From Nitrosovibrio sp. Nv4 (GTDB lineage: Bacteria > Pseudomonadota > Gammaproteobacteria > Burkholderiales > Nitrosomonadaceae), in assembly GCF_900215485.1 (NCBI RefSeq), contig NZ_OCMZ01000001.1:372001-436000 (forward strand): a DNA stretch of 64,000 bases, written 5' to 3'. Positions within the stretch are counted from its first letter, which is position 1, and every line of letters starts with the position of its first letter. A program made the position numbers and the translations under genes. The notes beneath the pieces were generated by a model, which made no database searches, was not told where the DNA came from, and was given only the letters and a program-made list of their open reading frames with translations. Of the stretch, positions 1 to 64,000 are shown in pieces.

Positions 1-99
1 CAGCGTTATCATCATTTCGGAGGGAACCACGTTCTTCGTTCGTATCACGTTAAACTCATACGATTACGAGAATGATACAGCCCAAGCGGCTTCAAAGTG

Positions 100-1230
100 T
101 TATGAATTACTAGCGAACTCCCGCGCAAGTATTTCGACAATCCGCTCGGCTGCCTTGCCATCCCACAGATGAGGGCGGCAGCCCTGTTTGCCTTCGCCGC
201 GCAGTACTTTCCGTACTTCCGCAACTATTCTCGTCGGTTCGGTGCCTGCCAACACATTGCTACCTTCAGCGACGGTTACTGGACGCTCAGTATTGTCGCG
301 AATGGTAATGCAGGGCACACCGAGAGCCGTGGTTTCTTCCTGCAGGCCGCCGCTATCCGTTAACACGACAGCAGCGTCTTTCCAAAGATTGAGGAAAGGC
401 ATGTAAGCCTGCGGACCTACCAGCGTTATGTTTGGTCCCAGATCAATTCCGAATTTTTCCAAGTTATTACGCGTGCGGGGATGTACTGGAAAAATTAATG
501 GTAATTCCGTTGCGATCTCCGTCAGCGCACGACCGACTCGCATCATTATCTCGGCGCTGTCAACATTGCCCGGTCGATGTAGCGTGACCACGCCATAACG
601 CCCGCTACCCGACTTGCTATTCACCCTATTAGCTGCCTTGAAACAATTTGTTCCGAATTGAGCAGTATCAATGCCGGCAAGCTTTTCTACTTGATATAAT
701 AAATTATCGATCATTACATGTCCTACGTAATGAATCGCGGAATCATCCTTGCCCTCGCGTTTCAAGTGCGCAACTCCACTTGGTTCTGTAACAAAAAACA
801 GATCCGAAATGCTATCGGTAACCAGGCGATTGATCTCTTCCGGCATGGTCCTGTCCCCACTGCGCAAGCCCGCTTCAACATGGGCCACCGGGATGCTCAG
901 CTTCTTCGCAACGATCGCACAGGCGAGCGTCGAATTCACGTCACCCACTACCAGCACAGCATCAGGCCGGTCAGTCTGGCACAGTTCCTCGAATGCTACC
1001 ATGATCCTGCCGGTCTGCTGCGAATGGCTACCTCCACCTGCGGCCATGAATACGTCCGGCTCGGGAATACCAAGCTCCTCAAAAAATACCTCATTCATAT
1101 CCCGGTCGTAATGCTGACCAGTGTGAATAATTTTAAAATCCAGGCCGCCATGAGCACGCATTGCACGCACGATAGGAGCAATTTTCATGAAATTGGGACG
1201 AGCACCGGCAACCAGATAGATATATTTCAC
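100..1230 (-). CDS. wecB: UDP-N-acetylglucosamine 2-epimerase (non-hydrolysing)
   Basis: Interconverts UDP-GlcNAc and UDP-ManNAc in the cytoplasm, supplying ManNAc units for surface polysaccharide. From the GTG at 1230 the product is 376 residues, the usual family length, and begins KYIYLVAGARPNFMKIAP, the typical N-terminus. The frame stays open for 34 more codons upstream but those residues do not look like the family. Family motifs visible in order are HTGQHYD, VGDVNSTLAC, HVEAGLRSGDRTMPEE, TLHRPGNVD, PVHPRTRNN and TDSGGLQEE, which include the substrate-binding and acid residues. It is the last gene of the minus-strand exopolysaccharide locus. A WecG/TagA-type transferase about 8 kb upstream is a natural consumer of the ManNAc nucleotide. 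Function is well supported; the GTG start is inferred. Confidence 0.93.
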   Translation of the reverse strand: MKYIYLVAGARPNFMKIAPIVRAMRAHGGLDFKIIHTGQHYDRDMNEVFFEELGIPEPDVFMAAGGGSHSQQTGRIMVAFEELCQTDRPDAVLVVGDVNSTLACAIVAKKLSIPVAHVEAGLRSGDRTMPEEINRLVTDSISDLFFVTEPSGVAHLKREGKDDSAIHYVGHVMIDNLLYQVEKLAGIDTAQFGTNCFKAANRVNSKSGSGRYGVVTLHRPGNVDSAEIMMRVGRALTEIATELPLIFPVHPRTRNNLEKFGIDLGPNITLVGPQAYMPFLNLWKDAAVVLTDSGGLQEETTALGVPCITIRDNTERPVTVAEGSNVLAGTEPTRIVAEVRKVLRGEGKQGCRPHLWDGKAAERIVEILAREFASNS

Positions 1231-1561
1231 GTGTTGATCTTGCTTACTGCGCTTGTGATCTGCTGCACAAAAAATAAAGGGAAAGCGACGTCTCTCAACA
1301 AAGCTTTCGTCATAAAAGCATTCACCACACAAGTTAAAAGAATTTTGTATCTAATGTTGTTACTGCGGAGCATCAGAAATGAGCAGCCCCGAGAGTGAAA
1401 GGGGAGTCGACGAACCATCGGTCGTTTTCTGCTTTCCTAGCCAACTGACAACTGAATCTCTTCGAATTGCCTGCTATTCTTGTGATGCCCTACCTACGGC
1501 TCAGATCACTTTTTTGGGCTTCGCCGGAACACATCATAACAGAATGGCCGTTGCTCTCAGA

Positions 1562-2581
1562 TCAGATGATCTCCCTTGCGGCGATAGGCGTGTGTGGATC
1601 CGCTAGAGGTCGGCTTGAGCCAATAAGTGCGGCCGCAGTTGAGATGTGCCAACTGATTAAAGAAAACCCCGCTATTTGCAGGTCCTGTTTCTTGACAGCC
1701 AGCGCCAACCATAGGCATAACCAGACTCCAAATTCTAGTGCCAACCAGACTCCCACGGTAGCTCGTAAGCTATTTCCGAGCAGAATCGCGATTCCCAGGA
1801 CCACCAGGTGTATTCCGGGCGTGAGAATCACAATCCGTTGGCTTAGCACCGCCCGCCACCACCAGGACTTCCCAAGAGCGGAACGCAAAAACATGCCGAC
1901 CGCGTGGGCACGACGATTTCGCCAGAGCCGTCGCACCATATCCCAATTTGACTCCGCGTGACCGGTATGCAACACGGCAGGGTCAGGTAATCGGATTAAT
2001 CGCCAACCTGCAGCGCTCAGGCGGAAGCCCAACTCAGCCTCTTCAAAGGCCGGAAGCCAGCGATGAGCAAGATAACCGACGGATTCGATGGCTTCACGCC
2101 GATAGAGACCACCACCACCCAATTCATTCACTTCTATTCTCTGGCTCAGAATCCCCAGTGTCTGCGCACGTCTCAGGTCCGCAGCAGTTCGAATCTGCCT
2201 GTCCAGGAGTTTACCGCCGACTCCGGCGACATCCGGTTCAGTTTCCAGCACATTCAGCGCTTTGGCAATAAAACCGGTCTGCAACTCCATGTCACCATCG
2301 AGAATGTAAATATAGTCTCCCTGCGCAAACTGGTAACCGAGTTGAACAGCAGCGCCACAGCCACGATCTCCCAGGCAGGAGAACTGTACAATCCGGATGG
2401 GGTAGGTGCGCGCAATTTCGACGGTTCGGTCCGTTGATAGTGAATCAACCAGAATCACTTCCCCATCAAGCGATTGTGCCTCACGCACGGCAGCAGCCAG
2501 ACAATTTGCAATCCGCGCCTCTTCGTTGAGTGCCTTGATAAGAATGCTAACACGCCCGTTGCGCTTTGTCGGAGTATTCAT
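1562..2581 (-). CDS. Glycosyltransferase family 2 with C-terminal membrane segments
   Basis: A 339-residue GT-A fold transferase. The N-terminal third has the family-2 pattern: VSILIKALNEEARI, then EVILVDSLSTDRT, then LDGDME as the DxD metal/nucleotide-sugar site near residue 105. The sequence around GLYRREAIE and AFEEAELGFRL resembles the acceptor side with its conserved acidic ED-type residues. The last about 80 residues are strongly hydrophobic (two likely helices, from RIVILTPGIHL to LCLWLALAVKK), so it is probably anchored in the inner membrane, as expected for assembly on an undecaprenyl-linked acceptor. It lies 331 bp upstream of wecB in the same direction. Sugar donor and linkage cannot be read from sequence. 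Confidence 0.87.
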   Translation of the reverse strand: MNTPTKRNGRVSILIKALNEEARIANCLAAAVREAQSLDGEVILVDSLSTDRTVEIARTYPIRIVQFSCLGDRGCGAAVQLGYQFAQGDYIYILDGDMELQTGFIAKALNVLETEPDVAGVGGKLLDRQIRTAADLRRAQTLGILSQRIEVNELGGGGLYRREAIESVGYLAHRWLPAFEEAELGFRLSAAGWRLIRLPDPAVLHTGHAESNWDMVRRLWRNRRAHAVGMFLRSALGKSWWWRAVLSQRIVILTPGIHLVVLGIAILLGNSLRATVGVWLALEFGVWLCLWLALAVKKQDLQIAGFSLISWHISTAAALIGSSRPLADPHTPIAAREII

Positions 2582-3640
2582 GCCCTAGACCTGCCGTACC
2601 TGAATTCTCAAATCACTTCATGCCGCAACAGTAGATAATGATCCATCAAGCATAAATGCTTATGCGACATATTGAACATCGGATTAATTTCACTTCGCTC
2701 GCCGGTTCGCCGTAAAATTGAAGGCTCGTTGCGGGTTCGAGAACCTGAAAAGAGAATTTTGCTGCGTTCAAGCCGGGTTATACAGAGACAACGTTGAAAC
2801 TCACTTATCCTGAACAGCCTGATAACTTTACCTCATAAAGAAAGAATATAGAAGAGCTGATAAAACCGCTCAGTTCGAGATATAATCATCAATAACAAGA
2901 GTTAACGGTTATCGCCCCTCAGATTGCCTGTAAAAGCGCGCTACAGAATCCCCTTCGCAGGTTCTTATTAATCGCGCCCGCTTTTATAAAAGAAACATCC
3001 CATGTTTTAGTTACACACCGTCACTCCCATATAGCAATGTTGATAGATACATTAATCACCATATACCTGCGAAGTGAAATTACCACGCGCGCGAGAACTG
3101 GCCTTTAGAACAGCGCACGGTGCGGCGGCGATCAGCTTATCAAACGCGAGGATTGGGCGCTAGCCTTGGTGTTGCGTCACACTGGTCAGAAAGAGGTTGA
3201 ACAGCAAGTACCTCACCACCGCGAGCTCGGTCCCGTTCCCATCAATGTTGAGCAAGGGAATTGATTAATTGGACGAATTTTTGCATGCGGGAAACGTATA
3301 TTTTCCTGGAAATGCACCTCGGCAAAAAAACGATGCTTTTACTATCTTTTTCCGCGATTCAAGAGATTCAACGCCGCGTATAGTCCACCCTGATTAATTT
3401 TTTCGCAGCTAGCTCGTAAAGGAATCTCCGAATAGCCCCTAGGCGGGCGCGACGAGGCTTTGCGGGACGGGGGGACGCGCGAAAGGCGACGACGCGAATA
3501 ATCAACTCCCTTTGCCAGAAGACCGGGCAAGCAAACCGCCCGCAAAAACCACCCCATCGGGTTGCGGCAAGATCGAGAGGCGTTTCAACAAGCCTCTGTC
3601 ATGTCTAGCTCTTACAGTTATTTTTTTAACAGATAATTCC
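2582..3640. other. Non-coding stretch of about 1.06 kb between divergent genes
   Basis: No convincing gene in any frame. It separates the divergently transcribed GT2 gene and the beta-helix protein gene, so promoters for both should lie here. It contains a 14-bp inverted repeat (TAATTTCACTTCGC at 2685-2698 and its complement at 3069-3082). I could not match the GC-rich part around 3090-3270 to any known gene. Confidence 0.5.
2685..3082. repeat. 14-bp inverted repeat bounding a 398-bp non-coding segment
   Basis: TAATTTCACTTCGC at 2685-2698 is matched exactly by GCGAAGTGAAATTA at 3069-3082. The enclosed DNA is mostly AT-rich and has no gene. This could be the outer ends of a miniature inverted-repeat element or chance. 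No target-site duplication is obvious. Confidence 0.35.
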
Positions 3641-6600
3641 ATGATCATCATTAAAAAAGCACTTGTTATTACCACCCTGTTCATTTTCCCGCACTTGGCT
3701 TTGGGAGCAACCTATTATGTGGACTCCAAACTGGGCAATGACGCCTGGTCCGGCAATCTACCAGACCGAGCCGGTACTGCCGACGGGCCATGGCAGACTC
3801 TAGCCCAGGTGGCGAGAGCCAACTTGCTTCCGGGCGACTCTGTCTTTCTCCGTTGTGGCCAAGTCTGGAATGAGACCCTACGGCTTGGGATGTCTGGTAG
3901 CCTCTCGCAGCCAATCCGGGTAGGAGCTTACCCGGCGCCGTGCAATGTGAAGCCGCTGATTGACGGCAGTATCGCCATCCCTGCCTCCGCCTGGAGCTCT
4001 GGAGAGGCAGGTGCCTACCGCAGTTCTTTCCCGGTTAACTTTATTCAGAATGGCCAGTTTGATCAGGGCACGGCCAAGTGGAATAGCTGGTCCTCCGACA
4101 ACTCGTTGAATATCGCTGTCGATAGCACTAACTGCGCCTCCGACACAGGCCCTTGCCTCGTCATGAATGGCGGCACCAGTTCCACGCTCTGGTGGGCGGC
4201 TAGCTCCGCCGCCTTTCCGCTGGAGGCTGGGACTACTTATCAACTCACACTGACCATATGGGTTCCTATCGGCAAGACCGCACGGGCTAATATACGGCGT
4301 GCAGAATCGCCCTGGGATACGATAGGTGCTACAACTCCCATTATCGGAAATAATGCCTGGCAGACTATCAGTTTGCCCTTCCGGACAGCCTTATCGGTTC
4401 GGCATGCGCGTCTTGACATCCAGGGCAGCGGGAATGCCGGCATAATCCGACTTGACAATGTAAGCCTTAGTCCCACTGTTGATACGCCCATCGCGCTTTA
4501 CGTCGGCAACACAGCGCATGCTATCGCTCATCATCCAAACCGAGGGCATGATTCAAATGCGCCGGAATCGCCGTATTTTGTGCTCACGTCAGATGCTGAT
4601 ATGGTAAGCAACGACAACAAGACAGGCAGTACTTACCTTCCGCTTAGCAACGACCTCTCCGCGCTTACCACTGCTGAACTGCTGAACCCCGGTGTATCCG
4701 TCTTCGTCCGCTCATCCGGCTGGAGGCTCGAACGCAAGCTTATTTCTGGCGTTGACCAAGGCATACTACTGCTGGATTCTCCTACCAGATATCCTCTGCG
4801 CAAAGGATATGGCTATTTTTTCACTGGCGCCCGGTGGATGCTTGACGAGCCAGGTGAATGGGTCTACGACATCCTCGATAAGGCGATTCATCTTCGCCCC
4901 ATTGACGTGGCGGAGCCTGGTACGCGTGTCTCTGTCGTTCATCTCCAAAGCGGCATCGACCTCTCTGGACGTACAGACATTGAGCTACACGGCTTGGCGG
5001 TCAGGCGCGTAGGAAAGGGAATCAATCTTTCTCGCAGTACTCGTGTCGCCGTCATCGATTGTCACATCGAGGAAACTGTTGAGGAAGGACTGCTGGCCGC
5101 AGCATCACAAGACAACTTGATCCAGAATAATCGGATTATCAACACGGGGCTCGACGCCATAAGCGGAATGGCCAATGGGGTTCGGTCAGCCTTGCGCTTA
5201 CGGGTCCTGGATAATCAAATTGAAGGCAGCGCGGTGCAAATTCAGAACGGCCGCATTATGTCCCTTCCCCGTCCCTCGATTGCTGCCGTCAGTACCGGCG
5301 CTGGCGCTACTATTGATAGAAACAGCATTCGTGACGCGGCTTATCATGGCATACTTATCGGGCCCAATAGCTCAGTAAGCCGTAATAACATCGAAAACGC
5401 CTGCACTGTATTGCACGACTGTGGGGGTATCTACATGTATGGTCAAAATCACAATAGCAAAATCGAAGATAATATTATCCGCAATTTGAACGGTGACCTC
5501 CACGGCCATCCCGACGAGCGGCCGCACACGACAGGAGTTTATCTGGACGAACCTGGTTCCGATGTTGCCGTTATCGGAAACACGGTCGAAAATGCCGAGT
5601 ATGGCATCTTACTGCACAACACCGCCCGCAACCTTATCGACCGCAACACGCTCTACGGAAATCGCCGCTACCAGATCTGGTTCCAGGAAGGAACTCGAAG
5701 TTTCGATCCTGCAGGCGACATTTCAGACAATATCGTCACCAATAATTTCATCTTTCCGCTTGGTGATGCTCAGGGCGTGGTGGCGCAAACTACCTTTTCG
5801 AGCACAACACGCTTCGCGAGTTATGACTTCAACCACCACTCGGCACTTATATCCAAGCGGATCGCCCGAGAACGTTGGAATGGGGGCGAGTTAGAATATG
5901 ACTTCATCGAATGGCAATCGGCACGTACTGCCGGTATAGCCCGCAATCTGGACCCGAATGGCAAACAAATTACTCAAGCGGGCTACACCAGCTTCCAGGT
6001 CCAGGGCGAAAGCCTCCTCACTCCAATTAATACGACCACGAGTGTTCAAGAAGGCTGGCGACCTTGGGGTAACGGCAGCACAGGCGCAACGGCCTCCGTT
6101 GGAGCCTGCGGCGCTTTCCCCTGTATCAGGATGATCGCTGGCGCCACCCCGAACCTGTTGATGTCACCAAATTTTTCCGTCGAAGCGGGTCACTGGTATC
6201 GCCTGACATTCGATATAAAGACTGAAATAGACAATCAGAGAGTCGCGATTGCCCCCAGGCGGGGGGGCGGAGGCGATAATGGTTACGAGCTATTTACCCA
6301 TAGGATGACATCTATTTACGGAAGCCGGGACTGGAAACGCCATACCTTACTCATCGAATCGATTTCAACCATAAAAAAGGGCGATCCCGTTACCGGGGAC
6401 AATGGCGCGCGTATCGATTTCTACGTCGAATCGGGGAAAGAAATTACGATCGCCAATGTCGAGATAGTTCCTCTGCAGCAGGTAGGTGCGACGCTGCGTA
6501 CTGCACTGTTGACCAACCCCAGCGGTATCGAATCGGAGGTCTCATGCCCAGATGAAGATCCAACCCTATGCGGTCGATACGTTTCCTTCGTCGATGGCAC

Positions 6601-6778
6601 CCCGATTACCTGGCCACGCTCTGTAGCCCCGCACTCATCAGAAATCATCTTCACCCGCGACTATACTCTCATGGATTCGGATGGAGACGGCATTGCCGAC
6701 ACACAGGATCAATGTCCCGAGACACCGGTGGCATCAGCTACAAACAGTCTTGGCTGTCCTTTTCTGACAGACTCATGA
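3641..6778 (+). CDS. Secreted right-handed beta-helix protein with thrombospondin type 3-like tail
   Basis: The chosen ATG gives a classical signal peptide (MIIIKKALVITTLFIFPHLALG|A) on a 1045-residue product; the longer frame upstream adds no plausible leader. The mature N-terminus TYYVDSKLGNDAWSG is typical of PbH1/NosD/pectate-lyase-like proteins. Domains in order: N-terminal beta-helix start; a jelly-roll, CBM-like module around residues 130-280 (from NFIQNGQFDQGTAKWNSW to RLDNVSLSP); a long parallel beta-helix around 420-700 rich in N-x-I-x-N repeats (DNIIRNLNGD, VIGNTVENAEYGI); a second jelly-roll-like module around 790-950; and a C-terminal calcium-type repeat DSDGDGIADTQDQCPE. It probably binds or cleaves polysaccharide outside the cell. 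It is the only plus-strand gene in this part of the locus. Enzymatic activity (lyase, epimerase or none) is unknown. Confidence 0.8.
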   Translation: MIIIKKALVITTLFIFPHLALGATYYVDSKLGNDAWSGNLPDRAGTADGPWQTLAQVARANLLPGDSVFLRCGQVWNETLRLGMSGSLSQPIRVGAYPAPCNVKPLIDGSIAIPASAWSSGEAGAYRSSFPVNFIQNGQFDQGTAKWNSWSSDNSLNIAVDSTNCASDTGPCLVMNGGTSSTLWWAASSAAFPLEAGTTYQLTLTIWVPIGKTARANIRRAESPWDTIGATTPIIGNNAWQTISLPFRTALSVRHARLDIQGSGNAGIIRLDNVSLSPTVDTPIALYVGNTAHAIAHHPNRGHDSNAPESPYFVLTSDADMVSNDNKTGSTYLPLSNDLSALTTAELLNPGVSVFVRSSGWRLERKLISGVDQGILLLDSPTRYPLRKGYGYFFTGARWMLDEPGEWVYDILDKAIHLRPIDVAEPGTRVSVVHLQSGIDLSGRTDIELHGLAVRRVGKGINLSRSTRVAVIDCHIEETVEEGLLAAASQDNLIQNNRIINTGLDAISGMANGVRSALRLRVLDNQIEGSAVQIQNGRIMSLPRPSIAAVSTGAGATIDRNSIRDAAYHGILIGPNSSVSRNNIENACTVLHDCGGIYMYGQNHNSKIEDNIIRNLNGDLHGHPDERPHTTGVYLDEPGSDVAVIGNTVENAEYGILLHNTARNLIDRNTLYGNRRYQIWFQEGTRSFDPAGDISDNIVTNNFIFPLGDAQGVVAQTTFSSTTRFASYDFNHHSALISKRIARERWNGGELEYDFIEWQSARTAGIARNLDPNGKQITQAGYTSFQVQGESLLTPINTTTSVQEGWRPWGNGSTGATASVGACGAFPCIRMIAGATPNLLMSPNFSVEAGHWYRLTFDIKTEIDNQRVAIAPRRGGGGDNGYELFTHRMTSIYGSRDWKRHTLLIESISTIKKGDPVTGDNGARIDFYVESGKEITIANVEIVPLQQVGATLRTALLTNPSGIESEVSCPDEDPTLCGRYVSFVDGTPITWPRSVAPHSSEIIFTRDYTLMDSDGDGIADTQDQCPETPVASATNSLGCPFLTDS

Positions 6779-7246
6779 TCTACAGCGCCGCGAGCGTCTT
6801 CCACGCCGAGACGTCCGCCCCGGAGTGGGATAGAACTTGATCACGATATCTCAAGATTAATAAAGCAAGATTAGCAACAGCCTTTACGCCCTGTAACAAG
6901 TAACGTTCGAACTGTCAAAGGGAAACAATATGGCAGAGCAGTTCTCAAAGTCGAGAGAATGCTTGAATCCGCGCCAAGCTTTCGAAACAAGTTCTAAATT
7001 CGGTAGTCCCTCTGAAATAGACTCCAACCCTTATGGATATTCGCATTGAGGGTACAACGGCTGAGGAATTGTCAGAATCAGAGTTATTTCCACTCGATTT
7101 CTAGTGAATTCATGAAGCCAAAGAAGCAGAGACGAATGTGGGTGATGACCTGTTCCGCATGGGTTTGGAACAGATACTTGATCAATGCGCCGGCCAACTC
7201 GGCCAAGGCGTCGCTACTGGCCTCAACTCAAGCCTTTAGTGACTCA
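6779..7246. other. Intergenic region between convergent genes, no gene seen
   Basis: About 470 bp between the ends of the beta-helix gene and a methyltransferase gene. The open frames here are short and have no family resemblance. I see no strong terminator hairpin. Confidence 0.5.
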
Positions 7247-7897
7247 CTACTTATGCCACGTAACAGTAAACGTCATTGGCAGGCCGAGGAACCGATTACG
7301 AACCAGCTGATAATTGCGGATTCCGGCTGACTTCAACAGCGATCGCAACTCGCGCTCTGACAATAGAAAAATATAATCAGTCGCCCACCCTTTACCGATG
7401 AGGCGCAGGAATGCATCGAATGCACGTCGGGTCAGCACAATGTGCAGCAGGGGGATGCTCGTATGGGTCTCGATCGGAAACAAGCGGTTCGGCGTAGTCA
7501 AATAACCGCGCTTCCCGACTCGAAGCATTTCTTCAAGAAAGCGCTGCTGGTCAGGCTGAGGCCCCACATGTTCAATTACCGCGTTAGAATAGCTAATATC
7601 AAATGAATCGTTCTCAAAACACAGGTTGCGCCCGTCGGACGAGAATGTCCGCACTGCCGGATAGCGCTTGTTAAATTCAGTAAAATCTTCGCTAACCCCG
7701 ACTACGCTGATCTTCTCCGGGTACGGGTACCGCTTCTCCAAGTAATTGTCCACATCAGTATATTCGGTGGTGTTGACGCCAATATCAAGGATTGTTTCAT
7801 CAGGCTGAGGCCTCATCAGTGCCAAAAATTGATGCCATTTCTGCTCCCGACTTTTTCCCGATACGGCATTAGCAAAGTGACGCAATGCAGATTTCAT
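7247..7897 (-). CDS. Class I SAM-dependent methyltransferase
   Basis: A 216-residue Rossmann-fold methyltransferase. Motif I is ILDIGVNTTEYTD (residues about 36-48), the acidic loop is VVGVSEDF, motif III is LCFENDSFDISYSNAVIEHV (about 92-111), and motif IV-like sequence is EEMLRVGKRGYLTTPN. This is the Methyltransf_11 pattern often found in polysaccharide clusters, where such enzymes methylate sugars. It stands alone in the minus direction, about 200 bp downstream of another methyltransferase. Substrate unknown. Confidence 0.82.
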   Translation of the reverse strand: MKSALRHFANAVSGKSREQKWHQFLALMRPQPDETILDIGVNTTEYTDVDNYLEKRYPYPEKISVVGVSEDFTEFNKRYPAVRTFSSDGRNLCFENDSFDISYSNAVIEHVGPQPDQQRFLEEMLRVGKRGYLTTPNRLFPIETHTSIPLLHIVLTRRAFDAFLRLIGKGWATDYIFLLSERELRSLLKSAGIRNYQLVRNRFLGLPMTFTVTWHK

Positions 7898-8099
7898 TCG
7901 TCTCTCCCAAAATATTGCATCCCTCCGCAGCCTCTCCCAAAGTCCACATGCTTCTGGCTGAGAGGGCGGGAGCCGCTGTGATGAGGCTGAGCCACTGAAG
8001 GAAGCCGAGGCTGGCCTTCATGGGGCGTGCGCGCTTAGCCGGTTAATGGAGTTCCCACCCTTCGAGCGCAGCCTCCTTGGTCCTTGTCTAAAAATTCTC

Positions 8100-8798
8100 C
8101 TACTTCGCCAGAACCATTAGTGAGAATCCACCGAGTATCCTGACGGCCAAATCACGATTAAGCTTAAAGAAAAGCCCTCTAGGCAGCTTCATTAGGTGAG
8201 ATTTTAAAGAATGATTAGAGAGCTCCAGGGAACTTCCCGTGTAAAAATAATCAACAATTTCATATCCTGTATCCTTCAAGGTTGCCAAGGCGGTTTCCTT
8301 TGTAAAATATTGAATATGGCCGACTGACTCCCTGACATTTAAAATAGGTGAGCCTCGAAGCACAGATTGAACGGATAAGTCCAGGGGGATATGAAATATT
8401 TTATATATTCCTCTTGTTCTGAGCTTTCGAAGAAATCCAAAGTAATCCTCGACATGTTCAAATACATCAATCGCCATTACGACATCGAATGTTTGATCTG
8501 AGTGATCGGAGATATCTTTCAGGTGAAATTTCAGATTATTTTTTTCTTTAGTCCTGCAAATTTCAAACGCTTGTGGAGAAATTTCATATCCAGAAAAAGC
8601 TATATTAGCGAACTCGCTCGACAAGCAGTTTAATATTTCCCCCGCCCCGCACCCTACCTCACACAACGTCGATGGGGCTATTTTATTCCCTGTGATTATT
8701 TTGGATATTTGACTTGCTTTCCACGTGGAATCTTCTTCGTGCCAACCCGGATTTTTCTCAAGATAAGTTCCGTTGTCATAGATGCTGCTATCGCTCAT
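8100..8798 (-). CDS. Class I SAM-dependent methyltransferase
   Basis: Product of 232 residues from the ATG at 8798, preceded by GAGGGGG eight bases upstream. A GTG ten codons earlier (8828) also has a good AGGAG, so a slightly longer form is possible. Motif I is LCEVGCGAGEILNCL, followed by FSGYEISPQAFEICR (acidic end of strand 2) and FDVVMAIDVFEHVEDYFGFL (motifs II/III), the UbiG-like pattern. It lies between the WecG-type transferase and the second methyltransferase. The gene is noticeably more AT-rich than its neighbours, which hints at a separate origin. Probably modifies a sugar of the exopolysaccharide or its carrier; the exact target is not deducible. Confidence 0.82.
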   Translation of the reverse strand: MSDSSIYDNGTYLEKNPGWHEEDSTWKASQISKIITGNKIAPSTLCEVGCGAGEILNCLSSEFANIAFSGYEISPQAFEICRTKEKNNLKFHLKDISDHSDQTFDVVMAIDVFEHVEDYFGFLRKLRTRGIYKIFHIPLDLSVQSVLRGSPILNVRESVGHIQYFTKETALATLKDTGYEIVDYFYTGSSLELSNHSLKSHLMKLPRGLFFKLNRDLAVRILGGFSLMVLAK

Positions 8799-9141
8799 AG
8801 TTCGCACCCCCTCGCTATTCCCTCGCACACATGCTCCTTTCTCTGTAAGAAATTAGGCCATCAGAGACGAACACACCGATTATAGATAATACTGTAGCTT
8901 AGCTTGGCAAAAAGATAAATTACCGTTGTAACTCGTGTCACACGCTATGAACGGGCTTCCCTCCGGTTTAACTAAAGCCCTCGCAACTCACACGACGCAA
9001 AAAATAGAATGTGGAAAGCCACGCGCTAAATAACCTCGATCTTCTATTTGATCGATACATACACAGACCGACATCCCCGCTGATTAAAGAATACTTTCAG
9101 GCTCGTCATTAGAGGTACACCCATCTTTTTTTTGCATCAAG
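8799..9141. other. Intergenic region, no gene seen
   Basis: About 340 bp, AT-rich, between the WecG-type transferase and a methyltransferase on the same strand. It may carry a promoter for the methyltransferase, but I cannot point to a convincing one. Confidence 0.45.
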
Positions 9142-9981
9142 TTATTTTCCGGACTTGCGCACTCCGCCGGAGCCGGGCACTTCATTTGAAATAGCTTTTG
9201 CCTTATCAAACTCTCCCGAAAACCAGTCATATAATGTTCTAATAATAAAATGTGAGTTGTTTATCAAATAGCGCTTCCATAGCCGTCGCGGCTCGGACCA
9301 TAATCGATGAAGCCACTCCAGTCCATTCGATTGCATCCAGAGTGGAGCACGCGAAACAGCCCCGGCATGGTAATCAAAAGCAGCTCCCACCCCAATCATA
9401 ACAGCGTGTATTCTGCCACGGTGTTCCGAAATCCATTTTTCCTGCTTTGGGCATCCCAGGCTGACAAACAGAAGACCGACACCGTTCCTGTTGATGCTGT
9501 CGCAAATCTCATTATCCTCGTCATGGGTGAGCTGGCGAAATGGCGGTGAGACGCAATAGGATATGTCGAGCTGTGGGAAGGTCTTCTCCATAACTGCGCG
9601 CAGGCGTTCTAGCGTTTCCGGCGCAGACCCGAAGAGTCCGACCTTGATGCCGCGCCGAGGCGCATCGGCGCATAGATGCCACATCATATCAGGACCATTG
9701 ATTCGAGTTTGACCTGAAAACCCCTTGCGCCGCAAAGTCCAGGCCACCGGAGCTCCGTCCGCGGTCACCATATCCGCCTCTTCAATGACTTTGCGATGGC
9801 TGCCATTTCGCCCTGCTGTAATCACTGAATGAACGTCGCAAACACATACCTGACGCGCTTCCCGAGCTGTGGCCCAGTTACAAACTACCTGTCGCACCGT
9901 TGGCCAGTCGACCAAATCAATGGGAATACCGGCGACTAGGCCGTATTGCCTGCCGGGATAGGTGGGTTTGATTTCTTCCAT
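9142..9981 (-). CDS. WecG/TagA/CpsF family glycosyltransferase
   Basis: A 279-residue GT26-type transferase. Family hallmarks are VVCNWATAREARQVC, DMVTADGAPVAW, KVGLFGSAPETLERL (about residues 134-148) and LLFVSLGCPKQEKWI (about 185-199), with GVGAAFDYHAG near 220. Members transfer ManNAc or ManNAcA from UDP onto lipid-linked GlcNAc. Coupling with the wecB gene of this locus makes a ManNAc-type donor likely (inference). It begins only seven bases after the GT4 gene, so the two are probably co-translated, with GAGGT as ribosome site about 10 bases before the ATG. The C-terminus is short and basic. Confidence 0.9.
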   Translation of the reverse strand: MEEIKPTYPGRQYGLVAGIPIDLVDWPTVRQVVCNWATAREARQVCVCDVHSVITAGRNGSHRKVIEEADMVTADGAPVAWTLRRKGFSGQTRINGPDMMWHLCADAPRRGIKVGLFGSAPETLERLRAVMEKTFPQLDISYCVSPPFRQLTHDEDNEICDSINRNGVGLLFVSLGCPKQEKWISEHRGRIHAVMIGVGAAFDYHAGAVSRAPLWMQSNGLEWLHRLWSEPRRLWKRYLINNSHFIIRTLYDWFSGEFDKAKAISNEVPGSGGVRKSGK

Positions 9982-9988
9982 GCTCTTT

Positions 9989-11218
9989 TTACCTCTTTTG
10001 TGTTCGAAAGCTCGAACTGAGCTTTCGATAGTTCTGATAAACCGGTTCTAACACCTCAGCCGGACGGAAAGGCTGGATCGCTTGTATTGCGGGCGCTCCC
10101 CCGTAATGGTTGAGATTATCAAGCACATCCTCGAGACACATGGAAAACCCTTCCACGCTTTGATCCGCGGAGATAGCACCGTTCACTTTGGGGCACACCA
10201 CTTTGCGCACCTCCCCCACATCGGTGGTCGCGACCGGGAGGCCTGCTCCAAGCGCTTCCAGAACTGCCATCGGCATACCTTCGTAAGTCGACGAAAGGGC
10301 GAAGAGGTCGGCCGATGCAAGAATGGTAGCAATTTCAGCAGGTCCCCTCAGCCCAAGAAACCGCACGTGCGCCGAAAGGCCTTCTTTAACGACTCTTTTC
10401 TCGAGCCCAGCCCGCAACACACCATCTCCTATGAAGAGAAGCACAATGTGCCGTCCCCTAGACACAAGTCGCCCAAAAGCAGACAGCAGGAGTTCAGGAT
10501 TTTTTGTTATATCAAGTCGGCCAACAAAAATGATCCACGATGCGGCCGCATCGATATTTAATGTTGTAGCGAGACGTCTCCGCTGCTCTGCCCGGAGATC
10601 ATCTCGTAAGGGAGAAAACACTTCCGTATCAACCCAGGTTGGGATGTATCGAATCATTGTGGAAGACGCCGGATATCTGGTCTCAAGTACCGCAGTGAAC
10701 TGCTTGCTAACGCACCACGCTGAGGAAAGTCCCCGTACAATTTTTCGTTCCATCAGATCGTAAATACGAGGTAAATACTTCCAGCGGAAATCGGTTTTTG
10801 TCGCTCTGTGGATAACTGAGTAGTCAGTATGGAAAAAAGCGTTTTTGGGTCGTGAGTCGCCGAATAACAAGCCTGGCTCGATGCGATGCAGTTCCACTAT
10901 ATCAAAGTCCTGATACACAGCCCGTGGTGCCAATGCGACTGCGGCGGTGTAGCGCAGCGAAAGTGGCACGTAGGAACGGTCGCCTGCATTCGCGACCCAG
11001 ACGGCTGGAAAAAAGTCGAACTCACGCCGTCCAAAACTGCAGCGCGTCCAACGACCCACGGGCCGTGCGACCGGATCAGTCGTCATGCCAACCAGGCTGA
11101 ATTCGATGTCCTCTGGCGCCCATTTAACGATACCGCGAATGAACGTGTCAATACCGCCAGGAACAATGCCAACTGGATCAGCGGGGTAAAAGATGCGAAC
11201 GCGTATAGTACTCATCAT
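9989..11218 (-). CDS. Glycosyltransferase family 4
   Basis: A 409-residue GT-B transferase. N-terminal half: RVRIFYPADPVGIVPGGIDTFI, the donor-independent Rossmann start with a glycine-rich loop. C-terminal half: WIIFVGRLDITKNPELLL, HVRFLGLRGPAEIATIL, and the E-x7-E region EGMPMAVLEALGAGLPVAT, the retaining-transferase signature. Two ATG codons are adjacent at the start; either may be used. It is followed after seven bases by the WecG-type transferase and preceded at 112 bp by the secreted glycoside hydrolase. Acts at the cytoplasmic face of the inner membrane in repeat-unit assembly; donor sugar unknown. Confidence 0.9.
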   Translation of the reverse strand: MMSTIRVRIFYPADPVGIVPGGIDTFIRGIVKWAPEDIEFSLVGMTTDPVARPVGRWTRCSFGRREFDFFPAVWVANAGDRSYVPLSLRYTAAVALAPRAVYQDFDIVELHRIEPGLLFGDSRPKNAFFHTDYSVIHRATKTDFRWKYLPRIYDLMERKIVRGLSSAWCVSKQFTAVLETRYPASSTMIRYIPTWVDTEVFSPLRDDLRAEQRRRLATTLNIDAAASWIIFVGRLDITKNPELLLSAFGRLVSRGRHIVLLFIGDGVLRAGLEKRVVKEGLSAHVRFLGLRGPAEIATILASADLFALSSTYEGMPMAVLEALGAGLPVATTDVGEVRKVVCPKVNGAISADQSVEGFSMCLEDVLDNLNHYGGAPAIQAIQPFRPAEVLEPVYQNYRKLSSSFRTQKR

Positions 11219-11330
11219 GCATATTCATTTTTATCATCGGTCAAGGTCAAGCCCCACGGGGTCAACAGCATGGGGCGTCTACATGCAGAAAAGCGGAGAA
11301 AATCCCGACCGACCCGCTTACCATCGCCAT

Positions 11331-13544
11331 TCATTCGGCGGCAATCTCGAAAAAAAGCGCTGGGCCATCGCGCAATTTTGACGTGTCCAATCGCAGTTCA
11401 ATGGCACCCGGCACTGGAACGAGGGAAACCGCCTGCCGGCGCGCGCCACTGAGGGAGAGCGGCCAAGCCTTCAGCTTGGCGTCGCCTTCGGTTGCGATTT
11501 TCAGCGTCGCAGAAACCGTCTGCACTTGTGGAGGAAAACCTCCAAGAGTCTTAATTGCCGTCCGCTCATCATCCTTGAACTTCATCCCACTGTTGATTGC
11601 GTCAGTCAGCACCCACAAAAGCAACCGTTTGCTTTTTGCGATTGGCTGATTGTCCAGTGCTGAAAGCGCGAAGAGGGCGGGGCCGCTCGCATCCTTTACA
11701 GTGAGCGGCCCCGTTGTGGCTGACCCGCCTCTAAGGACCAGCGCCACTGTTTTGGCCGTTAGGACCTCTATCTGTTTTGTCTGATTATTAAACACGACCT
11801 CGCCGGTATCCGACTCGAATACCCCCGCATCCAACCGGGTGCGATTTGAGGCTTCGATAATGTCCGCATCGCGTAAGACAGCGAGCGGGCTATCGCCGGA
11901 ACCCAGACCGGACCGGGTTAGCGCTGTATCCAGTTTACCAGACCAGATCGACCTTCCGGTTGTCATCTCGAACGAGACCTCGCGTTTGAGATTTTTCACA
12001 GGGTCTGAGCGAAAATCAAGCCCGACAGCGGATACGAAGGCCAGCTTGGAAAGACTCTCCGGCGCCCGTTCCCATCCGGCGCTATGAGTTAGCGCTCGCT
12101 CCGCGTCCAGGTGCAGGTGAATGCGGCCTTTCGCTGTCGCCACGTCGCCTCGCAGAAACAGCAGCGCCGCGAGTCGCTCTGCGCCTCTGGCGATCGGATC
12201 GGCTCCTACATTAAATGGATAGATCGCCTGCATACGGGTGAACGGCGATGGTCCGTAATCAAACTGGACAGGAGTTTCGGCATATTGAGAGATCGCGTCC
12301 CAGTCCTGATGAGCGGCCACCGCCGGCATCAATGCCGCCGACTCATGACGCCAGCGATTCCAGAAAGGTTGACCATACTCTGTCACTGTAAAAGGCTTGC
12401 CCCATTGACGCGTAGTGGTGAGTCCACGGATATAACTCGCAGCATTGTCATGCACACTTAATTGCGAAATTTTAGAGCCAGGCTGCCCATGCGCGCTGGC
12501 CTCGGCATGGTAAGCATGCATATCGACCCACTGAACAGCAGTACGAGTAATATCCGCTCCGAAATGTGGCCAGTTGTCGAAGGCGGTTGTCAAGCCCTTG
12601 AAACCCAGTTTACGAACATGCGCTTCCATCGCCTTATAGCTTTTACGTTCCAGGTCGCTGACAAAACGAGCGAAGTCTGCATTGCGTGGACCGCGTCCGC
12701 GAACCGTTGCAGGCACTTCCATCACCCCGTCAACAGATTCTTTTGCTTTCAACTCGCCCCCCCAGGCGGCCCTTAGCGCTGCGTTATTTCGATAACGATC
12801 TTTCAGCCAATCCCGGAAGAGCGGACCGAGATTATCTGGATAATTGCCTTCGAGGGCGGCTAGAAAACCAACAGTGCCTTCATTTACCAAGATCATGCCC
12901 AGCATTGCCGGATCCTGTAGCGGAGCGCTGCCGGTATATGGATTCTTCGTGCCCCAAAGACGCTCGACCAGTGTCGCCCAATGCGCAAAACCCTCGGATT
13001 TAGTGAGTACGTCCATTTTCGCGTGGTGTTTTTTCACCCAACGGTGCGGGCGAACGTCGCCCCAGGCGGCATTATTGGAGGTCAAGCCATCGGTAATCCA
13101 GTAGATCCCTGCTTCCTTGAGTTGAGCAAGCAGGTAATGAAGGCGGTCAAATTGTTCCGGATCAAAATCGAAATCCTTCGAGCGGCCTGTCATGAGATGA
13201 GCGTCCAATTGATGCAGGCGCACCATGTTGTAGCCTGTGCGCTTGAGCTCCTGAACCAGGCGCTCGCTTCCGGCTTTATCGGGCAATCCCCCGTTCAGCT
13301 TACTGAACCCCATCGATGCGATGAGAAATCGCTGGGGAATGCTGCGGCGTTCAAAGCCGATATGTCCATCCTCAAGCACCTTGGCCCAGCCATGCTTGCC
13401 GGCCGGGCCCACCTCGACCAATTGGGAAAAATCGAGGGCACTCCCAGGAGCGACACTAAGTTCTTGATCTCCGAGCGGTAGCCATTGGTCTGCGGCAGCT
13501 GGTTTCGAGCTCAGGCACAGTACGAGTAAAAATAAACGTAGCAT
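11331..13544 (-). CDS. Secreted clan GH-A glycoside hydrolase-like protein
   Basis: Start chosen at the ATG at 13544 because GGAGG lies eight bases upstream; the GTG three codons earlier is less well placed. The 737-residue product has a signal peptide (LRLFLLVLCLSSKPAAA). A (beta/alpha)8 barrel follows, from FLIASMGFSKLNGG to about residue 420. The catalytic pair of clan GH-A is visible: Asn-Glu in MILVNEGT (about residue 222) and a nucleophile Glu in TVTEYGQPF (about residue 389). The remaining about 300 residues look beta-rich. It resembles the large GH5-like or cellulase-like proteins of beta-proteobacterial exopolysaccharide clusters, where a hydrolase trims or releases polymer. The substrate is inferred to be the polymer made by this locus. 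Confidence 0.82.
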   Translation of the reverse strand: MLRLFLLVLCLSSKPAAADQWLPLGDQELSVAPGSALDFSQLVEVGPAGKHGWAKVLEDGHIGFERRSIPQRFLIASMGFSKLNGGLPDKAGSERLVQELKRTGYNMVRLHQLDAHLMTGRSKDFDFDPEQFDRLHYLLAQLKEAGIYWITDGLTSNNAAWGDVRPHRWVKKHHAKMDVLTKSEGFAHWATLVERLWGTKNPYTGSAPLQDPAMLGMILVNEGTVGFLAALEGNYPDNLGPLFRDWLKDRYRNNAALRAAWGGELKAKESVDGVMEVPATVRGRGPRNADFARFVSDLERKSYKAMEAHVRKLGFKGLTTAFDNWPHFGADITRTAVQWVDMHAYHAEASAHGQPGSKISQLSVHDNAASYIRGLTTTRQWGKPFTVTEYGQPFWNRWRHESAALMPAVAAHQDWDAISQYAETPVQFDYGPSPFTRMQAIYPFNVGADPIARGAERLAALLFLRGDVATAKGRIHLHLDAERALTHSAGWERAPESLSKLAFVSAVGLDFRSDPVKNLKREVSFEMTTGRSIWSGKLDTALTRSGLGSGDSPLAVLRDADIIEASNRTRLDAGVFESDTGEVVFNNQTKQIEVLTAKTVALVLRGGSATTGPLTVKDASGPALFALSALDNQPIAKSKRLLLWVLTDAINSGMKFKDDERTAIKTLGGFPPQVQTVSATLKIATEGDAKLKAWPLSLSGARRQAVSLVPVPGAIELRLDTSKLRDGPALFFEIAAE

Positions 13545-13596
13545 TATCAACACCTCCGACCTTTTACCTTTCGCCCACCTTCAGAATTCCGCCTAT

Positions 13597-13902
13597 TTAT
13601 TCGGGACTTCTAACCGGTACCGGTGTGAAGCAGCTGATGAATCCCGTATCCCAAGCAAAGGCAGCCGTTTCTCTGGCGGTGTAGCAACTGCCATTGTCGC
13701 TGAGCCATTCGATCGCCCTGCGGGAGCCGTGCGGCCGACCCAAAGCGCGCTCGACACTTTCAATCATCAGGTCCCGCATCATCTCACCGGTAATGCCGCC
13801 AGTAGTGGCCACATGACTGATAACTTCCCGATTACAACAATCCAGCCGGGGGGACCACTTCAATACTTCGATACCTGAAGCACTATGCATTTCAGCAGGC
13901 AT
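13597..13902 (-). pseudogene. IS3-family (IS2-like) transposase OrfB fragment
   Basis: About 100 residues from the middle of a DDE integrase: LDCCNREVISHVATTGGI, then RDLMIESVERALG, then IEWLSDNGSCYTARETAAF, with the second catalytic Asp in SDNGS. The frame stops directly after PVRSPE, where intact proteins continue with the third catalytic region. Neither the N-terminal HTH part nor the terminal inverted repeats are visible. It is a dead remnant inside the polysaccharide locus, between the hydrolase and a methyltransferase. Confidence 0.85.
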
Positions 13903-14009
13903 ATGCCTATCTCCTGTTATCGGTGCATTCCGTGTCCGGTTGAATGAGGGCTACTACACCAGGATCTGATTGACCGATATTGTGCGTCGTCCCAAACGTT
14001 GACCAGGAT

Positions 14010-14735
14010 CTAGAGTTTTCTTGCGACAACCAGGAGATTAGGCAAAAGGGTAAATAACCCTCGACTCAATGCATCCCTTTTAATAAATCTTCCAACGACA
14101 TCGTCGACTATTTGAGGGTAAAAAAGTTTGGCGAACCAAGCCAACAAGAGACTTCTATAGCCAAATAACGGTCCGCTATAAATTGTTTCTTCAACAATTT
14201 CAAACTGATGGTCCCGAAGAAGCTGCTGCAAGCGTCGCCGAGTAAATGGCATTGCATGGGTATAGTCGCAGTCAAAGAAATAATGCCCCCACTTTACATA
14301 GTCCGGACATGCGATTACCAGAATGCCATCTTCATCCAGAGCACTCCGAATTTGTGAAATTAGCTGTGATGCTTCCGCAGCACTCGTCAGATGCTCAATA
14401 ACGTGAAGCAGGAAGCAGATTTGGGAGCCTCGTATCTCTGGCGGTAATGGCGGAACATAAGATTGGACAACCGAAAAACCCTCATTCCGCAGCCGAGACG
14501 CAACTGAATCACTACCCTCCACTGCCGTATACGAAAATCCGTCATCACGTGTAAGAGCTGCGATATAACCATCACCTGGACCAATTTCTAAGATATGTTT
14601 CGGATTATTAAAATGACAAATTCCAAGTTCATAGATTGATCGCGCTTGACGCAATTTTATTTTAATCCCGACTCTGAACCGATCGCGTTTCGTATACTGA
14701 TTATAGATTGTCACTTGATACCTCTCCTCACCCAA
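14010..14735 (-). CDS. Class I SAM-dependent methyltransferase
   Basis: A 241-residue methyltransferase. Motif I is ILEIGPGDGYIAAL (about residues 49-62), then YTAVEGSDSVASRL, then the motif SQICFLLHVIEHL and the later DEDGILVIACPDYVKWG typical of Methyltransf_23 enzymes. The C-terminal quarter is hydrophobic and basic (GYRSLLLAWFAKLF). It follows the pyruvyl-transferase gene by 67 bp in the same direction. Third methyltransferase of the locus; probably O-methylates a sugar, substrate unknown. Confidence 0.82.
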   Translation of the reverse strand: MGEERYQVTIYNQYTKRDRFRVGIKIKLRQARSIYELGICHFNNPKHILEIGPGDGYIAALTRDDGFSYTAVEGSDSVASRLRNEGFSVVQSYVPPLPPEIRGSQICFLLHVIEHLTSAAEASQLISQIRSALDEDGILVIACPDYVKWGHYFFDCDYTHAMPFTRRRLQQLLRDHQFEIVEETIYSGPLFGYRSLLLAWFAKLFYPQIVDDVVGRFIKRDALSRGLFTLLPNLLVVARKL

Positions 14736-14802
14736 GCTCTGGTTATTCCCTGATAAAACTAGTTGATGTTGGCCCCATGGAATGCCTACCTTGATAGTTC
14801 AA

Positions 14803-16038
14803 TTAATATATTCGCGTTTTTAAATGTTCGGCTAGAACATTTGCGCTTAATGAAGCCTTGCGTTTCCATTCGGGAATGCGCTGGGCAAGCAGGGATCGGA
14901 TAAAATTCTCGCTTTCCGTCAGTTCAGTAAAGGCTTTCCAAAGACTATCGCGAGAGATGCGCGGAGTTTGCAAGACAAAGTCAAGTGTGCCGAATAAATC
15001 CTTGTTTAAGCCGTAAGCCTTGGTACTATATGCGAACGATATAGTAGGAACACCTTGTGACCAGGCCGCGATGGTGGCGTGCGTGCGGCCTCCCATGAAG
15101 TATCGGCAGCGTCCGATAAGATATTTCAATTGCGCGGCATTAAAACTTCTAGGAACCAGTACCAGGCGCGCCGAAGGCCCCCCTAAGCTGGTTTGGATAC
15201 GATCAAGAATTGAGGTATCGCTGTTATAGAGGCTATCATCAAGTGGATCCACATGCGGTATAAGTGCCACTCTCAAATCCGTCTCTGCCAGTACTTTTCT
15301 GAGGAATGCAACTGATTCCTCCACAAGGTTGCCTGAATTGCCAGCCCGCCGCCAGCTCTCCTCGATTACCGGGCTGATATTGAATCCCAACACGGCTCTC
15401 GATTGAGTCAAAGGGTGCACCCATTCGACCGCCTCAGGCTCGAGCGCAAACGCAGGATCAGCTACCAGCACCGCATTGTCCAACCCCACATGCTTCAGAT
15501 AGGCAAGACTTTCCGTTTCCCGCACGGTAATTACGGAATATCGCTTGAGATGCCGTGCCATGTAACGTTCGAACACCGGATCCTTGAGCGGACTTATCGA
15601 TGCGGCAACTAGCATGGTTGCATGGCCGGCCCGGGCGGCGGCGTCCATGAAGCCACTGGCCATGAAAAGTGAACCTGATCCATAGTCCAGAGAAATCGTG
15701 TCGCCGCCAATCATCAGTATCGCATCGCACTCCGCCATGTCCCGGAACGCATAGGACGGCAACGCATAAGACGGTTCCCAAAATGGTTTGATCCACGGCG
15801 CCAAACGAATCGCCCGATTCCACCACTTTATTGCTGGCGGTACGCAGTTTGCAGAGACAAACGTCGCTCCATATCGAGCCATTTGCGGCCACTGCTTCGC
15901 ATCGGCTTCGGGATCAGTTGCGGGAACAAGAAAAGAGGTATTCTCGAACTCTTCCGAGAGGGTACTGATAACGGTGCGTGTCAGCGCCTCGCAGCCCCGA
16001 TTACCAAAGTTGGTTTGACCCGCCAGGTAGAACTTCAT
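14803..16038 (-). CDS. Polysaccharide pyruvyl transferase family protein
   Basis: The ATG at 16038 is chosen because GGAG lies eight bases upstream and the protein then starts MKFYLAGQTNFGNRGCEA, the family N-terminus; the 14 extra codons upstream are not family-like. The 411-residue product shows CDAILMIGGDTISLDYG, then ATMLVAASISPLKDP, VITVRETESLAYLKHVG, VADPAFALEP, and near the end RCRYFMGGRTHATIAAWSQGVPTI cut over two motifs (MGGRTHATIAA and GVPTISFAYSTK), all characteristic of the CsaB/WcaK group. Members add a pyruvate ketal from PEP to a sugar. It follows the flippase by 49 bp. Pyruvylation of the exported polymer is the likely role. Confidence 0.87.
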   Translation of the reverse strand: MKFYLAGQTNFGNRGCEALTRTVISTLSEEFENTSFLVPATDPEADAKQWPQMARYGATFVSANCVPPAIKWWNRAIRLAPWIKPFWEPSYALPSYAFRDMAECDAILMIGGDTISLDYGSGSLFMASGFMDAAARAGHATMLVAASISPLKDPVFERYMARHLKRYSVITVRETESLAYLKHVGLDNAVLVADPAFALEPEAVEWVHPLTQSRAVLGFNISPVIEESWRRAGNSGNLVEESVAFLRKVLAETDLRVALIPHVDPLDDSLYNSDTSILDRIQTSLGGPSARLVLVPRSFNAAQLKYLIGRCRYFMGGRTHATIAAWSQGVPTISFAYSTKAYGLNKDLFGTLDFVLQTPRISRDSLWKAFTELTESENFIRSLLAQRIPEWKRKASLSANVLAEHLKTRIY

Positions 16039-16087
16039 CCTGAAACTCCACAATATTAAGAGAAGCGCTTGATGGAACAATAGTTCG

Positions 16088-17629
16088 CTAAAAAAAGAAC
16101 ATGGGCCAAGGCAGCAATCTGTTAATGGAGGATCGCTCTTCAGCCGAAAACGGCTTCAGAAGGCTGCATACAACGAGATAAGTCAGACCCAGAATGAAAG
16201 CGCACAGACCAAGATCAAGCAAGCTATTATCAGTGAATGCTCCACTCCAGTTTGCTACCCATGCAGCGCACCCACCGCAGGCTGCCAGTTTGAGCCAACT
16301 GCCCCAGTTGATCCGGAAGTGAAATTTTGCGTTGCGCAGGCACCACCAGGCAGTGCTGCACCAAAGTAACTCGCTAATCCAGAGACCTGCCACCATACCG
16401 TTTGCTCCAAAGTTATCGGAGAGAGCAATGCCCACGAGGATGCCAGGAGCAGCTGCGAAAGTCCCAGCCAACACTGCCCGACGGTCCTCGAGGGCTATGG
16501 CAACAGCGGATAAAATAGTATGCAGGCCTTGAAGGAGGAGCAAGCCTGATAACCAGAAAAGCAGGTGACCGGCAGCAAGATGTTTCCCATTGGAAACCGC
16601 TGAAACGAACTCGAATCCCCGTATACCGAAAAATGCAATAACGGGAATGAGAAAGAAGTGGTTCACCTTGAGAATTAGATTGCCGATATGAACCAGCTCA
16701 TCATTGCTGCCGCCGCCGGCCCTGCGGGCGACCAGCACTGGGCGAATCAGTCCAATTAACAATTGCGCCGGCAGGTAGCGTTGCAGAACGAGGCCGAACG
16801 CATGGGCAAGACCAAACGCCGCTGCCTCCAGCACACCTAGAAAGCGGCTGATAACCATTTTTACCGCATCTGGACTGTATAACTGAGACATGCACTGGGC
16901 AACATAAAGCGGAAGGGAGAATACGAAAACTCTTTTTAGTTCGAAGGGTCCCTTGTTGCTATTTATTTTCAATCCTGCGCACACCCGGCGCAGATAAAAG
17001 AATAATATTAAAGTGGAGATTGAGAAGCCAAAGAGCGCGGCAATGACCTCCATCCAGATTACGTCCTGCAGGGTGAGGGTTCCCTTCATATACAGAAGAC
17101 TAAGCACTACGGCCAACCGCGTACCGCTTCGGACTAAAATGCAAAACTGGCTGCGGGCCTGCTGCAATAGCGCGTCAAATATCAAATCGATATAACGGGC
17201 TGCGCCTTCGAATACGATGGCAAAAACATATAGCAAAAATAACTCGGAGAATACTATCAGGCCTATGGCGTCCAACAGGTTCTGGGCAAAAATGAGCAAC
17301 GTTGCCGCTGCAACTGCCAGTGTTAGAAGACGGTACGTGAGCGAGCTCCACACCAGCCTAGGTAGCCAGGGCAAGTTGGGGGGCAGACGAGCCTCAGTAA
17401 TATAGCGCTGCGCTATCGGATAAGCTCCAGCATTGCTGACCAGGAGTGTGATCTCCATGATCGCAACCCATATAACGTAAGCGCCGTATTCGGTCGCTGG
17501 TAACAAACGGACCAGTACGACCAGCAATACCAAACCGATCAGGCCTGATGCAATTTTGCCAACGGTGAAGTAACCCAAACTGCTTCGGATCTGCCATCCG
17601 GAAAAAGGATGGCTATGGGCATTTGTCAT
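16088..17629 (-). CDS. Wzx-like polysaccharide flippase (MATE/MOP superfamily)
   Basis: From the ATG at 17629 the product has 513 residues and about 12-14 predicted membrane helices, beginning after a short cytoplasmic leader (WQIRSSLGYFTVGKIASGLIG), the usual start of RfbX/Wzx proteins. The start codon overlaps the stop of the preceding polymerase gene in an ATGA, indicating translational coupling. The frame is open further upstream but only as the complement of polymerase coding sequence. Role: moving undecaprenyl-diphosphate-linked repeat units across the inner membrane. No substrate can be named. Confidence 0.88.
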   Translation of the reverse strand: MTNAHSHPFSGWQIRSSLGYFTVGKIASGLIGLVLLVVLVRLLPATEYGAYVIWVAIMEITLLVSNAGAYPIAQRYITEARLPPNLPWLPRLVWSSLTYRLLTLAVAAATLLIFAQNLLDAIGLIVFSELFLLYVFAIVFEGAARYIDLIFDALLQQARSQFCILVRSGTRLAVVLSLLYMKGTLTLQDVIWMEVIAALFGFSISTLILFFYLRRVCAGLKINSNKGPFELKRVFVFSLPLYVAQCMSQLYSPDAVKMVISRFLGVLEAAAFGLAHAFGLVLQRYLPAQLLIGLIRPVLVARRAGGGSNDELVHIGNLILKVNHFFLIPVIAFFGIRGFEFVSAVSNGKHLAAGHLLFWLSGLLLLQGLHTILSAVAIALEDRRAVLAGTFAAAPGILVGIALSDNFGANGMVAGLWISELLWCSTAWWCLRNAKFHFRINWGSWLKLAACGGCAAWVANWSGAFTDNSLLDLGLCAFILGLTYLVVCSLLKPFSAEERSSINRLLPWPMFFF

Positions 17630-19128
17630 ACTGCCGGGCTCCGGATGCCATAGGCCTTTGCACGCGCTAGGATAGCAAGGAAAAAGTAGATCAGAAACTG
17701 AACCGCCGAAGCGTCTAGAGCATCCCGGTTGTAAATGACTCCACTCAAGATCAGGAGCAGGCCGATTCCGGCGCACTCGATACTTGACTGCAACTCCAAC
17801 GGTAAATCCTTTCGACGAGCAAGCCGGTAGCTTTCAATGGCACCAAGAAAAAGAACGCCTACAAAGGACACCAAGCCTAAAAGTCCAAGGTCCCACAGCA
17901 ACGTTGTCACGGTCGAGGTATCGATAAGAAAATCGTAAAGTTTCGCTACTTCACCCACCGCAAATGAACTATTCCCACGACTCGCGCCCAGTCCATGTCC
18001 GACTATCATCCGAACGGGATCAGAAATATCGTGCTGGTCCCACCAGAAAATAATGGAAGCCGTTCGTCCCAATTCGCGTGTTCCCGCATTGAACAAATCC
18101 GGATCAAAAAAATATGTGATCTGTTTGTCGTAGAGTTCGGCGTAGCCACCCGAGCGGTTGCCTCCATCGTAATACATCGCTTTATATGCGGCGGCGATGC
18201 CAACAGCAACTGTCAGGAGCATAAGCACCGCAACCAGAAATCCAAGAGGGCGGGTTCTAATTTGACGAGAAAAAACCAGGGTGCCGGAAAAAAGAAGCCA
18301 GACGATAGCGGCTTTTACCTCAGCAAGAATTAGCGATGGGAGGACTAGTAAGCAAATCAATTGTAAACGGGAAAGGCTAATCTTGCGATTGCGCCATGCG
18401 ACCAAAGAAACGACGACTGCCATGATGACGAAGAGCGCCATAGCAGCCGAGCGGCCCCCAAGCAGGCTCCCGCCAAAAGTGCCCGATATCGCATCCCAGC
18501 TCAAGCCTGCAGTGCCGCCCACGTCAGATAGGCCGCTTGCAATAAAGAATTTCTGATACAGGACTACGGGTAATTGAACACACGCGACAATTATGAGTGC
18601 CTTCCAAACGAGTGCCGTTGCTGTATCGAAGGGTCGGACAGCGAGGAAGGCGAGAAACACCCCAAACATGAACACATTGTTTTTGAGACCTACAACGAGT
18701 TGCGCGAGAGGTGAAAGGTTGAACCCGACAGAAGCCAATATGGTGAGGAAATATATTATCAAGGGCAGGATGAACCATGGCCGGGGCGACCGAATGCTGG
18801 CTGCGACTTTTTTTTCGTGCAGCGTTTTTCGTTCCATTAGTGCGCGCAAGCCCAGTAAGAGAGCCAGCAAATAGGGTACCCAGTTAGCTTGGGCTATACC
18901 TAGAAAATATTCCACGGAACCCGCAACCACAGTTGCGAGAATAAGCTCCAGGGTTGTAACCCACCGTAAGGGTGCGATGAAGACCACTACCGCTCCCACG
19001 GCGGCCGCCATCAGCAATGCGGCTGCCAGGGGCAATACCGCGCACAGCAACCCCACGAAAATGGCGAAAGCACCGAATAGCAAAGATATCGGGAGGGCGC
19101 TGTGTGCTAGGGAACGGGTTTGTAGCAT
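17626..19128 (-). CDS. O-antigen ligase/polymerase-like membrane protein (candidate Wzy)
   Basis: A 500-residue integral membrane protein with about 12 hydrophobic segments and one large periplasmic loop (about residues 325-400) containing DQHDISDPVRMIVGHGLGAS, which resembles the conserved G-H-G region of O-antigen polymerases and ligases. It is directly upstream of, and overlaps by four bases, the flippase gene. In a Wzx/Wzy-type locus with EpsE and EpsF present, the most likely role is polymerising repeat units at the periplasmic face. Wzy proteins are poorly conserved, so the assignment rests on topology and position. Confidence 0.78.
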   Translation of the reverse strand: MLQTRSLAHSALPISLLFGAFAIFVGLLCAVLPLAAALLMAAAVGAVVVFIAPLRWVTTLELILATVVAGSVEYFLGIAQANWVPYLLALLLGLRALMERKTLHEKKVAASIRSPRPWFILPLIIYFLTILASVGFNLSPLAQLVVGLKNNVFMFGVFLAFLAVRPFDTATALVWKALIIVACVQLPVVLYQKFFIASGLSDVGGTAGLSWDAISGTFGGSLLGGRSAAMALFVIMAVVVSLVAWRNRKISLSRLQLICLLVLPSLILAEVKAAIVWLLFSGTLVFSRQIRTRPLGFLVAVLMLLTVAVGIAAAYKAMYYDGGNRSGGYAELYDKQITYFFDPDLFNAGTRELGRTASIIFWWDQHDISDPVRMIVGHGLGASRGNSSFAVGEVAKLYDFLIDTSTVTTLLWDLGLLGLVSFVGVLFLGAIESYRLARRKDLPLELQSSIECAGIGLLLILSGVIYNRDALDASAVQFLIYFFLAILARAKAYGIRSPAV

Positions 19129-19517
19129 TGGGGCGAGGACCCGAAGGTTGGGGTAAACGGTATCTTAATAAACAGATTCTCGGGAGTTCTTACAGTAAAT
19201 TCGATTCCACTTGAAAGTGAAGCCTGTACGCCTCTGGCTGAGCAATAACTATCGAGTTGTATCAGTTTCCCGGACGATTGCTTCCAATGTTTTTTGGACG
19301 TTGGACGAACATGAAGTATGAATGAACTGTCTGTGACAGTCATTCCGTGCGGCTCATCAGCAAGTCGCGCTGACGAACGTCCAACGCAGTCGCCGCGTCT
19401 GCTGAAGCTCACGAATTTTATTCGGGCATGCCCATTTTGTCCCAGATCCACGTATCAAATGGAATTTCCATAAGGTTCAGTGAACCCGGCGAGGGCAGTA
19501 TGTTTGCTGTTCCATAG
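19129..19517. other. Intergenic region with an imperfectly explained inverted repeat
   Basis: About 390 bp between fcl and the polymerase gene on the same strand. No recognisable gene; a 114-codon frame here has no family resemblance. CGTTGGACG at 19299-19307 is complementary to CGTCCAACG at 19378-19386. It may carry a promoter or processing site for the downstream transport genes. Confidence 0.45.
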
Positions 19518-20507
19518 TCAGCACTTAGTGGCGCGGAAGTTTGCATAGGCTCGAGTCAACCCTTCTTCTAACCCCAAAGTGGACCTGAATCCGAGAGCGT
19601 GCAATCTCGAAACATCCATCAGCCTGCGGGAAGCGCCATCCGGTTTGGTGCGGTCGAATTCCATGCGACCCGAGTAGCCTACAACCTTACTTATCGTCTC
19701 CGCCAACTCGCGTATGGTGATGTCCTCGCCTACCCCGATGTTTATTAGAGGTGCAAGGCCCAAAGCAGTCGACTCCAGCGGCGTCCCGGCCGGCCAGAGT
19801 AACCGGGAATAATCGTCATCCCTCAAATTCATCAGGAACACGCAGGCCTCGGCCATGTCCTCACTGTAGATAAATTCACGGCGAGACATACCCGTCCCCC
19901 AAACAGTGACCATGGGTGCGCCGTTGACCTTGGCCTCGTGGTACTTCCGTATCAATGCCGGAATGACGTGGCTGGTGTTGAGATCATAGTTATCCCCGGG
20001 TCCGTAGAGATTCGTTGGTATTACGGCCAAATACTGGGTGCCATACTGCCGGTTATAGCTCCAGCACATTTCAATCCCTGCAATCTTTGCGAGAGCATAA
20101 GGCTGAGTAGTCGGCTCCAACGGACCCGTGAGGAGGTATTCTTCCTTAATAGGTTGTGGGGAAAGGGCGGGGTAGATGCTACTGGAAGCTAGAAAGATTA
20201 ATCGCTGGACCTCATTGCGATGTGCCTCGTGAATCACGTTAGTCTGAATGGTTAAATTGTCACGGATAAAATCGGCACGATAGGTATTGTTGGCATAAAT
20301 ACCGCCTACTTTTGCGGCGGCCAGGAAAACGTAGTCGGGCTTCTCAGCGGCGAAAAAAGCCTCTGTTGCTTTCTGGTCGGTTAAATCGAGTTCAGCATGA
20401 GTACGGGTCAGGAGATTGAGGTAGCCTTTCGCCTTAAGATTGCGTGCAAGAGCTGACCCGATCAAACCGTTATGACCGGCTATATAAATTTTGGCATTTT
20501 TATCCAT
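19518..20507 (-). CDS. fcl: GDP-L-fucose synthase
   Basis: Epimerises and reduces GDP-4-keto-6-deoxymannose to GDP-L-fucose with NADPH. The 329-residue length fits. Seen: nucleotide-binding IYIAGHNGLIGSALA at the N-terminus, FLAAAKVGGIYANN, LASSSIYP carrying the catalytic Ser, and the YxxxK pair in QPYALAKIAGIEMC; PTNLYGPGDNYD and FIYSEDMAEACVFLM are also family-specific. It lies 12 bp downstream of gmd, so the two form the GDP-fucose unit of the exopolysaccharide operon. Confidence 0.95.
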   Translation of the reverse strand: MDKNAKIYIAGHNGLIGSALARNLKAKGYLNLLTRTHAELDLTDQKATEAFFAAEKPDYVFLAAAKVGGIYANNTYRADFIRDNLTIQTNVIHEAHRNEVQRLIFLASSSIYPALSPQPIKEEYLLTGPLEPTTQPYALAKIAGIEMCWSYNRQYGTQYLAVIPTNLYGPGDNYDLNTSHVIPALIRKYHEAKVNGAPMVTVWGTGMSRREFIYSEDMAEACVFLMNLRDDDYSRLLWPAGTPLESTALGLAPLINIGVGEDITIRELAETISKVVGYSGRMEFDRTKPDGASRRLMDVSRLHALGFRSTLGLEEGLTRAYANFRATKC

Positions 20508-20519
20508 GTCTATCGTTTC

Positions 20520-21650
20520 CTATTCATGATAGTCATAAGCGCCAAACCCGTTTTTCTTGACAAGTTCATCTCGCTCAGCGCTCTTGAGGTCCTCCCGAAT
20601 CATTTCGCTGACGAGTTCCCTGAAGGTAGTCTTTGGCGCCCAGCCGAGTTTCTTCCGGGCCTTGGATGGATCGCCGAGCAGAGTCTCGACCTCAGTTGGA
20701 CGGAAGTACCGGGGATCTACACGTACGATAACTCGCGATTCCCGAACTGGACATGTCTGATCGATGCGTCCTATTTCGTCGACACCGTGACCGTCCCAGT
20801 TTATATGCATACCAAGCTCTTCTGCTGCCGCGTTTACGAAATCACGGACACTATACTGAACACCGGTAGCAATGACGAAGTCGTCTGCCCGGTTCTGTTG
20901 TAGCATCAGCCACTGCATCTCAACGTAATCGCGAGCGTGACCCCAATCACGCCGCGAGTCCAGGTTACCTAGATAAAGACAATCCTGTAGGCCAAGTTTA
21001 ATCCGGCTAAGCGCGCGAGTAATCTTGCGGGTAACGAAGGTTTCGCCGCGAATGGGGCTTTCGTGATTAAAGAGGATGCCGTTACAGGCATAAAGGCCAT
21101 AGGCTTCGCGGTAGTTGACCGTAATCCAATAACTATATAGCTTTGCCACCGCATAAGGGCTGCGAGGATAGAAAGGCGTTGTCTCATTCTGCGGAGTTTC
21201 CCGCACTAAACCATAGAGTTCAGAGGTGCTGGCTTGATAAAAGCGCGTTTTTTTTTCCAACCCAAGGATGCGGATGGCCTCCAGTATTCGTAATGTGCCA
21301 ATGCCATCCGCATTGGCGGAATATTCTGGTGTTTCAAAGCTGACCGCGACATGGCTCATTGCGGCCAGATTGTAGATTTCGTCAGGCTGGACTTGCTGGA
21401 TGATGCGAATCAGATTCGTTGAATCGCTCAAGTCCCCGTAATGCAGGATAAAGTTGCGTTGCGAAACGTGTGGATCCTGATATAGATGATCAATGCGGTC
21501 GGTATTGAACAGCGACGAGCGGCGCTTGATCCCGTGAACGATATAATTCTTTTTGAGCAAAAATTCAGCTAAATAAGCACCATCCTGCCCAGTGATGCCC
21601 GTGATGAGGGCAATCTTTTTCGCTGGATCAGTTGATTCGCGCGTTGCCAT
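20520..21650 (-). CDS. gmd: GDP-mannose 4,6-dehydratase
   Basis: First step of GDP-L-fucose synthesis, using bound NADP. The 376-residue product has [19 protein letters not shown] (cofactor loop), [15 protein letters not shown], the catalytic Thr/Glu in QASTSELYG and the YxxxK motif in [12 protein letters not shown], then [16 protein letters not shown]. The ATG at 21650 lies inside the end of epsI, giving a 23-base overlap; a good AGGAGA seven bases upstream, itself within epsI, supports this start. Coupled to fcl downstream. No GDP-mannose-forming gene is in the window, so GDP-mannose must come from elsewhere. Confidence 0.95.
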
Positions 21651-22314
21651 TTAACTTTCTCCTATATTCCGGTTCTAAAGCATGAAGCATCTGATCGGCA
21701 AATTGAGTCTGTATGTCGTATGCATTCGCTGTTTGGCCATCAATAGACGAAACTCGGATCAGCATACCGTCGGGGATTTTGCCGGTCATACCGTATCTCA
21801 TTTCAGCAAGTTTCTTCTGAAGCCCGCCTTGAAATACCCGATCGCCAACTATGGTCCAGTAGGTCACCGGCTCGTTGCGCTGGCCGAGACTGGTCAGTAT
21901 GCGAGTAACAGGAATTGAACCGCTTCCAGTAGCCATGTTGCCTGCTTCTTTGCCCTCGAGCAAAAATCCCTGAGCCGGATAACAGACTTCGGGATAGTGC
22001 ATTTGCATTGAATCCCTCTGGTCGTCTCCATATGCTATCGAGAGCATGACGCGATATCCGCGGCTGTTCATATAAGTGCGGCTGAGAGTCTGAGTATAGA
22101 TCCTGTCAATCATCTCCTTCTGGCGGGGGTCGACAATTTGCACGGAATTCTGCTGCTCCACATGCCAGTCTCCGAACGTCTGCGGGATTATCGTTTCCAA
22201 ATCGATGGCCGGCCCTTGATCGGCAATTTTCTGGGTCGGACGCAGGGCCAACGCAAGTCCCGAGGCAGCTAGCATGAGTATTAAAAGAATGAAGTTTCTG
22301 AGCCAGAGATTCAT
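21628..22314 (-). CDS. epsI: EpsI family exosortase-associated protein
   Basis: EpsI is the partner found beside, or fused to, exosortases. The 228-residue product has an N-terminal membrane segment ([20 protein letters not shown]) and a periplasmic body with the signature [13 protein letters not shown] (about residues 109-121), plus [21 protein letters not shown]. It starts two bases after the end of xrtB and overlaps gmd. Its biochemical role is not established; family genes always sit in exosortase/exopolysaccharide loci. Confidence 0.92.
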
Positions 22315-22316
22315 TG

Positions 22317-23231
22317 TTACGCGCTACTTAAGGTGCTATGGTCACGCCGCAGTTTGACGCCGAGTTGTAACAGCGAATCCACCCCAATGATCAGCAGCAG
22401 CGCACTAAGGAAGAGCACCATGCCAGCGAATCCATGCAAGAAGCCTTGCCCCGCCTCATCACCAAAATGGTAGGTAATCAGCGTTAATACCATCACGCGG
22501 ATGACGTTGGCCGTAAAGGATATTGGAACGATAAAAATAGCAAGGGCGACGTTCCGGAATAAGGAATCGTGCCGGATGATGTTAAGGTAAAGCAGACCCA
22601 GTGCCTCGAGCGTAAAGAGGGTATGCAGGCCCGCGCACGCATCTGCTACGAGCAGCTTGTATTGTCCAATCTGGAGGATAACTCCCGTGCGGGCGATGGG
22701 ATAGTTCGCCCAGAAAAGAATGGTCTCGGCCACATAGGAAACCGCCATCTTCATGGGCATCGTCAAGGTATCCACAACCGTGGAGGGAAGGGGAATCATG
22801 AATAGCATGAAGAAGAGCGGAAACCATTGCGCCTTGAGCGCGGCGCCACCACGCATGAGCAGGAGAATAGCCGCGAGCAGCCAAATGACCGAACCGATCT
22901 CAAGGAGCAGAATTTCTTGAGACCGGCCAACAACATAGAGTAGCAGACCTAAAATAAAGATGGGCCAGCCAGCTGCAGGGGCAGTGGGCTGGCCCTCACT
23001 CAAGCGCCACATTTCGGGCCACTTGCGATAAATAAGCCAGCAGGCAATGCCAAGCACAATGGGACCATGCGCTTGCTGGTCAGTACTCCAGATGCCTCGA
23101 AATAGATCGACCAGACTCGGCAAATAAAGTACGATTAATCCACCAATGATAGGCAACCAGATGGGTAGCTGGTTGCGCCATCCCTCCGGCAGGTTTTTTT
23201 TATTGAAGATAATTGAAGAATTAATGCTCAT
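22317..23231 (-). CDS. xrtB: Exosortase B
   Basis: A multipass membrane cysteine transpeptidase-like enzyme thought to process PEP-CTERM proteins. From the ATG at 23231 the product has 304 residues with about eight hydrophobic segments. The catalytic triad of the family is visible: Cys in VADACAGLHTLFTLE, Arg in TANVIRVMVLTL and His in FLHGFAGMVLF. DQQAHGPIVLGIACWLIYRKW is the usual exosortase N-terminal motif. The frame stays open 23 codons further; the start is uncertain because no clear ribosome site exists. Its 5' end overlaps by eight bases that of the divergent VanZ-like gene. The SEP-CTERM protein at 34.3-35.1 kb is a likely substrate. Confidence 0.93.
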   Translation of the reverse strand: MSINSSIIFNKKNLPEGWRNQLPIWLPIIGGLIVLYLPSLVDLFRGIWSTDQQAHGPIVLGIACWLIYRKWPEMWRLSEGQPTAPAAGWPIFILGLLLYVVGRSQEILLLEIGSVIWLLAAILLLMRGGAALKAQWFPLFFMLFMIPLPSTVVDTLTMPMKMAVSYVAETILFWANYPIARTGVILQIGQYKLLVADACAGLHTLFTLEALGLLYLNIIRHDSLFRNVALAIFIVPISFTANVIRVMVLTLITYHFGDEAGQGFLHGFAGMVLFLSALLLIIGVDSLLQLGVKLRRDHSTLSSA

Positions 23232-23607
23232 CTTTTTTTCGCAACGCCCATTATCTCGCGCCGTCCGCGCCACAGCCATGCTGTTGACGCTCGGGATCAT
23301 CGTCAGCTTGTTTGTTGGAGGGGCGCAACCTGTCGCCGTGAACTTGATTCCGGCGCCATGGGATAAATTGGCTCACGGTGCTATTTTTGCGTTGCTCGCC
23401 TGGACAATTGGCGTTGCTAGCGGCTTGCCTGGAAGGCGCGGACTGGTCGTCGCGCTTTTGGGGTCGCTGTTGGTCGGTATGCTTGATGAATGGCATCAGA
23501 TGTATCTGCCCGGCAGGCATGCAGGATGGCTGGATCTCGCGGCAGACGTATCGGGCAGCCTCACTGGTACTGCGTTGCTTGCCATAGGGCGTATAAGGGG
23601 CGGTTAG
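23224..23607 (+). CDS. VanZ-like membrane protein
   Basis: A 127-residue protein with four hydrophobic segments: MLLTLGIIVSLFVGG, a second helix after APWDKLAHGAIFALLAWTI, then LVVALLGSLLVGMLDEWHQ and a last one before the C-terminus. The D-K-x-x-H and DEWHQ-x-YLPGR motifs are typical of VanZ family proteins, which often neighbour exosortases and polysaccharide genes. GAAGAAT precedes the ATG. It is the only plus-strand gene between epsG and xrtB, and its start lies inside xrtB's first codons. A later Met at 23278 is an alternative. Function of this group is unknown. Confidence 0.8.
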   Translation: MLIFFSQRPLSRAVRATAMLLTLGIIVSLFVGGAQPVAVNLIPAPWDKLAHGAIFALLAWTIGVASGLPGRRGLVVALLGSLLVGMLDEWHQMYLPGRHAGWLDLAADVSGSLTGTALLAIGRIRGG

Positions 23608-23801
23608 CACCATGTTAATAGTTGAGGAATGCTGATCATCCAGATTCCCGTTCCCAATAAGAGAAAGAAAGGCTGACAAAAAAACGGGAGGCAAGAACTT
23701 GCCTGATTACTCCAAAAATGATTGCAGCGCTGATAGGCAGATGTAGAGAGTCGGGTATCATGCTCACAAACCCGAGATTCGTCTCTTCCATCTTGGTTCA
23801 T

Positions 23802-24731
23802 TCAGAAGTCGTTCAGCACTGACCCCACCGACAATGTACCTGTCTGCTGAAGACTGTTCGCTAATTCGATCGTGTCGGGCATTGAAGTAAGATTTTTGCG
23901 AACCACAATGAGGGCAGCAGACGCACGGGCCGCGATCATTTGTGTTTCGGCATAGTCACGTGCAGCAGGGGTATCGATGATGACGGCGTCAAACTCGCGT
24001 ACTAGCGATTGCAACAACTCGTGAAAGCCTGAGCGACCGAGCAGTTCCTGCGGATTAGGTGGCACGGCGCCACCCGGTAGTACCGAGAGCCCAGGCAGTG
24101 AAGGCATACGGGCGATGGCCTCGATACCGACGCGACCGGCAAGCATACCGGATAAACCGGGATTGGTGCCGAGCTTGAATAATTCATGCTGGCGTGGCGC
24201 GCGCAGGTTGGCGTCGATGAGTAAGGTGCGTTTGCCAAGCTGCGAGAATACGATAGCCAGATTGGCAGCAATGAAACTTCGCCCTTCCCCCGTGCCAGGG
24301 CTCACGATGGCGAGAGAATTCAGTCGCGCCTCTGCATCGAACCAGCGCAACATAAGTTGACTTCGCAAGGCACGAAGTTTCTCGACGACCGGACTGAAAG
24401 GTTTATAGGCGGCCACTAACTGATGGTTAAGACTGTTATCGCCCGCGGGAAGGTAGAGGGTATTAAATTGACGCGATAGTGCAAAGCGAACATCGTCTTC
24501 GGTCAACAGCCCTAACTCGATGGCAGTATCGCCAAAACGCTTACCCTGCTCTATTTGCAGCCGCAGAATGCGCTCGGCGTTTTCCGCAGTGAGACGCCCG
24601 GTATCGACGAGGATGGTCCCAATCGAACCGCCGACGCCGTTGAGCTGGGCTTTACCGTAAATCGATGGCTCACCAGGATTCGTCGTCTGATTCCGCTTGA
24701 AGGTCTGGAAGGCGGCGCTTACCGGTTTCAT
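23802..24731 (-). CDS. epsG: EpsG chain-length-control P-loop kinase-like protein
   Basis: A 309-residue BY-kinase-like ATPase partner of the Wzz-type protein EpsF. Residues about 35-95 (TILVDTGRLTAENAERILRL to ALSRQFNTLYLP) form the N-terminal GSPII_E/MshEN-like domain. The ATPase core has Walker A SPGTGEGRSFIAANLA (about 140-155), Walker A' LLIDANLRAPRQHELF and Walker B AVIIDTPAARDYAET. Unlike classical autokinases it ends NSLQQTGTLSVGSVLNDF without the tyrosine-rich tail. It follows epsF by 23 bp. Confidence 0.9.
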   Translation of the reverse strand: MKPVSAAFQTFKRNQTTNPGEPSIYGKAQLNGVGGSIGTILVDTGRLTAENAERILRLQIEQGKRFGDTAIELGLLTEDDVRFALSRQFNTLYLPAGDNSLNHQLVAAYKPFSPVVEKLRALRSQLMLRWFDAEARLNSLAIVSPGTGEGRSFIAANLAIVFSQLGKRTLLIDANLRAPRQHELFKLGTNPGLSGMLAGRVGIEAIARMPSLPGLSVLPGGAVPPNPQELLGRSGFHELLQSLVREFDAVIIDTPAARDYAETQMIAARASAALIVVRKNLTSMPDTIELANSLQQTGTLSVGSVLNDF

Positions 24732-24754
24732 GGTCTGGTTCCCTTTTTTGGTGT

Positions 24755-26170
24755 TCAGCTCGCTGTGGATCCAAGCTGTTTAGGCAACTTGGGTAGCTTG
24801 GGTAGTTTGGGGGGCTTGGAAACTTCGCGAGCTCCGCTACCTGGAATAACCGCAAGCACTGGCAGATCAATGGCCTGGAGAAGGTCTTCCGCTGAACGTA
24901 TCCGGCGGTTAGCCAATTCGAGCATCAAAACAATTCCTATTCCAAGCAGTGAGCCGAGGAAAATGGAGATCAGAACGTTGAGCAGGATTTTCGGTCGAGA
25001 ATGCTGGGTCGGCACTGTGGCTGGGTTCAGAGTTGCAACATTCGTCTGGACCGACTGGCTTTCGAGGCGGGTCTGGGCGGCACGCTGACTCACGGCTTCA
25101 AATGTACGTTGCGCAGCTTCGACATCGCGCATGAGCACAGCGATTCCATCCCGCTCCCTATTGAGTTCAAGCACTCGTTTTTTTTGAGCTTCCATAGCTT
25201 CCAGCAACTCTTTTTCCTTTTGCTTGCCGACTTCGTAGGTAGTGCCTATGCTGCTGGAGATTTGCCGCGTTTCGCTTGCTAGTCTTCTTCGGAGGGAGGC
25301 AAGTTCAGATTCCGCGCGCTTTGTTTGCGGATGGTTTATGCCGAGATTTACATTGCTCTCCTGAAATTTTGCCTCAAGACGCGCAATGTCCGATTTAAGA
25401 CTGTTAATCAACGGGCTTTGCATCACCTCAGCCAATGTTTCGGAACTGGTGGATTTATGCTTGCTGCTGCTATCCGTGGTTTCAGTCTGAACACTGGTTA
25501 ATCGCGCGGAGAGATCGTTGAGCCTGGCAGTTTCGTAATCCAGGCGCTCATCGGTGGCGACAACGCCAGTCTTCTGCTGATGAGCCGAGAGCGCTTCCTG
25601 AGCTCTTTCCAAGTTCTCACGCACCGCCCTGGTTTGATCTTCAAACCATGCCGCGGATTGGCGGGCGGGTGCAAGTTTGAGATCTTGGTTGACATCGATG
25701 TAGGCTTGGGCAAAGGTATTCGCCACCGTGGCGGTGAAATTGGGATCCTTGCCGCTGAATTCGATGTTGATGACGTTGCTCTCGCGCGACGGTTTGACGT
25801 CAAGCTTCTGCTTTAGCAGATCAGCCAACCAAGCGTTAAAATCACCTGTGCCACCCGTGGCATCCACCCATTGCTCTCGGATAACCGGGCTTTCGTCCAT
25901 GCGTAGCAGCTTGACTACACGCTGAGCTACGCGATCACTATCAATAATATCTACTTGCGTAGCCATGTATGCGGGACTGGCCATACCGGGCAGAACCATG
26001 CCCGCAACAGGATCGGGCGATCTGACATCAACAACCACCGCGGAACTGGCGGTATATTGCTTAGGTAACAGCAGGCTGACCACAAGGGTGGTTAATACCG
26101 TAACCAGCAGCGTGAGAAGAGCTATCTTATAACGCGCTCGCAGGATAAGCAGGAATTGTTGGAGTGTCAT
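24755..26170 (-). CDS. epsF: EpsF chain length determinant (Wzz/PCP family)
   Basis: Polysaccharide co-polymerase of 471 residues. Two membrane helices flank a large periplasmic coiled-coil: KIALLTLLVTVLTTLVVSLL (about residues 15-34) and ILLNVLISIFLGSLLGIGIV (about 400-420). The middle is heptad-rich (about 175-360). The N-terminal Wzz motif LLPKQYTASSAVVVDV is clear. The cytoplasmic C-terminus ends in an unusual repeated Lys-Leu-Pro stretch (about residues 452-465). Lies between epsE (16 bp) and epsG (23 bp); controls polymer length and export together with EpsE and EpsG. Confidence 0.92.
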   Translation of the reverse strand: MTLQQFLLILRARYKIALLTLLVTVLTTLVVSLLLPKQYTASSAVVVDVRSPDPVAGMVLPGMASPAYMATQVDIIDSDRVAQRVVKLLRMDESPVIREQWVDATGGTGDFNAWLADLLKQKLDVKPSRESNVINIEFSGKDPNFTATVANTFAQAYIDVNQDLKLAPARQSAAWFEDQTRAVRENLERAQEALSAHQQKTGVVATDERLDYETARLNDLSARLTSVQTETTDSSSKHKSTSSETLAEVMQSPLINSLKSDIARLEAKFQESNVNLGINHPQTKRAESELASLRRRLASETRQISSSIGTTYEVGKQKEKELLEAMEAQKKRVLELNRERDGIAVLMRDVEAAQRTFEAVSQRAAQTRLESQSVQTNVATLNPATVPTQHSRPKILLNVLISIFLGSLLGIGIVLMLELANRRIRSAEDLLQAIDLPVLAVIPGSGAREVSKPPKLPKLPKLPKQLGSTAS

Positions 26171-26186
26171 TTCATCTCGACCATTA

Positions 26187-26984
26187 TTAGAAAATACTTT
26201 CCCGAACGTAGATGATGTCGTTGGGTAGCACGGTGTCAGTCATCTCGGGCGAGATTCTCTCGACGTTGCCATCAGCATTCTTCCGATGAAGACGCAACCA
26301 CCACTCACTGCCCCGCTGGGTTGGGCCGCCGCCTTGAGCCAAGGCTTGCATGATTGTCATACCACGCTCGATTCGGTAGGCTCCAGGGCGCTGGGCTTCA
26401 CCATAAATGTAGAAAACCGGTGCGCGATGGACATAGATTGTGTCTCCACCGGCGAGGATGATATCTTCCTCTGATTTTTCAGCGAGGTAGAGCGCGGGAA
26501 TGTCTATCACTGTACGGAAGGGTTTACCGTCGCGTAAACCTGTGACAATGGCAAAATCATCACCGGTCTGGGAGGCTCCACCGGCAGCGGCAAGCATATC
26601 GCTGACTCGACTGAGAGTTTCGAGCGGGAAACGTCCCGGCCGGTTGACCTGGCCGAGCACACTTACTTGGTTGCCGCGCATCTGCAAGAGGATGATGTTA
26701 ACCTGCGGTTGTCTGACGAAGCCGCCATTCTTAAGTGCGGCGGCAATCTTCTGCTCTGCAGCAGCAATGGCAAGGCCACCAACTTCCACGCCGCCGACTA
26801 GCGGGTAAGTGATAGAGCCATTTTCAGAAACACGGGTTTCGGTCGTCAGATCGGGGTTCTGGAAAACCTGAATGCGCAACACATCCCCCGGGCCAAGTGG
26901 ATAATCGACATTGTCTGACGATAGCGCGTTCCCAGTTGACAGGACAAATAAAAGAGTCAGTATACGTATCAAAGCTTGAGTCAT
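26187..26984 (-). CDS. epsE: EpsE polysaccharide export protein (OPX/Wza family)
   Basis: A 265-residue periplasmic/outer-membrane export protein with signal peptide MTQALIRILTLLFVLSTGNALS. The Poly_export motif is YPLGPGDVLRIQVFQNPDLT (about residues 28-47), followed by two SLBB-like beta-grasp regions (from VSVLGQVNRPGRFPL and from FYIYGEAQRPGAYRI). No lipobox Cys is seen. It is shorter than Wza and matches the EpsE group of exosortase loci. Lies 43 bp after epsD and 16 bp before epsF; forms the exit path for the polymer. Confidence 0.93.
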   Translation of the reverse strand: MTQALIRILTLLFVLSTGNALSSDNVDYPLGPGDVLRIQVFQNPDLTTETRVSENGSITYPLVGGVEVGGLAIAAAEQKIAAALKNGGFVRQPQVNIILLQMRGNQVSVLGQVNRPGRFPLETLSRVSDMLAAAGGASQTGDDFAIVTGLRDGKPFRTVIDIPALYLAEKSEEDIILAGGDTIYVHRAPVFYIYGEAQRPGAYRIERGMTIMQALAQGGGPTQRGSEWWLRLHRKNADGNVERISPEMTDTVLPNDIIYVRESIF

Positions 26985-27027
26985 GGTTTCAGATTTCCTT
27001 ATGCATTCTATAAATTGAACGAGTTTT

Positions 27028-27987
27028 CTATTTCAAACCTGCAACACCTTTTTCCACACCGACGTCAACCTTGGATTTTAGCGCACTCACATCTGTAGCC
27101 TGTGCCACAGCCGGAACCGGGGCCGGTTGCGACGCCATGCCAGTATCAGCGAATTCACCCATATAAGTGATTTTTGCCTTGGCCTTAAGCTCCTTGAACT
27201 CTTGCTTGGCGGCTTCTGATGCGCGCTGGTTGCCGAGAAACTGTTGGATGCGCGGCAGTGCGGCTTCTTCCGATACCGGTACCGACTGTGCTGCGGCGAG
27301 TCGCATCACGGTAACAGACTGCTGACTTTGAATAATCAGGCCTTGCCCGACTCGAAGCGGATGTATTTTAGGCAGCAGTTCAAGCGGAATCTGTTCAGCT
27401 GACCGTGTAGCGCTGCCGGCCGCAAACTTGATTCCCTTGCCCTTGAGCCAATTTGCTATATTTTCCATAGACTTGTCACTGTTGAGCATCTCGCGCAACT
27501 CTTCGGTAACCCCGGCAGTTGCGGGAACCACAATCTCCTGGATGTTGTAGATGCGCCGCTCGGCAAAGAGCTGGGGATTTTCTGAGTAATATTTCTTCGC
27601 TTCATCGACAGTGGGCTTATCCATCGCGGCGGTCAATTGCTCAACGTAAGCTCGGGCAAGGATTTCCCGGCGGGCATTTTCCACAGCCATAAGGACATCC
27701 GGTGAACGATCAAGTTTCTTCCCAACGGCTTGTTCGACGGCCAATTCCTGATCAATAAGTCTGTCAAGAATTTCCCGACGAATCTTCGGCGCCATTTCAG
27801 GTTTGTTGGCGCCCGCGGCCGTGTGGGAAAGTACGTAGTTAATCTGATGAACGGAGATCTCGCCGGAATTGACTTTAGCTGCAATCTGACTGGCGGGTTT
27901 CTCGGCGTCTTTGCTGCCACAGGCGACAAGCCCCAGCGCAAGTGACAGGGAAAGTATTTGTGGTATGACTTTGCGGCTGAGCTTCAT
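27028..27987 (-). CDS. epsD: EpsD family peptidyl-prolyl cis-trans isomerase lipoprotein
   Basis: Start set at 27987, giving MKLSRKVIPQILSLSLALGLVACGSK, a lipoprotein signal with the lipobox Cys at about residue 23. The 319-residue product has a SurA-like N-domain (INYVLSHTA, then IRREILDRLIDQELAVEQAV) and a degenerate parvulin core (ERRIYNIQEIVVPA to the LPRIQQFL region). This layout is the EpsD group of exosortase B loci, probably assisting folding of exported or outer-membrane components. First gene of the tight epsDEFG run; promoter expected in the 545 bp upstream. The last about 40 residues are Ala/Val/Lys-rich and low-complexity. Confidence 0.9.
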   Translation of the reverse strand: MKLSRKVIPQILSLSLALGLVACGSKDAEKPASQIAAKVNSGEISVHQINYVLSHTAAGANKPEMAPKIRREILDRLIDQELAVEQAVGKKLDRSPDVLMAVENARREILARAYVEQLTAAMDKPTVDEAKKYYSENPQLFAERRIYNIQEIVVPATAGVTEELREMLNSDKSMENIANWLKGKGIKFAAGSATRSAEQIPLELLPKIHPLRVGQGLIIQSQQSVTVMRLAAAQSVPVSEEAALPRIQQFLGNQRASEAAKQEFKELKAKAKITYMGEFADTGMASQPAPVPAVAQATDVSALKSKVDVGVEKGVAGLK

Positions 27988-28532
27988 ATGAGCCTTGAGT
28001 GAAAAATATAAATACCAATAATATTCAGAACCTGAGCAGAACACGCCCGCGTTTATGGCGCTTCAGCTTGAGTCGTCTTTGCTAGTCTGGCTACCGTGAG
28101 GGTTAAAGCACATTTTGCCCATACAGCATTACATTATTGTGGCGGTCCTTGCTACGGATAAAGAACAATCTGATGAAAAAAGAATATACATGATGCACTT
28201 GTATTCAGGTATTCAGTTCAGTTTTTAAGCACAAAATTAAGCGATCTCATAAGAAAACCCAACAATAGAAAGAAATGCATCAGGCAGCTAGTTTCATCAG
28301 TGGCGTAGGTCTTACATTGTCCGAAATTTCACACAAATACCATTGGGCTGGATGCACGGTAGCGGAGGTAGCACTTTCAGCGCAATAGTCCATTTGTCCT
28401 ATACTAACCTCCTAATGCACAGGCTAACAGGCATTACCTTAAGTCGGGAGAATTACCCCAACTGACGACGCTTCGTTTGTTGGCTCAACTATATCTCGTA
28501 ACATTTAATCACCGCATTTGCCTACTCGATAA
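27988..28532. other. Intergenic region upstream of epsD, presumed regulatory
   Basis: 545 bp, AT-rich, without a recognisable gene, between the end of epsL and the start of epsD. A promoter for epsDEFG is expected. I looked for a sigma-54 type TGGC-N8-TGC element and did not find a convincing one. Confidence 0.45.
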
Positions 28533-29834
28533 TCAGAAGTTAAGTTTTGCTGAAACACTGGCTGCAGAACTATCGAAGTCAAAGCCTCTGAGATTGGAGT
28601 TACGGTGATCCCTGTGGAGCGACCCACTGATAAACACTGCTTTTACAGGTTGCCAATCCAAGGCAACGAGAGCTGAATGCATTGCATCACTGCGCTCACC
28701 TGAAGGAAGCGGGATGACCGCGCCCCGGAAATCGCTAAGGACGAAATCGTAGCGCAGGCGCAACGCGATTTTGTCAGTAATCTGCCAGATCGGAGCAACC
28801 GTGAAGCGGTCCGTGGCAATGAAACTGCTGGAGAAACGCTCAAAGACAGGATGCTGAAAAGCAAACAATACAGTTTGATAGTTGGAGAGTTGGCGCACCC
28901 AACCGGCGTTGACCCGCGTTTTACCGGTAATCGCCCAGTTTAGATTGAAGTTACCTACAAATCCGTCGAAATCGCGCTGAGAAAAGTGTGCGTGTTCACG
29001 CTTCAAGTAGGCGGCGCGCGCGTCAATGGAAGTTTTTCCGGTAACAGGCCATACCAGGCGAACTTCATGTTCCATCTCGTCAAAACGGGTATCGAAAAGA
29101 CTCTCGACAATAGGTGCCGCTCTGTTGATAAATTCTCCTTGTCCATTTCTTACCTTATAGGTAAGCGAGCTGCCTGAAAGAAAAGAATAACGAATGCCTC
29201 CTTCGACTGAGAAAATTTTGCTGTTAAAGTCCTGCACGGTAAGCCGACTGTTCTTGTATACGTTGTGGTCAATACCGCCAATGATGTGCCAGGCCCTGTC
29301 AATTTCGAAAACTCCCTCAAAATGGAAATTGTCCGTAGTGCGAAGATTACGGGTGGTAGAGTTGGCGAAGCCCGTTAGATTCGCGAAATTGTTGAGCGCC
29401 TCACTGTGACTGCTGGTCAACCTGCCGTGAAGATAAGGAGTCAGATGCCAATGCCATGCGGCCGTATAGTTTTTTCCCAGGAAATTCAGAAAATCAAAAT
29501 TGTTATAGCGGTTATCGACGAGGCTGCCGTTGACCTCGAAACGCTGCATCGAATAAACCTTGTTCAGGCTAAGTGTTGCCGTTGAAGTTATGATCTGATC
29601 CGACCTCGTTGGTTTGCCGGTTAAAGCAACGGGGTCAATGAGGGGAGAAATACGAAAAACGTTGGTATCGTACATGAACGTGCTGCCAATCGTCGCGCCG
29701 AACGTATCCCCGGGGGCTACTCTGGCCTGTTGTGCTGCGGCATGTGGCGCAGCCAGCAGGAAACATGAAGAAATAATAATCGCGAGACAGCGTCTATAAG
29801 GTAGAGAAAGATTTGGGAGCAATATTTTTTTCAT
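28533..29834 (-). CDS. epsL: EpsL family outer-membrane beta-barrel protein
   Basis: From the ATG at 29834 the product has 433 residues and a signal peptide (MKKILLPNLSLPYRRCLAII then CFLLAAPHAAAQ). The mature protein starts VAPGDTFGATIGSTFMYDTNVFRI and consists of alternating hydrophobic/polar strands with many Tyr/Asn/Arg and a terminal aromatic Phe (SVSAKLNF), the pattern of an outer-membrane barrel. This matches the EpsL proteins of exosortase/exopolysaccharide clusters. The frame is open for 70 codons upstream, but those overlap the priming transferase gene antiphase and are not EpsL-like. Likely role: outer-membrane export or secretion of the polymer. Confidence 0.87.
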   Translation of the reverse strand: MKKILLPNLSLPYRRCLAIIISSCFLLAAPHAAAQQARVAPGDTFGATIGSTFMYDTNVFRISPLIDPVALTGKPTRSDQIITSTATLSLNKVYSMQRFEVNGSLVDNRYNNFDFLNFLGKNYTAAWHWHLTPYLHGRLTSSHSEALNNFANLTGFANSTTRNLRTTDNFHFEGVFEIDRAWHIIGGIDHNVYKNSRLTVQDFNSKIFSVEGGIRYSFLSGSSLTYKVRNGQGEFINRAAPIVESLFDTRFDEMEHEVRLVWPVTGKTSIDARAAYLKREHAHFSQRDFDGFVGNFNLNWAITGKTRVNAGWVRQLSNYQTVLFAFQHPVFERFSSSFIATDRFTVAPIWQITDKIALRLRYDFVLSDFRGAVIPLPSGERSDAMHSALVALDWQPVKAVFISGSLHRDHRNSNLRGFDFDSSAASVSAKLNF

Positions 29835-29968
29835 TAGGGAGGCTCTATCTTTCCATGACACAAAATACCGCAAGGGTATCATCTTGGCTAGCTGGAGAAC
29901 AGCGAAAGATAGCGAAAGTATTATTGTCGGGCAATATAGACGTAATAACGTAGAACAGTGATTGAATC

Positions 29969-31387
29969 TCAATAGGCGGCCCGATCCTTCAGGACCACCA
30001 GGATGGTCTTTAGGATGATATGCAGATCGAGCCGTAATGACCAATTGCGCAAGTAATCGAGATCGTGATCGATGCGCGCCTGCATTTTGTCGAGAGTTCG
30101 GGTTTCGCCGCGATAGCCGTTGACCTGCGCCCAGCCGGTAATGCCTGGCTTGACCTTATGGCGGATCATGTAACCTTTTATCAGATTCCGATATATTTCA
30201 TTGTGTGCCACGGCATGGGGTCGAGGACCGACGATACTCATGCGGCCCTGCAGGACGTTGACGAACTGTGGCAATTCGTCAAGGGAATTCTTGCGCAGAA
30301 AAGCACCGATGCGCGTGATGCGGCTGTCCCCTTTCTGCGCCTGCACGATGGTATCGCCATCTTCGCAGACACGCATCGAGCGGAACTTATAGACGAGGAT
30401 TTCTTCTCCGTCCAGACCATAGCGGCGCTGCTTGAAAATGACGGGGCCCGGCGAGTCCAATCTTATGGTGATCGCGATAAGTAACAGGAGGGGCGAGATC
30501 AACGCCAGGATGAGCAGGGATAGAATAATATCGCTAGCCCGTTTGATGGCACCATTGGAACCTGTAAAAGGCGATTCGCATACGGAAACGACAGGTGTAC
30601 CGCAAACTGTTCCGCTACGACCCTGGATAAGGTCCGTAATAAACATATCCGGTACAAAGTATATGGAGGCTGTAGTGTCTTTCAGTTCATCAAGAACGTG
30701 CAGAATGCGCGGCTGTGAGGCCATCGGCAGCGAAAGATAGATGAATTGGATACGGTTTTCCTTGACAAAGTCGGGCAGTTCACGGAGCCTGCCGAGCAGT
30801 GAGCCATGCCCGGCCTGATGAAGTCTGCTCTGGTTTCTGTCATCGAAAAAACCGGACAGTTCGATTTTCGAATAGCGTGTCTCATGAATCCGGCTGGCCA
30901 GCGCAACCCCCTGCTCATTCATTCCAACGATGATAGCCCGTTGCGGAGGCCCCTGCAGCATGAGCAGATAAGGGGCGGCGGAACGCAGCGCCAGATGGGC
31001 GCCGATCTGGCTCAGGGGGGCCACCCACAGCCAGGTGATCAGCGCCTCACGGGAGAATTCGGCAATGTAGCCGGTGGCAAAGCCAAGAAAGAACAGCAGC
31101 AGAGCTACCCAGAACCAACTGTAGAGGACATGGAAGATTAGTAATTTGACCGAGGATTGCAGACGCGAGGAACCCGGAAAGGTGATCGAAAACACAATAA
31201 CGGCAAGGATCAGGTAGGGCGGAAGCAGTTCCCCTTCAATACTGGCGCTCACAAGCCAGAGTGAAAGTGTCAGTACAGCAGGGTCCAGTATGGCCTCGAC
31301 AGCGCTAAGCATATTATTTCCGAGCGGCCCCTGGGCATGCCGCGTGGAAACGGTTGAAGCGGAAAATGTAGGATGTGCTTCAGCCAT
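29969..31387 (-). CDS. Undecaprenyl-phosphate glycosyl-1-phosphate transferase (WcaJ/EpsB-type priming enzyme)
   Basis: Initiates repeat-unit synthesis by moving a sugar-1-phosphate, commonly glucose, from UDP to undecaprenyl phosphate. The 472-residue product has four N-terminal membrane helices, a CoA-binding-like Rossmann region (RAIIVGMNEQGVALASRIHE), a fifth hydrophobic segment (IILSLLILALISPLLLLIAI) and the catalytic domain with DSPGPVIFKQRRYGLDGEEI, VYKFRSMRV and SIVGPRPHAVAHNE, then GITGWAQVNGYRGET. The ATG at 31387 overlaps the last eight bases of epsA, so the two are likely coupled. The true donor sugar is inferred from the family only. Confidence 0.92.
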   Translation of the reverse strand: MAEAHPTFSASTVSTRHAQGPLGNNMLSAVEAILDPAVLTLSLWLVSASIEGELLPPYLILAVIVFSITFPGSSRLQSSVKLLIFHVLYSWFWVALLLFFLGFATGYIAEFSREALITWLWVAPLSQIGAHLALRSAAPYLLMLQGPPQRAIIVGMNEQGVALASRIHETRYSKIELSGFFDDRNQSRLHQAGHGSLLGRLRELPDFVKENRIQFIYLSLPMASQPRILHVLDELKDTTASIYFVPDMFITDLIQGRSGTVCGTPVVSVCESPFTGSNGAIKRASDIILSLLILALISPLLLLIAITIRLDSPGPVIFKQRRYGLDGEEILVYKFRSMRVCEDGDTIVQAQKGDSRITRIGAFLRKNSLDELPQFVNVLQGRMSIVGPRPHAVAHNEIYRNLIKGYMIRHKVKPGITGWAQVNGYRGETRTLDKMQARIDHDLDYLRNWSLRLDLHIILKTILVVLKDRAAY

Positions 31388-32180
31388 AATGGGCACGGCG
31401 CTCGACTTTGGAAACCGCTTGCACCCGATTGTAAACGTCGAGTTTCCGGAAAATCTGGTGCAGATGGTTTTTCACGGTATAGGAACTGATGCACAAAATG
31501 CTGCCTATCTCGGCATTGGTTTTGCCCTTCCTTACCCACTCCATAATCTCGATTTCGCGCTCGCTCAGTCTGTGGTTTTCGCTTCCTCGCGGATCCGCGA
31601 GGAACGATGGCCGGCAGGAAGATTGTGGCAGAGGTGCTACCCGGCGCATTGCGGTGTCAAGATAAGGTAGCAGGATCTCCATTGCGCCAAGTGTGGAATC
31701 GTTGAGTTCATCTTGTGAACTGAAAATCACGTAAAGGCAGTCGTGACGTCCACGCTTGTCGCTGATGCCATGCAAAAGAGAGGAATGCATACCTTGCAAA
31801 GCCAGGCCAAAAGAACATTTTGGATTGTTTGCCTGCGCAATATGGGAATTAGCGGTCTCAGTCGACCCCACACTTGACGCGCACGGCATTCTGCCCAGTT
31901 CGATCCAGCGATTATAAAAAGTCCGCAGCAATGGGGAAAGAACTGCCGATTCCGATCGCGCGGTTCTAACCCCCGGCAATGGGGAAATAATGTCGTGCTG
32001 AATTGAATTGGAGCTGAAATCGCCCCAACCGACAAGCATAATCTCATGCGGCAGATACTGCTGCACCTCTCCCTGTAGCCACATTAACAGGTCAAAATGC
32101 TGACGCACCGCTAGTCCTTCCTGAATGATGCGGAAATAACGTTGGAGATGGTCAGCGGAAAGAGAGGAAAACAAACCCAT
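31380..32180 (-). CDS. epsA: EpsA, LuxR-type transcriptional regulator
   Basis: A 266-residue regulator. The N-terminal about 190 residues form a sensor-like domain of the EpsA group (HFDLLMWLQGEVQQYLPHEI; ICV-type core strands). The C-terminal LuxR HTH is clear: LSEREIEIMEWVRKGKTNAE, then IGSILCISSYTVKNHLHQIF, then KLDVYNRVQAV. EpsA genes stand at the head of exosortase B exopolysaccharide loci and are thought to control them. Here it is the first gene of the block, overlapping the priming transferase. What it senses is unknown. Confidence 0.9.
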   Translation of the reverse strand: MGLFSSLSADHLQRYFRIIQEGLAVRQHFDLLMWLQGEVQQYLPHEIMLVGWGDFSSNSIQHDIISPLPGVRTARSESAVLSPLLRTFYNRWIELGRMPCASSVGSTETANSHIAQANNPKCSFGLALQGMHSSLLHGISDKRGRHDCLYVIFSSQDELNDSTLGAMEILLPYLDTAMRRVAPLPQSSCRPSFLADPRGSENHRLSEREIEIMEWVRKGKTNAEIGSILCISSYTVKNHLHQIFRKLDVYNRVQAVSKVERRAHYG

Positions 32181-33481
32181 GTCGTGAATTAGTTGGTCTA
32201 GTTAGATGGGTTGGAAAGCTTTAGCGTCAAATAGTTATCTTTCGTATCAGATTATCATTCCCCTTCGGCGGGCGTTTTATCCTTGGCTGTCTTATCCCTA
32301 TATTCTCAGACCAGCATTCGCCCAATTAGAATTGCCTTTAGTATCAAATGCTGCCAGTGCCGAAGCAGATTTCTTTTTTTCACACAAACCAAAATTGGAC
32401 GGGCATTCAAATCCGATTTCATACGCCCTGCACGTGCTGGATGGATCCAGTACTATTGCTTAAGCTGAGAATACAAAAAGGCGTTAACTTGCAACGCTCC
32501 CCGAAGCCTTCCCTTGCGTTGCCATAATGACCCACCATTGTTACCGGAGTATTTCCGCAATCAGCCTATTGAAACAGCACAGCAAGCCACAACTACAATT
32601 AGGAGAAACGCTCGAGATGCCTAACTTGACTTAGGCAATTACCGAACAACAATTTACAGATTTAGGATGCTGGCTGCAATGAAGAGTGATAACGACCCAC
32701 AATCGGATACTTCCTTTTGTGACGGAGATTGTCTGTACGATAGCGAACATATAATTTTTGCAGCGTCATCATCCCATCTTTCCCTCACTTTCAGCAAAAG
32801 CAAGAACCATGCCATCTTAGATACCTGTTTATAATGGCGTAAACTATGGAGCTAGCGGCAGGTTTCGCGGCGACATTGTCTCCAAAAACCGAACCAAGTA
32901 TCTGTCTTCGTCGATAATATGCTGTTTATTATGGTTTTAAGTTGTCTCTCAAAAGAGACGCTTTAGGTGGGGTCACAGTTCAATCAGGAGGCTGAACCAC
33001 GGGTAGGATAAAGTCACATACAGTCTTATATTACTTTGGGCAGATTGTTGCCCACAAATGGACTGCTTGTATGGAACGACGTGAAAGGGTTGACGAATCT
33101 TTCCAATATGGACGGTATTGATTGGTGCCGCCAGAAATGAGGGAAAGTCGCCAAGGCATGATTCTAGCTAAATGAATGAAATGGCGATGCCGAGGTGAGT
33201 GGCCTTTGATTGTCGATAACCTTGAAAACCAAGAGATATTTATCTCGGCAGGTTAACGCGTACAAGATTACGATCATTGCCTATGGCGAGGATTTCATCA
33301 ATCGGACTGACATTGATGCTCTGCCTAATGTCAAACGGGCTATGCCATTCTTATTGCGGGTTATTAAAGTGGGTAGACCGGAGAATTCTATCTTCGAAGT
33401 GAGGCTACAGAGCACACCTGCGTCTTGCACGACTTCATAGGACTTCTATGAGTAACATTGTTCCCGTAGTCTAAGAGGCGC
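32181..33481. other. 1.3 kb without a recognisable intact gene
   Basis: Between epsA and the IS5 remnant. It should hold the epsA promoter. A 76-codon frame on the plus strand (33210-33440) contains AYGEDFI and could be a scrap of reverse transcriptase, but this is weak. Otherwise I see no gene, tRNA or repeat. Confidence 0.5.
32202..32230 (-). promoter_or_regulatory. Possible sigma-70-type promoter of epsA
   Basis: TTGACG (32225-32230, minus strand) and ATCTAA (32202-32207) are 17 bases apart, just upstream of the epsA start at 32180. The -35 is good, the -10 weak, and the leader would be short. Assignment is by eye only. Confidence 0.3.
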
Positions 33482-34152
33482 CTAAACAAATAGCGGTTTC
33501 CAGATCTGGGTAGCAGCGCCCGCAGCCACTTCTGGCAGAACCTTGGTGTCGGCTTCATTGGCAGCGGTAACTTCGGCACTGTGCACCTCCCCCGAATTCA
33601 CGTCCGCCCCAATATGGACCTTCATGCCAAAGTACCATTGCTTGCCTTTCCGGGTCTGGTGCATCTCAGGGTCACGGGCCTGCTCCTGATTCCTGGTCGA
33701 AGGGTATGAATGAGGGTGACGTCCACCATGGTGCCCTTCGATACCAGCAGCCCTTGATCCTTTAGGTGCATATTGATTTCCTCCAGCAACCCGCCGTCAA
33801 CTCGTGCTTCTCCAACAGATGCCGGAAGTTCAGTATCGTGGTCTCGTCCGGAAGCGCATCGGTGACACCGCTGAAGCCGGCAAAATGGCGCATGCTCTCG
33901 ATCTCATACAGGCATTTTCCATCTGCCGGCCTGACAGATGGAATCAGTTCTGCATGCAGTAAATACGCAACTTGCTCTCCGTCGGCATGGGGCTGGTGGC
34001 CTTGCCGCCCGCCCCTCGGGTAACGGGTTCAATGCGCTGCAGCAGTGCTGTCCACGGCACTACCGCTTCCATCCCACCCAGAAAAATCTCCCGGTGGGTC
34101 TGACGTTTCTTGCGGGCATAACAAGATCGGCAAAGGTGGTTTGGCACGGCAT
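33482..34152 (-). pseudogene. Decayed IS5-family transposase
   Basis: Read from 34152 downwards, pieces in different frames match one IS5 transposase. The N-terminus MPCQTTFADL is followed after a shift by ARKKRQTHREIFLGGMEAVV and [11 protein letters not shown]; the middle is scrambled with stops; the DDE region [20 protein letters not shown] lies at 33664-33605. The frame ends at 33482 well before the expected C-terminus. At least two frameshifts and a 3' truncation make it non-functional. It flanks the SEP-CTERM gene and marks the start of the accessory region. Confidence 0.82.
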
Positions 34153-34277
34153 GGCGTATAAAAAAAGTTGTCGGAATGCCGTATAATTTCAAACCGGATG
34201 ATTTGTTCAGCGCTTCCTTAAAGAAGCCGAGCCCTTCCATCGCCAACAAAAAGCCCAGCCCAGTGTCTATATCCGAG

Positions 34278-35075
34278 CTAGCTTGGTTTTGACTTTATTT
34301 GGCGATGACGCACGAAGAAACCCATCATGCCTAACCCGGCAAGCATTAACGCAAATGTGTGTGGCTCCGAGACGACTGCAGCATGAGTACCTGTAAGATG
34401 AGCACCTGTAAGAAATATCTGGTAAGGCCCACCCATCGTAGGAATCTGAACAAACCCGCCCGAGTACCCAGTAACCGGTGAATCACCTCCAGCGCCGGTC
34501 GGACCGCTTACAACGCGATGGTTCGGCCCTGCAATCGTAAAGATTTGACCGCCCAAACTGGTTGGCACGGAACAGCATTGTGTAATTGCCAGGTAGTAAT
34601 CTCCGGCAGTAATGGGTGTGAGTAGATTTCCAGCAGGGAGTGTTGACGGGGCGAAGTCTCTAAAAGCAACATCATCATTTGCATATACGCCCTTTCCACT
34701 CGAATCGAAGAGAAATAGTTCGCTGTCGAAACCTACCCCACCCACGGTAGTAGCTGAAAAAGTTCCACCGCCAGCGATACGTATGAGATACATATCCTGG
34801 GCGTCTCCATCTGCCGGGCTCAATGTTCCGTGAATTTCTGTGAGAAGTCCAACGACACTCGCTATCTGTGCAGTACCCGGAAGACTGCCTGTGTCTCCAA
34901 GCTCAGTAAACGTCGTTGCGTAAGATGGTCTTCCAAGTAAGAGAAGAGACAGTACAACGATGTTGGTTAGGCTGGCGCGGCCGACTGTTAACGTCAATCG
35001 TTTCATAAAACCGTCCTTTCTCATTCGTGCTGCCGGTGTCGCACTATCCAAAACGTGAGCCTTATCGGAAATCAT
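34278..35075 (-). CDS. PEP-CTERM (SEP-CTERM) sorting-domain secreted protein
   Basis: Two starts are plausible. The ATG at 35075 has a strong GAGGAG eight bases upstream. The ATG at 35006 has AAAGGA and gives a compact signal peptide (MKRLTLTVGRASLTNIVVLS). I list the longer form, 265 residues. The mature part, FTELGDTGSLPGTAQ onward, includes DAQDMYLIRI and GFDSELFLFDSSGKGVYAND, resembling DVUA0089/pre-peptidase-like beta-sandwich domains. The C-terminus has Ser-Glu-Pro, a hydrophobic helix (FALMLAGLGMMGFF) and the basic tail VRHRQIKSK, the exosortase recognition layout with Ser replacing the first Pro. Likely exported, then processed by the XrtB of this window. It sits between two IS remnants. 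Confidence 0.85.
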   Translation of the reverse strand: MISDKAHVLDSATPAARMRKDGFMKRLTLTVGRASLTNIVVLSLLLLGRPSYATTFTELGDTGSLPGTAQIASVVGLLTEIHGTLSPADGDAQDMYLIRIAGGGTFSATTVGGVGFDSELFLFDSSGKGVYANDDVAFRDFAPSTLPAGNLLTPITAGDYYLAITQCCSVPTSLGGQIFTIAGPNHRVVSGPTGAGGDSPVTGYSGGFVQIPTMGGPYQIFLTGAHLTGTHAAVVSEPHTFALMLAGLGMMGFFVRHRQIKSKPS

Positions 35076-35298
35076 ATTCTTATTCTCCTCGTGGTTTGGG
35101 TTACTCGTGACTAACTTTCTGATCGCAGCAATCATCGATCCTTTTAACGCAAAGCAAGGTCCATGCCTTATGCAAAACAGAAGCAGATTCAGCAGCTTAT
35201 AGAATAACGAGACACCAGTGGCAGTTGGACGAGGGACGAGTGTAATAAAGGCCGACACCGGAGCCCTCATTTCTTCTGGACAGGAAATTTGCGTCCTT

Positions 35299-35594
35299 AA
35301 ACGCGGTTTTCTTTGCAGTTCAAACGCGAGGCGGTCCGGCTCGCAAGTCAGCCTGGCATCTGCAAAGGGGGATTTAGAGGGATTTGAGGATCAAAGCAAC
35401 ACGCTTCATCGCTGGGTATGGGAGCAACGGCAACTCGTCAACCGGGATAACGCCGCGATGGAAAGTTTCTTCTCCACACCGAAGATGGAGCGACTCAGCG
35501 ACGGCAACTTGACACCCGCAAGGAACCGCGATCAGACCTCTTCGATTACATCGAAAGGCTCTACACTCCAAACGCTGGCTACATCAGTTCGATA
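35299..35594 (+). pseudogene. Internally deleted IS3-family transposase remnant
   Basis: The start matches OrfA in one frame (RFSLQFKREAVRLASQPG at 35304-35357). A neighbouring frame has TLHRWVWEQRQL, the end of the OrfA HTH. The sequence then jumps to the OrfB end: DNAAMESFFSTPKMERLSD, and after a frameshift SDLFDYIERLYTPNAGYIS. Most of the catalytic domain is missing. It lies just outside the tRNA-His island's left end. Confidence 0.8.
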
Positions 35595-35693
35595 GGAAGA
35601 CAAGCTTGTTATCTTGTACAACTGTCCAATTGTCCACGATAACCTTTAGAAAAAATTCAGGAAGGGGCAAAAAAGTATTCTAGTGCCTTGACT

Positions 35694-35714
35694 TTGATGG
35701 GGTGGCTGATGGGG
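35694..35714. repeat. Island attachment repeat, distal copy
   Basis: 21-bp exact copy of the sequence at 39162-39182. 17 bases of it (35698-35714) correspond to the 3' end of tRNA-His including CCA. It is a non-functional tRNA fragment left by site-specific integration. Confidence 0.85.
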
Positions 35715-35899
35715 CTGCACCTATGTATTTCCATCCAGTATCCATGCGGGTTACAGGTACCTGTAGGTGCCAGATGTAGGGGCCATATTATTGTTGTGCT
35801 CTGTGTTACTCTTCAAAGGAAATGTATCAAAATTGGATAGCTGAAGATTTAAACTCTAAAATGTCTCTTTTCAATTGTCATGGCTAAGTGAAGACATTT

Positions 35900-36835
35900 A
35901 TGACCACTAATAAGGATGAGAAGGCTAATAACGAAATTTCAAGTTTGGATCAGTTATTTAATATTCTTGCCGATCAAAATTTGGACCAGGGAACTACTCC
36001 TAAATATTACTTTAGAGGCGAAACAACTCATCATTGGCCGCTTATCCCTAAACTTCTTCGTACTTCTACCTTGAACGGGGAAGATGGAATGCCAGGGGTC
36101 GTAAAGGATGAAGCTTCAATTGGCGAGATTCAAATGAGGATATTGCAGAGGTTAAAAAGGTATGCGGTTCATCTTTATCTTCAGAATAATAGACCTTGGC
36201 AAGGTGCCCATCCCTCAGATTGGGAATGGTTGTGTGTGGCTCAGCATCACGGCCTCCCCACATTGCTTTCGGACTGGACGATAAATCCCTTGGTAGCTTT
36301 GTACTTCTCTGCCTGGAGGAGTAACGGAAAGGATGGAGCATTCTACGTTATGGAATTAAATAAGAAACAATTTCGTGACGAGCACAAGCTAAGCATCAGG
36401 ATTGGACAAACTGTAAAGGCGAATGCTCCAAACTCTTCAGAGGTTTATCCAGAGGATAGGGAGACTCCGTTCTCATTAGAGGATGCCGACAGGCCGCTAA
36501 TAGTGGTGCCCCTTGTCTTCACAAGGAGAATTGAAGCACAGTCGTCACGGTTTATATATGCGGGACATGCAGCGAAGTTCCACCCCAAAAATGGTAAGAC
36601 ACAAACGCATAACGCAACTTCGGAAAAGAGTCCTCCAGCAGAAATCTTTCATGAGGACGCATTAGATGAACTGTCCGAAACGATACGCCCTTGGAAGGAA
36701 ATTCGGAAATTCCGAGTCAAAGAGAATGCCAAGGTAAAAATTCTACGGCAATTAAGAAATGCTCAAATCCACCATGGCACTTTATTTCCTGACCTTGACG
36801 GCTATTCTGCGTATTTAGCTTCAGGAGGCGATTAA
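35900..36835 (+). CDS. FRG domain-containing protein
   Basis: A 311-residue product from the ATG at 35900; a GTG four codons upstream (35888) is an alternative. The domain-naming motif is YFRGETTHHWPLIPKLLR (about residues 35-52). Further conserved parts are WEWLCVAQHHGLPTLLSDWT and NPLVALYFSAW (about 110-140), and APNSSEVYPED, then VPLVFTRRIEAQSSRFI. No membrane segment or signal peptide. The FRG domain (PF08867) has no settled biochemical function and occurs mainly in mobile islands and prophages. It is more AT-rich than the core genes, as expected for acquired DNA. First gene of the tRNA-His island. Confidence 0.83.
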   Translation: MTTNKDEKANNEISSLDQLFNILADQNLDQGTTPKYYFRGETTHHWPLIPKLLRTSTLNGEDGMPGVVKDEASIGEIQMRILQRLKRYAVHLYLQNNRPWQGAHPSDWEWLCVAQHHGLPTLLSDWTINPLVALYFSAWRSNGKDGAFYVMELNKKQFRDEHKLSIRIGQTVKANAPNSSEVYPEDRETPFSLEDADRPLIVVPLVFTRRIEAQSSRFIYAGHAAKFHPKNGKTQTHNATSEKSPPAEIFHEDALDELSETIRPWKEIRKFRVKENAKVKILRQLRNAQIHHGTLFPDLDGYSAYLASGGD

Positions 36836-37140
36836 CCTCATTAAATATTACGCTACGGCACCCGCAACAATGATCAACCTAGCACATCTACTCAGCGCAC
36901 TACAGACCACCCGGTATGTTTTTCCGGTGGATAGCGATACCGGCTGCGTTTGCCCTGTATTGTGGCTGGAAGTGAACGGAGCGGGAAAATGACGGGGAAG
37001 GCTGCCTATTCCGTTGCGCGTTCTGCGCCTTCCTTCCTTGCAGACTATGCAGCCACGGCGTCGCAGAAAACGTTCACAGCCGGGCGCGACACCGCGCCGA
37101 GTGGGGAATCCGCACACAATAACAATTCATAGCTGAATAT
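36836..37140. other. Spacer between FRG gene and integrase remnant
   Basis: About 300 bp. A plus-strand 47-codon frame (36989-37132, starting MTGKAAYSVARSAPSFLAD, ending just before the integrase) is possible as a small gene but has no recognised family. Confidence 0.35.
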
Positions 37141-38209
37141 ATGTTTCTGACGCGGGCAGAACTGGAAGAATTGATCGATTACAAGCTACCGCATTGGCAA
37201 TGTACCTGGCTCGAGAAAAACGGCTATTGCTTTCAGGTAGGCCGTAGAAAATCCAACCTCAACTTGCCCCCGCGCATGTACCAGAAACATGGCGCTTATT
37301 ACTACGTCACGCAGAGCAACAAGTGGATCCGTCTCTCAGATAACCTTGCCCAGGCAAAGGCAAAATGGATTGAGCTTGAGGGTGAGGTTCCACAAACTGA
37401 CACCGTTGCTGCGCTGATTGGCCTGTACTTTCAAAGTTGCACCAAAGAAAGCCCCTCGCACTTATCGGGACAATCTCACAGAGGCAAAGCCGCTGATTGC
37501 CGTATTCGGGAAAATGCGCCCAGGTGATGTTCGCCCTATGCATGTTGCACAGTACCTTGACGTCAGAGGCAAGAAAGCGCCGGTCCGGGCAAATCTCGAA
37601 AAATCCCTTCTATCGCACGTATTCAGCATGGCAATGCGCTGGGGTGTAGTGGACTCTAATCCATGTCGAGGCGTCGCAAGAAATACCGAGAAAGGCCGCG
37701 ATAGATATATTACCGACGCAGAGTTCACCGCAGTCAAACAGATTGCGGGCGATTTCATAGCGACAGTGATGGAGTTGGCCTACCTGACAGCACTTCGTAA
37801 GGGTGATATTTTTGCATTGCGACTTGAGCAGATTACTGCTGAGGGCATCTATATCAAGCAGGGCAAAACCGGCATCAAGCAACTATTTGAGTGGACACCA
37901 ACGCCCAAGGAAGTGATTGCCCGTGCCCGTGCTTTGCCCCGTCCTATCCGGGGTTTATATCTATTCTGCACGACGAGAGGACAGCCTTACACTGTGCTGG
38001 ATTTAAGGCAATGTGGAATCGCGTTCAGGTGAAATGGGCAGAATCAGGGGGGTGAGCGTTTCACTTTTCACGATATTCGAGCTAAGGCACTAACTGATGC
38101 CAAAAGACAGGGACTTGATGCTCAGGCATTGGCAGGTTATACATCCTCAGCCACAACCGACCACTACATCAAGATTAAGGAATTCCGAAAAGTGACTCCG
38201 TTACGCTAA
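37141..38209 (+). pseudogene. Tyrosine recombinase (phage/island integrase), frameshifted
   Basis: One integrase of about 350 residues can be rebuilt across three frameshifts. The N-terminal part runs from 37141 in one frame to about 37433. It continues KVAPKKAPRTYRDNLTEAKP and MHVAQYLDVRGKKAPVRANL to about 37995, including the catalytic Arg in TALRKGD. After a second shift come GFKAMWNRVQVKWAESGG. A third shift at a run of six G (38047-38052) leads to RFTFHDIRAKALTDAKRQ with the H-x-x-R pair, and to TTDHYIKIKEF with the catalytic Tyr, ending at 38209. All catalytic residues survive, so inactivation is either recent or partly sequencing error. It is the natural enzyme for the tRNA-His insertion. 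Confidence 0.85.
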
Positions 38210-38254
38210 GCTGCAATAGCTGAGGTTTGACCAAAGTCAGCGGTGGACCAAAAC

Positions 38255-38268
38255 GAACTTTTAAGTTC
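38255..38268 (-). terminator. Weak terminator-like hairpin after the Abi-alpha gene
   Basis: GAACTT and AAGTTC form a six-base stem followed on the minus strand by GTTTTGG, 17 bases past the Abi-alpha stop. Short stem and poor T tract, so only suggestive. Confidence 0.25.
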
Positions 38269-38284
38269 TGCTAGGCTATCCGGG

Positions 38285-39031
38285 TTATATGCCCTTTTTA
38301 CCTTGAGCCCATTGGGGGTTTAGTTCATCTGGTACGCAGGTTTTAACAAACATCCGCCCGACACTTTCGAGGCAGATGAGACTCTTGATGTTCACACCAG
38401 TCTGGCGACGAGGCGTTCCTCCCATCACGGCTACTTGATTTCCATCTTGCCAGATGCCAGCCAAATTGAGGCTGTCAAGGTGATCAATATAGAATTCGAA
38501 ATTGTTCGGAAACATTAGTTCATCCAGTGGAAACTCGTTCTCTGTCAAGATTCTCGGACCAAATTTATTCGACTCTTGGTGATAGGCCGCATGTTGCCGA
38601 TACGAGAATGTTCGCCGCTTCAAGTGAAATAGGATTAATGCTTCATCAGGACTAATCTGAGAAATCAATTGGGCAAAAGCCGGGTGAGCTTCATTCACGC
38701 GGTCACGATCAATAGCCCGAGCCAGCAAATTTAGAAAGAGCTCAGCATTGATGCTGCTCTCCTCGACATACCTAAGCCCCTCGAGTGCGGGGCCTGCTAG
38801 CTGAGGATGAGCTTCAATCCTTCGTTCTTCAGGCACTTTCTCGGCTAGTCGTTCAAGATAGCGTTCCCAACGCAGATGCTGAGCTGCGAGGTAGTCGATC
38901 GGCGCAAGTGCGAACCTTGCGATCTTCGCAACATTTCCGAGCGCCGCACCAATCTCTCGTGTCGTGGGTTGTGCGATATCGCGGTAAATCTCAGCGAGCG
39001 GACCTTCTCCAATGTCTTTAAGAACACCCAT
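38285..39031 (-). CDS. Abi-alpha (DUF4393-like) family protein
   Basis: A 248-residue soluble protein. Residues 1-130 match the Abi-alpha family layout: EIYRDIAQPTTREIGAALGN, then the IARFALAPIDYL helix, then VPEERRIEAHPQLAGPALEG with the following LRYVEESSINAELFLNLLA, and NEAHPAFAQLISQISPDEA. The family (PF14337) takes its name from a proposed role in abortive infection; biochemical action is not known. The C-terminal half (about 140-248) is beta-rich and less conserved. It points towards the island interior and is preceded by a perfect palindrome at 39088-39111. Together with the FRG gene it makes the island a candidate phage-defence locus (inference). Confidence 0.8.
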   Translation of the reverse strand: MGVLKDIGEGPLAEIYRDIAQPTTREIGAALGNVAKIARFALAPIDYLAAQHLRWERYLERLAEKVPEERRIEAHPQLAGPALEGLRYVEESSINAELFLNLLARAIDRDRVNEAHPAFAQLISQISPDEALILFHLKRRTFSYRQHAAYHQESNKFGPRILTENEFPLDELMFPNNFEFYIDHLDSLNLAGIWQDGNQVAVMGGTPRRQTGVNIKSLICLESVGRMFVKTCVPDELNPQWAQGKKGI

Positions 39032-39087
39032 CTCAACTGGTCAGATACTATCTGTAAAAATCAAACCTGAACTACCAAAGTTAAAGT

Positions 39088-39111
39088 TATCTTAGACAAT
39101 CGTCTAAGATA
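39088..39111. promoter_or_regulatory. Perfect 10-bp-arm palindrome upstream of the Abi-alpha gene
   Basis: TATCTTAGAC, a four-base AATC loop, then GTCTAAGATA. It lies 57 bases before the Abi-alpha start and 54 bases after the tRNA-His 3' end, inside the island. It could be an operator, a recombination-directing site or a terminator-like hairpin; no long T run follows on either strand. Confidence 0.5.
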
Positions 39112-39161
39112 GGGTCTAGCAAAATTAAAGAAACGATTTAAATACAACGTAAGTCATTGAA

Positions 39162-39182
39162 TTGATGGGGTGGCTGATGGGG
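39162..39182. repeat. Island attachment repeat, tRNA-proximal copy
   Basis: 21 bases identical to 35694-35714. They overlap the 3' 17 bases of tRNA-His (acceptor strand, discriminator, CCA and start of the T stem). Confidence 0.85.
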
Positions 39183-39241
39183 ATCGAACCCACGACAACC
39201 GGAATCACAATCCGGGACTCTACCACTGAGCTACAGCCACC
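39166..39241 (-). tRNA. tRNA-His (anticodon GTG)
   Basis: A 76-nt cloverleaf including encoded CCA. Acceptor stem GTGGCTG/CAGCCAC with the extra 5' G (position -1) and discriminator C, both specific for tRNA-His. The anticodon loop reads ATTGTGATT and the T loop is GGGTTCGATCCCC. Its 3' end is the insertion site of the island. First from the left of a three-tRNA cluster. Confidence 0.97.
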
Positions 39242-39303
39242 ATCGGAGAAACCATAATGCATCGTCTGAAGCTCAGGCGCCATTCGCCAGAAAAGATAGC
39301 CTA

Positions 39304-39380
39304 TGGCGTGCCCGACAGGAATCGAACCTGTAACCCCCAGCTTAGAAGGCTGGTGCTCTATCCGGTTGAGCTACGGGCAC
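39304..39380 (-). tRNA. tRNA-Arg (anticodon TCT)
   Basis: 77 nt with encoded CCA. Acceptor GTGCCCG/CGGGCAC, anticodon loop CTTCTAA, variable region and T arm CAGGTTCGATTCCTG are all canonical. Same strand as its neighbours, so probably one transcript. Confidence 0.97.
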
Positions 39381-39415
39381 CACTCAAATCGGATTTCGCC
39401 TCAGATTAACATGAA

Positions 39416-39492
39416 TGGTCGGGGTGGAGAGATTTGAACTCCCGACATCCTGGTCCCAAACCAGGCGCGCTACCAGGCTACGCTACACCCCG
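39416..39492 (-). tRNA. tRNA-Pro (anticodon TGG)
   Basis: 77 nt with encoded CCA. Acceptor CGGGGTG/CACCCCG, anticodon loop TTTGGGA and T arm GGGAGTTCAAATCTCTC. First in transcription order of the Pro-Arg-His tRNA cluster. Confidence 0.97.
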
Positions 39493-39641
39493 GAAAGGGC
39501 GATAATATACCTTCCCATCAAGAAAAGGTCAATTTTGGGTTTCTTCAGAAGAGATTATCTCGACCTCCACCGGCAAAAGGTAATTCGCCCATGAATATTG
39601 CGTGCAAGGCCGCTCTGGTCAACTGACGCTTAATGATAAGC

Positions 39642-40442
39642 TCAATTCTTCAATTTATTCCGTTCAATCATCGCATAAGCTGAATGATTGTGGATAGATT
39701 CAAAGTTTTCTGACTCCACGATATAAGCGTCTATGCGCGCATCGCGGTTCAGTACCGCTGCCACATCCCGCACCACGTCCTCCACGAATTTGGGATTGTC
39801 GTAAGCCTTTTCGGTGACATACTTTTCATCCGAACGTTTCAGCAATCCATAGAGTTCACATGAAGCCTGATCTTCCGCCATCCGTATCAATTCCTCGATC
39901 CAGACAAAACTGTTGGTTCGAATCGATATTGACATATGGGATCGCTGGTTGTGCGCGCCATATTCGGAAACCTGCTTGGAGCAGGGACACAGACTAGTCA
40001 CCGGCACGAGGACTTTCATTGTGAACCGGTAGCTTCCGTTATCAATTTGACCGAGGAAAGTCACCTCATAATCCAGCAGGCTCTTTATTCGGGAAACGGG
40101 CGCCGTTTTGCTGATGAAATAAGGAAAGGTCATCTCGATGTCGCCGGACTCCGTTCCAAGTCTCTTTACCATAGCCCGTAACACGTTTTCAAATGATTCC
40201 ACCGAGATTGCGCTCTCATGGCCGTTAAGTATCTCCACGAAACGCGACATATGCACGCCTTTGAAGTGGTGGGGTAAATTCACATACATGTTGAAAACGC
40301 CAACGGTATGCTGAATGACGTCTCCCTTGTCCATTATCTTCACCGGATGGCGAATGGCCCTGATGCCCGCGCGGTTGATTGCGATATGCCGCGTATCAAG
40401 CGCGCCTTGCACATCCGCAATGGAAACATTCATGTCGTTCAT
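39642..40442 (-). CDS. folE2: GTP cyclohydrolase FolE2
   Basis: Type IB enzyme making 7,8-dihydroneopterin triphosphate from GTP, the entry to folate and queuosine-type deazapurines. The 266-residue product has [53 protein letters not shown] with the active-site/metal Cys, and the terminal HNHSAYA. AGGAAG lies nine bases before the ATG. The IB form works without zinc, which may suit metal-limited conditions (family knowledge). It follows dxs by about 60 bp on the same strand. Confidence 0.95.
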
Positions 40443-40502
40443 GGGTATTGACTTCCTGACGGGGCCGCCGCATAAAATAGATATGCCGGAGGATTGAGTC
40501 GG

Positions 40503-42347
40503 CTACTCGGAGAATCTAGCTCTGACGGACCTGACGATGGCCGCCTTATCCAGTCCGCAATCGGTCAGCATTTGAGAGGTGTCACCCTGATCTATAAAAA
40601 CGTCAGGTAAGCCCAATTGCAGCAACGGAACGGTGTGCCCGCCGCTTGCCAGCGATTCCAGTACAGCGCTACCCGCGCCGCCCATGATGGTATTTTCTTC
40701 CACCGTCACCAGCAGTTCGTGGTTTGCCGCTAGAGATGAGATCAGATCGTTATCCAACGGCTTGATAAAACGCATGTTCGCAACGGTGGCATTTAATTCT
40801 TCTGCCGCATCAAGACACGGAGTGAGCATGCTGCCAAACGACAACAGCGCGATTTTTACTCCTTCGCGACGAATTTCCCCGCAGCCTATCGGTAACATCT
40901 GCATTTGCTTTTGCGGTATTACGCCTGTCCCCGCACCCCGAGGATATCGCACCGCTGTCGGTGTATCCATCTGAAACGCGGTGTAGAGCATCTGACGGCA
41001 CTCATTCTCATCAGCAGGGGCCATTACAGTAATGTTCGGAATACAGCGTAAATAGGTTAAATCGAAGCTGCCGGCGTGAGTGGGACCATCTGCCCCGACT
41101 AATCCGGCGCGGTCAATGGCGAATACTACCGGAAGATTCTGGATAGCGACGTCGTGAATCAATTGGTCATAAGCCCGTTGCAAAAAAGTCGAATAGATAG
41201 CCACTACCGGCTTCATTCCGTCGCAAGCGAGGCCCGCGGCAAAAGTGACCGCGTGCTGCTCGGCGATCCCGACATCAAAATAACGGTCAGGGTATTCCTG
41301 GGAAAATCTCACCAGGCCAGAGCCTTCACGCATCGCCGGCGTGATCCCTACCAGACGCTCATCCAATGCGGCCATATCGCACAGCCAGTCGCCAAAAATC
41401 TGTGTATAGGAAGGCTTGGCTGTAGCTTTGGGGATAATCCCTGCATCGGGATTAAACTTGGTAACCCCATGGTAAAGAATCGGATCTTCCTCGGCCGCCT
41501 TATAACCCGCGCCTTTACGCGTTACGATATGCAGAAACTGGGGGCCGTCAAGATGCTTTATATTGTTGAGTGTGCCAACCAGCACGTCAAGGTCATGACC
41601 ATCAATGGGTCCGATATAGTTGAAGCCGAATTCTTCAAACAGTGTGCTAGGGGTTACCATGCCTTTTACGTGCTCTTCGGCGCGCTTGGCAAGTTCCAGC
41701 ACGGGCGGAACCACGCCCAGCATTTTTTCGCCGGCGCGGCGTGCCGTCGCATAAAACTGCCCTGACATGAGCCTCGCAAGATAATTGTTGAGCGCGCCTA
41801 CCGGACGCGAAATTGACATGTCGTTGTCGTTTAGAATCACCAGCAAATTGGTGTTCATGGCGCCGGCGTTGTTCAAGGCTTCGAACGCCATACCCGCGCT
41901 CATCGCGCCGTCGCCGATCACTGCAACCGCGCATCGACCTTTACCCTCCCGTTGCGAAGCCACCGCCATGCCCAATGCAGCGCTGATGGAAGTACTGGAG
42001 TGCGCTGTACCGAATGCGTCGTATTCGCTTTCGTCGCGCCGTGGAAATCCCGCGATGCCGCCCTGCATCCGCAACTTGCTCATGCCTTCCCGCCGACTGG
42101 TCAGAATCTTGTGGACATAAGTCTGGTGACCCACATCCCACACCAAGCGGTCATGCGGCGTGTTGAAAACATAATGCAGTGCTATCGTCAGCTCGACCGT
42201 GCCAAGATTGGAGGACAGGTGCCCACCCGTCTTGGAAACGGATTCAACCAGGAACCGGCGCAACTCGTCGGCGAGCTGCGGCAGCATCTTGCGTTCCAAC
42301 TTGCGCAATTTGGAAGGAGTAGTGATGGTATCAAGCAGTGGATACAT
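40503..42347 (-). CDS. dxs: 1-deoxy-D-xylulose-5-phosphate synthase
   Basis: Thiamine-diphosphate transketolase-like enzyme joining pyruvate and glyceraldehyde-3-phosphate in the MEP isoprenoid pathway. 614 residues, normal length. Seen: [35 protein letters not shown] and the NDNDMSIS metal motif, [19 protein letters not shown], and the specific [19 protein letters not shown]. The C-terminal transketolase domain ends [14 protein letters not shown]. It stands 47 bp downstream of ispA, giving an ispA-dxs isoprenoid unit. Confidence 0.97.
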
Positions 42348-42394
42348 TTAAACCCTGACAATAATAATATTCTTTACCATGGGAAACACCAGCC

Positions 42395-43288
42395 TTAAAA
42401 CTCCCGCTGGATGATGAAGTCAGTTACTTGCCGCAACCGCTCCGCCATTACACCAAAAGCCTCCAACGACTGATACGCATCGCGCCGTAACGCTTCGGCC
42501 AGTTCACGTGCCTGGGCGGCACCCAGAATGCTCACGTATGTTGGTTTATTATTTTCGGCGTCCTTGCCGGCGGTTTTGCCTAACGTCGCGGTGGTAGCTT
42601 CTGCATCGAGCAGGTCGTCCACTACCTGGAACGCAAGACCCATGCATTTGGCGAAATGATCAAGGCTCATCAGCTGGTTTTCGGACAAACGGCTACCGCA
42701 AGAGGCGCCAAGCATGACGGCAGCACGGATAAGAGCTCCAGTCTTGTGAATATGCATGAATTCCAGCTCTGGCAGACTTAACATCTTGCCGACGCTGGCG
42801 AGATCAACCGCCTGTCCGCCGGCCATGCCGCGCGAGCCCGAGGCGTATGCCAGGCGCTTGATCATTTGCAATTGTATCTGCGCGTTATCCGCCAGACAGT
42901 TTTCGGCCAGCAATTGAAAGGCCAGGCTTTGCAAACTGTCACCCGCCAACAAGGCAATGGCTTCACCATACTCGACATGGCAAGTGGGCTTGCCCCGCCG
43001 CAACACATCGTTATCCATGCAAGGCAAATCATCATGCACCAGAGAATAGGCATGTATGAGTTCTACCGCGGCGGCAGCGATCGTCACACGCTCCTCATCC
43101 GCCCCGTTCAGCTCTCCCGCCGCAAAGGCAAGCAGCGGACGCACACGCTTGCCTCCACCCAGAACGGTGTAACGCATCGCATCGTGCAGACGCTCGGGGG
43201 CAACATTTGCGGCGGGAAGCAGGGTCTGCAGGGAATTTTCTATGCGTACCTGGCGGCTCCTCGCCCAATCCTGGAAATCAGCGGTCAT
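42395..43288 (-). CDS. ispA: Farnesyl diphosphate synthase (short-chain polyprenyl synthase)
   Basis: Condenses IPP with DMAPP/GPP to FPP, precursor of undecaprenyl phosphate and quinones. 297 residues. First Asp-rich motif in HAYSLVHDDLPCMDND, second in AFQVVDDLLDAEA; GGKRVRPLLAFAAGE and GSRGMAGGQAVDLAS are also diagnostic. Its start overlaps the end of xseB by 11 bases. The xseB-ispA-dxs order is widespread in proteobacteria. Confidence 0.95.
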   Translation of the reverse strand: MTADFQDWARSRQVRIENSLQTLLPAANVAPERLHDAMRYTVLGGGKRVRPLLAFAAGELNGADEERVTIAAAAVELIHAYSLVHDDLPCMDNDVLRRGKPTCHVEYGEAIALLAGDSLQSLAFQLLAENCLADNAQIQLQMIKRLAYASGSRGMAGGQAVDLASVGKMLSLPELEFMHIHKTGALIRAAVMLGASCGSRLSENQLMSLDHFAKCMGLAFQVVDDLLDAEATTATLGKTAGKDAENNKPTYVSILGAAQARELAEALRRDAYQSLEAFGVMAERLRQVTDFIIQREF

Positions 43289-43532
43289 CGATACCGGATG
43301 GGGAGAAATTTTTCAGTGTATCGGCCTCAAGAAGACGTACCTGTTGTTGTGCGTTCTGTAGCTTTGATTGGCAGTATTGTAACAACTCCGTGCCACGTTT
43401 GTGAGCTTCGAGCGATAGTTCAAGCGGCATTTGCCCTGCTTCCATTTCTACTACAATGCTTTCCAATTCGGCCAGTGCGGCTTCAAAACTTTCCGGCGGC
43501 GAAAATTTGACGGGGTTAGCGGGCTTTGTCAT
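43278..43532 (-). CDS. xseB: Exodeoxyribonuclease VII small subunit
   Basis: 84 residues from the ATG at 43532, the usual family size. The core is SFEAALAELESIVVEMEAGQ, followed by PLELSLEAHKRGTELLQYCQ, which forms the two helices that bind XseA. The 19-codon extension upstream is not family-like. First gene of the xseB-ispA-dxs-folE2 run. Confidence 0.93.
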   Translation of the reverse strand: MTKPANPVKFSPPESFEAALAELESIVVEMEAGQMPLELSLEAHKRGTELLQYCQSKLQNAQQQVRLLEADTLKNFSPSGIDDR

Positions 43533-43767
43533 GATAAACACATTTGTCACGGAATAGGTATATGCCGCGAAACTACAAAAATAACGCAATAAGCGGGGTC
43601 AGGTCAATTATATCCACGAAACTTTCCCTCAAAAAGGGCCTCTTAGTCGAGATTATAAGCGTTTCCGGGAGAGAGCAGGCTCTTTCCGGATTTCTCGCTG
43701 CATTTGGCCAGCATTTTAATATTTCAACTATCTTTTTTACTCCTTCAAAAGGTCTAAAGTAACGGAT

Positions 43768-44874
43768 ATGTCCGATCTCGTTGATGTTTTCCAACTGGCG
43801 CCGACGCAACTGCCCATTGACTGGTATCTCGATCCCCGTATTCTTGATTTGGAAAAGCGTTATTTATTTGAGCGGGGACCCGGTTACGTCGGGCATGAAA
43901 TCATGCTGCCGGATGTGGGCGACTATTATGTGCCGGAATGGATGAGCAATGCCAAAGTACTGGTGCACAACAAGGGCGGAATCGAGTTATTGTCGAACGT
44001 CTGCCGCCATCGGCAATCTCTGCTGCTCAAGGGCCGCGGCAATACCCGAAACATTGTTTGCCCCATACACCGCTGGACTTACGATTTGCACGGCACACTG
44101 CTTGGCGCTCCCCATTTTTCCGAAAATCCTTGCCTCAATCTTGGCAATACGCCATTGCAGAATTGGAACGGTCTGCTCTTTGAGGGCAAGCGAAACGTGG
44201 CGCGCGACCTCGCGAACTTGAGCGTGCTCAAGGACTTCGACTTTTCCGGCCATGTACTGGAACGCGTTCAGATAGAAGAATATGCTTGCAATTGGAAGAC
44301 TTTTATCGAGGTTTATCTCGAAGACTATCACGTCGAATCATATCATCCGGGGTTGGGCAACTTTGTTGATACCGCCGAGTTGGCATGGGAATTTCAAGAG
44401 TGGTACAACGTACAGACCGTAGGTATAAACAATGATCTCACTCGCCCGGGTACACCGGTTTACGCCAGATGGCATGAACAACTGCTACGTCAAACCGGGG
44501 GAAAAACGCCAAGGCACGGCGCGATCTGGATGCTCTACTATCCCAACATCATGTTAGAATGGTATCCTCACGTCCTGATTATCAGCATGGTGCTTCCGGC
44601 GGGAACAGAACGCTGCACCAATGTGGTCGAATTTTATTATCCAGAAGACGTCGCTTTGTTTGAACGGGAATTTATTGAAGCAGAGCAAGCCGCCTATCAC
44701 GAAACCGCGGTTGAGGATGATGAAATCTGCAAGCTGATAACTGCCGGACGCCGTGCCCTGTTTGAGCAGGGGATCAACGAAACCGGCCCGTATCAGTCGC
44801 CAATGGAAGATGGTATGGCACACTTCCACGAATTTTTGCGTCGGGAAATCGAGCCGCACATTAAGGACTATTAG
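43768..44874 (+). CDS. Rieske non-heme iron oxygenase alpha-subunit-like protein
   Basis: A 368-residue ring-hydroxylating-oxygenase-type protein. The Rieske cluster motif C-x-H-x16-C-x-x-H runs from NVCRHRQ to IVCPIHRW (about residues 76-98). The mononuclear iron site is YLEDYHVESYHPG (two His; about residues 188-200). The C-terminal half has the START-like fold pattern (MLYYPNIMLEWYPHVLIISM). It resembles the uncharacterised Rieske proteins of beta-proteobacteria rather than a named dioxygenase. No reductase or beta subunit lies nearby; a small SpoIIAA-like gene follows. Substrate unknown. Confidence 0.85.
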   Translation: MSDLVDVFQLAPTQLPIDWYLDPRILDLEKRYLFERGPGYVGHEIMLPDVGDYYVPEWMSNAKVLVHNKGGIELLSNVCRHRQSLLLKGRGNTRNIVCPIHRWTYDLHGTLLGAPHFSENPCLNLGNTPLQNWNGLLFEGKRNVARDLANLSVLKDFDFSGHVLERVQIEEYACNWKTFIEVYLEDYHVESYHPGLGNFVDTAELAWEFQEWYNVQTVGINNDLTRPGTPVYARWHEQLLRQTGGKTPRHGAIWMLYYPNIMLEWYPHVLIISMVLPAGTERCTNVVEFYYPEDVALFEREFIEAEQAAYHETAVEDDEICKLITAGRRALFEQGINETGPYQSPMEDGMAHFHEFLRREIEPHIKDY

Positions 44875-44910
44875 TGTGCTCTATAAAATTTCATGTTTTG
44901 CGGGCTTACC

Positions 44911-45255
44911 ATGATTACCATTCAGGAAACTGATAATCTGATCAGCGTTGCCGTCTTCGGTGAGTTTACCTTGGCTGACTACAAAGAATTCGAGGAGCAG
45001 GTGCTCCAGAAATCACGGCGCGACGTCAAACTGAATGTACTGTTCGATTGGCGCGATATGGTGGATTACACCGTCGACGTCGTATGGGAGGACATCAAGT
45101 TCATCCGGGAACACGGCAGCGAATTCAATCGGATCGCAATAATCACCGAGAATCAGTGGCGTGCCTGGAGTGCATGGGTATCTAATCTATTCGTTGACGC
45201 CGACATCAGGGTATTCAGTGATTACGAGGATGCGAAAGCATGGGTTGGGGCCTGA
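44911..45255 (+). CDS. SpoIIAA-like (STAS/CRAL-TRIO-type) small protein
   Basis: 114 residues from the ATG at 44911: MITIQETDNLISVAVFGEFT begins the typical SpoIIAA-like fold, with FEEQVLQKSRRDVKLNVLFD, VVWEDIKFIREHGSEFNRIA and IRVFSDYEDAKAWV further on. This group is common beside membrane or stress genes; function unknown. It follows the Rieske gene by 36 bp and may be co-transcribed. Confidence 0.82.
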   Translation: MITIQETDNLISVAVFGEFTLADYKEFEEQVLQKSRRDVKLNVLFDWRDMVDYTVDVVWEDIKFIREHGSEFNRIAIITENQWRAWSAWVSNLFVDADIRVFSDYEDAKAWVGA

Positions 45256-45857
45256 GGTTATGCCTTCCGGATTCCGGGGTTGACGGTACCCTGCGGCAAA
45301 ATATGGGCGTATTTAACAACACTTGGTAAAATGCCTGGCTATCAGGTAGGGGACTCGTCTGGCGATTGAAACTACTCGTCCATTCGGCACTTGTGTTGAT
45401 GTAGAATGCCGCATGGCAGCCGGATAAATTGAGATCAGCGTCGCAGGCCCAAAATTGGCATCGCTGGTTTCGAGTAAGTGTTGCAAAAAAGCTACACATT
45501 TCTCTTCCATTCTCCAAAATCTCTTTATATTGGCTTCCAACTCGTACAGAATGGACCCCGTTGCTTTTGCAGCCCTGAAAACGAGCGTAAAGCCTGCAAT
45601 TTATTTATTTAAACGGCATCTGCGCGCGGAAGCCCGGCGGTGTTTGGTGTTTTTACCCTGTACAAATAAATCGCGGTGCTCTGACAGTCGCTATAATAGA
45701 AGCCCGTTAATTAATTAACTTAACACGTGTTGGCTTCGAGCGCCGTACGTAAGATTTTTGATTTAATAATTTGATTTTCAAGCTGAGCGCTTAGAGCCCA
45801 GCGGACAGTTGCAACGAGAATAATGTTCCCGACCGGAATCCTTTACATTACAAAAAG
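45256..45857. other. Intergenic region upstream of the lipid operon
   Basis: About 600 bp with no convincing gene. It should contain the promoter for the four-gene operon that follows. A TATAAT hexamer lies at 45692-45697 without a good -35. A TTAATTAATTAA stretch is close by. Confidence 0.45.
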
Positions 45858-47717
45858 ATGACTAGCACCATTAATTTGGAGGGGAAGACCTTGAGTTCAA
45901 CAATAGCGAAGTTGAACGCTCCGCTAACGCAAGCGTTTGATCCTCGGTTATTAAACGAGTCACCAATAGCAATAACCCCAACACCAACTCATAACACTCA
46001 AACTCAGAGATTGGCTGACTTTGAAACCTTGACCGCTGCTTTGGAATACGCGGCAGTTGGGACCGCCGGATATAATTTTTACGATGCCAGAGGCAATCTA
46101 CGCTCAGTCCTTCCCTATCAGGCACTAAGGCAAAACGCCCGCAACTCGGCGCAACGGCTGCTGAGTATCGGTCTGACCAGTGGTGATCGTGTGGCAATTA
46201 TTGCCGATACCACCCCGGAGTTTGTCGAATTATTTTTTGCATGCCGGTTCGCGGGGCTGATTCCTTTTGCGATGCCCGTGCCGGTCAATCTTGGCAGTCA
46301 TGCGGTGTATGTTCAACAGCTTCGCGGCATGCTTGAAGCCGGACAGGCAAGTGCCGCGGTTGCCAATGTGGACTATATTAACTTCCTTGAGGAAGCTGCG
46401 GAGGGTTCGCAACAATTACGCTGGGTCGGTACTCCAGAGCAGCTCGGTAAGTTCCCCGTTCCAGACGTGGCTCTGCCGCCAAATCATCCTGATGAAATCG
46501 CCTATCTCCAATTTACCTCTGGAAGCACTCGTGTCCCGCGTGGAGTAATCATTACCGAGCGGGCATTGATGAGCAATCTGCAGGGAATTGTTCGCCACGG
46601 ATTGGAAATCCACGCGGGTGATCGTTGCGCGTCCTGGCTGCCGTTTTATCACGACATGGGCCTGGTTGGCATGGTAATGGCACCCATGGTGGCACAGGTT
46701 TCTGTTGATTATCTGGCGACCCGGGATTTTGCGATCAGACCGCTTCAATGGCTGCGGCTGATTAGCCGGAATCGAGCTACTGTGGCGTTTAGTCAACCAT
46801 TTGGCCTTAAACTCTGCACCCTGCGGGTCCGCGATTCCGACTTGGAAGACCTTGATCTTAGCAGTTGGCGTGCCGCTGGTGTCGGCGCTGAAATGATCCG
46901 GCCTGATACCCTAAGAAACTTTGCGGAAAAATTCGCACCTGCGGGATTTGATGCACGAGCTTTCCTCCCCTGTTACGGGCTGGCCGAATCGACGCTTGCC
47001 GTAACTTTTTCTCAGGTTGGTCAAGGTTTCCAGAGCCTGCGAGTTGATGCTGGAACCCTGGTTGATAGAAAGATGGCCATTCGATTACAGGCGGATGGCA
47101 GGAAGTATAGCGAATTTGTAAATTGCGGCCGCGCCTTGCCCGAGCACACGGTCAAGGTGGTTGATGATGCCGGACAGCTTTTGCCCGATTTAAGGGTTGG
47201 CAGCGTTCTGGTGCAAGGTAGCAGTATCATGACAGGTTACTTTAATAACCCGGAAGATACCCGGAAAACGCTCCAGCCTGGCAACTGGTTGGATACTGGT
47301 GATCTGGGATTCCTTTTTGATGGCGATCTTTATGTTACTGGCCGTCGCACCGATGTAATAATTGTCAACGGACGGAACATTCGCGCTCAGGACATAGAAG
47401 AACTTGCCGAACAACAGCCTGAGGTGAGAACAAGGGAAGCATCCGCTTTTGGCATAACTGACGCTAACGACGCTACAACGATTGTTCTGGTGATCGAGTG
47501 CCGCCTAACGTCAGTAACAGATCGGCAATCTCTTACCAGCAGATTGCAACGGCTCGTGTATATGGCGTTCGGCGTTAATTGCCTGGTTGAGTTGGTTCCT
47601 CCGCATACGTTGCCTCGGACTTCATCCGGGAAATTATCGCGTTTTGCGGCACGCCAGGGTTTCATTCAGCGGACAAACCTGACAGACCAGCTATCAGCCG
47701 AGTCTGGGGACATATAA
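45858..47717 (+). CDS. Fatty-acyl-AMP ligase (FAAL)-like adenylating enzyme
   Basis: A 619-residue ANL-superfamily enzyme that activates a fatty acid as acyl-AMP and probably loads it on the ACP encoded downstream. Core motifs are AYLQFTSGSTRVPRGVIIT (P-loop, about residues 214-232), SWLPFYHDMGLVG, LPCYGLAESTLAVTF (A5) and TGRRTDVIIVNGRNIRAQDI (A8 hinge), the last in the FAAL form. An about 50-residue N-terminal extension precedes the domain. It opens a four-gene operon; the next start is seven bases past its stop. In Caulobacter an acyl-ligase of this kind supplies acyl chains for ceramide. Confidence 0.88.
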   Translation: MTSTINLEGKTLSSTIAKLNAPLTQAFDPRLLNESPIAITPTPTHNTQTQRLADFETLTAALEYAAVGTAGYNFYDARGNLRSVLPYQALRQNARNSAQRLLSIGLTSGDRVAIIADTTPEFVELFFACRFAGLIPFAMPVPVNLGSHAVYVQQLRGMLEAGQASAAVANVDYINFLEEAAEGSQQLRWVGTPEQLGKFPVPDVALPPNHPDEIAYLQFTSGSTRVPRGVIITERALMSNLQGIVRHGLEIHAGDRCASWLPFYHDMGLVGMVMAPMVAQVSVDYLATRDFAIRPLQWLRLISRNRATVAFSQPFGLKLCTLRVRDSDLEDLDLSSWRAAGVGAEMIRPDTLRNFAEKFAPAGFDARAFLPCYGLAESTLAVTFSQVGQGFQSLRVDAGTLVDRKMAIRLQADGRKYSEFVNCGRALPEHTVKVVDDAGQLLPDLRVGSVLVQGSSIMTGYFNNPEDTRKTLQPGNWLDTGDLGFLFDGDLYVTGRRTDVIIVNGRNIRAQDIEELAEQQPEVRTREASAFGITDANDATTIVLVIECRLTSVTDRQSLTSRLQRLVYMAFGVNCLVELVPPHTLPRTSSGKLSRFAARQGFIQRTNLTDQLSAESGDI

Positions 47718-47724
47718 TCGGGAG

Positions 47725-48639
47725 ATGTCGCAGTCATTGGTGGCGGTGACTGGTGCCACCGGCTTTATTGGTCGCATGCTTTTACAGTCACTGATCAAGG
47801 AAGGGTGGAAGGTCAAGGCTTTGACCAGACGCCCTCGGCCAGATGATGAGTTTACGCAATGGATCGAGGGCGATCTGGACGACGTCGATGCATTGCGGCG
47901 GCTTGTCAAAGATACTGTCGCTGTTGTGCATTGCGCGGGGCGGGTCCGGGGCAGTTCTCTTGATGATTTCGTTCATACCAACGTAGGCGGTACAGAAAAT
48001 TTGGTGCGCGCCTCGATAGAACAGAGTTCCCCGCCTCGTTTTCTCCTTATATCCTCCCTTGCTGCAAGACAACCGGAGCTTTCCTGGTATGCAACCAGTA
48101 AGCGCATGGCCGAGCAGGTGGTGAGTGACTGCTCGGGCAAAATAGCATGTGCAGTTTTTCGCCCGACCGCGGTTTATGGTCCAGGTGATAAGGAAATGAG
48201 CCCCCTCTTCAGAGTAACCCAACGCGGTATATTGCCAATGGTCGGGCAGCGTGCGATGCGCTTTGGTTTACTGCACGTCAATGATCTGGTGGCGGCTATT
48301 ATCTGCTGGCTTTCCACCAGAACGCCCGTACGAGGACTCTATGAGATCGATGACGGGATGCCCGGGGGCTATGACAGTCAATCCGTCGCGGATATTGCAC
48401 AAGAGGTCTGGCAACGGCCAGTTCATTGCATTTTCTTTCCCGGAGCACTTGTTTTGGTGATCGCCACCATTAATTTGTGGTTGGCCCGGTTGCTGCGATA
48501 TTCCCCAATGCTGACGCCGGGGAAGGTCAGGGAGTTACGCCATCCCAACTGGGTGTGCGATATCACGCCTCTAACCCGGGCGCTTCCCAACTGGCAACCT
48601 TCCGTTCAACTGCGTGACGCCTTGCCTGAAGCAATATAA
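47725..48639 (+). CDS. NAD-dependent epimerase/dehydratase, CerR-like reductase candidate
   Basis: A 304-residue extended SDR. The nucleotide motif VAVTGATGFIGRMLLQSLI is at the N-terminus, then VVHCAGRVRGSS, SSLAARQPELSWYATSKRMA with the YxxxK pair, and AVFRPTAVYGPGD. A hydrophobic C-terminal stretch (FFPGALVLVIATINLWLARL) suggests membrane association. It lies between the ligase and ACP genes. In bacterial ceramide synthesis the corresponding SDR reduces the 3-ketosphinganine or ketoceramide; that role here is inferred from gene order. Confidence 0.83.
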   Translation: MSQSLVAVTGATGFIGRMLLQSLIKEGWKVKALTRRPRPDDEFTQWIEGDLDDVDALRRLVKDTVAVVHCAGRVRGSSLDDFVHTNVGGTENLVRASIEQSSPPRFLLISSLAARQPELSWYATSKRMAEQVVSDCSGKIACAVFRPTAVYGPGDKEMSPLFRVTQRGILPMVGQRAMRFGLLHVNDLVAAIICWLSTRTPVRGLYEIDDGMPGGYDSQSVADIAQEVWQRPVHCIFFPGALVLVIATINLWLARLLRYSPMLTPGKVRELRHPNWVCDITPLTRALPNWQPSVQLRDALPEAI

Positions 48640-48692
48640 GCGCAACATAAGCGATATAATTTTAACCCATCAAATCAAATCAGAACCAAGCC

Positions 48693-48947
48693 ATGGCGAG
48701 CGATTACAACGATGTGCTGCAAAAACTTTGCCACCATCTCAAGCAATTTACCGGTCCTGATGCAGAAATTACGCCAGAGACAGATCTTATTAATCAGCTT
48801 GCAATCGACTCCGTCAAGTTATTGAATCTGATCATGGAAATCGAGGATGAGTTTGATATCTCCGTACCTATCAATGCGCTTGCGGATGTTCAGACTGTTC
48901 ACGAGCTCGCGACGTTAATTCATCAGATAAGAACTGCAAATAAATGA
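48693..48947 (+). CDS. Acyl carrier protein
   Basis: 84 residues. The 4'-phosphopantetheine site is the Ser in LAIDSVKLLNLIMEIED (about residue 38), in DSV rather than the DSL of housekeeping AcpP. The flanking ETDLINQL and FDISVPINALADVQT are standard helices. Its stop overlaps the next start by four bases (ATGA). It presumably receives the acyl group from the FAAL and gives it to the downstream condensing enzyme. Confidence 0.9.
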   Translation: MASDYNDVLQKLCHHLKQFTGPDAEITPETDLINQLAIDSVKLLNLIMEIEDEFDISVPINALADVQTVHELATLIHQIRTANK

Positions 48948-50131
48948 GTTTGCTAGATAAGCTTGAGGCCGTTGCTGCAGCGCGAAAAGCCCTGTTACCT
49001 GAGGACGTTGAGGTTTTTGGTACGCCCATAGATGCGGTTTATTCTTCCACCGAGGCAAAAATTGGCGACCGCCGCATACTATTCCTGGGTACAAACAACT
49101 ATCTGGGGCTAACATTCGCTCCCGAATGTCTGCAGGCAGCCCATGTGGCGATCGATAGCGAGGGCACAGGCACGACGGGATCACGCATGGCCAATGGCAG
49201 TTACAGTGGCCACCGCGCCCTTGAGCAGGAGTTTGCAGATTTTTACCAATGCCATTCCTGCATCGTATTCACAACCGGTTATCAAGCCAATCTCGCCACG
49301 ATCTCTGGCTTGGCGGGAACTGGTGACGTTGTTCTTATTGATGGCGACTCCCACGCAAGTATTTATGATGGATGCCGCTTAAGTGGCGCCGAGATTATCA
49401 GGTTCAGACATAATGATATGGTCGACCTGGAAAAGCGCCTTCGGCGTTTGGGAGATCGCTCTCGTTCCACGCTCATCATTATTGAAGGCATTTACAGCAT
49501 GTTGGGCGATCGAGCGCCGTTGGCTGATGTCGTTAAATTAAAAGACACTTACGGCAGCACGCTTCTTCTGGACGAAGCGCATTCCCTCGGGGTTCTAGGT
49601 AAGACAGGCCAGGGTCTGGTGGAAGAAACGGGACTTGTCGGCGAAGTTGATTTCATCACCGGTACCTTCAGTAAAAGTCTGGGCGGTATCGGAGGCTATT
49701 GTGTGAGCAAACATCCACAACTTGATCAATTACGCTATGTCAGCCGTCCGTATATATTCACGGCGTCGCCTACACCGGCTACCATTGCATCGACACGGGC
49801 GGCGCTCAGGTTACTGCGGGATGGTGTCGGATTACGCCAGCAACTCTGGCGGAATGTACACCAACTGTATTCCCGGCTTGATAAGCTCGGCTATCAGCTC
49901 GGTCCGGAGCCCAGTCCCATTATCGCAACCATACTTGACACACCGCAGCAGGCGCTGGCGATATGGAGGGGTCTGCTTGAACACGGCATCTATGTCAACC
50001 TGGTCGTACCGCCGGCCGCGCCCGAAGGGAATTCATTGGTGCGTTGCAGTGTTAGCGCAGCCCACAGCAGTGAACAGATGGACTATGTAGGGAACGCTTT
50101 TTCCGAGCTACGCAAAACTATTTTCCAATAA
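48944..50131 (+). CDS. Serine palmitoyltransferase-like alpha-oxoamine synthase
   Basis: PLP enzyme of 395 residues in the AOS family (SPT, KBL, BioF). Seen: LGTNNYLGLTFAPE, GTGTTGSRMANGSYSGHRAL, IDGDSHASIYDGC with the PLP-stacking His, LLLDEAHSLGVLGKTGQG, and the Schiff-base Lys in GTFSKSLGGIGGYC. The HSLGVLG and FRHND segments and the context of FAAL, SDR and a private ACP fit SPT better than BioF, since no other biotin genes are near. Likely reaction: L-serine plus acyl-ACP/CoA to 3-ketosphinganine. BioF-like activity cannot be excluded from sequence alone. Confidence 0.85.
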   Translation: MSLLDKLEAVAAARKALLPEDVEVFGTPIDAVYSSTEAKIGDRRILFLGTNNYLGLTFAPECLQAAHVAIDSEGTGTTGSRMANGSYSGHRALEQEFADFYQCHSCIVFTTGYQANLATISGLAGTGDVVLIDGDSHASIYDGCRLSGAEIIRFRHNDMVDLEKRLRRLGDRSRSTLIIIEGIYSMLGDRAPLADVVKLKDTYGSTLLLDEAHSLGVLGKTGQGLVEETGLVGEVDFITGTFSKSLGGIGGYCVSKHPQLDQLRYVSRPYIFTASPTPATIASTRAALRLLRDGVGLRQQLWRNVHQLYSRLDKLGYQLGPEPSPIIATILDTPQQALAIWRGLLEHGIYVNLVVPPAAPEGNSLVRCSVSAAHSSEQMDYVGNAFSELRKTIFQ

Positions 50132-50461
50132 CATCAGGAAATTTTATTTTTGTGGAGGATTGACAGCGATCTCTGAAAAATCCGTGGAAGTCTGTGTTTG
50201 ACCCCTCTCCTCTACTTTGATAGTGGTTCCCGTACATGAGATTCGAATATCTCAATAGATAGGAAGACTCCGCCCGAATAGATCAGCAGGTGACAACTAC
50301 GGCCTTCGTCATGAATCGAAGGATGGCTATTCCAAGGGATAGGTTATTGATGCCCTACGGGAATCCAATATTTACGTCCAGTCAAACCAGTAGTCTACCG
50401 GCTTGACTGGACGCTACTATTGAACGAGTGTATAACTGAACAGAGAGATCGAATTAACCAG
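50132..50461. other. Intergenic region between convergent genes
   Basis: 330 bp, no gene. It holds an 11-bp inverted repeat (50375-50385 with 50403-50413) that could end one or both convergent transcripts. Confidence 0.5.
50375..50413. terminator. Hairpin between convergent genes, possible terminator
   Basis: CGTCCAGTCAA and TTGACTGGACG are perfectly complementary with a 17-base loop. No strong U tract follows on either side, so it may be a factor-assisted terminator or simply a stabilising hairpin. Confidence 0.4.
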
Positions 50462-51058
50462 TCAGGACATCTTCGCGCTCGTTCGGCGGCGCAACAGGAA
50501 GAAAGCGGCAGCTCCCCCTATGCCCAGCAACAAAGCAATTTCTGTCATGCCAAAGCCTGAACCATGTCCATCATGGCCACCGCCGCCACCTACATGTATC
50601 GGAATCCGTACCGCTGTGGTCATTTTACCCGCTTTCTCCGTCTCCAGTAGCAGGGCGTATTGACCGAGTTCTTCCAGATTCACCGAAAATGTAATACTTC
50701 CCGATGGATAAGGTTTAGCTGGTACGGACATAATCTCATGCCCACCTTCTCCATGTCCTTCCATAACAAGACGCAGCGCAATGGGGATCTCGCGAGAATC
50801 GAGATCCGTTAAATCCACCGTAAAATACAGCTCGCCCGTTTCCGGAACATGATCGCAATACGCATGAGTGGGCGGAAGATCGCCCTTGGGCTTTTCATAA
50901 GCGCTGAAAGCTACGGGAAAAGCCCCCGACTTGATGGCACAGTCACCTGAATGATGGCCTTCATGGGCGAGCATGAGTTGCGCATGAGCTGGCAGCGCTA
51001 CCATTGCTACCAACGCAGCCAATGCCAGCCCTGCGGCGCACCCAAAAATTCTCTTCAT
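50462..51058 (-). CDS. Secreted protein with Gly-rich C-terminal membrane tail
   Basis: A 198-residue protein I do not recognise. The signal peptide is MKRIFGCAAGLALAALVAMV, ending near ALPAHAQ. The body (about 28-150) is a beta-rich domain with HEGHHSGDCAIKSG and several His that could bind metal. Then follow HVGGGGGHDGHGSGFG, a hydrophobic helix MTEIALLLGIGGAAAFFLL and a basic RRRTSAK end. This three-part tail resembles GlyGly-CTERM-type sorting signals or a simple C-terminal anchor. Single gene between the lipid operon and rnpB. Confidence 0.75.
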   Translation of the reverse strand: MKRIFGCAAGLALAALVAMVALPAHAQLMLAHEGHHSGDCAIKSGAFPVAFSAYEKPKGDLPPTHAYCDHVPETGELYFTVDLTDLDSREIPIALRLVMEGHGEGGHEIMSVPAKPYPSGSITFSVNLEELGQYALLLETEKAGKMTTAVRIPIHVGGGGGHDGHGSGFGMTEIALLLGIGGAAAFFLLRRRTSAKMS

Positions 51059-51257
51059 AATATCTCCGTTTCAAATCCGCAAATTGATCAGCAAATGATC
51101 AGACACCTCGCACCCGCGCGAGCAATCGCCGATTGTATAACAAACCGGTCGGGAGGAAACAGAGTATTCTTCAGATTCTGTTCTCCTTTCCGCGGCTTCA
51201 ATTCCTGTTAAACGCCGCATTCGCGCCGTTTCCGGTGTATCAGGTTCAAAAACAAAA

Positions 51258-51557
51258 GGAAGCTGGCCGATAAGCCGGGTTCTGTCTTGGACAATCATTC
51301 CTCTAGACCCGCGGTTGCCCGCGCGTTCAAGCGACCTACCCGCAGGCTCAGCGAGCAGCATCATAGCCTGCCTATTTGGTCTTGCTCCGGATGGAGGTTA
51401 CCGCGTTTCACCGTAACTTAATACGCTCGTCTCTGTGGCCCTATTCCTCGCCTCGCGGCGGCCGGTCATTAACCGGCATCCTGCTCTGTGGAGCCCGGAC
51501 TTTCCTCCCCTTGTCTTTCATTACTGAAAGACAAGCAGCGATTGTCTAGCCAGCTTC
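51258..51557 (-). ncRNA. rnpB: RNase P RNA
   Basis: Catalytic RNA for tRNA 5' processing. Hallmarks on the minus strand: the 5' strand GAAGCTGGCTAGACAATCGC, the conserved GAGGAAAGTCCGGGCTCC region, GGGTGAAACG-like loop sequence ACGGTGAAACGCGG, and the 3' part AGACAGAACCCGGCTTAT then CGGCCAGCTTCC, which pairs with the 5' end. About 300 nt by these ends, short for a type A RNA, so some peripheral helices must be reduced. Ends are set by eye. Confidence 0.93.
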
Positions 51558-51862
51558 GATATGAATAATACCCTAACCGGGGCGAACGGAGCAAACTCAG
51601 CCGCACGAGCATCGGCCCTCCAGATTCAAGCTGAAACATGTATGGAAGTATTAGCTGCAGGCAGCAGGCAATAAACTATCCACTCCTGCTGGGACTGGTG
51701 CCGGCGTGTGTAGTCTCAGTATGCTTTTCGCTCCTCGGGTAACGCACCTGGAAAAATGATACTCGATCCGCTGCTTCTTCATATCAGGCAAAAAATAAGC
51801 GCAAACATCTCAAATTTATAAATTATTCGAGTTATGATTCTGGTTTGTGGCGCTGGTTACCT
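51558..51862. other. Intergenic region upstream of rnpB and the lipoprotein gene
   Basis: About 300 bp between the divergent rnpB and the WHy-domain lipoprotein gene. Promoters for both are expected; I cannot mark them reliably. Confidence 0.4.
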
Positions 51863-52378
51863 ATGAACCCATTCATATTGCTTGTCTCAGCGTTGTTTCT
51901 CCTCCTTTCCGGATGTGCGGCATTGGAGCGGCAGGATCCGCTTCGGATTTCCGTCGCTGGACTTGAGCCTCTGGAGGGAAAAGGCATGGAGGCGCGCTTC
52001 GCAGTACACCTCAGGATTCAGAATCATAGCGAAAAACCACTTGATTACGATGGCATCGCGCTTGATCTGGATTTACGCGGAATGAGTTTCGCGAGCGGCG
52101 TGAGCGACCAGCACGGTGTTGTTCCGCGCTTTGGAGAAACGGTCATTACCGTGCCGGTTACCGTACCGGCCACGGCAATGATCCGTCACGCATTCGACTT
52201 CGCAACTGGCGACCGTACCAAGGCTGACTACCAGCTGCATGGCCGACTGGGCGGAATGGGGCCCATCGGCGGAAGGCGCTTCGACTCAAAGGGAGAAATC
52301 ATGCTGCCGACCCCGCCGGAGGAAATGCCATATGAACCTCTGAATCAGCCCTCCGCCGAACATCCATCAAGCAACTAG
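51863..52378 (+). CDS. LEA type 2 (WHy-domain) lipoprotein
   Basis: 171 residues from the ATG at 51863: MNPFILLVSALFLLLSGCAA is a lipoprotein signal with lipobox LSGC. The single domain (DPLRISVAGLEPLEG to the VPVTVPATAMIRHAF region) is the WHy/LEA-2 beta-sandwich found in many proteobacterial lipoproteins of unknown function. The end is Pro/Glu-rich. It converges on pyrE with a four-base overlap of coding ends. Confidence 0.85.
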   Translation: MNPFILLVSALFLLLSGCAALERQDPLRISVAGLEPLEGKGMEARFAVHLRIQNHSEKPLDYDGIALDLDLRGMSFASGVSDQHGVVPRFGETVITVPVTVPATAMIRHAFDFATGDRTKADYQLHGRLGGMGPIGGRRFDSKGEIMLPTPPEEMPYEPLNQPSAEHPSSN

Positions 52379-53028
52379 GCTGTCTGATCAGCTATGCCAT
52401 ATCGTGCGCGGTATTCTTCAACCTTGCGCAGATTGTGCGCCAGGTCTTTTCTGGTCCGCAGATAAGTTGTAATCTCGTCCAGGTTGACGATGCTCGCGAC
52501 GCGAATTCCATAAGCACAATAAACTTCTTGCACCGCCGAAAGCGTCCCGTTTCCACGCTCCATCCGATCAAGCGCGATAACCACACCTCCCGGCGTAGCG
52601 CCAGAGGCCTGAATATGGCCAACAGACTCACGCACGGAAGTACCTGCGGAAATTACATCGTCCGCGATCAGCACGCGTCCTGCAAGCGGCGCGCCCACGA
52701 GGTTTCCGCCTTCGCCATGATCTTTCGACTCCTTGCGGTTGAAGCAGAAAGGGTAGTTATATCCACGCTCGGCCAGCGCAATGGCAATACAGCTCACCAG
52801 AGGAATACCTTTGTAAGCAGGGCCGAATAGCATGTCAAATTGAAGCTGGGCAGCAAGAATCGCTTTGGCGTAAAATTGACCCAACTTCCTCAGAGAGTCC
52901 CCGTCGTTGAACAGCCCGGCGTTAAAAAAATATGGCGACATTCGCCCTGCTTTAGTTTTGAATTCACCGAAGCACAATACGTTACGGCTGATGGCAAATT
53001 CAATGAACTCCTGCCGGAAATCGGACAT
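52375..53028 (-). CDS. pyrE: Orotate phosphoribosyltransferase
   Basis: Makes OMP from orotate and PRPP in pyrimidine synthesis. 217 residues from the ATG at 53028. Seen: SRNVLCFGEFKTKAGRMSPY, FGPAYKGIPLVS (pyrophosphate loop), FNRKESKDHGEGGNLVG (mobile catalytic loop) and the PRPP signature VLIADDVISAGTSVRE. The frame continues far upstream only as antisense of the xth gene. Start to start with the divergent xth is 28 bp. Confidence 0.96.
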   Translation of the reverse strand: MSDFRQEFIEFAISRNVLCFGEFKTKAGRMSPYFFNAGLFNDGDSLRKLGQFYAKAILAAQLQFDMLFGPAYKGIPLVSCIAIALAERGYNYPFCFNRKESKDHGEGGNLVGAPLAGRVLIADDVISAGTSVRESVGHIQASGATPGGVVIALDRMERGNGTLSAVQEVYCAYGIRVASIVNLDEITTYLRTRKDLAHNLRKVEEYRARYGIADQTA

Positions 53029-53055
53029 CACTATGACAAATCGGAAAAAATAGAC

Positions 53056-53829
53056 GTGCGAATTATAACGCTTAACCTGAACGGCGTGCGCTCCGCCGCA
53101 AGCAAGGGGTTTTTTCAATGGCTGAAAATGCAGGATGCGGATCTGGTATGCGTGCAGGAACTGAAAGCACAAACCAGCGACATTACCGCGGAAATCCTCG
53201 CGCCTGATAGCTATCATGGTTATTTTCACTGTGCCGAAAAAAGAGGATATAGCGGTGTGGGCATCTATAGCCGGCATGAGCCGGACAATGTTATCGAAGG
53301 GTTAGGCATTCCCGAGATTGATGCGGAAGGACGCTTTATACGCCTGGACTTTGGCCATTTGAGTGTGATATCGATCTATTTTCCGTCGGGATCGAGCGGT
53401 GAGCATCGACAAGCTGCCAAATTCTTTTTCATGGAGCGATTTTTCCCCATGCTTAAAAAACTGGCTGATTGCGGCAGTGAGATTATCTTATGTGGCGACT
53501 GGAACATCGCCCATAAGGAAATCGATCTGAAAAACTGGCGATCCAACCAGAAGAATTCCGGCTTTCTTCCTGAAGAGCGCATCTGGCTTACCGGCGTTTT
53601 TCAAGAGCTTGGGTTTGTAGACGTATTCCGGCAAATCAATGTAGAGCCTGAGCAATATACCTGGTGGTCAAATCGAGGACAAGCCTGGGCCAAGAATGTC
53701 GGCTGGCGCATCGACTATCAGATTGCCACGCCGGGAATTGCTGCCAAAGCCAATGCGGTCGCCATCTACAAGACAGAACGTTTCTCTGATCACTCGCCGC
53801 TTATTATCGATTACGACTACAACTTATGA
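53056..53829 (+). CDS. xth: Exodeoxyribonuclease III
   Basis: AP endonuclease/3' exonuclease of base-excision repair. The chosen GTG at 53056 gives 257 residues starting RIITLNLNGVRSAASKGF, the standard N-terminus; sequence upstream in frame lies in pyrE antisense. Catalytic landmarks are LVCVQELKAQ (metal Glu), LCGDWNIAHKEIDLKNW (Asp/Asn), RIDYQIATP and SDHSPLIIDY (His). GGAAAAA lies just upstream. The divergent 28-bp spacing to pyrE is a compact shared promoter region. Confidence 0.94.
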   Translation: MRIITLNLNGVRSAASKGFFQWLKMQDADLVCVQELKAQTSDITAEILAPDSYHGYFHCAEKRGYSGVGIYSRHEPDNVIEGLGIPEIDAEGRFIRLDFGHLSVISIYFPSGSSGEHRQAAKFFFMERFFPMLKKLADCGSEIILCGDWNIAHKEIDLKNWRSNQKNSGFLPEERIWLTGVFQELGFVDVFRQINVEPEQYTWWSNRGQAWAKNVGWRIDYQIATPGIAAKANAVAIYKTERFSDHSPLIIDYDYNL

Positions 53830-53902
53830 TTCTGGCCCGCACGGTTGACCGCAAGAAACCGATCGGGAGACCAGGTCCTGTCCGACTGCCGGATCAGCAA
53901 TA

Positions 53903-55291
53903 ATGTCAGCTGCCCTAGCCAGCTGGCTGCATGCTTTTCGCATCTACACGCATCCCAGGGTGCTGGGAATGCTGTCGCTGGGCTTCTCTGCCGGGTTGCC
54001 CCTGTTACTGGTAATGGGCACGCTTTCATTCTGGCTGCGGGAAGCCGGAATTGACCGTTCCACCATCGGCCACTTGAGCTGGATCGGTCTGGCATATGGT
54101 TTCAAATGGATGTGGTCCCCGCTCGTGGATCGCCTGCCGTTGCCGTTATTAACGCGGTTGCTTGGCCGGCGGCGTGCGTGGCTTCTGCTATCGCAAGTCG
54201 CCATTGCCCTCGCACTGGTCGGTATAGCCACCACCGACCCGCTCGAGAACCTGACGCATATGGTCTTTTTCGCCCTGGCTGTTGCTTTCGCTTCTGCCAC
54301 CCAGGATATCGCCCTCGATGCCTATCGGATCGAAGCCGTCGCGCCCAGGCTCCAGGGAGCCATGGCCGCTACTTATCAGGCGGGTTATCGCCTGGCGATG
54401 ATTCTGGCTTCCGCCGGTGCTTTGTGGATCGCTGCGGCGGCAGATCTTTCGGAGGCGACGTACGAGTATGCTCCCTGGCGTATTGCCTACCTGACCATGG
54501 CTGCCTGCATGGCGGTCGGAATTGTTACCACCCTTATTATCCGCGAGCCGGAAGTTCCGATCACTCGTCTCATCTCGGAGAATGAAGACCGCGCCCGAAA
54601 AACCATCGCACACTGGCATCTGAACAGCAAACTCGAACAACTGTTCGCCTGGCTGTATGGAGCAATGATAGCGCCTTTCCGTGACTTTATTGTGCGCCAT
54701 GGCGGGCAGGCTTTGCTGATTCTGGCGTTAATCGCCGTTTACCGCATCTCGGATGTGGTAATGGGCGTGATGAGCAATCCGTTTTATGTCGACATGGGTT
54801 ACACAAAGGACGAAGTGGCAACGGTCTCCAAGGTTTATGGAGTCATCATGACGATCGTTGGCGCAGCCATAGGAGGGGTGCTGACGGCGAAAATCGGTAT
54901 CATGCGTACGCTTTTTCTGGGAGCAGTATTGTCGGCGGCGACTAATCTGCTTTTTGTCTGGCTGACAGGGCGCGGACACGACATCACCGGATTGATATTT
55001 ACCATCTCAGCCGACAATCTGTCCGGCGGCATCGCCTCTTCAGCTTTTATCGCCTATCTTTCCGGTCTCACCAACTCAGCCTATTCCGCTACGCAGTATG
55101 CGCTGTTCAGCTCAGTGATGTTGTTGCTGCCAAAATTCATCGCCGGATTCAGCGGCGACTTCGTCGATGCCTACGGCTATGCCAGCTTCTTTACCGGCAC
55201 TGCGCTACTCGGCCTACCGGTGTTAATTCTGGTATGGCTGGCCGGACGGGCAAAATTCGAAGCTGCCGAGTCCTCTGCACGTTTGGAGTGA
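53903..55291 (+). CDS. ampG: AmpG-like muropeptide MFS transporter
   Basis: Inner-membrane permease importing anhydromuropeptides for cell-wall recycling. 462 residues with about 12 helices. The N-terminus VLGMLSLGFSAGLPLLLVMG, then SFWLREAGIDRSTIGHLSWI and FKWMWSPLVDRLPLP are the AmpG signature; ATQDIALDAYRIE is the conserved loop in helix 4-5. It follows xth by 73 bp on the same strand. Confidence 0.92.
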   Translation: MSAALASWLHAFRIYTHPRVLGMLSLGFSAGLPLLLVMGTLSFWLREAGIDRSTIGHLSWIGLAYGFKWMWSPLVDRLPLPLLTRLLGRRRAWLLLSQVAIALALVGIATTDPLENLTHMVFFALAVAFASATQDIALDAYRIEAVAPRLQGAMAATYQAGYRLAMILASAGALWIAAAADLSEATYEYAPWRIAYLTMAACMAVGIVTTLIIREPEVPITRLISENEDRARKTIAHWHLNSKLEQLFAWLYGAMIAPFRDFIVRHGGQALLILALIAVYRISDVVMGVMSNPFYVDMGYTKDEVATVSKVYGVIMTIVGAAIGGVLTAKIGIMRTLFLGAVLSAATNLLFVWLTGRGHDITGLIFTISADNLSGGIASSAFIAYLSGLTNSAYSATQYALFSSVMLLLPKFIAGFSGDFVDAYGYASFFTGTALLGLPVLILVWLAGRAKFEAAESSARLE

Positions 55292-55312
55292 TAGTGATGG
55301 ATCTTTCTGCCG

Positions 55313-55945
55313 CTACTTCTGCTGTTCAAACCGGTAAAACGCCAGCATTCCCAGCAAATTAGGCATAAATGTGATCTGATGATTTCCACTCATTACCCTG
55401 CGTTCGAGAATGCGCGCGCCATGCTGGCTGCAAAATTCCTCAAAATCACCCAGCGTACAGTTGTGAATATTAGGCGTGTCGAACCATTGATAGGGCAGCG
55501 CTTCCGAAACAGGCATGTTGCCCGATAAAACCTGCAGGCGATTTTTCCAGTACCCGAAATTCGGGAATGACACGATGCCTTCTTTGCTCACCCGCAGCAT
55601 TTCCTTGACGATGTTCTCGGTATTTTTTACTGCCTGCAACGTTTGCGAGAGAACCACATAATCGAATGATCCCGATTCGAAACTTTGCAACCCTGATTCC
55701 AGATCGCTCTGTATTACGTTTACCCCATTATTGAAACAAGCCAGAACATTGGTATCGTCAATTTCAACGCCATAGCCACGAATGTTACGTGCGTCGCGCA
55801 AGAAACATATAAGCGAGCCATCGCCACAGCCGAGATCAAGCACTTTCGCGCCCGGTTTTACCCATGCAGCAATGACGGCAAAATCGGGCCTATGCGTGTA
55901 GGCAACGGATGGGGCAGTAATGTCAGCCACGTCTTCAGTATTCAC
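55313..55945 (-). CDS. metW: Methionine biosynthesis protein MetW
   Basis: SAM-binding methyltransferase-fold partner of MetX. 210 residues with VLDLGCGDGSLICFLRD (motif I), VEIDDTNVLACFNNGVNVIQ, FDYVVLSQTLQA and GIVSFPNFGYWKNRL, then MPVSEALPYQWFDTPNIHNC, the MetW signature. In this strand order metX comes first, then a HugZ-like gene, then metW; usually metX and metW adjoin directly. Confidence 0.95.
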   Translation of the reverse strand: MNTEDVADITAPSVAYTHRPDFAVIAAWVKPGAKVLDLGCGDGSLICFLRDARNIRGYGVEIDDTNVLACFNNGVNVIQSDLESGLQSFESGSFDYVVLSQTLQAVKNTENIVKEMLRVSKEGIVSFPNFGYWKNRLQVLSGNMPVSEALPYQWFDTPNIHNCTLGDFEEFCSQHGARILERRVMSGNHQITFMPNLLGMLAFYRFEQQK

Positions 55946-56107
55946 AGGAGTTATGAACCCCGCATCAAAAAATGTTGTTTATAGGTTCGGCCAAATGGCA
56001 TCAAACGGTCTCGTCAGGCGAAGGGAGTGACAGAATTCCGAATATTGTAGCGTCTAATTAGTTACACGCAGAGCGTAGTCACCCTGATCACATCGGTGAT
56101 AGGAGGA

Positions 56108-56803
56108 TTATGCTGCGCTTCGCGCCATTTCCACTAATGCACGTCTAGCCTGCTGCGCATCCAGAACCCTCTCCGTAAAATCGAAACGCAATATTCTGTC
56201 ATCGGCACGCACATCGAAACCGTCACAGTCGATGCCCAGCATTTCCACGTTCAGCGTATCCCGTTGATGAACGTGCCGGCAGTAGCGGCGCATCGTGTCG
56301 CGATGATCCGTGTTCATGTGTGTGATGACGCCGTCCTCCTGTTCGATCAATGGATAGGGCGCTACCAGATAGCTGGCTGCCGAAACCCAATGGATTTTGC
56401 CGAAGCCGCCAATGTAACGCAGCGTCAGCGGCCTGATGCGGTAGAAAGAAAAATCGCTCATGACGAGGTAGCTTTGTGCCTCCGGAAAATAGCGCAGATA
56501 GCGCGCACCGATCTGCTGTTTATCCATTGCCGGTTGTGCCTCGCCCACCACCGTGATGCGCGCCTGTGACTGGATATCCGAGTCGTCCTGCCTGTATGTA
56601 ATGAGGCTGATGCGAGAATCATGCTGGATATTCTTGGTATGCTCCGCCAATGTGCTGATAAGGATGAGCGGACTACCATCGTGATCCACCAGATACGGAG
56701 TCATTGAGCCGAACGGATGGCCGTTGAACTTCTTCGACAGGGTGCATAACGCACCATAGCGATGTGCCCGTAACAACTGACGAGCCGCGCATGCGCTATT
56801 CAT
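56108..56803 (-). CDS. HugZ-like pyridoxamine-5'-phosphate-oxidase-fold protein
   Basis: 231 residues. An FMN-binding split-barrel domain (RQLLRAHRYGALCTLSKKFN, then GHPFGSMTPYLVDHDGSPLI and ISTLAEHTKNIQHDSRISLI) is followed by a DUF2470-like domain at the C-terminus (ITHMNTDHRDTMRRYCRHVH and GIDCDGFDVRADDRILRFDF). This two-domain form is typical of the HugZ/HutZ group linked to heme use or storage. Inserted between metX and metW on the same strand; no functional link to methionine is evident. Confidence 0.88.
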   Translation of the reverse strand: MNSACAARQLLRAHRYGALCTLSKKFNGHPFGSMTPYLVDHDGSPLILISTLAEHTKNIQHDSRISLITYRQDDSDIQSQARITVVGEAQPAMDKQQIGARYLRYFPEAQSYLVMSDFSFYRIRPLTLRYIGGFGKIHWVSAASYLVAPYPLIEQEDGVITHMNTDHRDTMRRYCRHVHQRDTLNVEMLGIDCDGFDVRADDRILRFDFTERVLDAQQARRALVEMARSAA

Positions 56804-56905
56804 GGAACATTGGTAAGGTGCATCTGGAAATGAAGCTCCGAGCGATACTCATTTACCTGTCGAGCCGAAAGTCATGGTGGATATCCATAACGGTTCCCTG
56901 CCTTC

Positions 56906-58033
56906 TTATATAACAATGTTGTCCATATAAGCGCGAACCAGCTTGTGATAATGACGATCTTCCATCAGAAAGGAATCATGTCCATGGCTGGACGTGATTT
57001 CCGCATAACTGACATTCAGTTCGTTATCCAGCAATGCTCTGACAATGGCGCGCGAGCGTTCGGGCGAAAAACGCCAGTCGGTAGTAAAAGACAACACCAG
57101 GTAATTTGCCTTGGCGGCGCGGAATGCCGCGCTCAAATCGTTGTTGTGCTGGTATGCGGGATCAAAATAATCCAGTGCCTTGGTCATCAGCAAATAGGTA
57201 TTCGCATCGAACTGGTCGGCAAATTTGTCTCCCTGATAGCGCAGGTACGACTCTATTTCGAACTCAACGTCGTAACCGAACGCGAGTGCTCCGTTACGTA
57301 GTTCCCGCCCGAATTTCGCCGCCATCGCATCATCCGACAAATAGGTGATATGTCCCAGCATGCGGGCAAGCCTTAGCCCGCGCCGCGGTACTACACCGTG
57401 TGAATAGTAATCCCCGCCATGAAAATCCTGATCGGTAATGATCGCCTGGCGTGCAACATCGTTGAAGGCGATGTTTTGGGCGGTTAACTTGGCTGCAGCG
57501 GCGATAATCAGTGCGTGCCGCACCCTTTCCGGAAAATCAAGCGTCCATTGCAGGGCCTGCATTCCACCAAGACTGCCGCCCGCCACTGCGGCGAACTGAT
57601 CGATGCCGAGGTAGTCCGCCAGCCTTACCTGTGTTTGCACCCAGTCTTCTACCGTCACCACCGGAAAATCCGGACCGTAGCATTTGCCGGTTTTTGCATT
57701 GATGCTGGCAGGTCCGGTCGAACCGTGGCAACCGCCAAGGTTGTTCACCCCTATGACAAAGAATTTTTGCGTATCGATGGATTTGCCGGCGCCGATCATG
57801 TTATTCCACCAGCCTCCGCTCTTTGGATTGTCCGCGTAGAAGCCAGCGAGATGATGGTTACCGGAAAGTGCGTGGCAAATCAGTACAGCGTTGGATCTAG
57901 ATGCGTTGAGTTCGCCGTAGGTTTCATATACCAACTCGTAATTGTCGAGCGCTGTCCCGCTCTTTAAATGCAAGGGCGTGTCGAAACGCGCAATTTGGGG
58001 CGCGACGATACTAATTGAATCGGAATCTTGCAT
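56906..58033 (-). CDS. metX: Homoserine O-acetyltransferase
   Basis: Alpha/beta-hydrolase enzyme acylating L-homoserine in methionine synthesis. 375 residues. Nucleophile Ser in [15 protein letters not shown] (about residue 160), Asp in [13 protein letters not shown] and His in SSHGHDSFL complete the triad. [17 protein letters not shown] and [14 protein letters not shown] are family motifs. Whether acetyl- or succinyl-CoA is used cannot be read with certainty. A TATAAT-like hexamer (58213-58218, minus) about 180 bp upstream may belong to its promoter. Confidence 0.93.
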
Positions 58034-58280
58034 TAACGTGAAAAAACCGTCAGGAGATCAGAAGGATGATTTATAACTAATGAACTGCAAATACATGTAA
58101 AAGATAAACAGCAATTTTGATCTCCCTTATCTCGCGTATTCGCGTATAAAAAGATCCTGCGTGACTTGGCGGTTGCATCTTCGGGCGCGATGAATGCGAT
58201 CCGTAACCGGCAATTATAGTCAAACACACCTCTGAAAATCCAACTGCGCATCGTTGCTCATTAGTCCTCATACAAAAACG
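58034..58280. other. Leader region of metX
   Basis: About 250 bp between ptsI and metX. A possible promoter has ATTATA on the plus strand at 58213-58218 (TATAAT on the minus) with a poor -35. I looked for a SAM riboswitch and could not recognise one. Confidence 0.35.
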
Positions 58281-60008
58281 TCAGCCATTCAGCTTCATCA
58301 ATAACGCATGAATTCTATCCGGATCGTCGGCTTTAAGTATTTTTTGCGTGAGCGGTATGATATCAGGCAGGTTACTTCTCAATACCTCTCTTTTCACAGT
58401 TAGCAGTTGTGCGGGATGCATGGAAAATGACCTGAGCCCAAAACCGAGTAGAAGCCGGGTAAACACCAGATCCCCGGCAATTTCGCCGCATACTGACACC
58501 GGTATCCCGGTCCGGTTGGCGCTGCGTATGATATGAGCCACCAGTCGCAACACTGCCGGATGCAACGAGTCGTAGAGGTGTGCCACAGAGTCATCGGCAC
58601 GGTCTATCGCCAGGGTGTACTGAATCAGATCGTTGGTGCCGATTGACAGGAAATCCAGCTTGCGCATGAAAATATCGAGGCACAGCGCAGCGGCAGGAAT
58701 CTCAATCATCCCTCCCACTTGTATTTTCTCGTCGAAGGGAATTTTTTCATTGCGCAAGCTCTGTTTGGCGTTCTCGACAAAATGCAATGTCTGCGTGATT
58801 TCGGAAACACTGGAGAGCATCGGCACCAGAATATGAATCTGGCCATAACGGGAAGCGCGCAGAATCGCACGCAACTGGGTATTGAACATTTGCGGTTCAG
58901 CCAGACTCAGCCGGATGGCGCGCAAGCCCAGCGCCGGGTTGGCTGCCACGCGCTTTGCATGATCGAGATTCTTGTCGGCGCCCAGATCGAATGTGCGTAT
59001 CGTTACCGGCAGTCCCCGCATTTTTCGCGCCACGGTACGATATGCTTCAAACTGTTCGTCCTCGTCGGGCAACGTATCGCGATTGAGAAACAGGAACTCA
59101 CTGCGGAACAGGCCGATGCCGGTCGCTCCGTTTTCTTTTACCTGTTCAACATCCTGAGGCAGTTCGATATTGGCGTGCAATTCTATCGTCGTGCCATCCA
59201 GCGTCGTCGCAGCGATAGTCTTGATGCGCTTCAGCTTCTGTTTTTCCAATTCAAGCTGGCTCTGGCGCAACCGATACTCAGACAGCACATGCTCGTCAGG
59301 ATCGACTATTACTACACCCTGGCTGCCGTCCACGATCAGCACATCGTTATCACGAATGAGCTGGCGCGCATGATGCAGGGCCACGATAGAGGGAATATTT
59401 AGACTGCGGGCGACAATAGCGGTGTGTGAAGTCAAACCGCCCAAGTCGGTGAGAAACGCGGTAAACCAGTGCTGTTTATACTGCAGCACATCGGCGGGAC
59501 TTAAATCATGGGCAACCAGAATACTGTCGCCATCATGCTTTAGCGGGGCTGGAACATAGCCGGGGTGGCCCAGCAAAGCTTTCAGTACTCTTTCCACCAC
59601 TTGAATGACATCGGTTTTTCGTTCACGGAGATATGCATCCTCAATCTCCTCAAACTGCGCCATCAATACGTCCATCTGCTGGGTGATAGCCCATTCAGCG
59701 TTACACTGGTTTTGAGCAATATAGGTTTTTGCCGCGGTGGAAAGCGTGGGATCGTCCAGAATCATCCGATGCAGATCGAGAAATGCGCCATATTCTGCGG
59801 CTGCGGGACCACTGACAACGGAGGCATGCAATGCCTCAAGCTCTTCACGAACCGCTGTGAATGCCGTGTCGAGGCGGGAGATTTCATTGCTGACCTGATC
59901 CTGCGGCACGGTGTGGTGCGCCACCTCCAGCGCGGCATGGGAGGCAAGATGAGCGTGTCCTATCGCAATGCCGCCAGAAACCCCCACACCGTGCAACACA
60001 AAGCTCAC
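58281..60008 (-). CDS. ptsI: Phosphoenolpyruvate-protein phosphotransferase (enzyme I)
   Basis: Takes phosphate from PEP and gives it to HPr. 575 residues, full length. The phospho-His is in GGLTSHTAIVARSLNIPSIV (about residue 188). The PEP-binding barrel shows IGLFRSEFLFLNRD, FDLGADKNLDH, VPMLSSVSEI, MIEIPAAAL, SIGTNDLIQYTLAIDR and the active Cys in IPVSVCGEIAGD. Overlaps ptsH by four bases. With HPr and an EIIA, but no sugar permease, it forms a regulatory phosphorelay. Confidence 0.96.
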   Translation of the reverse strand: MSFVLHGVGVSGGIAIGHAHLASHAALEVAHHTVPQDQVSNEISRLDTAFTAVREELEALHASVVSGPAAAEYGAFLDLHRMILDDPTLSTAAKTYIAQNQCNAEWAITQQMDVLMAQFEEIEDAYLRERKTDVIQVVERVLKALLGHPGYVPAPLKHDGDSILVAHDLSPADVLQYKQHWFTAFLTDLGGLTSHTAIVARSLNIPSIVALHHARQLIRDNDVLIVDGSQGVVIVDPDEHVLSEYRLRQSQLELEKQKLKRIKTIAATTLDGTTIELHANIELPQDVEQVKENGATGIGLFRSEFLFLNRDTLPDEDEQFEAYRTVARKMRGLPVTIRTFDLGADKNLDHAKRVAANPALGLRAIRLSLAEPQMFNTQLRAILRASRYGQIHILVPMLSSVSEITQTLHFVENAKQSLRNEKIPFDEKIQVGGMIEIPAAALCLDIFMRKLDFLSIGTNDLIQYTLAIDRADDSVAHLYDSLHPAVLRLVAHIIRSANRTGIPVSVCGEIAGDLVFTRLLLGFGLRSFSMHPAQLLTVKREVLRSNLPDIIPLTQKILKADDPDRIHALLMKLNG

Positions 60009-60274
60009 TCGCTTTCTCCGAACCGATTCTCGATCAGGCTCACCAGGGCCTGCATCGCTTCTGCCTCGTCCGCGCCCGTTGTTTCAATGCCCAGGGTGAC
60101 GCCCTGATTCGCAGCCAGCATCATGACTCCCATAATGCTTTTTGCATTGACTTTCCGCTCATTTCGTGACAACCATACTTCGCTGCGGTATCGGCCGGCC
60201 AATTGGGTAAGCTTTGCGGAAGCACGGGCATGCATTCCCAGTTTGTTCAGAATCTTGACTTCTCTATATTGCAT
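60005..60274 (-). CDS. ptsH: HPr phosphocarrier protein
   Basis: 89 residues from the ATG at 60274. The phosphorylated His is in KLGMHARASAKLTQL, and the regulatory Ser site in KVNAKSIMGVMMLAA, so both EI and HPr-kinase type control are possible. The longer upstream frame is antiphase to the EIIA gene. Start overlaps the EIIA gene by 11 bases and its stop overlaps ptsI. Confidence 0.95.
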   Translation of the reverse strand: MQYREVKILNKLGMHARASAKLTQLAGRYRSEVWLSRNERKVNAKSIMGVMMLAANQGVTLGIETTGADEAEAMQALVSLIENRFGESE

Positions 60275-60668
60275 TTTGCAGTCCTGGATCGAGACGCATG
60301 ACGCCTTCCTTGCCGCCTGCCAATGCTTTTTCCCCAACTACCCCGAGTGATTCATTGCGATAGGTAAGCGCCCGTATCAGCATTGGCAGATTAACGCCAG
60401 CGAGACACTCCACCTTTCCCGAGCTAATCAGCCGACTGGCTATATTGCACGGCGTTGCACCGCAGATGTCACTCAACACCAGTACGCCATCGCCCTGGTC
60501 CAGTTCTCTGACCAGTTCGAGCGCCCTTGGCATGACAACATCAGGGTCGTCCTGAATGGTAATACTCAGATGCGTCAAATACGGCGACTTCCTCCCCATC
60601 ACGTGATTAGCGCAATGGATAAGGCTATCGCCCAGATTACCGTGCGAGATAATTAAAATTCCAATCAT
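60264..60668 (-). CDS. PTS EIIA component, mannose-family type
   Basis: 134 residues with the EIIA-Man fold: MIGILIISHGNLGDSLIHCA holds the phospho-His (about residue 9), then DGVLVLSDICGATPCNIASR and VECLAGVNLPMLIRALTYRN. No EIIB/C/D genes follow, so it probably acts in regulation, as in other beta-proteobacteria. First gene of the EIIA-HPr-EI operon. Confidence 0.92.
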   Translation of the reverse strand: MIGILIISHGNLGDSLIHCANHVMGRKSPYLTHLSITIQDDPDVVMPRALELVRELDQGDGVLVLSDICGATPCNIASRLISSGKVECLAGVNLPMLIRALTYRNESLGVVGEKALAGGKEGVMRLDPGLQNAI

Positions 60669-60935
60669 GGTCTGCTGCCATATTTGATTATCAGAGGATG
60701 GAAAAGCATTCTAGCATTGTCGGCCTCGTGCGGCTGAGCGACATCCTTTGGCAATCGCGTCTTCGACGGAAGACTTCAAAGACTTCTACGAATGGCTTCA
60801 GGTTTTCGCGAGGATAGCTCGGCAAACAGCGCCACACAAAAATACAATACAGAGAATCGGCCTAACGTAAGTCCAGGCTGGGCAGACAAGAATCGGAATG
60901 AAATATCTTATTGGGTCTCTGACGCAGTACTTTGC

Positions 60936-61913
60936 TCAAAGATTTTTAGTGGTACTCTTTTCAAGCGCATCCACCATCATTCCAGCCACGTTGAAGCCGG
61001 TCTGATCGGCAATTTCCCTCATGCCGGTGGGACTGGTGACGTTGATCTCGGTGAGGTAGTCACCGATCACGTCCAACCCGACCAGCATTAAACCCTTGTC
61101 ATATAATGCGGGCCCCAGCGCTTCCGCGATTTCACGGTCGCGCCGGGTCAAAGGCTGTGCTAACCCGGTAGCGCCTGCGGTAAGATTGCCGCGCGACTCG
61201 CCCGGTTTGGGAATGCGTGCAAGCGTATAGGGGACTGGCTCTCCAGCTATCAGCAGGATGCGTTTGTCACCCTGAATGATTTCGGGAATATACCGCTGAG
61301 CCATAATGGTACGTGTGCCGTAATGTGTCAGGGTTTCTATTATCACGCCTAAATTGTGATCATCGCTGTGGATGCGAAATATGCTCGCTCCCCCCATGCC
61401 ATCGAGGGGTTTCAGGATGAGATCGCGGTGTTCGGCAAGAAAATCGCGAATCAGGTGTTCCTGCCTTGTTACAAGCGTAGGCACGGTATATTGAGGAAAT
61501 TTCGCTATCGCGAGCTTCTCGTTATGATCCCGTACTGCGCGCGCGCTATTGATTACATGTGCGCCGTGGCTTTCTGCCAGCTCCAGCAAATAGGTACTGT
61601 AGACATACTCCATGTCGAATGGAGGGTCCTTGCGCATCAGCACGACGTCAAATTCCTGTAGCGGTATTTCCTCCGGGGCTTCTGTCCGATACCAGCGATG
61701 GTCCTTATCCGCGTTATCCGCGCTATCGGCATCGCCCTCCAACTCCAGCGCCCGCGCAAAACCCATCGTCTCACCTCCTTTCCAAGCCAGGTCGCCCTGT
61801 TGCAGGGAGAACAACCTATGGCCACGGGAAGCAGCTTCACGCATCATGGCAAAGCTTGAGTCTTTGTATGTTTTGATTGAATCGAGGTGGTCGAGTATAA
61901 AGGCGAGCTTCAT
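60936..61913 (-). CDS. gshB: Glutathione synthetase
   Basis: ATP-grasp ligase adding glycine to gamma-glutamylcysteine. 325 residues. N-terminus KLAFILDHLDSIKTYKDSSF; then VVLMRKDPPFDMEYVYSTYL, HVINSARAVRDHNEKL, LILKPLDGMGGASIFRI (ATP loop) and TEINVTSPTGMREIADQTG near the C-terminus, all standard. It lies 115 bp after gshA on the same strand. Confidence 0.96.
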   Translation of the reverse strand: MKLAFILDHLDSIKTYKDSSFAMMREAASRGHRLFSLQQGDLAWKGGETMGFARALELEGDADSADNADKDHRWYRTEAPEEIPLQEFDVVLMRKDPPFDMEYVYSTYLLELAESHGAHVINSARAVRDHNEKLAIAKFPQYTVPTLVTRQEHLIRDFLAEHRDLILKPLDGMGGASIFRIHSDDHNLGVIIETLTHYGTRTIMAQRYIPEIIQGDKRILLIAGEPVPYTLARIPKPGESRGNLTAGATGLAQPLTRRDREIAEALGPALYDKGLMLVGLDVIGDYLTEINVTSPTGMREIADQTGFNVAGMMVDALEKSTTKNL

Positions 61914-62028
61914 GAATCATGAACCCTCGGTTACGCACGCTGCTCGCGTGCAAGCATCGTAAAGAGCGGGATGTTCAGATAAGACAGCCTGTAAATATTT
62001 GTCAGCGCTGCATCAGTTGGATCTGTTG

Positions 62029-63363
62029 CTAGGCAACAGCGGCCGCAATGCGCCCTTCGCTTTTCTCCAGCTCGTGCGCAGCCGCCAGCAACGCCAGCCG
62101 GGCGATCACGCCATAAGCATAAAATCGGTTGGTACTGCAGCCTGGCCGTGCGTCACGGTCTGGCAACAGACAGGTATCTTCAAACGCCAGCGGTACGAAT
62201 TGCATACCTGGCGCGTTGAGGTTCTCGTCAATGCCGCGACCGGTGTGCACACGGTAGAATCCGCCAACCACGTAACGATCGATCATGTAAATTACAGGTT
62301 CCGCGACTGCTTCATTAACTCGCTCGAAAGTGTATACCCCTTCCTGCACCATGACTTCGGTCACCTGCAGGCCCTCTTTCACCACTGCCATTTTATTACG
62401 CTGTTTACGGTTAAGCGCGCGGACTTCGGCACCATCCTTTACCGTCATGATACCCATGCCATAAGTACCCGCATCGGCTTTGACAATGACGAAAGGATCT
62501 TCCTTGACCCCGTATTGCGCATATTTTTCCCGGATGTCGCGCAGGATTTCGTCTACGGTGTTCGCGACGCAGTCTTCCCCTTTTTTTTCCCGAAAATTGA
62601 TTTTTCCACAGGCGGCAAAATAGGGGTTGATAAGCCACGGATCGATGCCGACCAGACCCGCAAACTGTTGCGCCACATTATCGTAGGCGGCGAAATGCTG
62701 CGATTTTCGGCGCGTCGCCCATCCTGCATGGAGAGGCGGAATGACAGTCTGTTCGAGATTTTGCAGGATCGGGGGAATGCCGGTTGAGAGATCGTTATTG
62801 AGGAGTACGACGCATGGATCAAAGTCTTCTATAAGCAGGTGACCGCCTCTGCGCTGAATTGGCTCCAGCGTGAGCTTGCCACCGTCGGGAAGGCTGACCG
62901 TTGTGGCGGTGGTTATCTCGGGCAGGAGAGTACCGATGCGAATTTCTATGCCCGCATGCCGCATGATGGCCTGCAATGTTGCCAGATTTTGCAGGTAAAA
63001 AATATTGCGGGTATGATTTTCGGGAATCAACAGTACACTTCGAGCACCGGCACATATTTTCTCAACCGCCGCCATCATCGCCTGTACGCACAACGGCATG
63101 AATTCCGGGTTGAGATTATTGAACCCCCCGGGAAACAGATTCGTGTCCACGGGTGCCAGCTTGAATCCACTGTTGCGTAAATCCACAGAGCAGTAAAACG
63201 GCACGGCATGCTTCTGCCACTCGTTGCGCAGCCAGTGCTCAATCGAGGGCATGGCACCGATGATGCATCTCTCGAGATCAAGGATCGGGCCGCTCAGGGC
63301 AGTATCAAGATGAGGTGCCGGCATGGAATAGGGTCGAGGTCGAGGTTGACGAACAGTGACCAT
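62029..63363 (-). CDS. gshA: Glutamate-cysteine ligase (proteobacterial GshA type)
   Basis: First step of glutathione synthesis. 444 residues; the ATG 13 codons on (63324) is an alternative start. The sequence follows the beta-proteobacterial/Acidithiobacillus-type family, not the E. coli GshA: VDLRNSGFKLAPVDTNLFPG, LLIPENHTRNIFYLQNLATL, FVIVKADAGTYGMGIMTVKD and YVVGGFYRVHTGRGIDENLN. It is followed directly by gshB, giving the complete glutathione pathway. Confidence 0.93.
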   Translation of the reverse strand: MVTVRQPRPRPYSMPAPHLDTALSGPILDLERCIIGAMPSIEHWLRNEWQKHAVPFYCSVDLRNSGFKLAPVDTNLFPGGFNNLNPEFMPLCVQAMMAAVEKICAGARSVLLIPENHTRNIFYLQNLATLQAIMRHAGIEIRIGTLLPEITTATTVSLPDGGKLTLEPIQRRGGHLLIEDFDPCVVLLNNDLSTGIPPILQNLEQTVIPPLHAGWATRRKSQHFAAYDNVAQQFAGLVGIDPWLINPYFAACGKINFREKKGEDCVANTVDEILRDIREKYAQYGVKEDPFVIVKADAGTYGMGIMTVKDGAEVRALNRKQRNKMAVVKEGLQVTEVMVQEGVYTFERVNEAVAEPVIYMIDRYVVGGFYRVHTGRGIDENLNAPGMQFVPLAFEDTCLLPDRDARPGCSTNRFYAYGVIARLALLAAAHELEKSEGRIAAAVA

Positions 63364-63429
63364 TGTAACATCGTGGGTTTAGATTACATGCTGCGCGGTA
63401 GCAGAAACCGGAAAGCCTATGCGATAAGA

Positions 63430-64000
63430 TCAGCGTAGTTCGCTCAAAGTATACAGTTCCGCATGAAAAGAGCTTTGATATTTCTGTGGAAGTTCGGCCA
63501 CTGCCGCAGTGGCTTCGTCGCGACTGGAGTAAATACCGTAGGTGACTCTAAACTTCGCCTGGTCTCCATCAGTTACGGGATGTACATAGAGATCGGATAG
63601 ATCAATCACACCCCGAGCCCGTACCAGAAATCGTTCCATCCGGTCTGGCTGGACATTATCAGTGGCAAAGAGGTGAATTGTATAGAAATTTGGATCGGTT
63701 GCAGCGACGGCTTTCCTTGTTTCCCCAACTCGTTGCGCCAACAACGCATACTCCTCCAACTTTACCCCGGCGATATTCGATCTAGTATTCCTCGGCTGTT
63801 CCGCCGCCGTAGCCGACTGATTTAGAGGGGAAGTTGACATTTCCACCACTCTTTCAATGGACTGAGAAGACCCGGGCGGAGATTTGGAAGATATGGAGGG
63901 AGGCACGGAAGGCGCGGAGGCACCTGCTGAAGCTGAGGAGGGAGTGCTCGCGGGATACACTGGAGCTGGGACTGGAGCAGGGGCGGTGATCGAAGCCCGC
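63430..64000 (-). CDS. SPOR-domain protein, partial at window edge
   Basis: The frame is open from 63430 to the end of the window, so the gene starts outside. The last about 75 residues (NFYTIHLFATDNVQPDRMER to YQSSFHAELYTLSELR) form a SPOR (septal peptidoglycan-binding) domain. Before it is a Ser/Pro/Ala-rich linker (about 90 residues). A GTG at 63960 is internal rather than a likely start. The N-terminal part that would define the protein is missing. Confidence 0.75.
   Translation of the reverse strand, partial: RASITAPAPVPAPVYPASTPSSASAGASAPSVPPSISSKSPPGSSQSIERVVEMSTSPLNQSATAAEQPRNTRSNIAGVKLEEYALLAQRVGETRKAVAATDPNFYTIHLFATDNVQPDRMERFLVRARGVIDLSDLYVHPVTDGDQAKFRVTYGIYSSRDEATAAVAELPQKYQSSFHAELYTLSELR

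Follow-up and report, generated by a model that had tools for sequence, protein, structure and literature searches.

The operon described here lies in a window of 64,000 nucleotides of the Nitrosovibrio sp. Nv4 genome and carries the genes for a sphingolipid backbone. In Nitrosomonadaceae, a phosphosphingolipid probably stands in for lipid A and travels over the Lpt bridge. This reading is built on which genes are present, how they are related and arranged, and in which genomes they occur; the enzyme activities, the head group, transport and the replacement of LPS are predicted from this.

As an acyl-AcpR synthetase, the aasR product is predicted to charge a private ACP with a fatty acid. It shares 47% identity with AasR of E. 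coli BL21, and its position matches Neut_0458 of Nitrosomonas eutropha C91. cerR, whose position matches Neut_0459, encodes a predicted reductase of the 3-keto group (44% identity to BL21 CerR). AcpR is 42% identical to its BL21 counterpart across 65 amino acids and matched 16 NCBIfam ACP models, none of the 16 at or above cut-off. The predicted reaction of Spt is the condensation of L-serine with the acyl chain that AcpR carries. acpR is found immediately 5' of spt and aasR is present in the genome, an arrangement that marks the rhodobacterial, ACP-using type of Spt. A preliminary description had placed a FAAL, an SDR, a private ACP and an SPT-like AOS enzyme in one tight operon, and the open reading frames and profiles agree with it on the four genes. 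The tightness stands in part: the 4-base ATGA overlap of acpR and spt (48944-48947) and the 7-base gap between aasR and cerR (47718-47724) are real, but the 53-base gap between cerR and acpR (48640-48692) had been left out.

Table 1. Genes of the window operon and of the cerS operon in the same genome; positions with a C3 prefix belong to the cerS operon.
Gene	Position	Strand	Product and evidence
aasR	45858-47717	+	619 aa; fatty acyl-AMP ligase family (FAAL); NF006624, 873 bits vs cut-off 600
cerR	47725-48639	+	304 aa; epimerase-type SDR; PF01370, 92.5 bits vs cut-off 20.9
acpR	48693-48947	+	84 aa; private acyl carrier protein; PF00550 PP-binding, 47.2 bits vs cut-off 20.8
spt	48944-50131	+	395 aa; serine palmitoyltransferase; NF047599, 590 bits vs cut-off 500
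cerS	G000:C3:968493-969602		ceramide synthase; E 7.9e-121; 47% identity to BL21 YghO
MobA-like NTP transferase	second gene of cerS operon		PF12804, 55.3 bits vs cut-off 27
lipid kinase	G000:C3:972841-973854		DAGK_cat family, in cerS operon
Tam41-like protein	C3:973855-974826		predicted fold E 6.2e-8, TM 0.49

The order aasR-cerR-acpR-spt on one strand was found in 68 of the best 80 of 571 confirmed Spt loci, which argues that the operon is not a chance arrangement. The 12 exceptions among these 80 either retain acpR or come from a record cut beside it. Eight of them end at a record edge (L037, L059, L070, L073, L074, L083, L098 and L100), L080 and L084 are without a CerR match only, and L091 and L105 are without AasR and CerR matches. 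The closest named Spt in the same set of 80 belongs to Nitrosovibrio sp. Nv6 (97% identity), followed by Nitrosospira, a kinship that places the genome in Nitrosomonadaceae, the family of betaproteobacterial ammonia oxidisers. The operon half and the cerS half adjoin in L072, in L075-L078 and in other loci. Genes upstream (43768-45255) for a Rieske oxygenase and a SpoIIAA-like protein were rejected as members of the system, as they are adjacent only in near kin: in a BLAST comparison of 92 loci, 12 of which span only about 4 kb, the former stood beside the operon in 10 and the latter in 9.

The ceramide synthase (bCerS-type) gene, reported in the preliminary description as absent from the window, was located by a genome search 546 kb from the operon. 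cerS is accompanied by genes for a MobA-like nucleotidyltransferase, LptF, LptG, a lipid kinase and a Tam41-like protein, and a KdsB-like gene lies near this operon. The predicted structure of CerS is a tandem GNAT fold (best Foldseek E 1.9e-15, TM 0.61, rmsd 5.4). A PF04339 (FemAB-like) match at G000:C3:264790-265902 was not retained as the ceramide synthase: BL21 YghO has no Pfam match, and as a query it picks out another gene. A CofC-like identity was likewise rejected for the gene that stands second in the cerS operon; no CofC model matched it at E 0.1, and PF12804 fits a MobA-like protein. The Tam41-like protein matches PF09139 at E 0.0012, under the cut-off of that family. Its fold and this weak match fit the printed suggestion that CC_1161 of Caulobacter resembles Tam41, the two proteins being likened by description rather than by sequence. 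Judged by family, the MobA-like protein is a candidate counterpart of CC_1153, and the DAGK_cat kinase a candidate for the CpgB-type ceramide kinase, of the ceramide phosphoglycerate pathway. When compared by BLAST with 13 proteins of the BL21 cluster, the kinase, MobA-like and Tam41-like genes had no match.

The distribution of these genes was followed in 61 genomes, 37 from Nitrosomonadaceae and 24 others of the same order. Spt (over cut-off), CerS and the lipid kinase were each found in 37/37 Nitrosomonadaceae and 0/24 of the others, and they are kept even in Nitrosomonadaceae genomes of 1.3 Mb. LpxC had no match in any of the 37 Nitrosomonadaceae, and LpxB none over cut-off, while the same searches were positive for both in 24/24 other genomes of the order. 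LpxK was found in five of the 37, all of one genus, and in 22 of the 24. The search for lipid A genes covered LpxC, LpxB and LpxK; Caulobacter and E. coli, used as controls, were positive for all three. As the 37 genomes are kin, Spt may have been gained just once and LpxC lost just once, and their link does not count as 37 independent cases. The lipid A gap itself has already been published for two species (PMC3087551), and no paper linking it with sphingolipids came up in the literature search. Among genomes with a Spt locus outside Nitrosomonadaceae, 26 of 27 have LpxC; elsewhere the same cluster is not tied to LPS loss, which speaks against the main reading.

The Lpt search covered LptC and LptD in the 61 genomes and LptF/LptG in Nitrosomonadaceae. 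LptC and LptD were each found in 61/61 genomes. In the Nv4 genome, the only one in which LptA and LptB were examined, LptA, LptB and LptC pass curated models, and LptD falls under two NCBIfam cut-offs and over the Pfam cut-off. Each Nitrosomonadaceae genome has two LptF/LptG genes (one genome has three), and both stand beside cerS in 36 of 37. The eight that were typed all belong to the sphingolipid-cluster kind. LptF and LptG of Nv4 reach 54% and 57% identity with the best sphingolipid-cluster pairs, vs at most 26% and 33% with pepA-side pairs; the canonical E. coli pair was that of K-12, not BL21. Both proteins pass curated LPS-export permease models, which do not separate the two kinds. A KdsC-like gene is found beside lptC. 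Since this gene and the KdsB-like gene remain, synthesis of a Kdo-type glycan may continue.

These results can also be read in other ways. It is unlikely, though worth weighing, that ceramide is an ordinary minor lipid as in Caulobacter, that lipid A was lost by genome reduction, and that the outer leaflet is glycerophospholipid, with Lpt retained for some other client, for example a glycolipid that carries Kdo. Reductive evolution was given as the cause of the loss by Opiyo et al. 2010, and the remaining KdsC-like and KdsB-like genes and the universal LptC and LptD would suit such a client. However, both LptF/LptG genes sit in the cerS operon in nearly every genome of the family and are of the sphingolipid-cluster kind wherever typed; Spt, CerS and the kinase survive in all 37 genomes, also in those of 1.3 Mb; and other members of the order with genomes of 1.2-1.8 Mb retain LpxC. 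The conserved LptC, LptD and Kdo-type genes, the LPS-export models passed by LptF and LptG, and the LpxK of one genus would also agree with lipid A made through an unrelated or very divergent pathway, with LPS present and the sphingolipid as an extra. This is improbable, as all 37 family genomes are without LpxC and without LpxB over cut-off in searches that succeeded in all 24 other genomes of the order, and an independent survey of N. europaea found only lpxK of nine genes.

The AOS enzyme scores above the cut-off of NF047599, the curated model for betaproteobacterial serine palmitoyltransferase, and below those of BioF (426), Kbl (493), HemA (339) and autoinducer synthase (428). In the tree against SPT, BioF and KBL references proposed in the preliminary description, the Nv4 Spt and 25 other Spt rows fall on one side of a branch with support of 100/98, and BioF, Kbl and related rows fall on the opposite side. 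This tree drew on 24 of the 80 kept Spt loci (L033 was left out), with AOS open reading frames picked by BLAST; none of its rows was entered as CqsA or HemA, and L113 and L117 carry a long-branch warning. L094_Spt13964, which owes its Spt label to the BLAST step only, groups with BioF and was counted as a non-Spt row. K244, H137, D210, H213 and R367 are conserved in 26/26 Spt rows, and the top PDB sequence matches are bacterial serine palmitoyltransferases (E 1.2e-120). V355 of the Nv4 enzyme occupies the position of an arginine in Sphingomonas Spt. This residue, and the fact that the amino-acid substrate cannot be read from sequence, leave a very small chance that the enzyme uses L-alanine or another amino acid and makes 1-deoxyceramides or other capped amides instead of ceramide; against this, the catalytic residues match those of solved serine palmitoyltransferases, and the lipid kinase that accompanies Spt in all 37 family genomes would need a 1-hydroxyl. 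That the enzyme is BioF, Kbl or an autoinducer synthase, with an operon not meant for sphingolipids, is ruled out for practical purposes: the common superfamily and a BioF model score of 327 bits favour it, but the profile cut-offs, the tree, a separate BioF adjoining bioB (481 bits vs cut-off 426) and the co-occurring CerS and lipid kinase all contradict it. The ceramide pathway first proposed for this operon is thus upheld by the Spt profile and tree, the separate BioF and the bCerS gene, with the lipids themselves as its prediction. V355, the LPS-export model passes, the lingering Kdo-type genes and LpxK in five genomes are observations that count against the main reading.

In the proposed pathway, AasR would charge AcpR with a fatty acid, which Spt would join to L-serine to form 3-ketosphinganine. 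N-acylation by CerS and reduction by CerR would then give dihydroceramide; PMC11324152 describes the order of these two steps as unsettled in Caulobacter. The lipid kinase of the cerS operon may convert the product to ceramide-1-phosphate, which the Tam41-like protein could activate with a nucleotide, leading to a phosphosphingolipid similar to ceramide phosphoglycerate. This lipid would stand in place of lipid A in Nitrosomonadaceae, from which LpxC and LpxB are gone, and an Lpt bridge with the sphingolipid-cluster LptF/LptG probably carries it to the outer leaflet. We lean, by a little over even chances, towards the fuller view that the family abandoned lipid A for an outer membrane built anew on phosphosphingolipids, and that its LPS exporter, having lost the canonical LptF/LptG, works with no pair other than the sphingolipid-cluster one. 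If true, such an exporter would be a natural one-client Lpt machine for sphingolipids.

The route of bacterial sphingolipids to the outer membrane is stated to be unknown in PMC11324152. Outside the family, almost all of the 27 genomes searched through an Spt locus also have LpxC, so in such bacteria the two cargoes are hard to separate by genetics. A family without LpxC and LpxB, with ceramide-phosphate genes and a sphingolipid-type LptF/LptG, would separate them. If true, the proposed replacement would explain life without LPS in widespread nitrifiers and bear on how well they withstand detergents and antimicrobial peptides. It would also predict that a sphingolipid can serve, in soil and sewage, as a marker of the betaproteobacterial ammonia oxidisers.

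The four-gene operon has already been published for N. eutropha C91 as Neut_0458-0461. According to PMC9386255 and PMC11324152, it holds the same four genes in the same order, with cerS apart (Neut_1100), and at least 13 of 17 Caulobacter cluster genes are reported present in this species. The words LPS and lipopolysaccharide and any mention of missing lipid A genes are absent from the available text of PMC9386255, and none of the six passages naming eutropha in that of PMC11324152 concerns LPS. LPS-free sphingomonads also have a sphingolipid in place of LPS; this likeness is taken from a published statement (PMC11324152) and does not extend to the state of Lpt. The yghO-spt cluster of E. coli BL21 has the same aasR, cerR, acpR, spt order at 42-54% identity, with lptG and lptF alongside. 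The Caulobacter crescentus cluster CC_1152-CC_1168, as given in PMC11324152, likewise contains aasR, cerR, acpR, spt, cerS, a ceramide kinase, nucleotidyltransferases and an lptF/lptG pair. Both E. coli and Caulobacter have LpxC, LpxB and LpxK, in contrast to Nitrosomonadaceae, which are without LpxC and LpxB. In Caulobacter, LptF2 and LptG2 are called second versions and the genes form one cluster, whereas here no other LptF/LptG was found and the gene set is split in two.

Genes for sphingolipid and lipid A synthesis were searched in one set of 61 genomes, comprising that of Nitrosovibrio sp. Nv4 (3.27 Mb, 3 contigs), 22 of its genus, 14 more of its family, and 24 from other families of the order. 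The family is taken as Nitrosomonadaceae, betaproteobacterial ammonia oxidisers, because the nearest named serine palmitoyltransferase (Spt) among the matches listed is that of Nitrosovibrio sp. Nv6 (97% identity), followed by Nitrosospira. Two of its genera have genomes of just 1.3-2.1 Mb. Spt (over cut-off), CerS, and the lipid kinase were each found in 37/37 family genomes and 0/24 others; the kinase matches of G027, G028, and G031 contain one in-frame stop. LpxC and LpxB showed the reverse pattern (0/37 and 24/24 each), apart from one sub-cut-off LpxB match in the family (G030). LpxK was found in 22/24 others and in 5/37 family genomes, all of one genus. All three Lpx proteins were detected in the positive controls, E. 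coli and Caulobacter. LptD and LptC occur in 61/61 genomes. Counts over family genomes are not independent, because these genomes are kin.

The second set consisted of the genomes of 32 of the 80 fetched Spt loci (best 80 of 571). LpxC was found in 0/5 of its Nitrosomonadaceae, which may overlap with the 37, and in 26/27 genomes outside the family (sole miss G071, locus L082); this set is listed without completeness values. The sphingolipid cluster alone is therefore not tied to LPS loss, and the Nitrosomonadaceae are special. The five genomes with LpxK (G024, G027, G030, G033, and G036; genus g3) are without LpxC or LpxB over cut-off, and their LpxK may have a different lipid as its substrate. 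Nv4 retains KdsB-like and KdsC-like genes despite the missing LpxC and LpxB; such Kdo-type genes might function in making a capsule, or a glycan attached to some other lipid. Four Spt loci 67-83% identical to that of Nv4 stand under the titles Moraxellaceae, Gammaproteobacteria, Bacteroidetes, and Klebsiella pneumoniae (L033, L051, L070, and L072, respectively), and these MAG names or bins look wrong.

Matches to PF03739, the LptF/LptG family, number two in 60/61 genomes and three in G021 (L143, L144), whose extra LptF has the LptF of G005 as nearest kin. By positions compared by hand, cerS has two PF03739 genes no more than about 5 kb away in 36/37 family genomes; in G005 (L141, L142), lptG is near cerS and lptF is on another contig. 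Among the other families, lptF adjoins pepA in 11/11 genomes with fetched stretches (of 24), and lptG accompanies lptF in 10/11. Trees of 37 LptF and 32 LptG rows were built by a quick method with SH-aLRT support only, and eight family genomes, Nv4 included, supplied 8 and 7 rows besides one extra copy. Family rows group with sphingolipid-cluster rows, apart from the pepA-side rows and E. coli (99 and 98). The LptF of Nv4 is 32-54% identical to 17 cluster rows versus 21-26% to 12 pepA-side rows, and its LptG is 30-57% identical to 13 cluster rows versus 27-33% to 12 pepA-side rows. Both exceed the curated models (331 bits, cut-off 230; 326 bits, cut-off 240), which do not distinguish the two kinds. 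From the gene counts, the location by cerS, the trees, and the identities, the canonical LptF/LptG pair therefore seems gone from Nitrosomonadaceae, and the sphingolipid-cluster pair seems to be the one left for LptB, LptC, LptA, and LptD. In Nv4, the kdsC-like gene, lptC, lptA, and lptB are consecutive and lptD lies elsewhere. Its LptD (948 aa) has about 200 extra residues ahead of the profile match, which begins at residue 244 of the protein and 41 of the profile. In three family genera, most LptD open frames measure 898-976 aa (exceptions G002 and G034, on cut contigs); the range is 722-771 aa in g3, and most are 742-895 aa long in the rest of the order.

Features of the Nitrosovibrio sp. 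Nv4 genome
Feature	Position	Place	Evidence or remark
Fatty acyl-AMP ligase (aasR)		1st, window operon	NF006624, 873 bits (cut-off 600)
Epimerase-type SDR (cerR)		2nd, window operon	PF01370
Small acyl carrier protein (acpR)		3rd, window operon	PF00550
Serine palmitoyltransferase (spt)		4th, window operon	NF047599, 590 bits (cut-off 500)
cerS	C3:968454-969614	1st, cerS operon	YghO match
MobA-like nucleotidyltransferase	C3:969633-970490	2nd, cerS operon	
lptF	C3:970533-971615	3rd, cerS operon	
lptG	C3:971612-972676	4th, cerS operon	
DAGK_cat lipid kinase	C3:972841-973854	5th, cerS operon	
323-aa Tam41-like ORF	C3:973855-974826	6th, cerS operon	
KdsB-like gene	C3:978229-979062		L027 8229-9062
KdsC-like gene	C3:524155-524715		L147 6156-6716
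lptD	C3:1085555-1088401		L148 2556-5402
RNase P RNA (class A)	window 51255-51557	minus strand	
Rieske-type ring-hydroxylating oxygenase	window 43768-44874	just upstream of window operon	kept there in near kin only
SpoIIAA-like gene	window 44893-45255	just upstream of window operon	kept there in near kin only
tRNA His, Arg, Pro in a row	window 39166-39492		
Integrase-like ORF	window 37418-38032	near tRNA trio	judged by eye

The window spans positions 372001-436000 of contig C3. Its four open reading frames, all on the plus strand, lie where the preliminary description placed them. The two junction types given there, 7 bases and an ATGA overlap, were recovered, and a 53-base junction has to be added. 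RNase P was the only Rfam match above gathering score in window 44000-52000. The SPT-like reading of the AOS enzyme was borne out by phylogeny: in a 46-row tree built by a careful method, the protein and 25 other Spt rows share one side of a branch (100/98). The rows opposite are E. coli BioF and Kbl, the BioF of Nv4, 16 more from AOS proteins, and one that was mislabelled; the program flags long branches at L113 and L117, both adjoining the Spt side. The protein is below the cut-offs for BioF (TIGR00858, 327 of 426 bits), Kbl (TIGR01822, 273 of 493), HemA (TIGR01821, 236 of 339), and autoinducer synthase (NF005526, 212 of 428), and its closest relatives of solved structure are bacterial serine palmitoyltransferases. 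NF047599 is a curated NCBI model, so Spt is already a named family. K244, H137, D210, H213, and R367 are identical across 26/26 Spt rows; position 355 is F, I, L, V, or W, where the Sphingomonas enzyme has an aligned R. The second AOS gene of Nv4 is BioF (481 bits, cut-off 426) and adjoins bioB (404 bits, cut-off 225).

The ceramide synthase gene absent from the window was located elsewhere in the genome. YghO of E. coli BL21, which is published as the counterpart of cerS, gave a single match (C3:968493-969602; E 7.9e-121, 47% identity), 546 kb beyond the end of spt. CerS had no match in Pfam at E 0.001 and none in NCBIfam. Its predicted structure (mean pLDDT 80.5; residues 134-159 below 50) has a fold similar to that of tandem GNAT acyltransferases (best match E 1.9e-15, TM 0.61, rmsd 5.4). 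The two operons are side by side and divergent in L072, L075-L078, and other loci and apart here; thus, the usual cluster appears split in two in Nitrosomonadaceae. Fetched stretches, extending at most 10 kb each way, hold CerS in 23 and LptF in 16 of the best 80 of 571 Spt loci.

Given the observed presence, kinship, order, and distribution of these genes, the simplest account is that a phosphosphingolipid took the outer leaflet over from lipid A. The phosphosphingolipid would replace lipid A there and LPS would be absent; the Lpt bridge would be kept for it, in the presumed direction of transport, and the enzyme activities and head group would be those that the genes suggest.

The four-gene operon as such is known already from two papers covering Nitrosomonas eutropha genes. 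Padilla-Gomez et al. 2022 (PMC9386255) list Neut_0458 (aasR), 0459 (epi), 0460 (acpR), 0461 (spt), and Neut_1100 (aca, cerS), and state that the Caulobacter enzyme prefers acyl-AcpR as substrate. Olea-Ozuna et al. 2024 (PMC11324152) give N. eutropha at least 13 of the 17 Caulobacter cluster genes. According to the same paper, CC_1161 contains a CDP-DAG-synthase domain, and its product may be a nucleotide-activated ceramide. This remark, compared by description, fits the predicted fold of the 323-aa protein of Nv4, whose model (pLDDT 80.8, built from five sequences) is similar to Tam41, a CDP-DAG synthase (E 6.2e-8, TM 0.49, rmsd 6.6); BL21 served, as far as it could, as stand-in for Caulobacter CpgB, CC_1161, CC_1153, and bCerS. 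In Opiyo et al. 2010 (PMC3087551), lpxK was the sole lipid A gene found in N. europaea, read as genome reduction, and only lpxA is cited for N. multiformis; the confinement of LpxK to one family genus agrees with that paper. Among the open-licence papers listed, none linked Nitrosomonadaceae lipid-A loss to sphingolipids.
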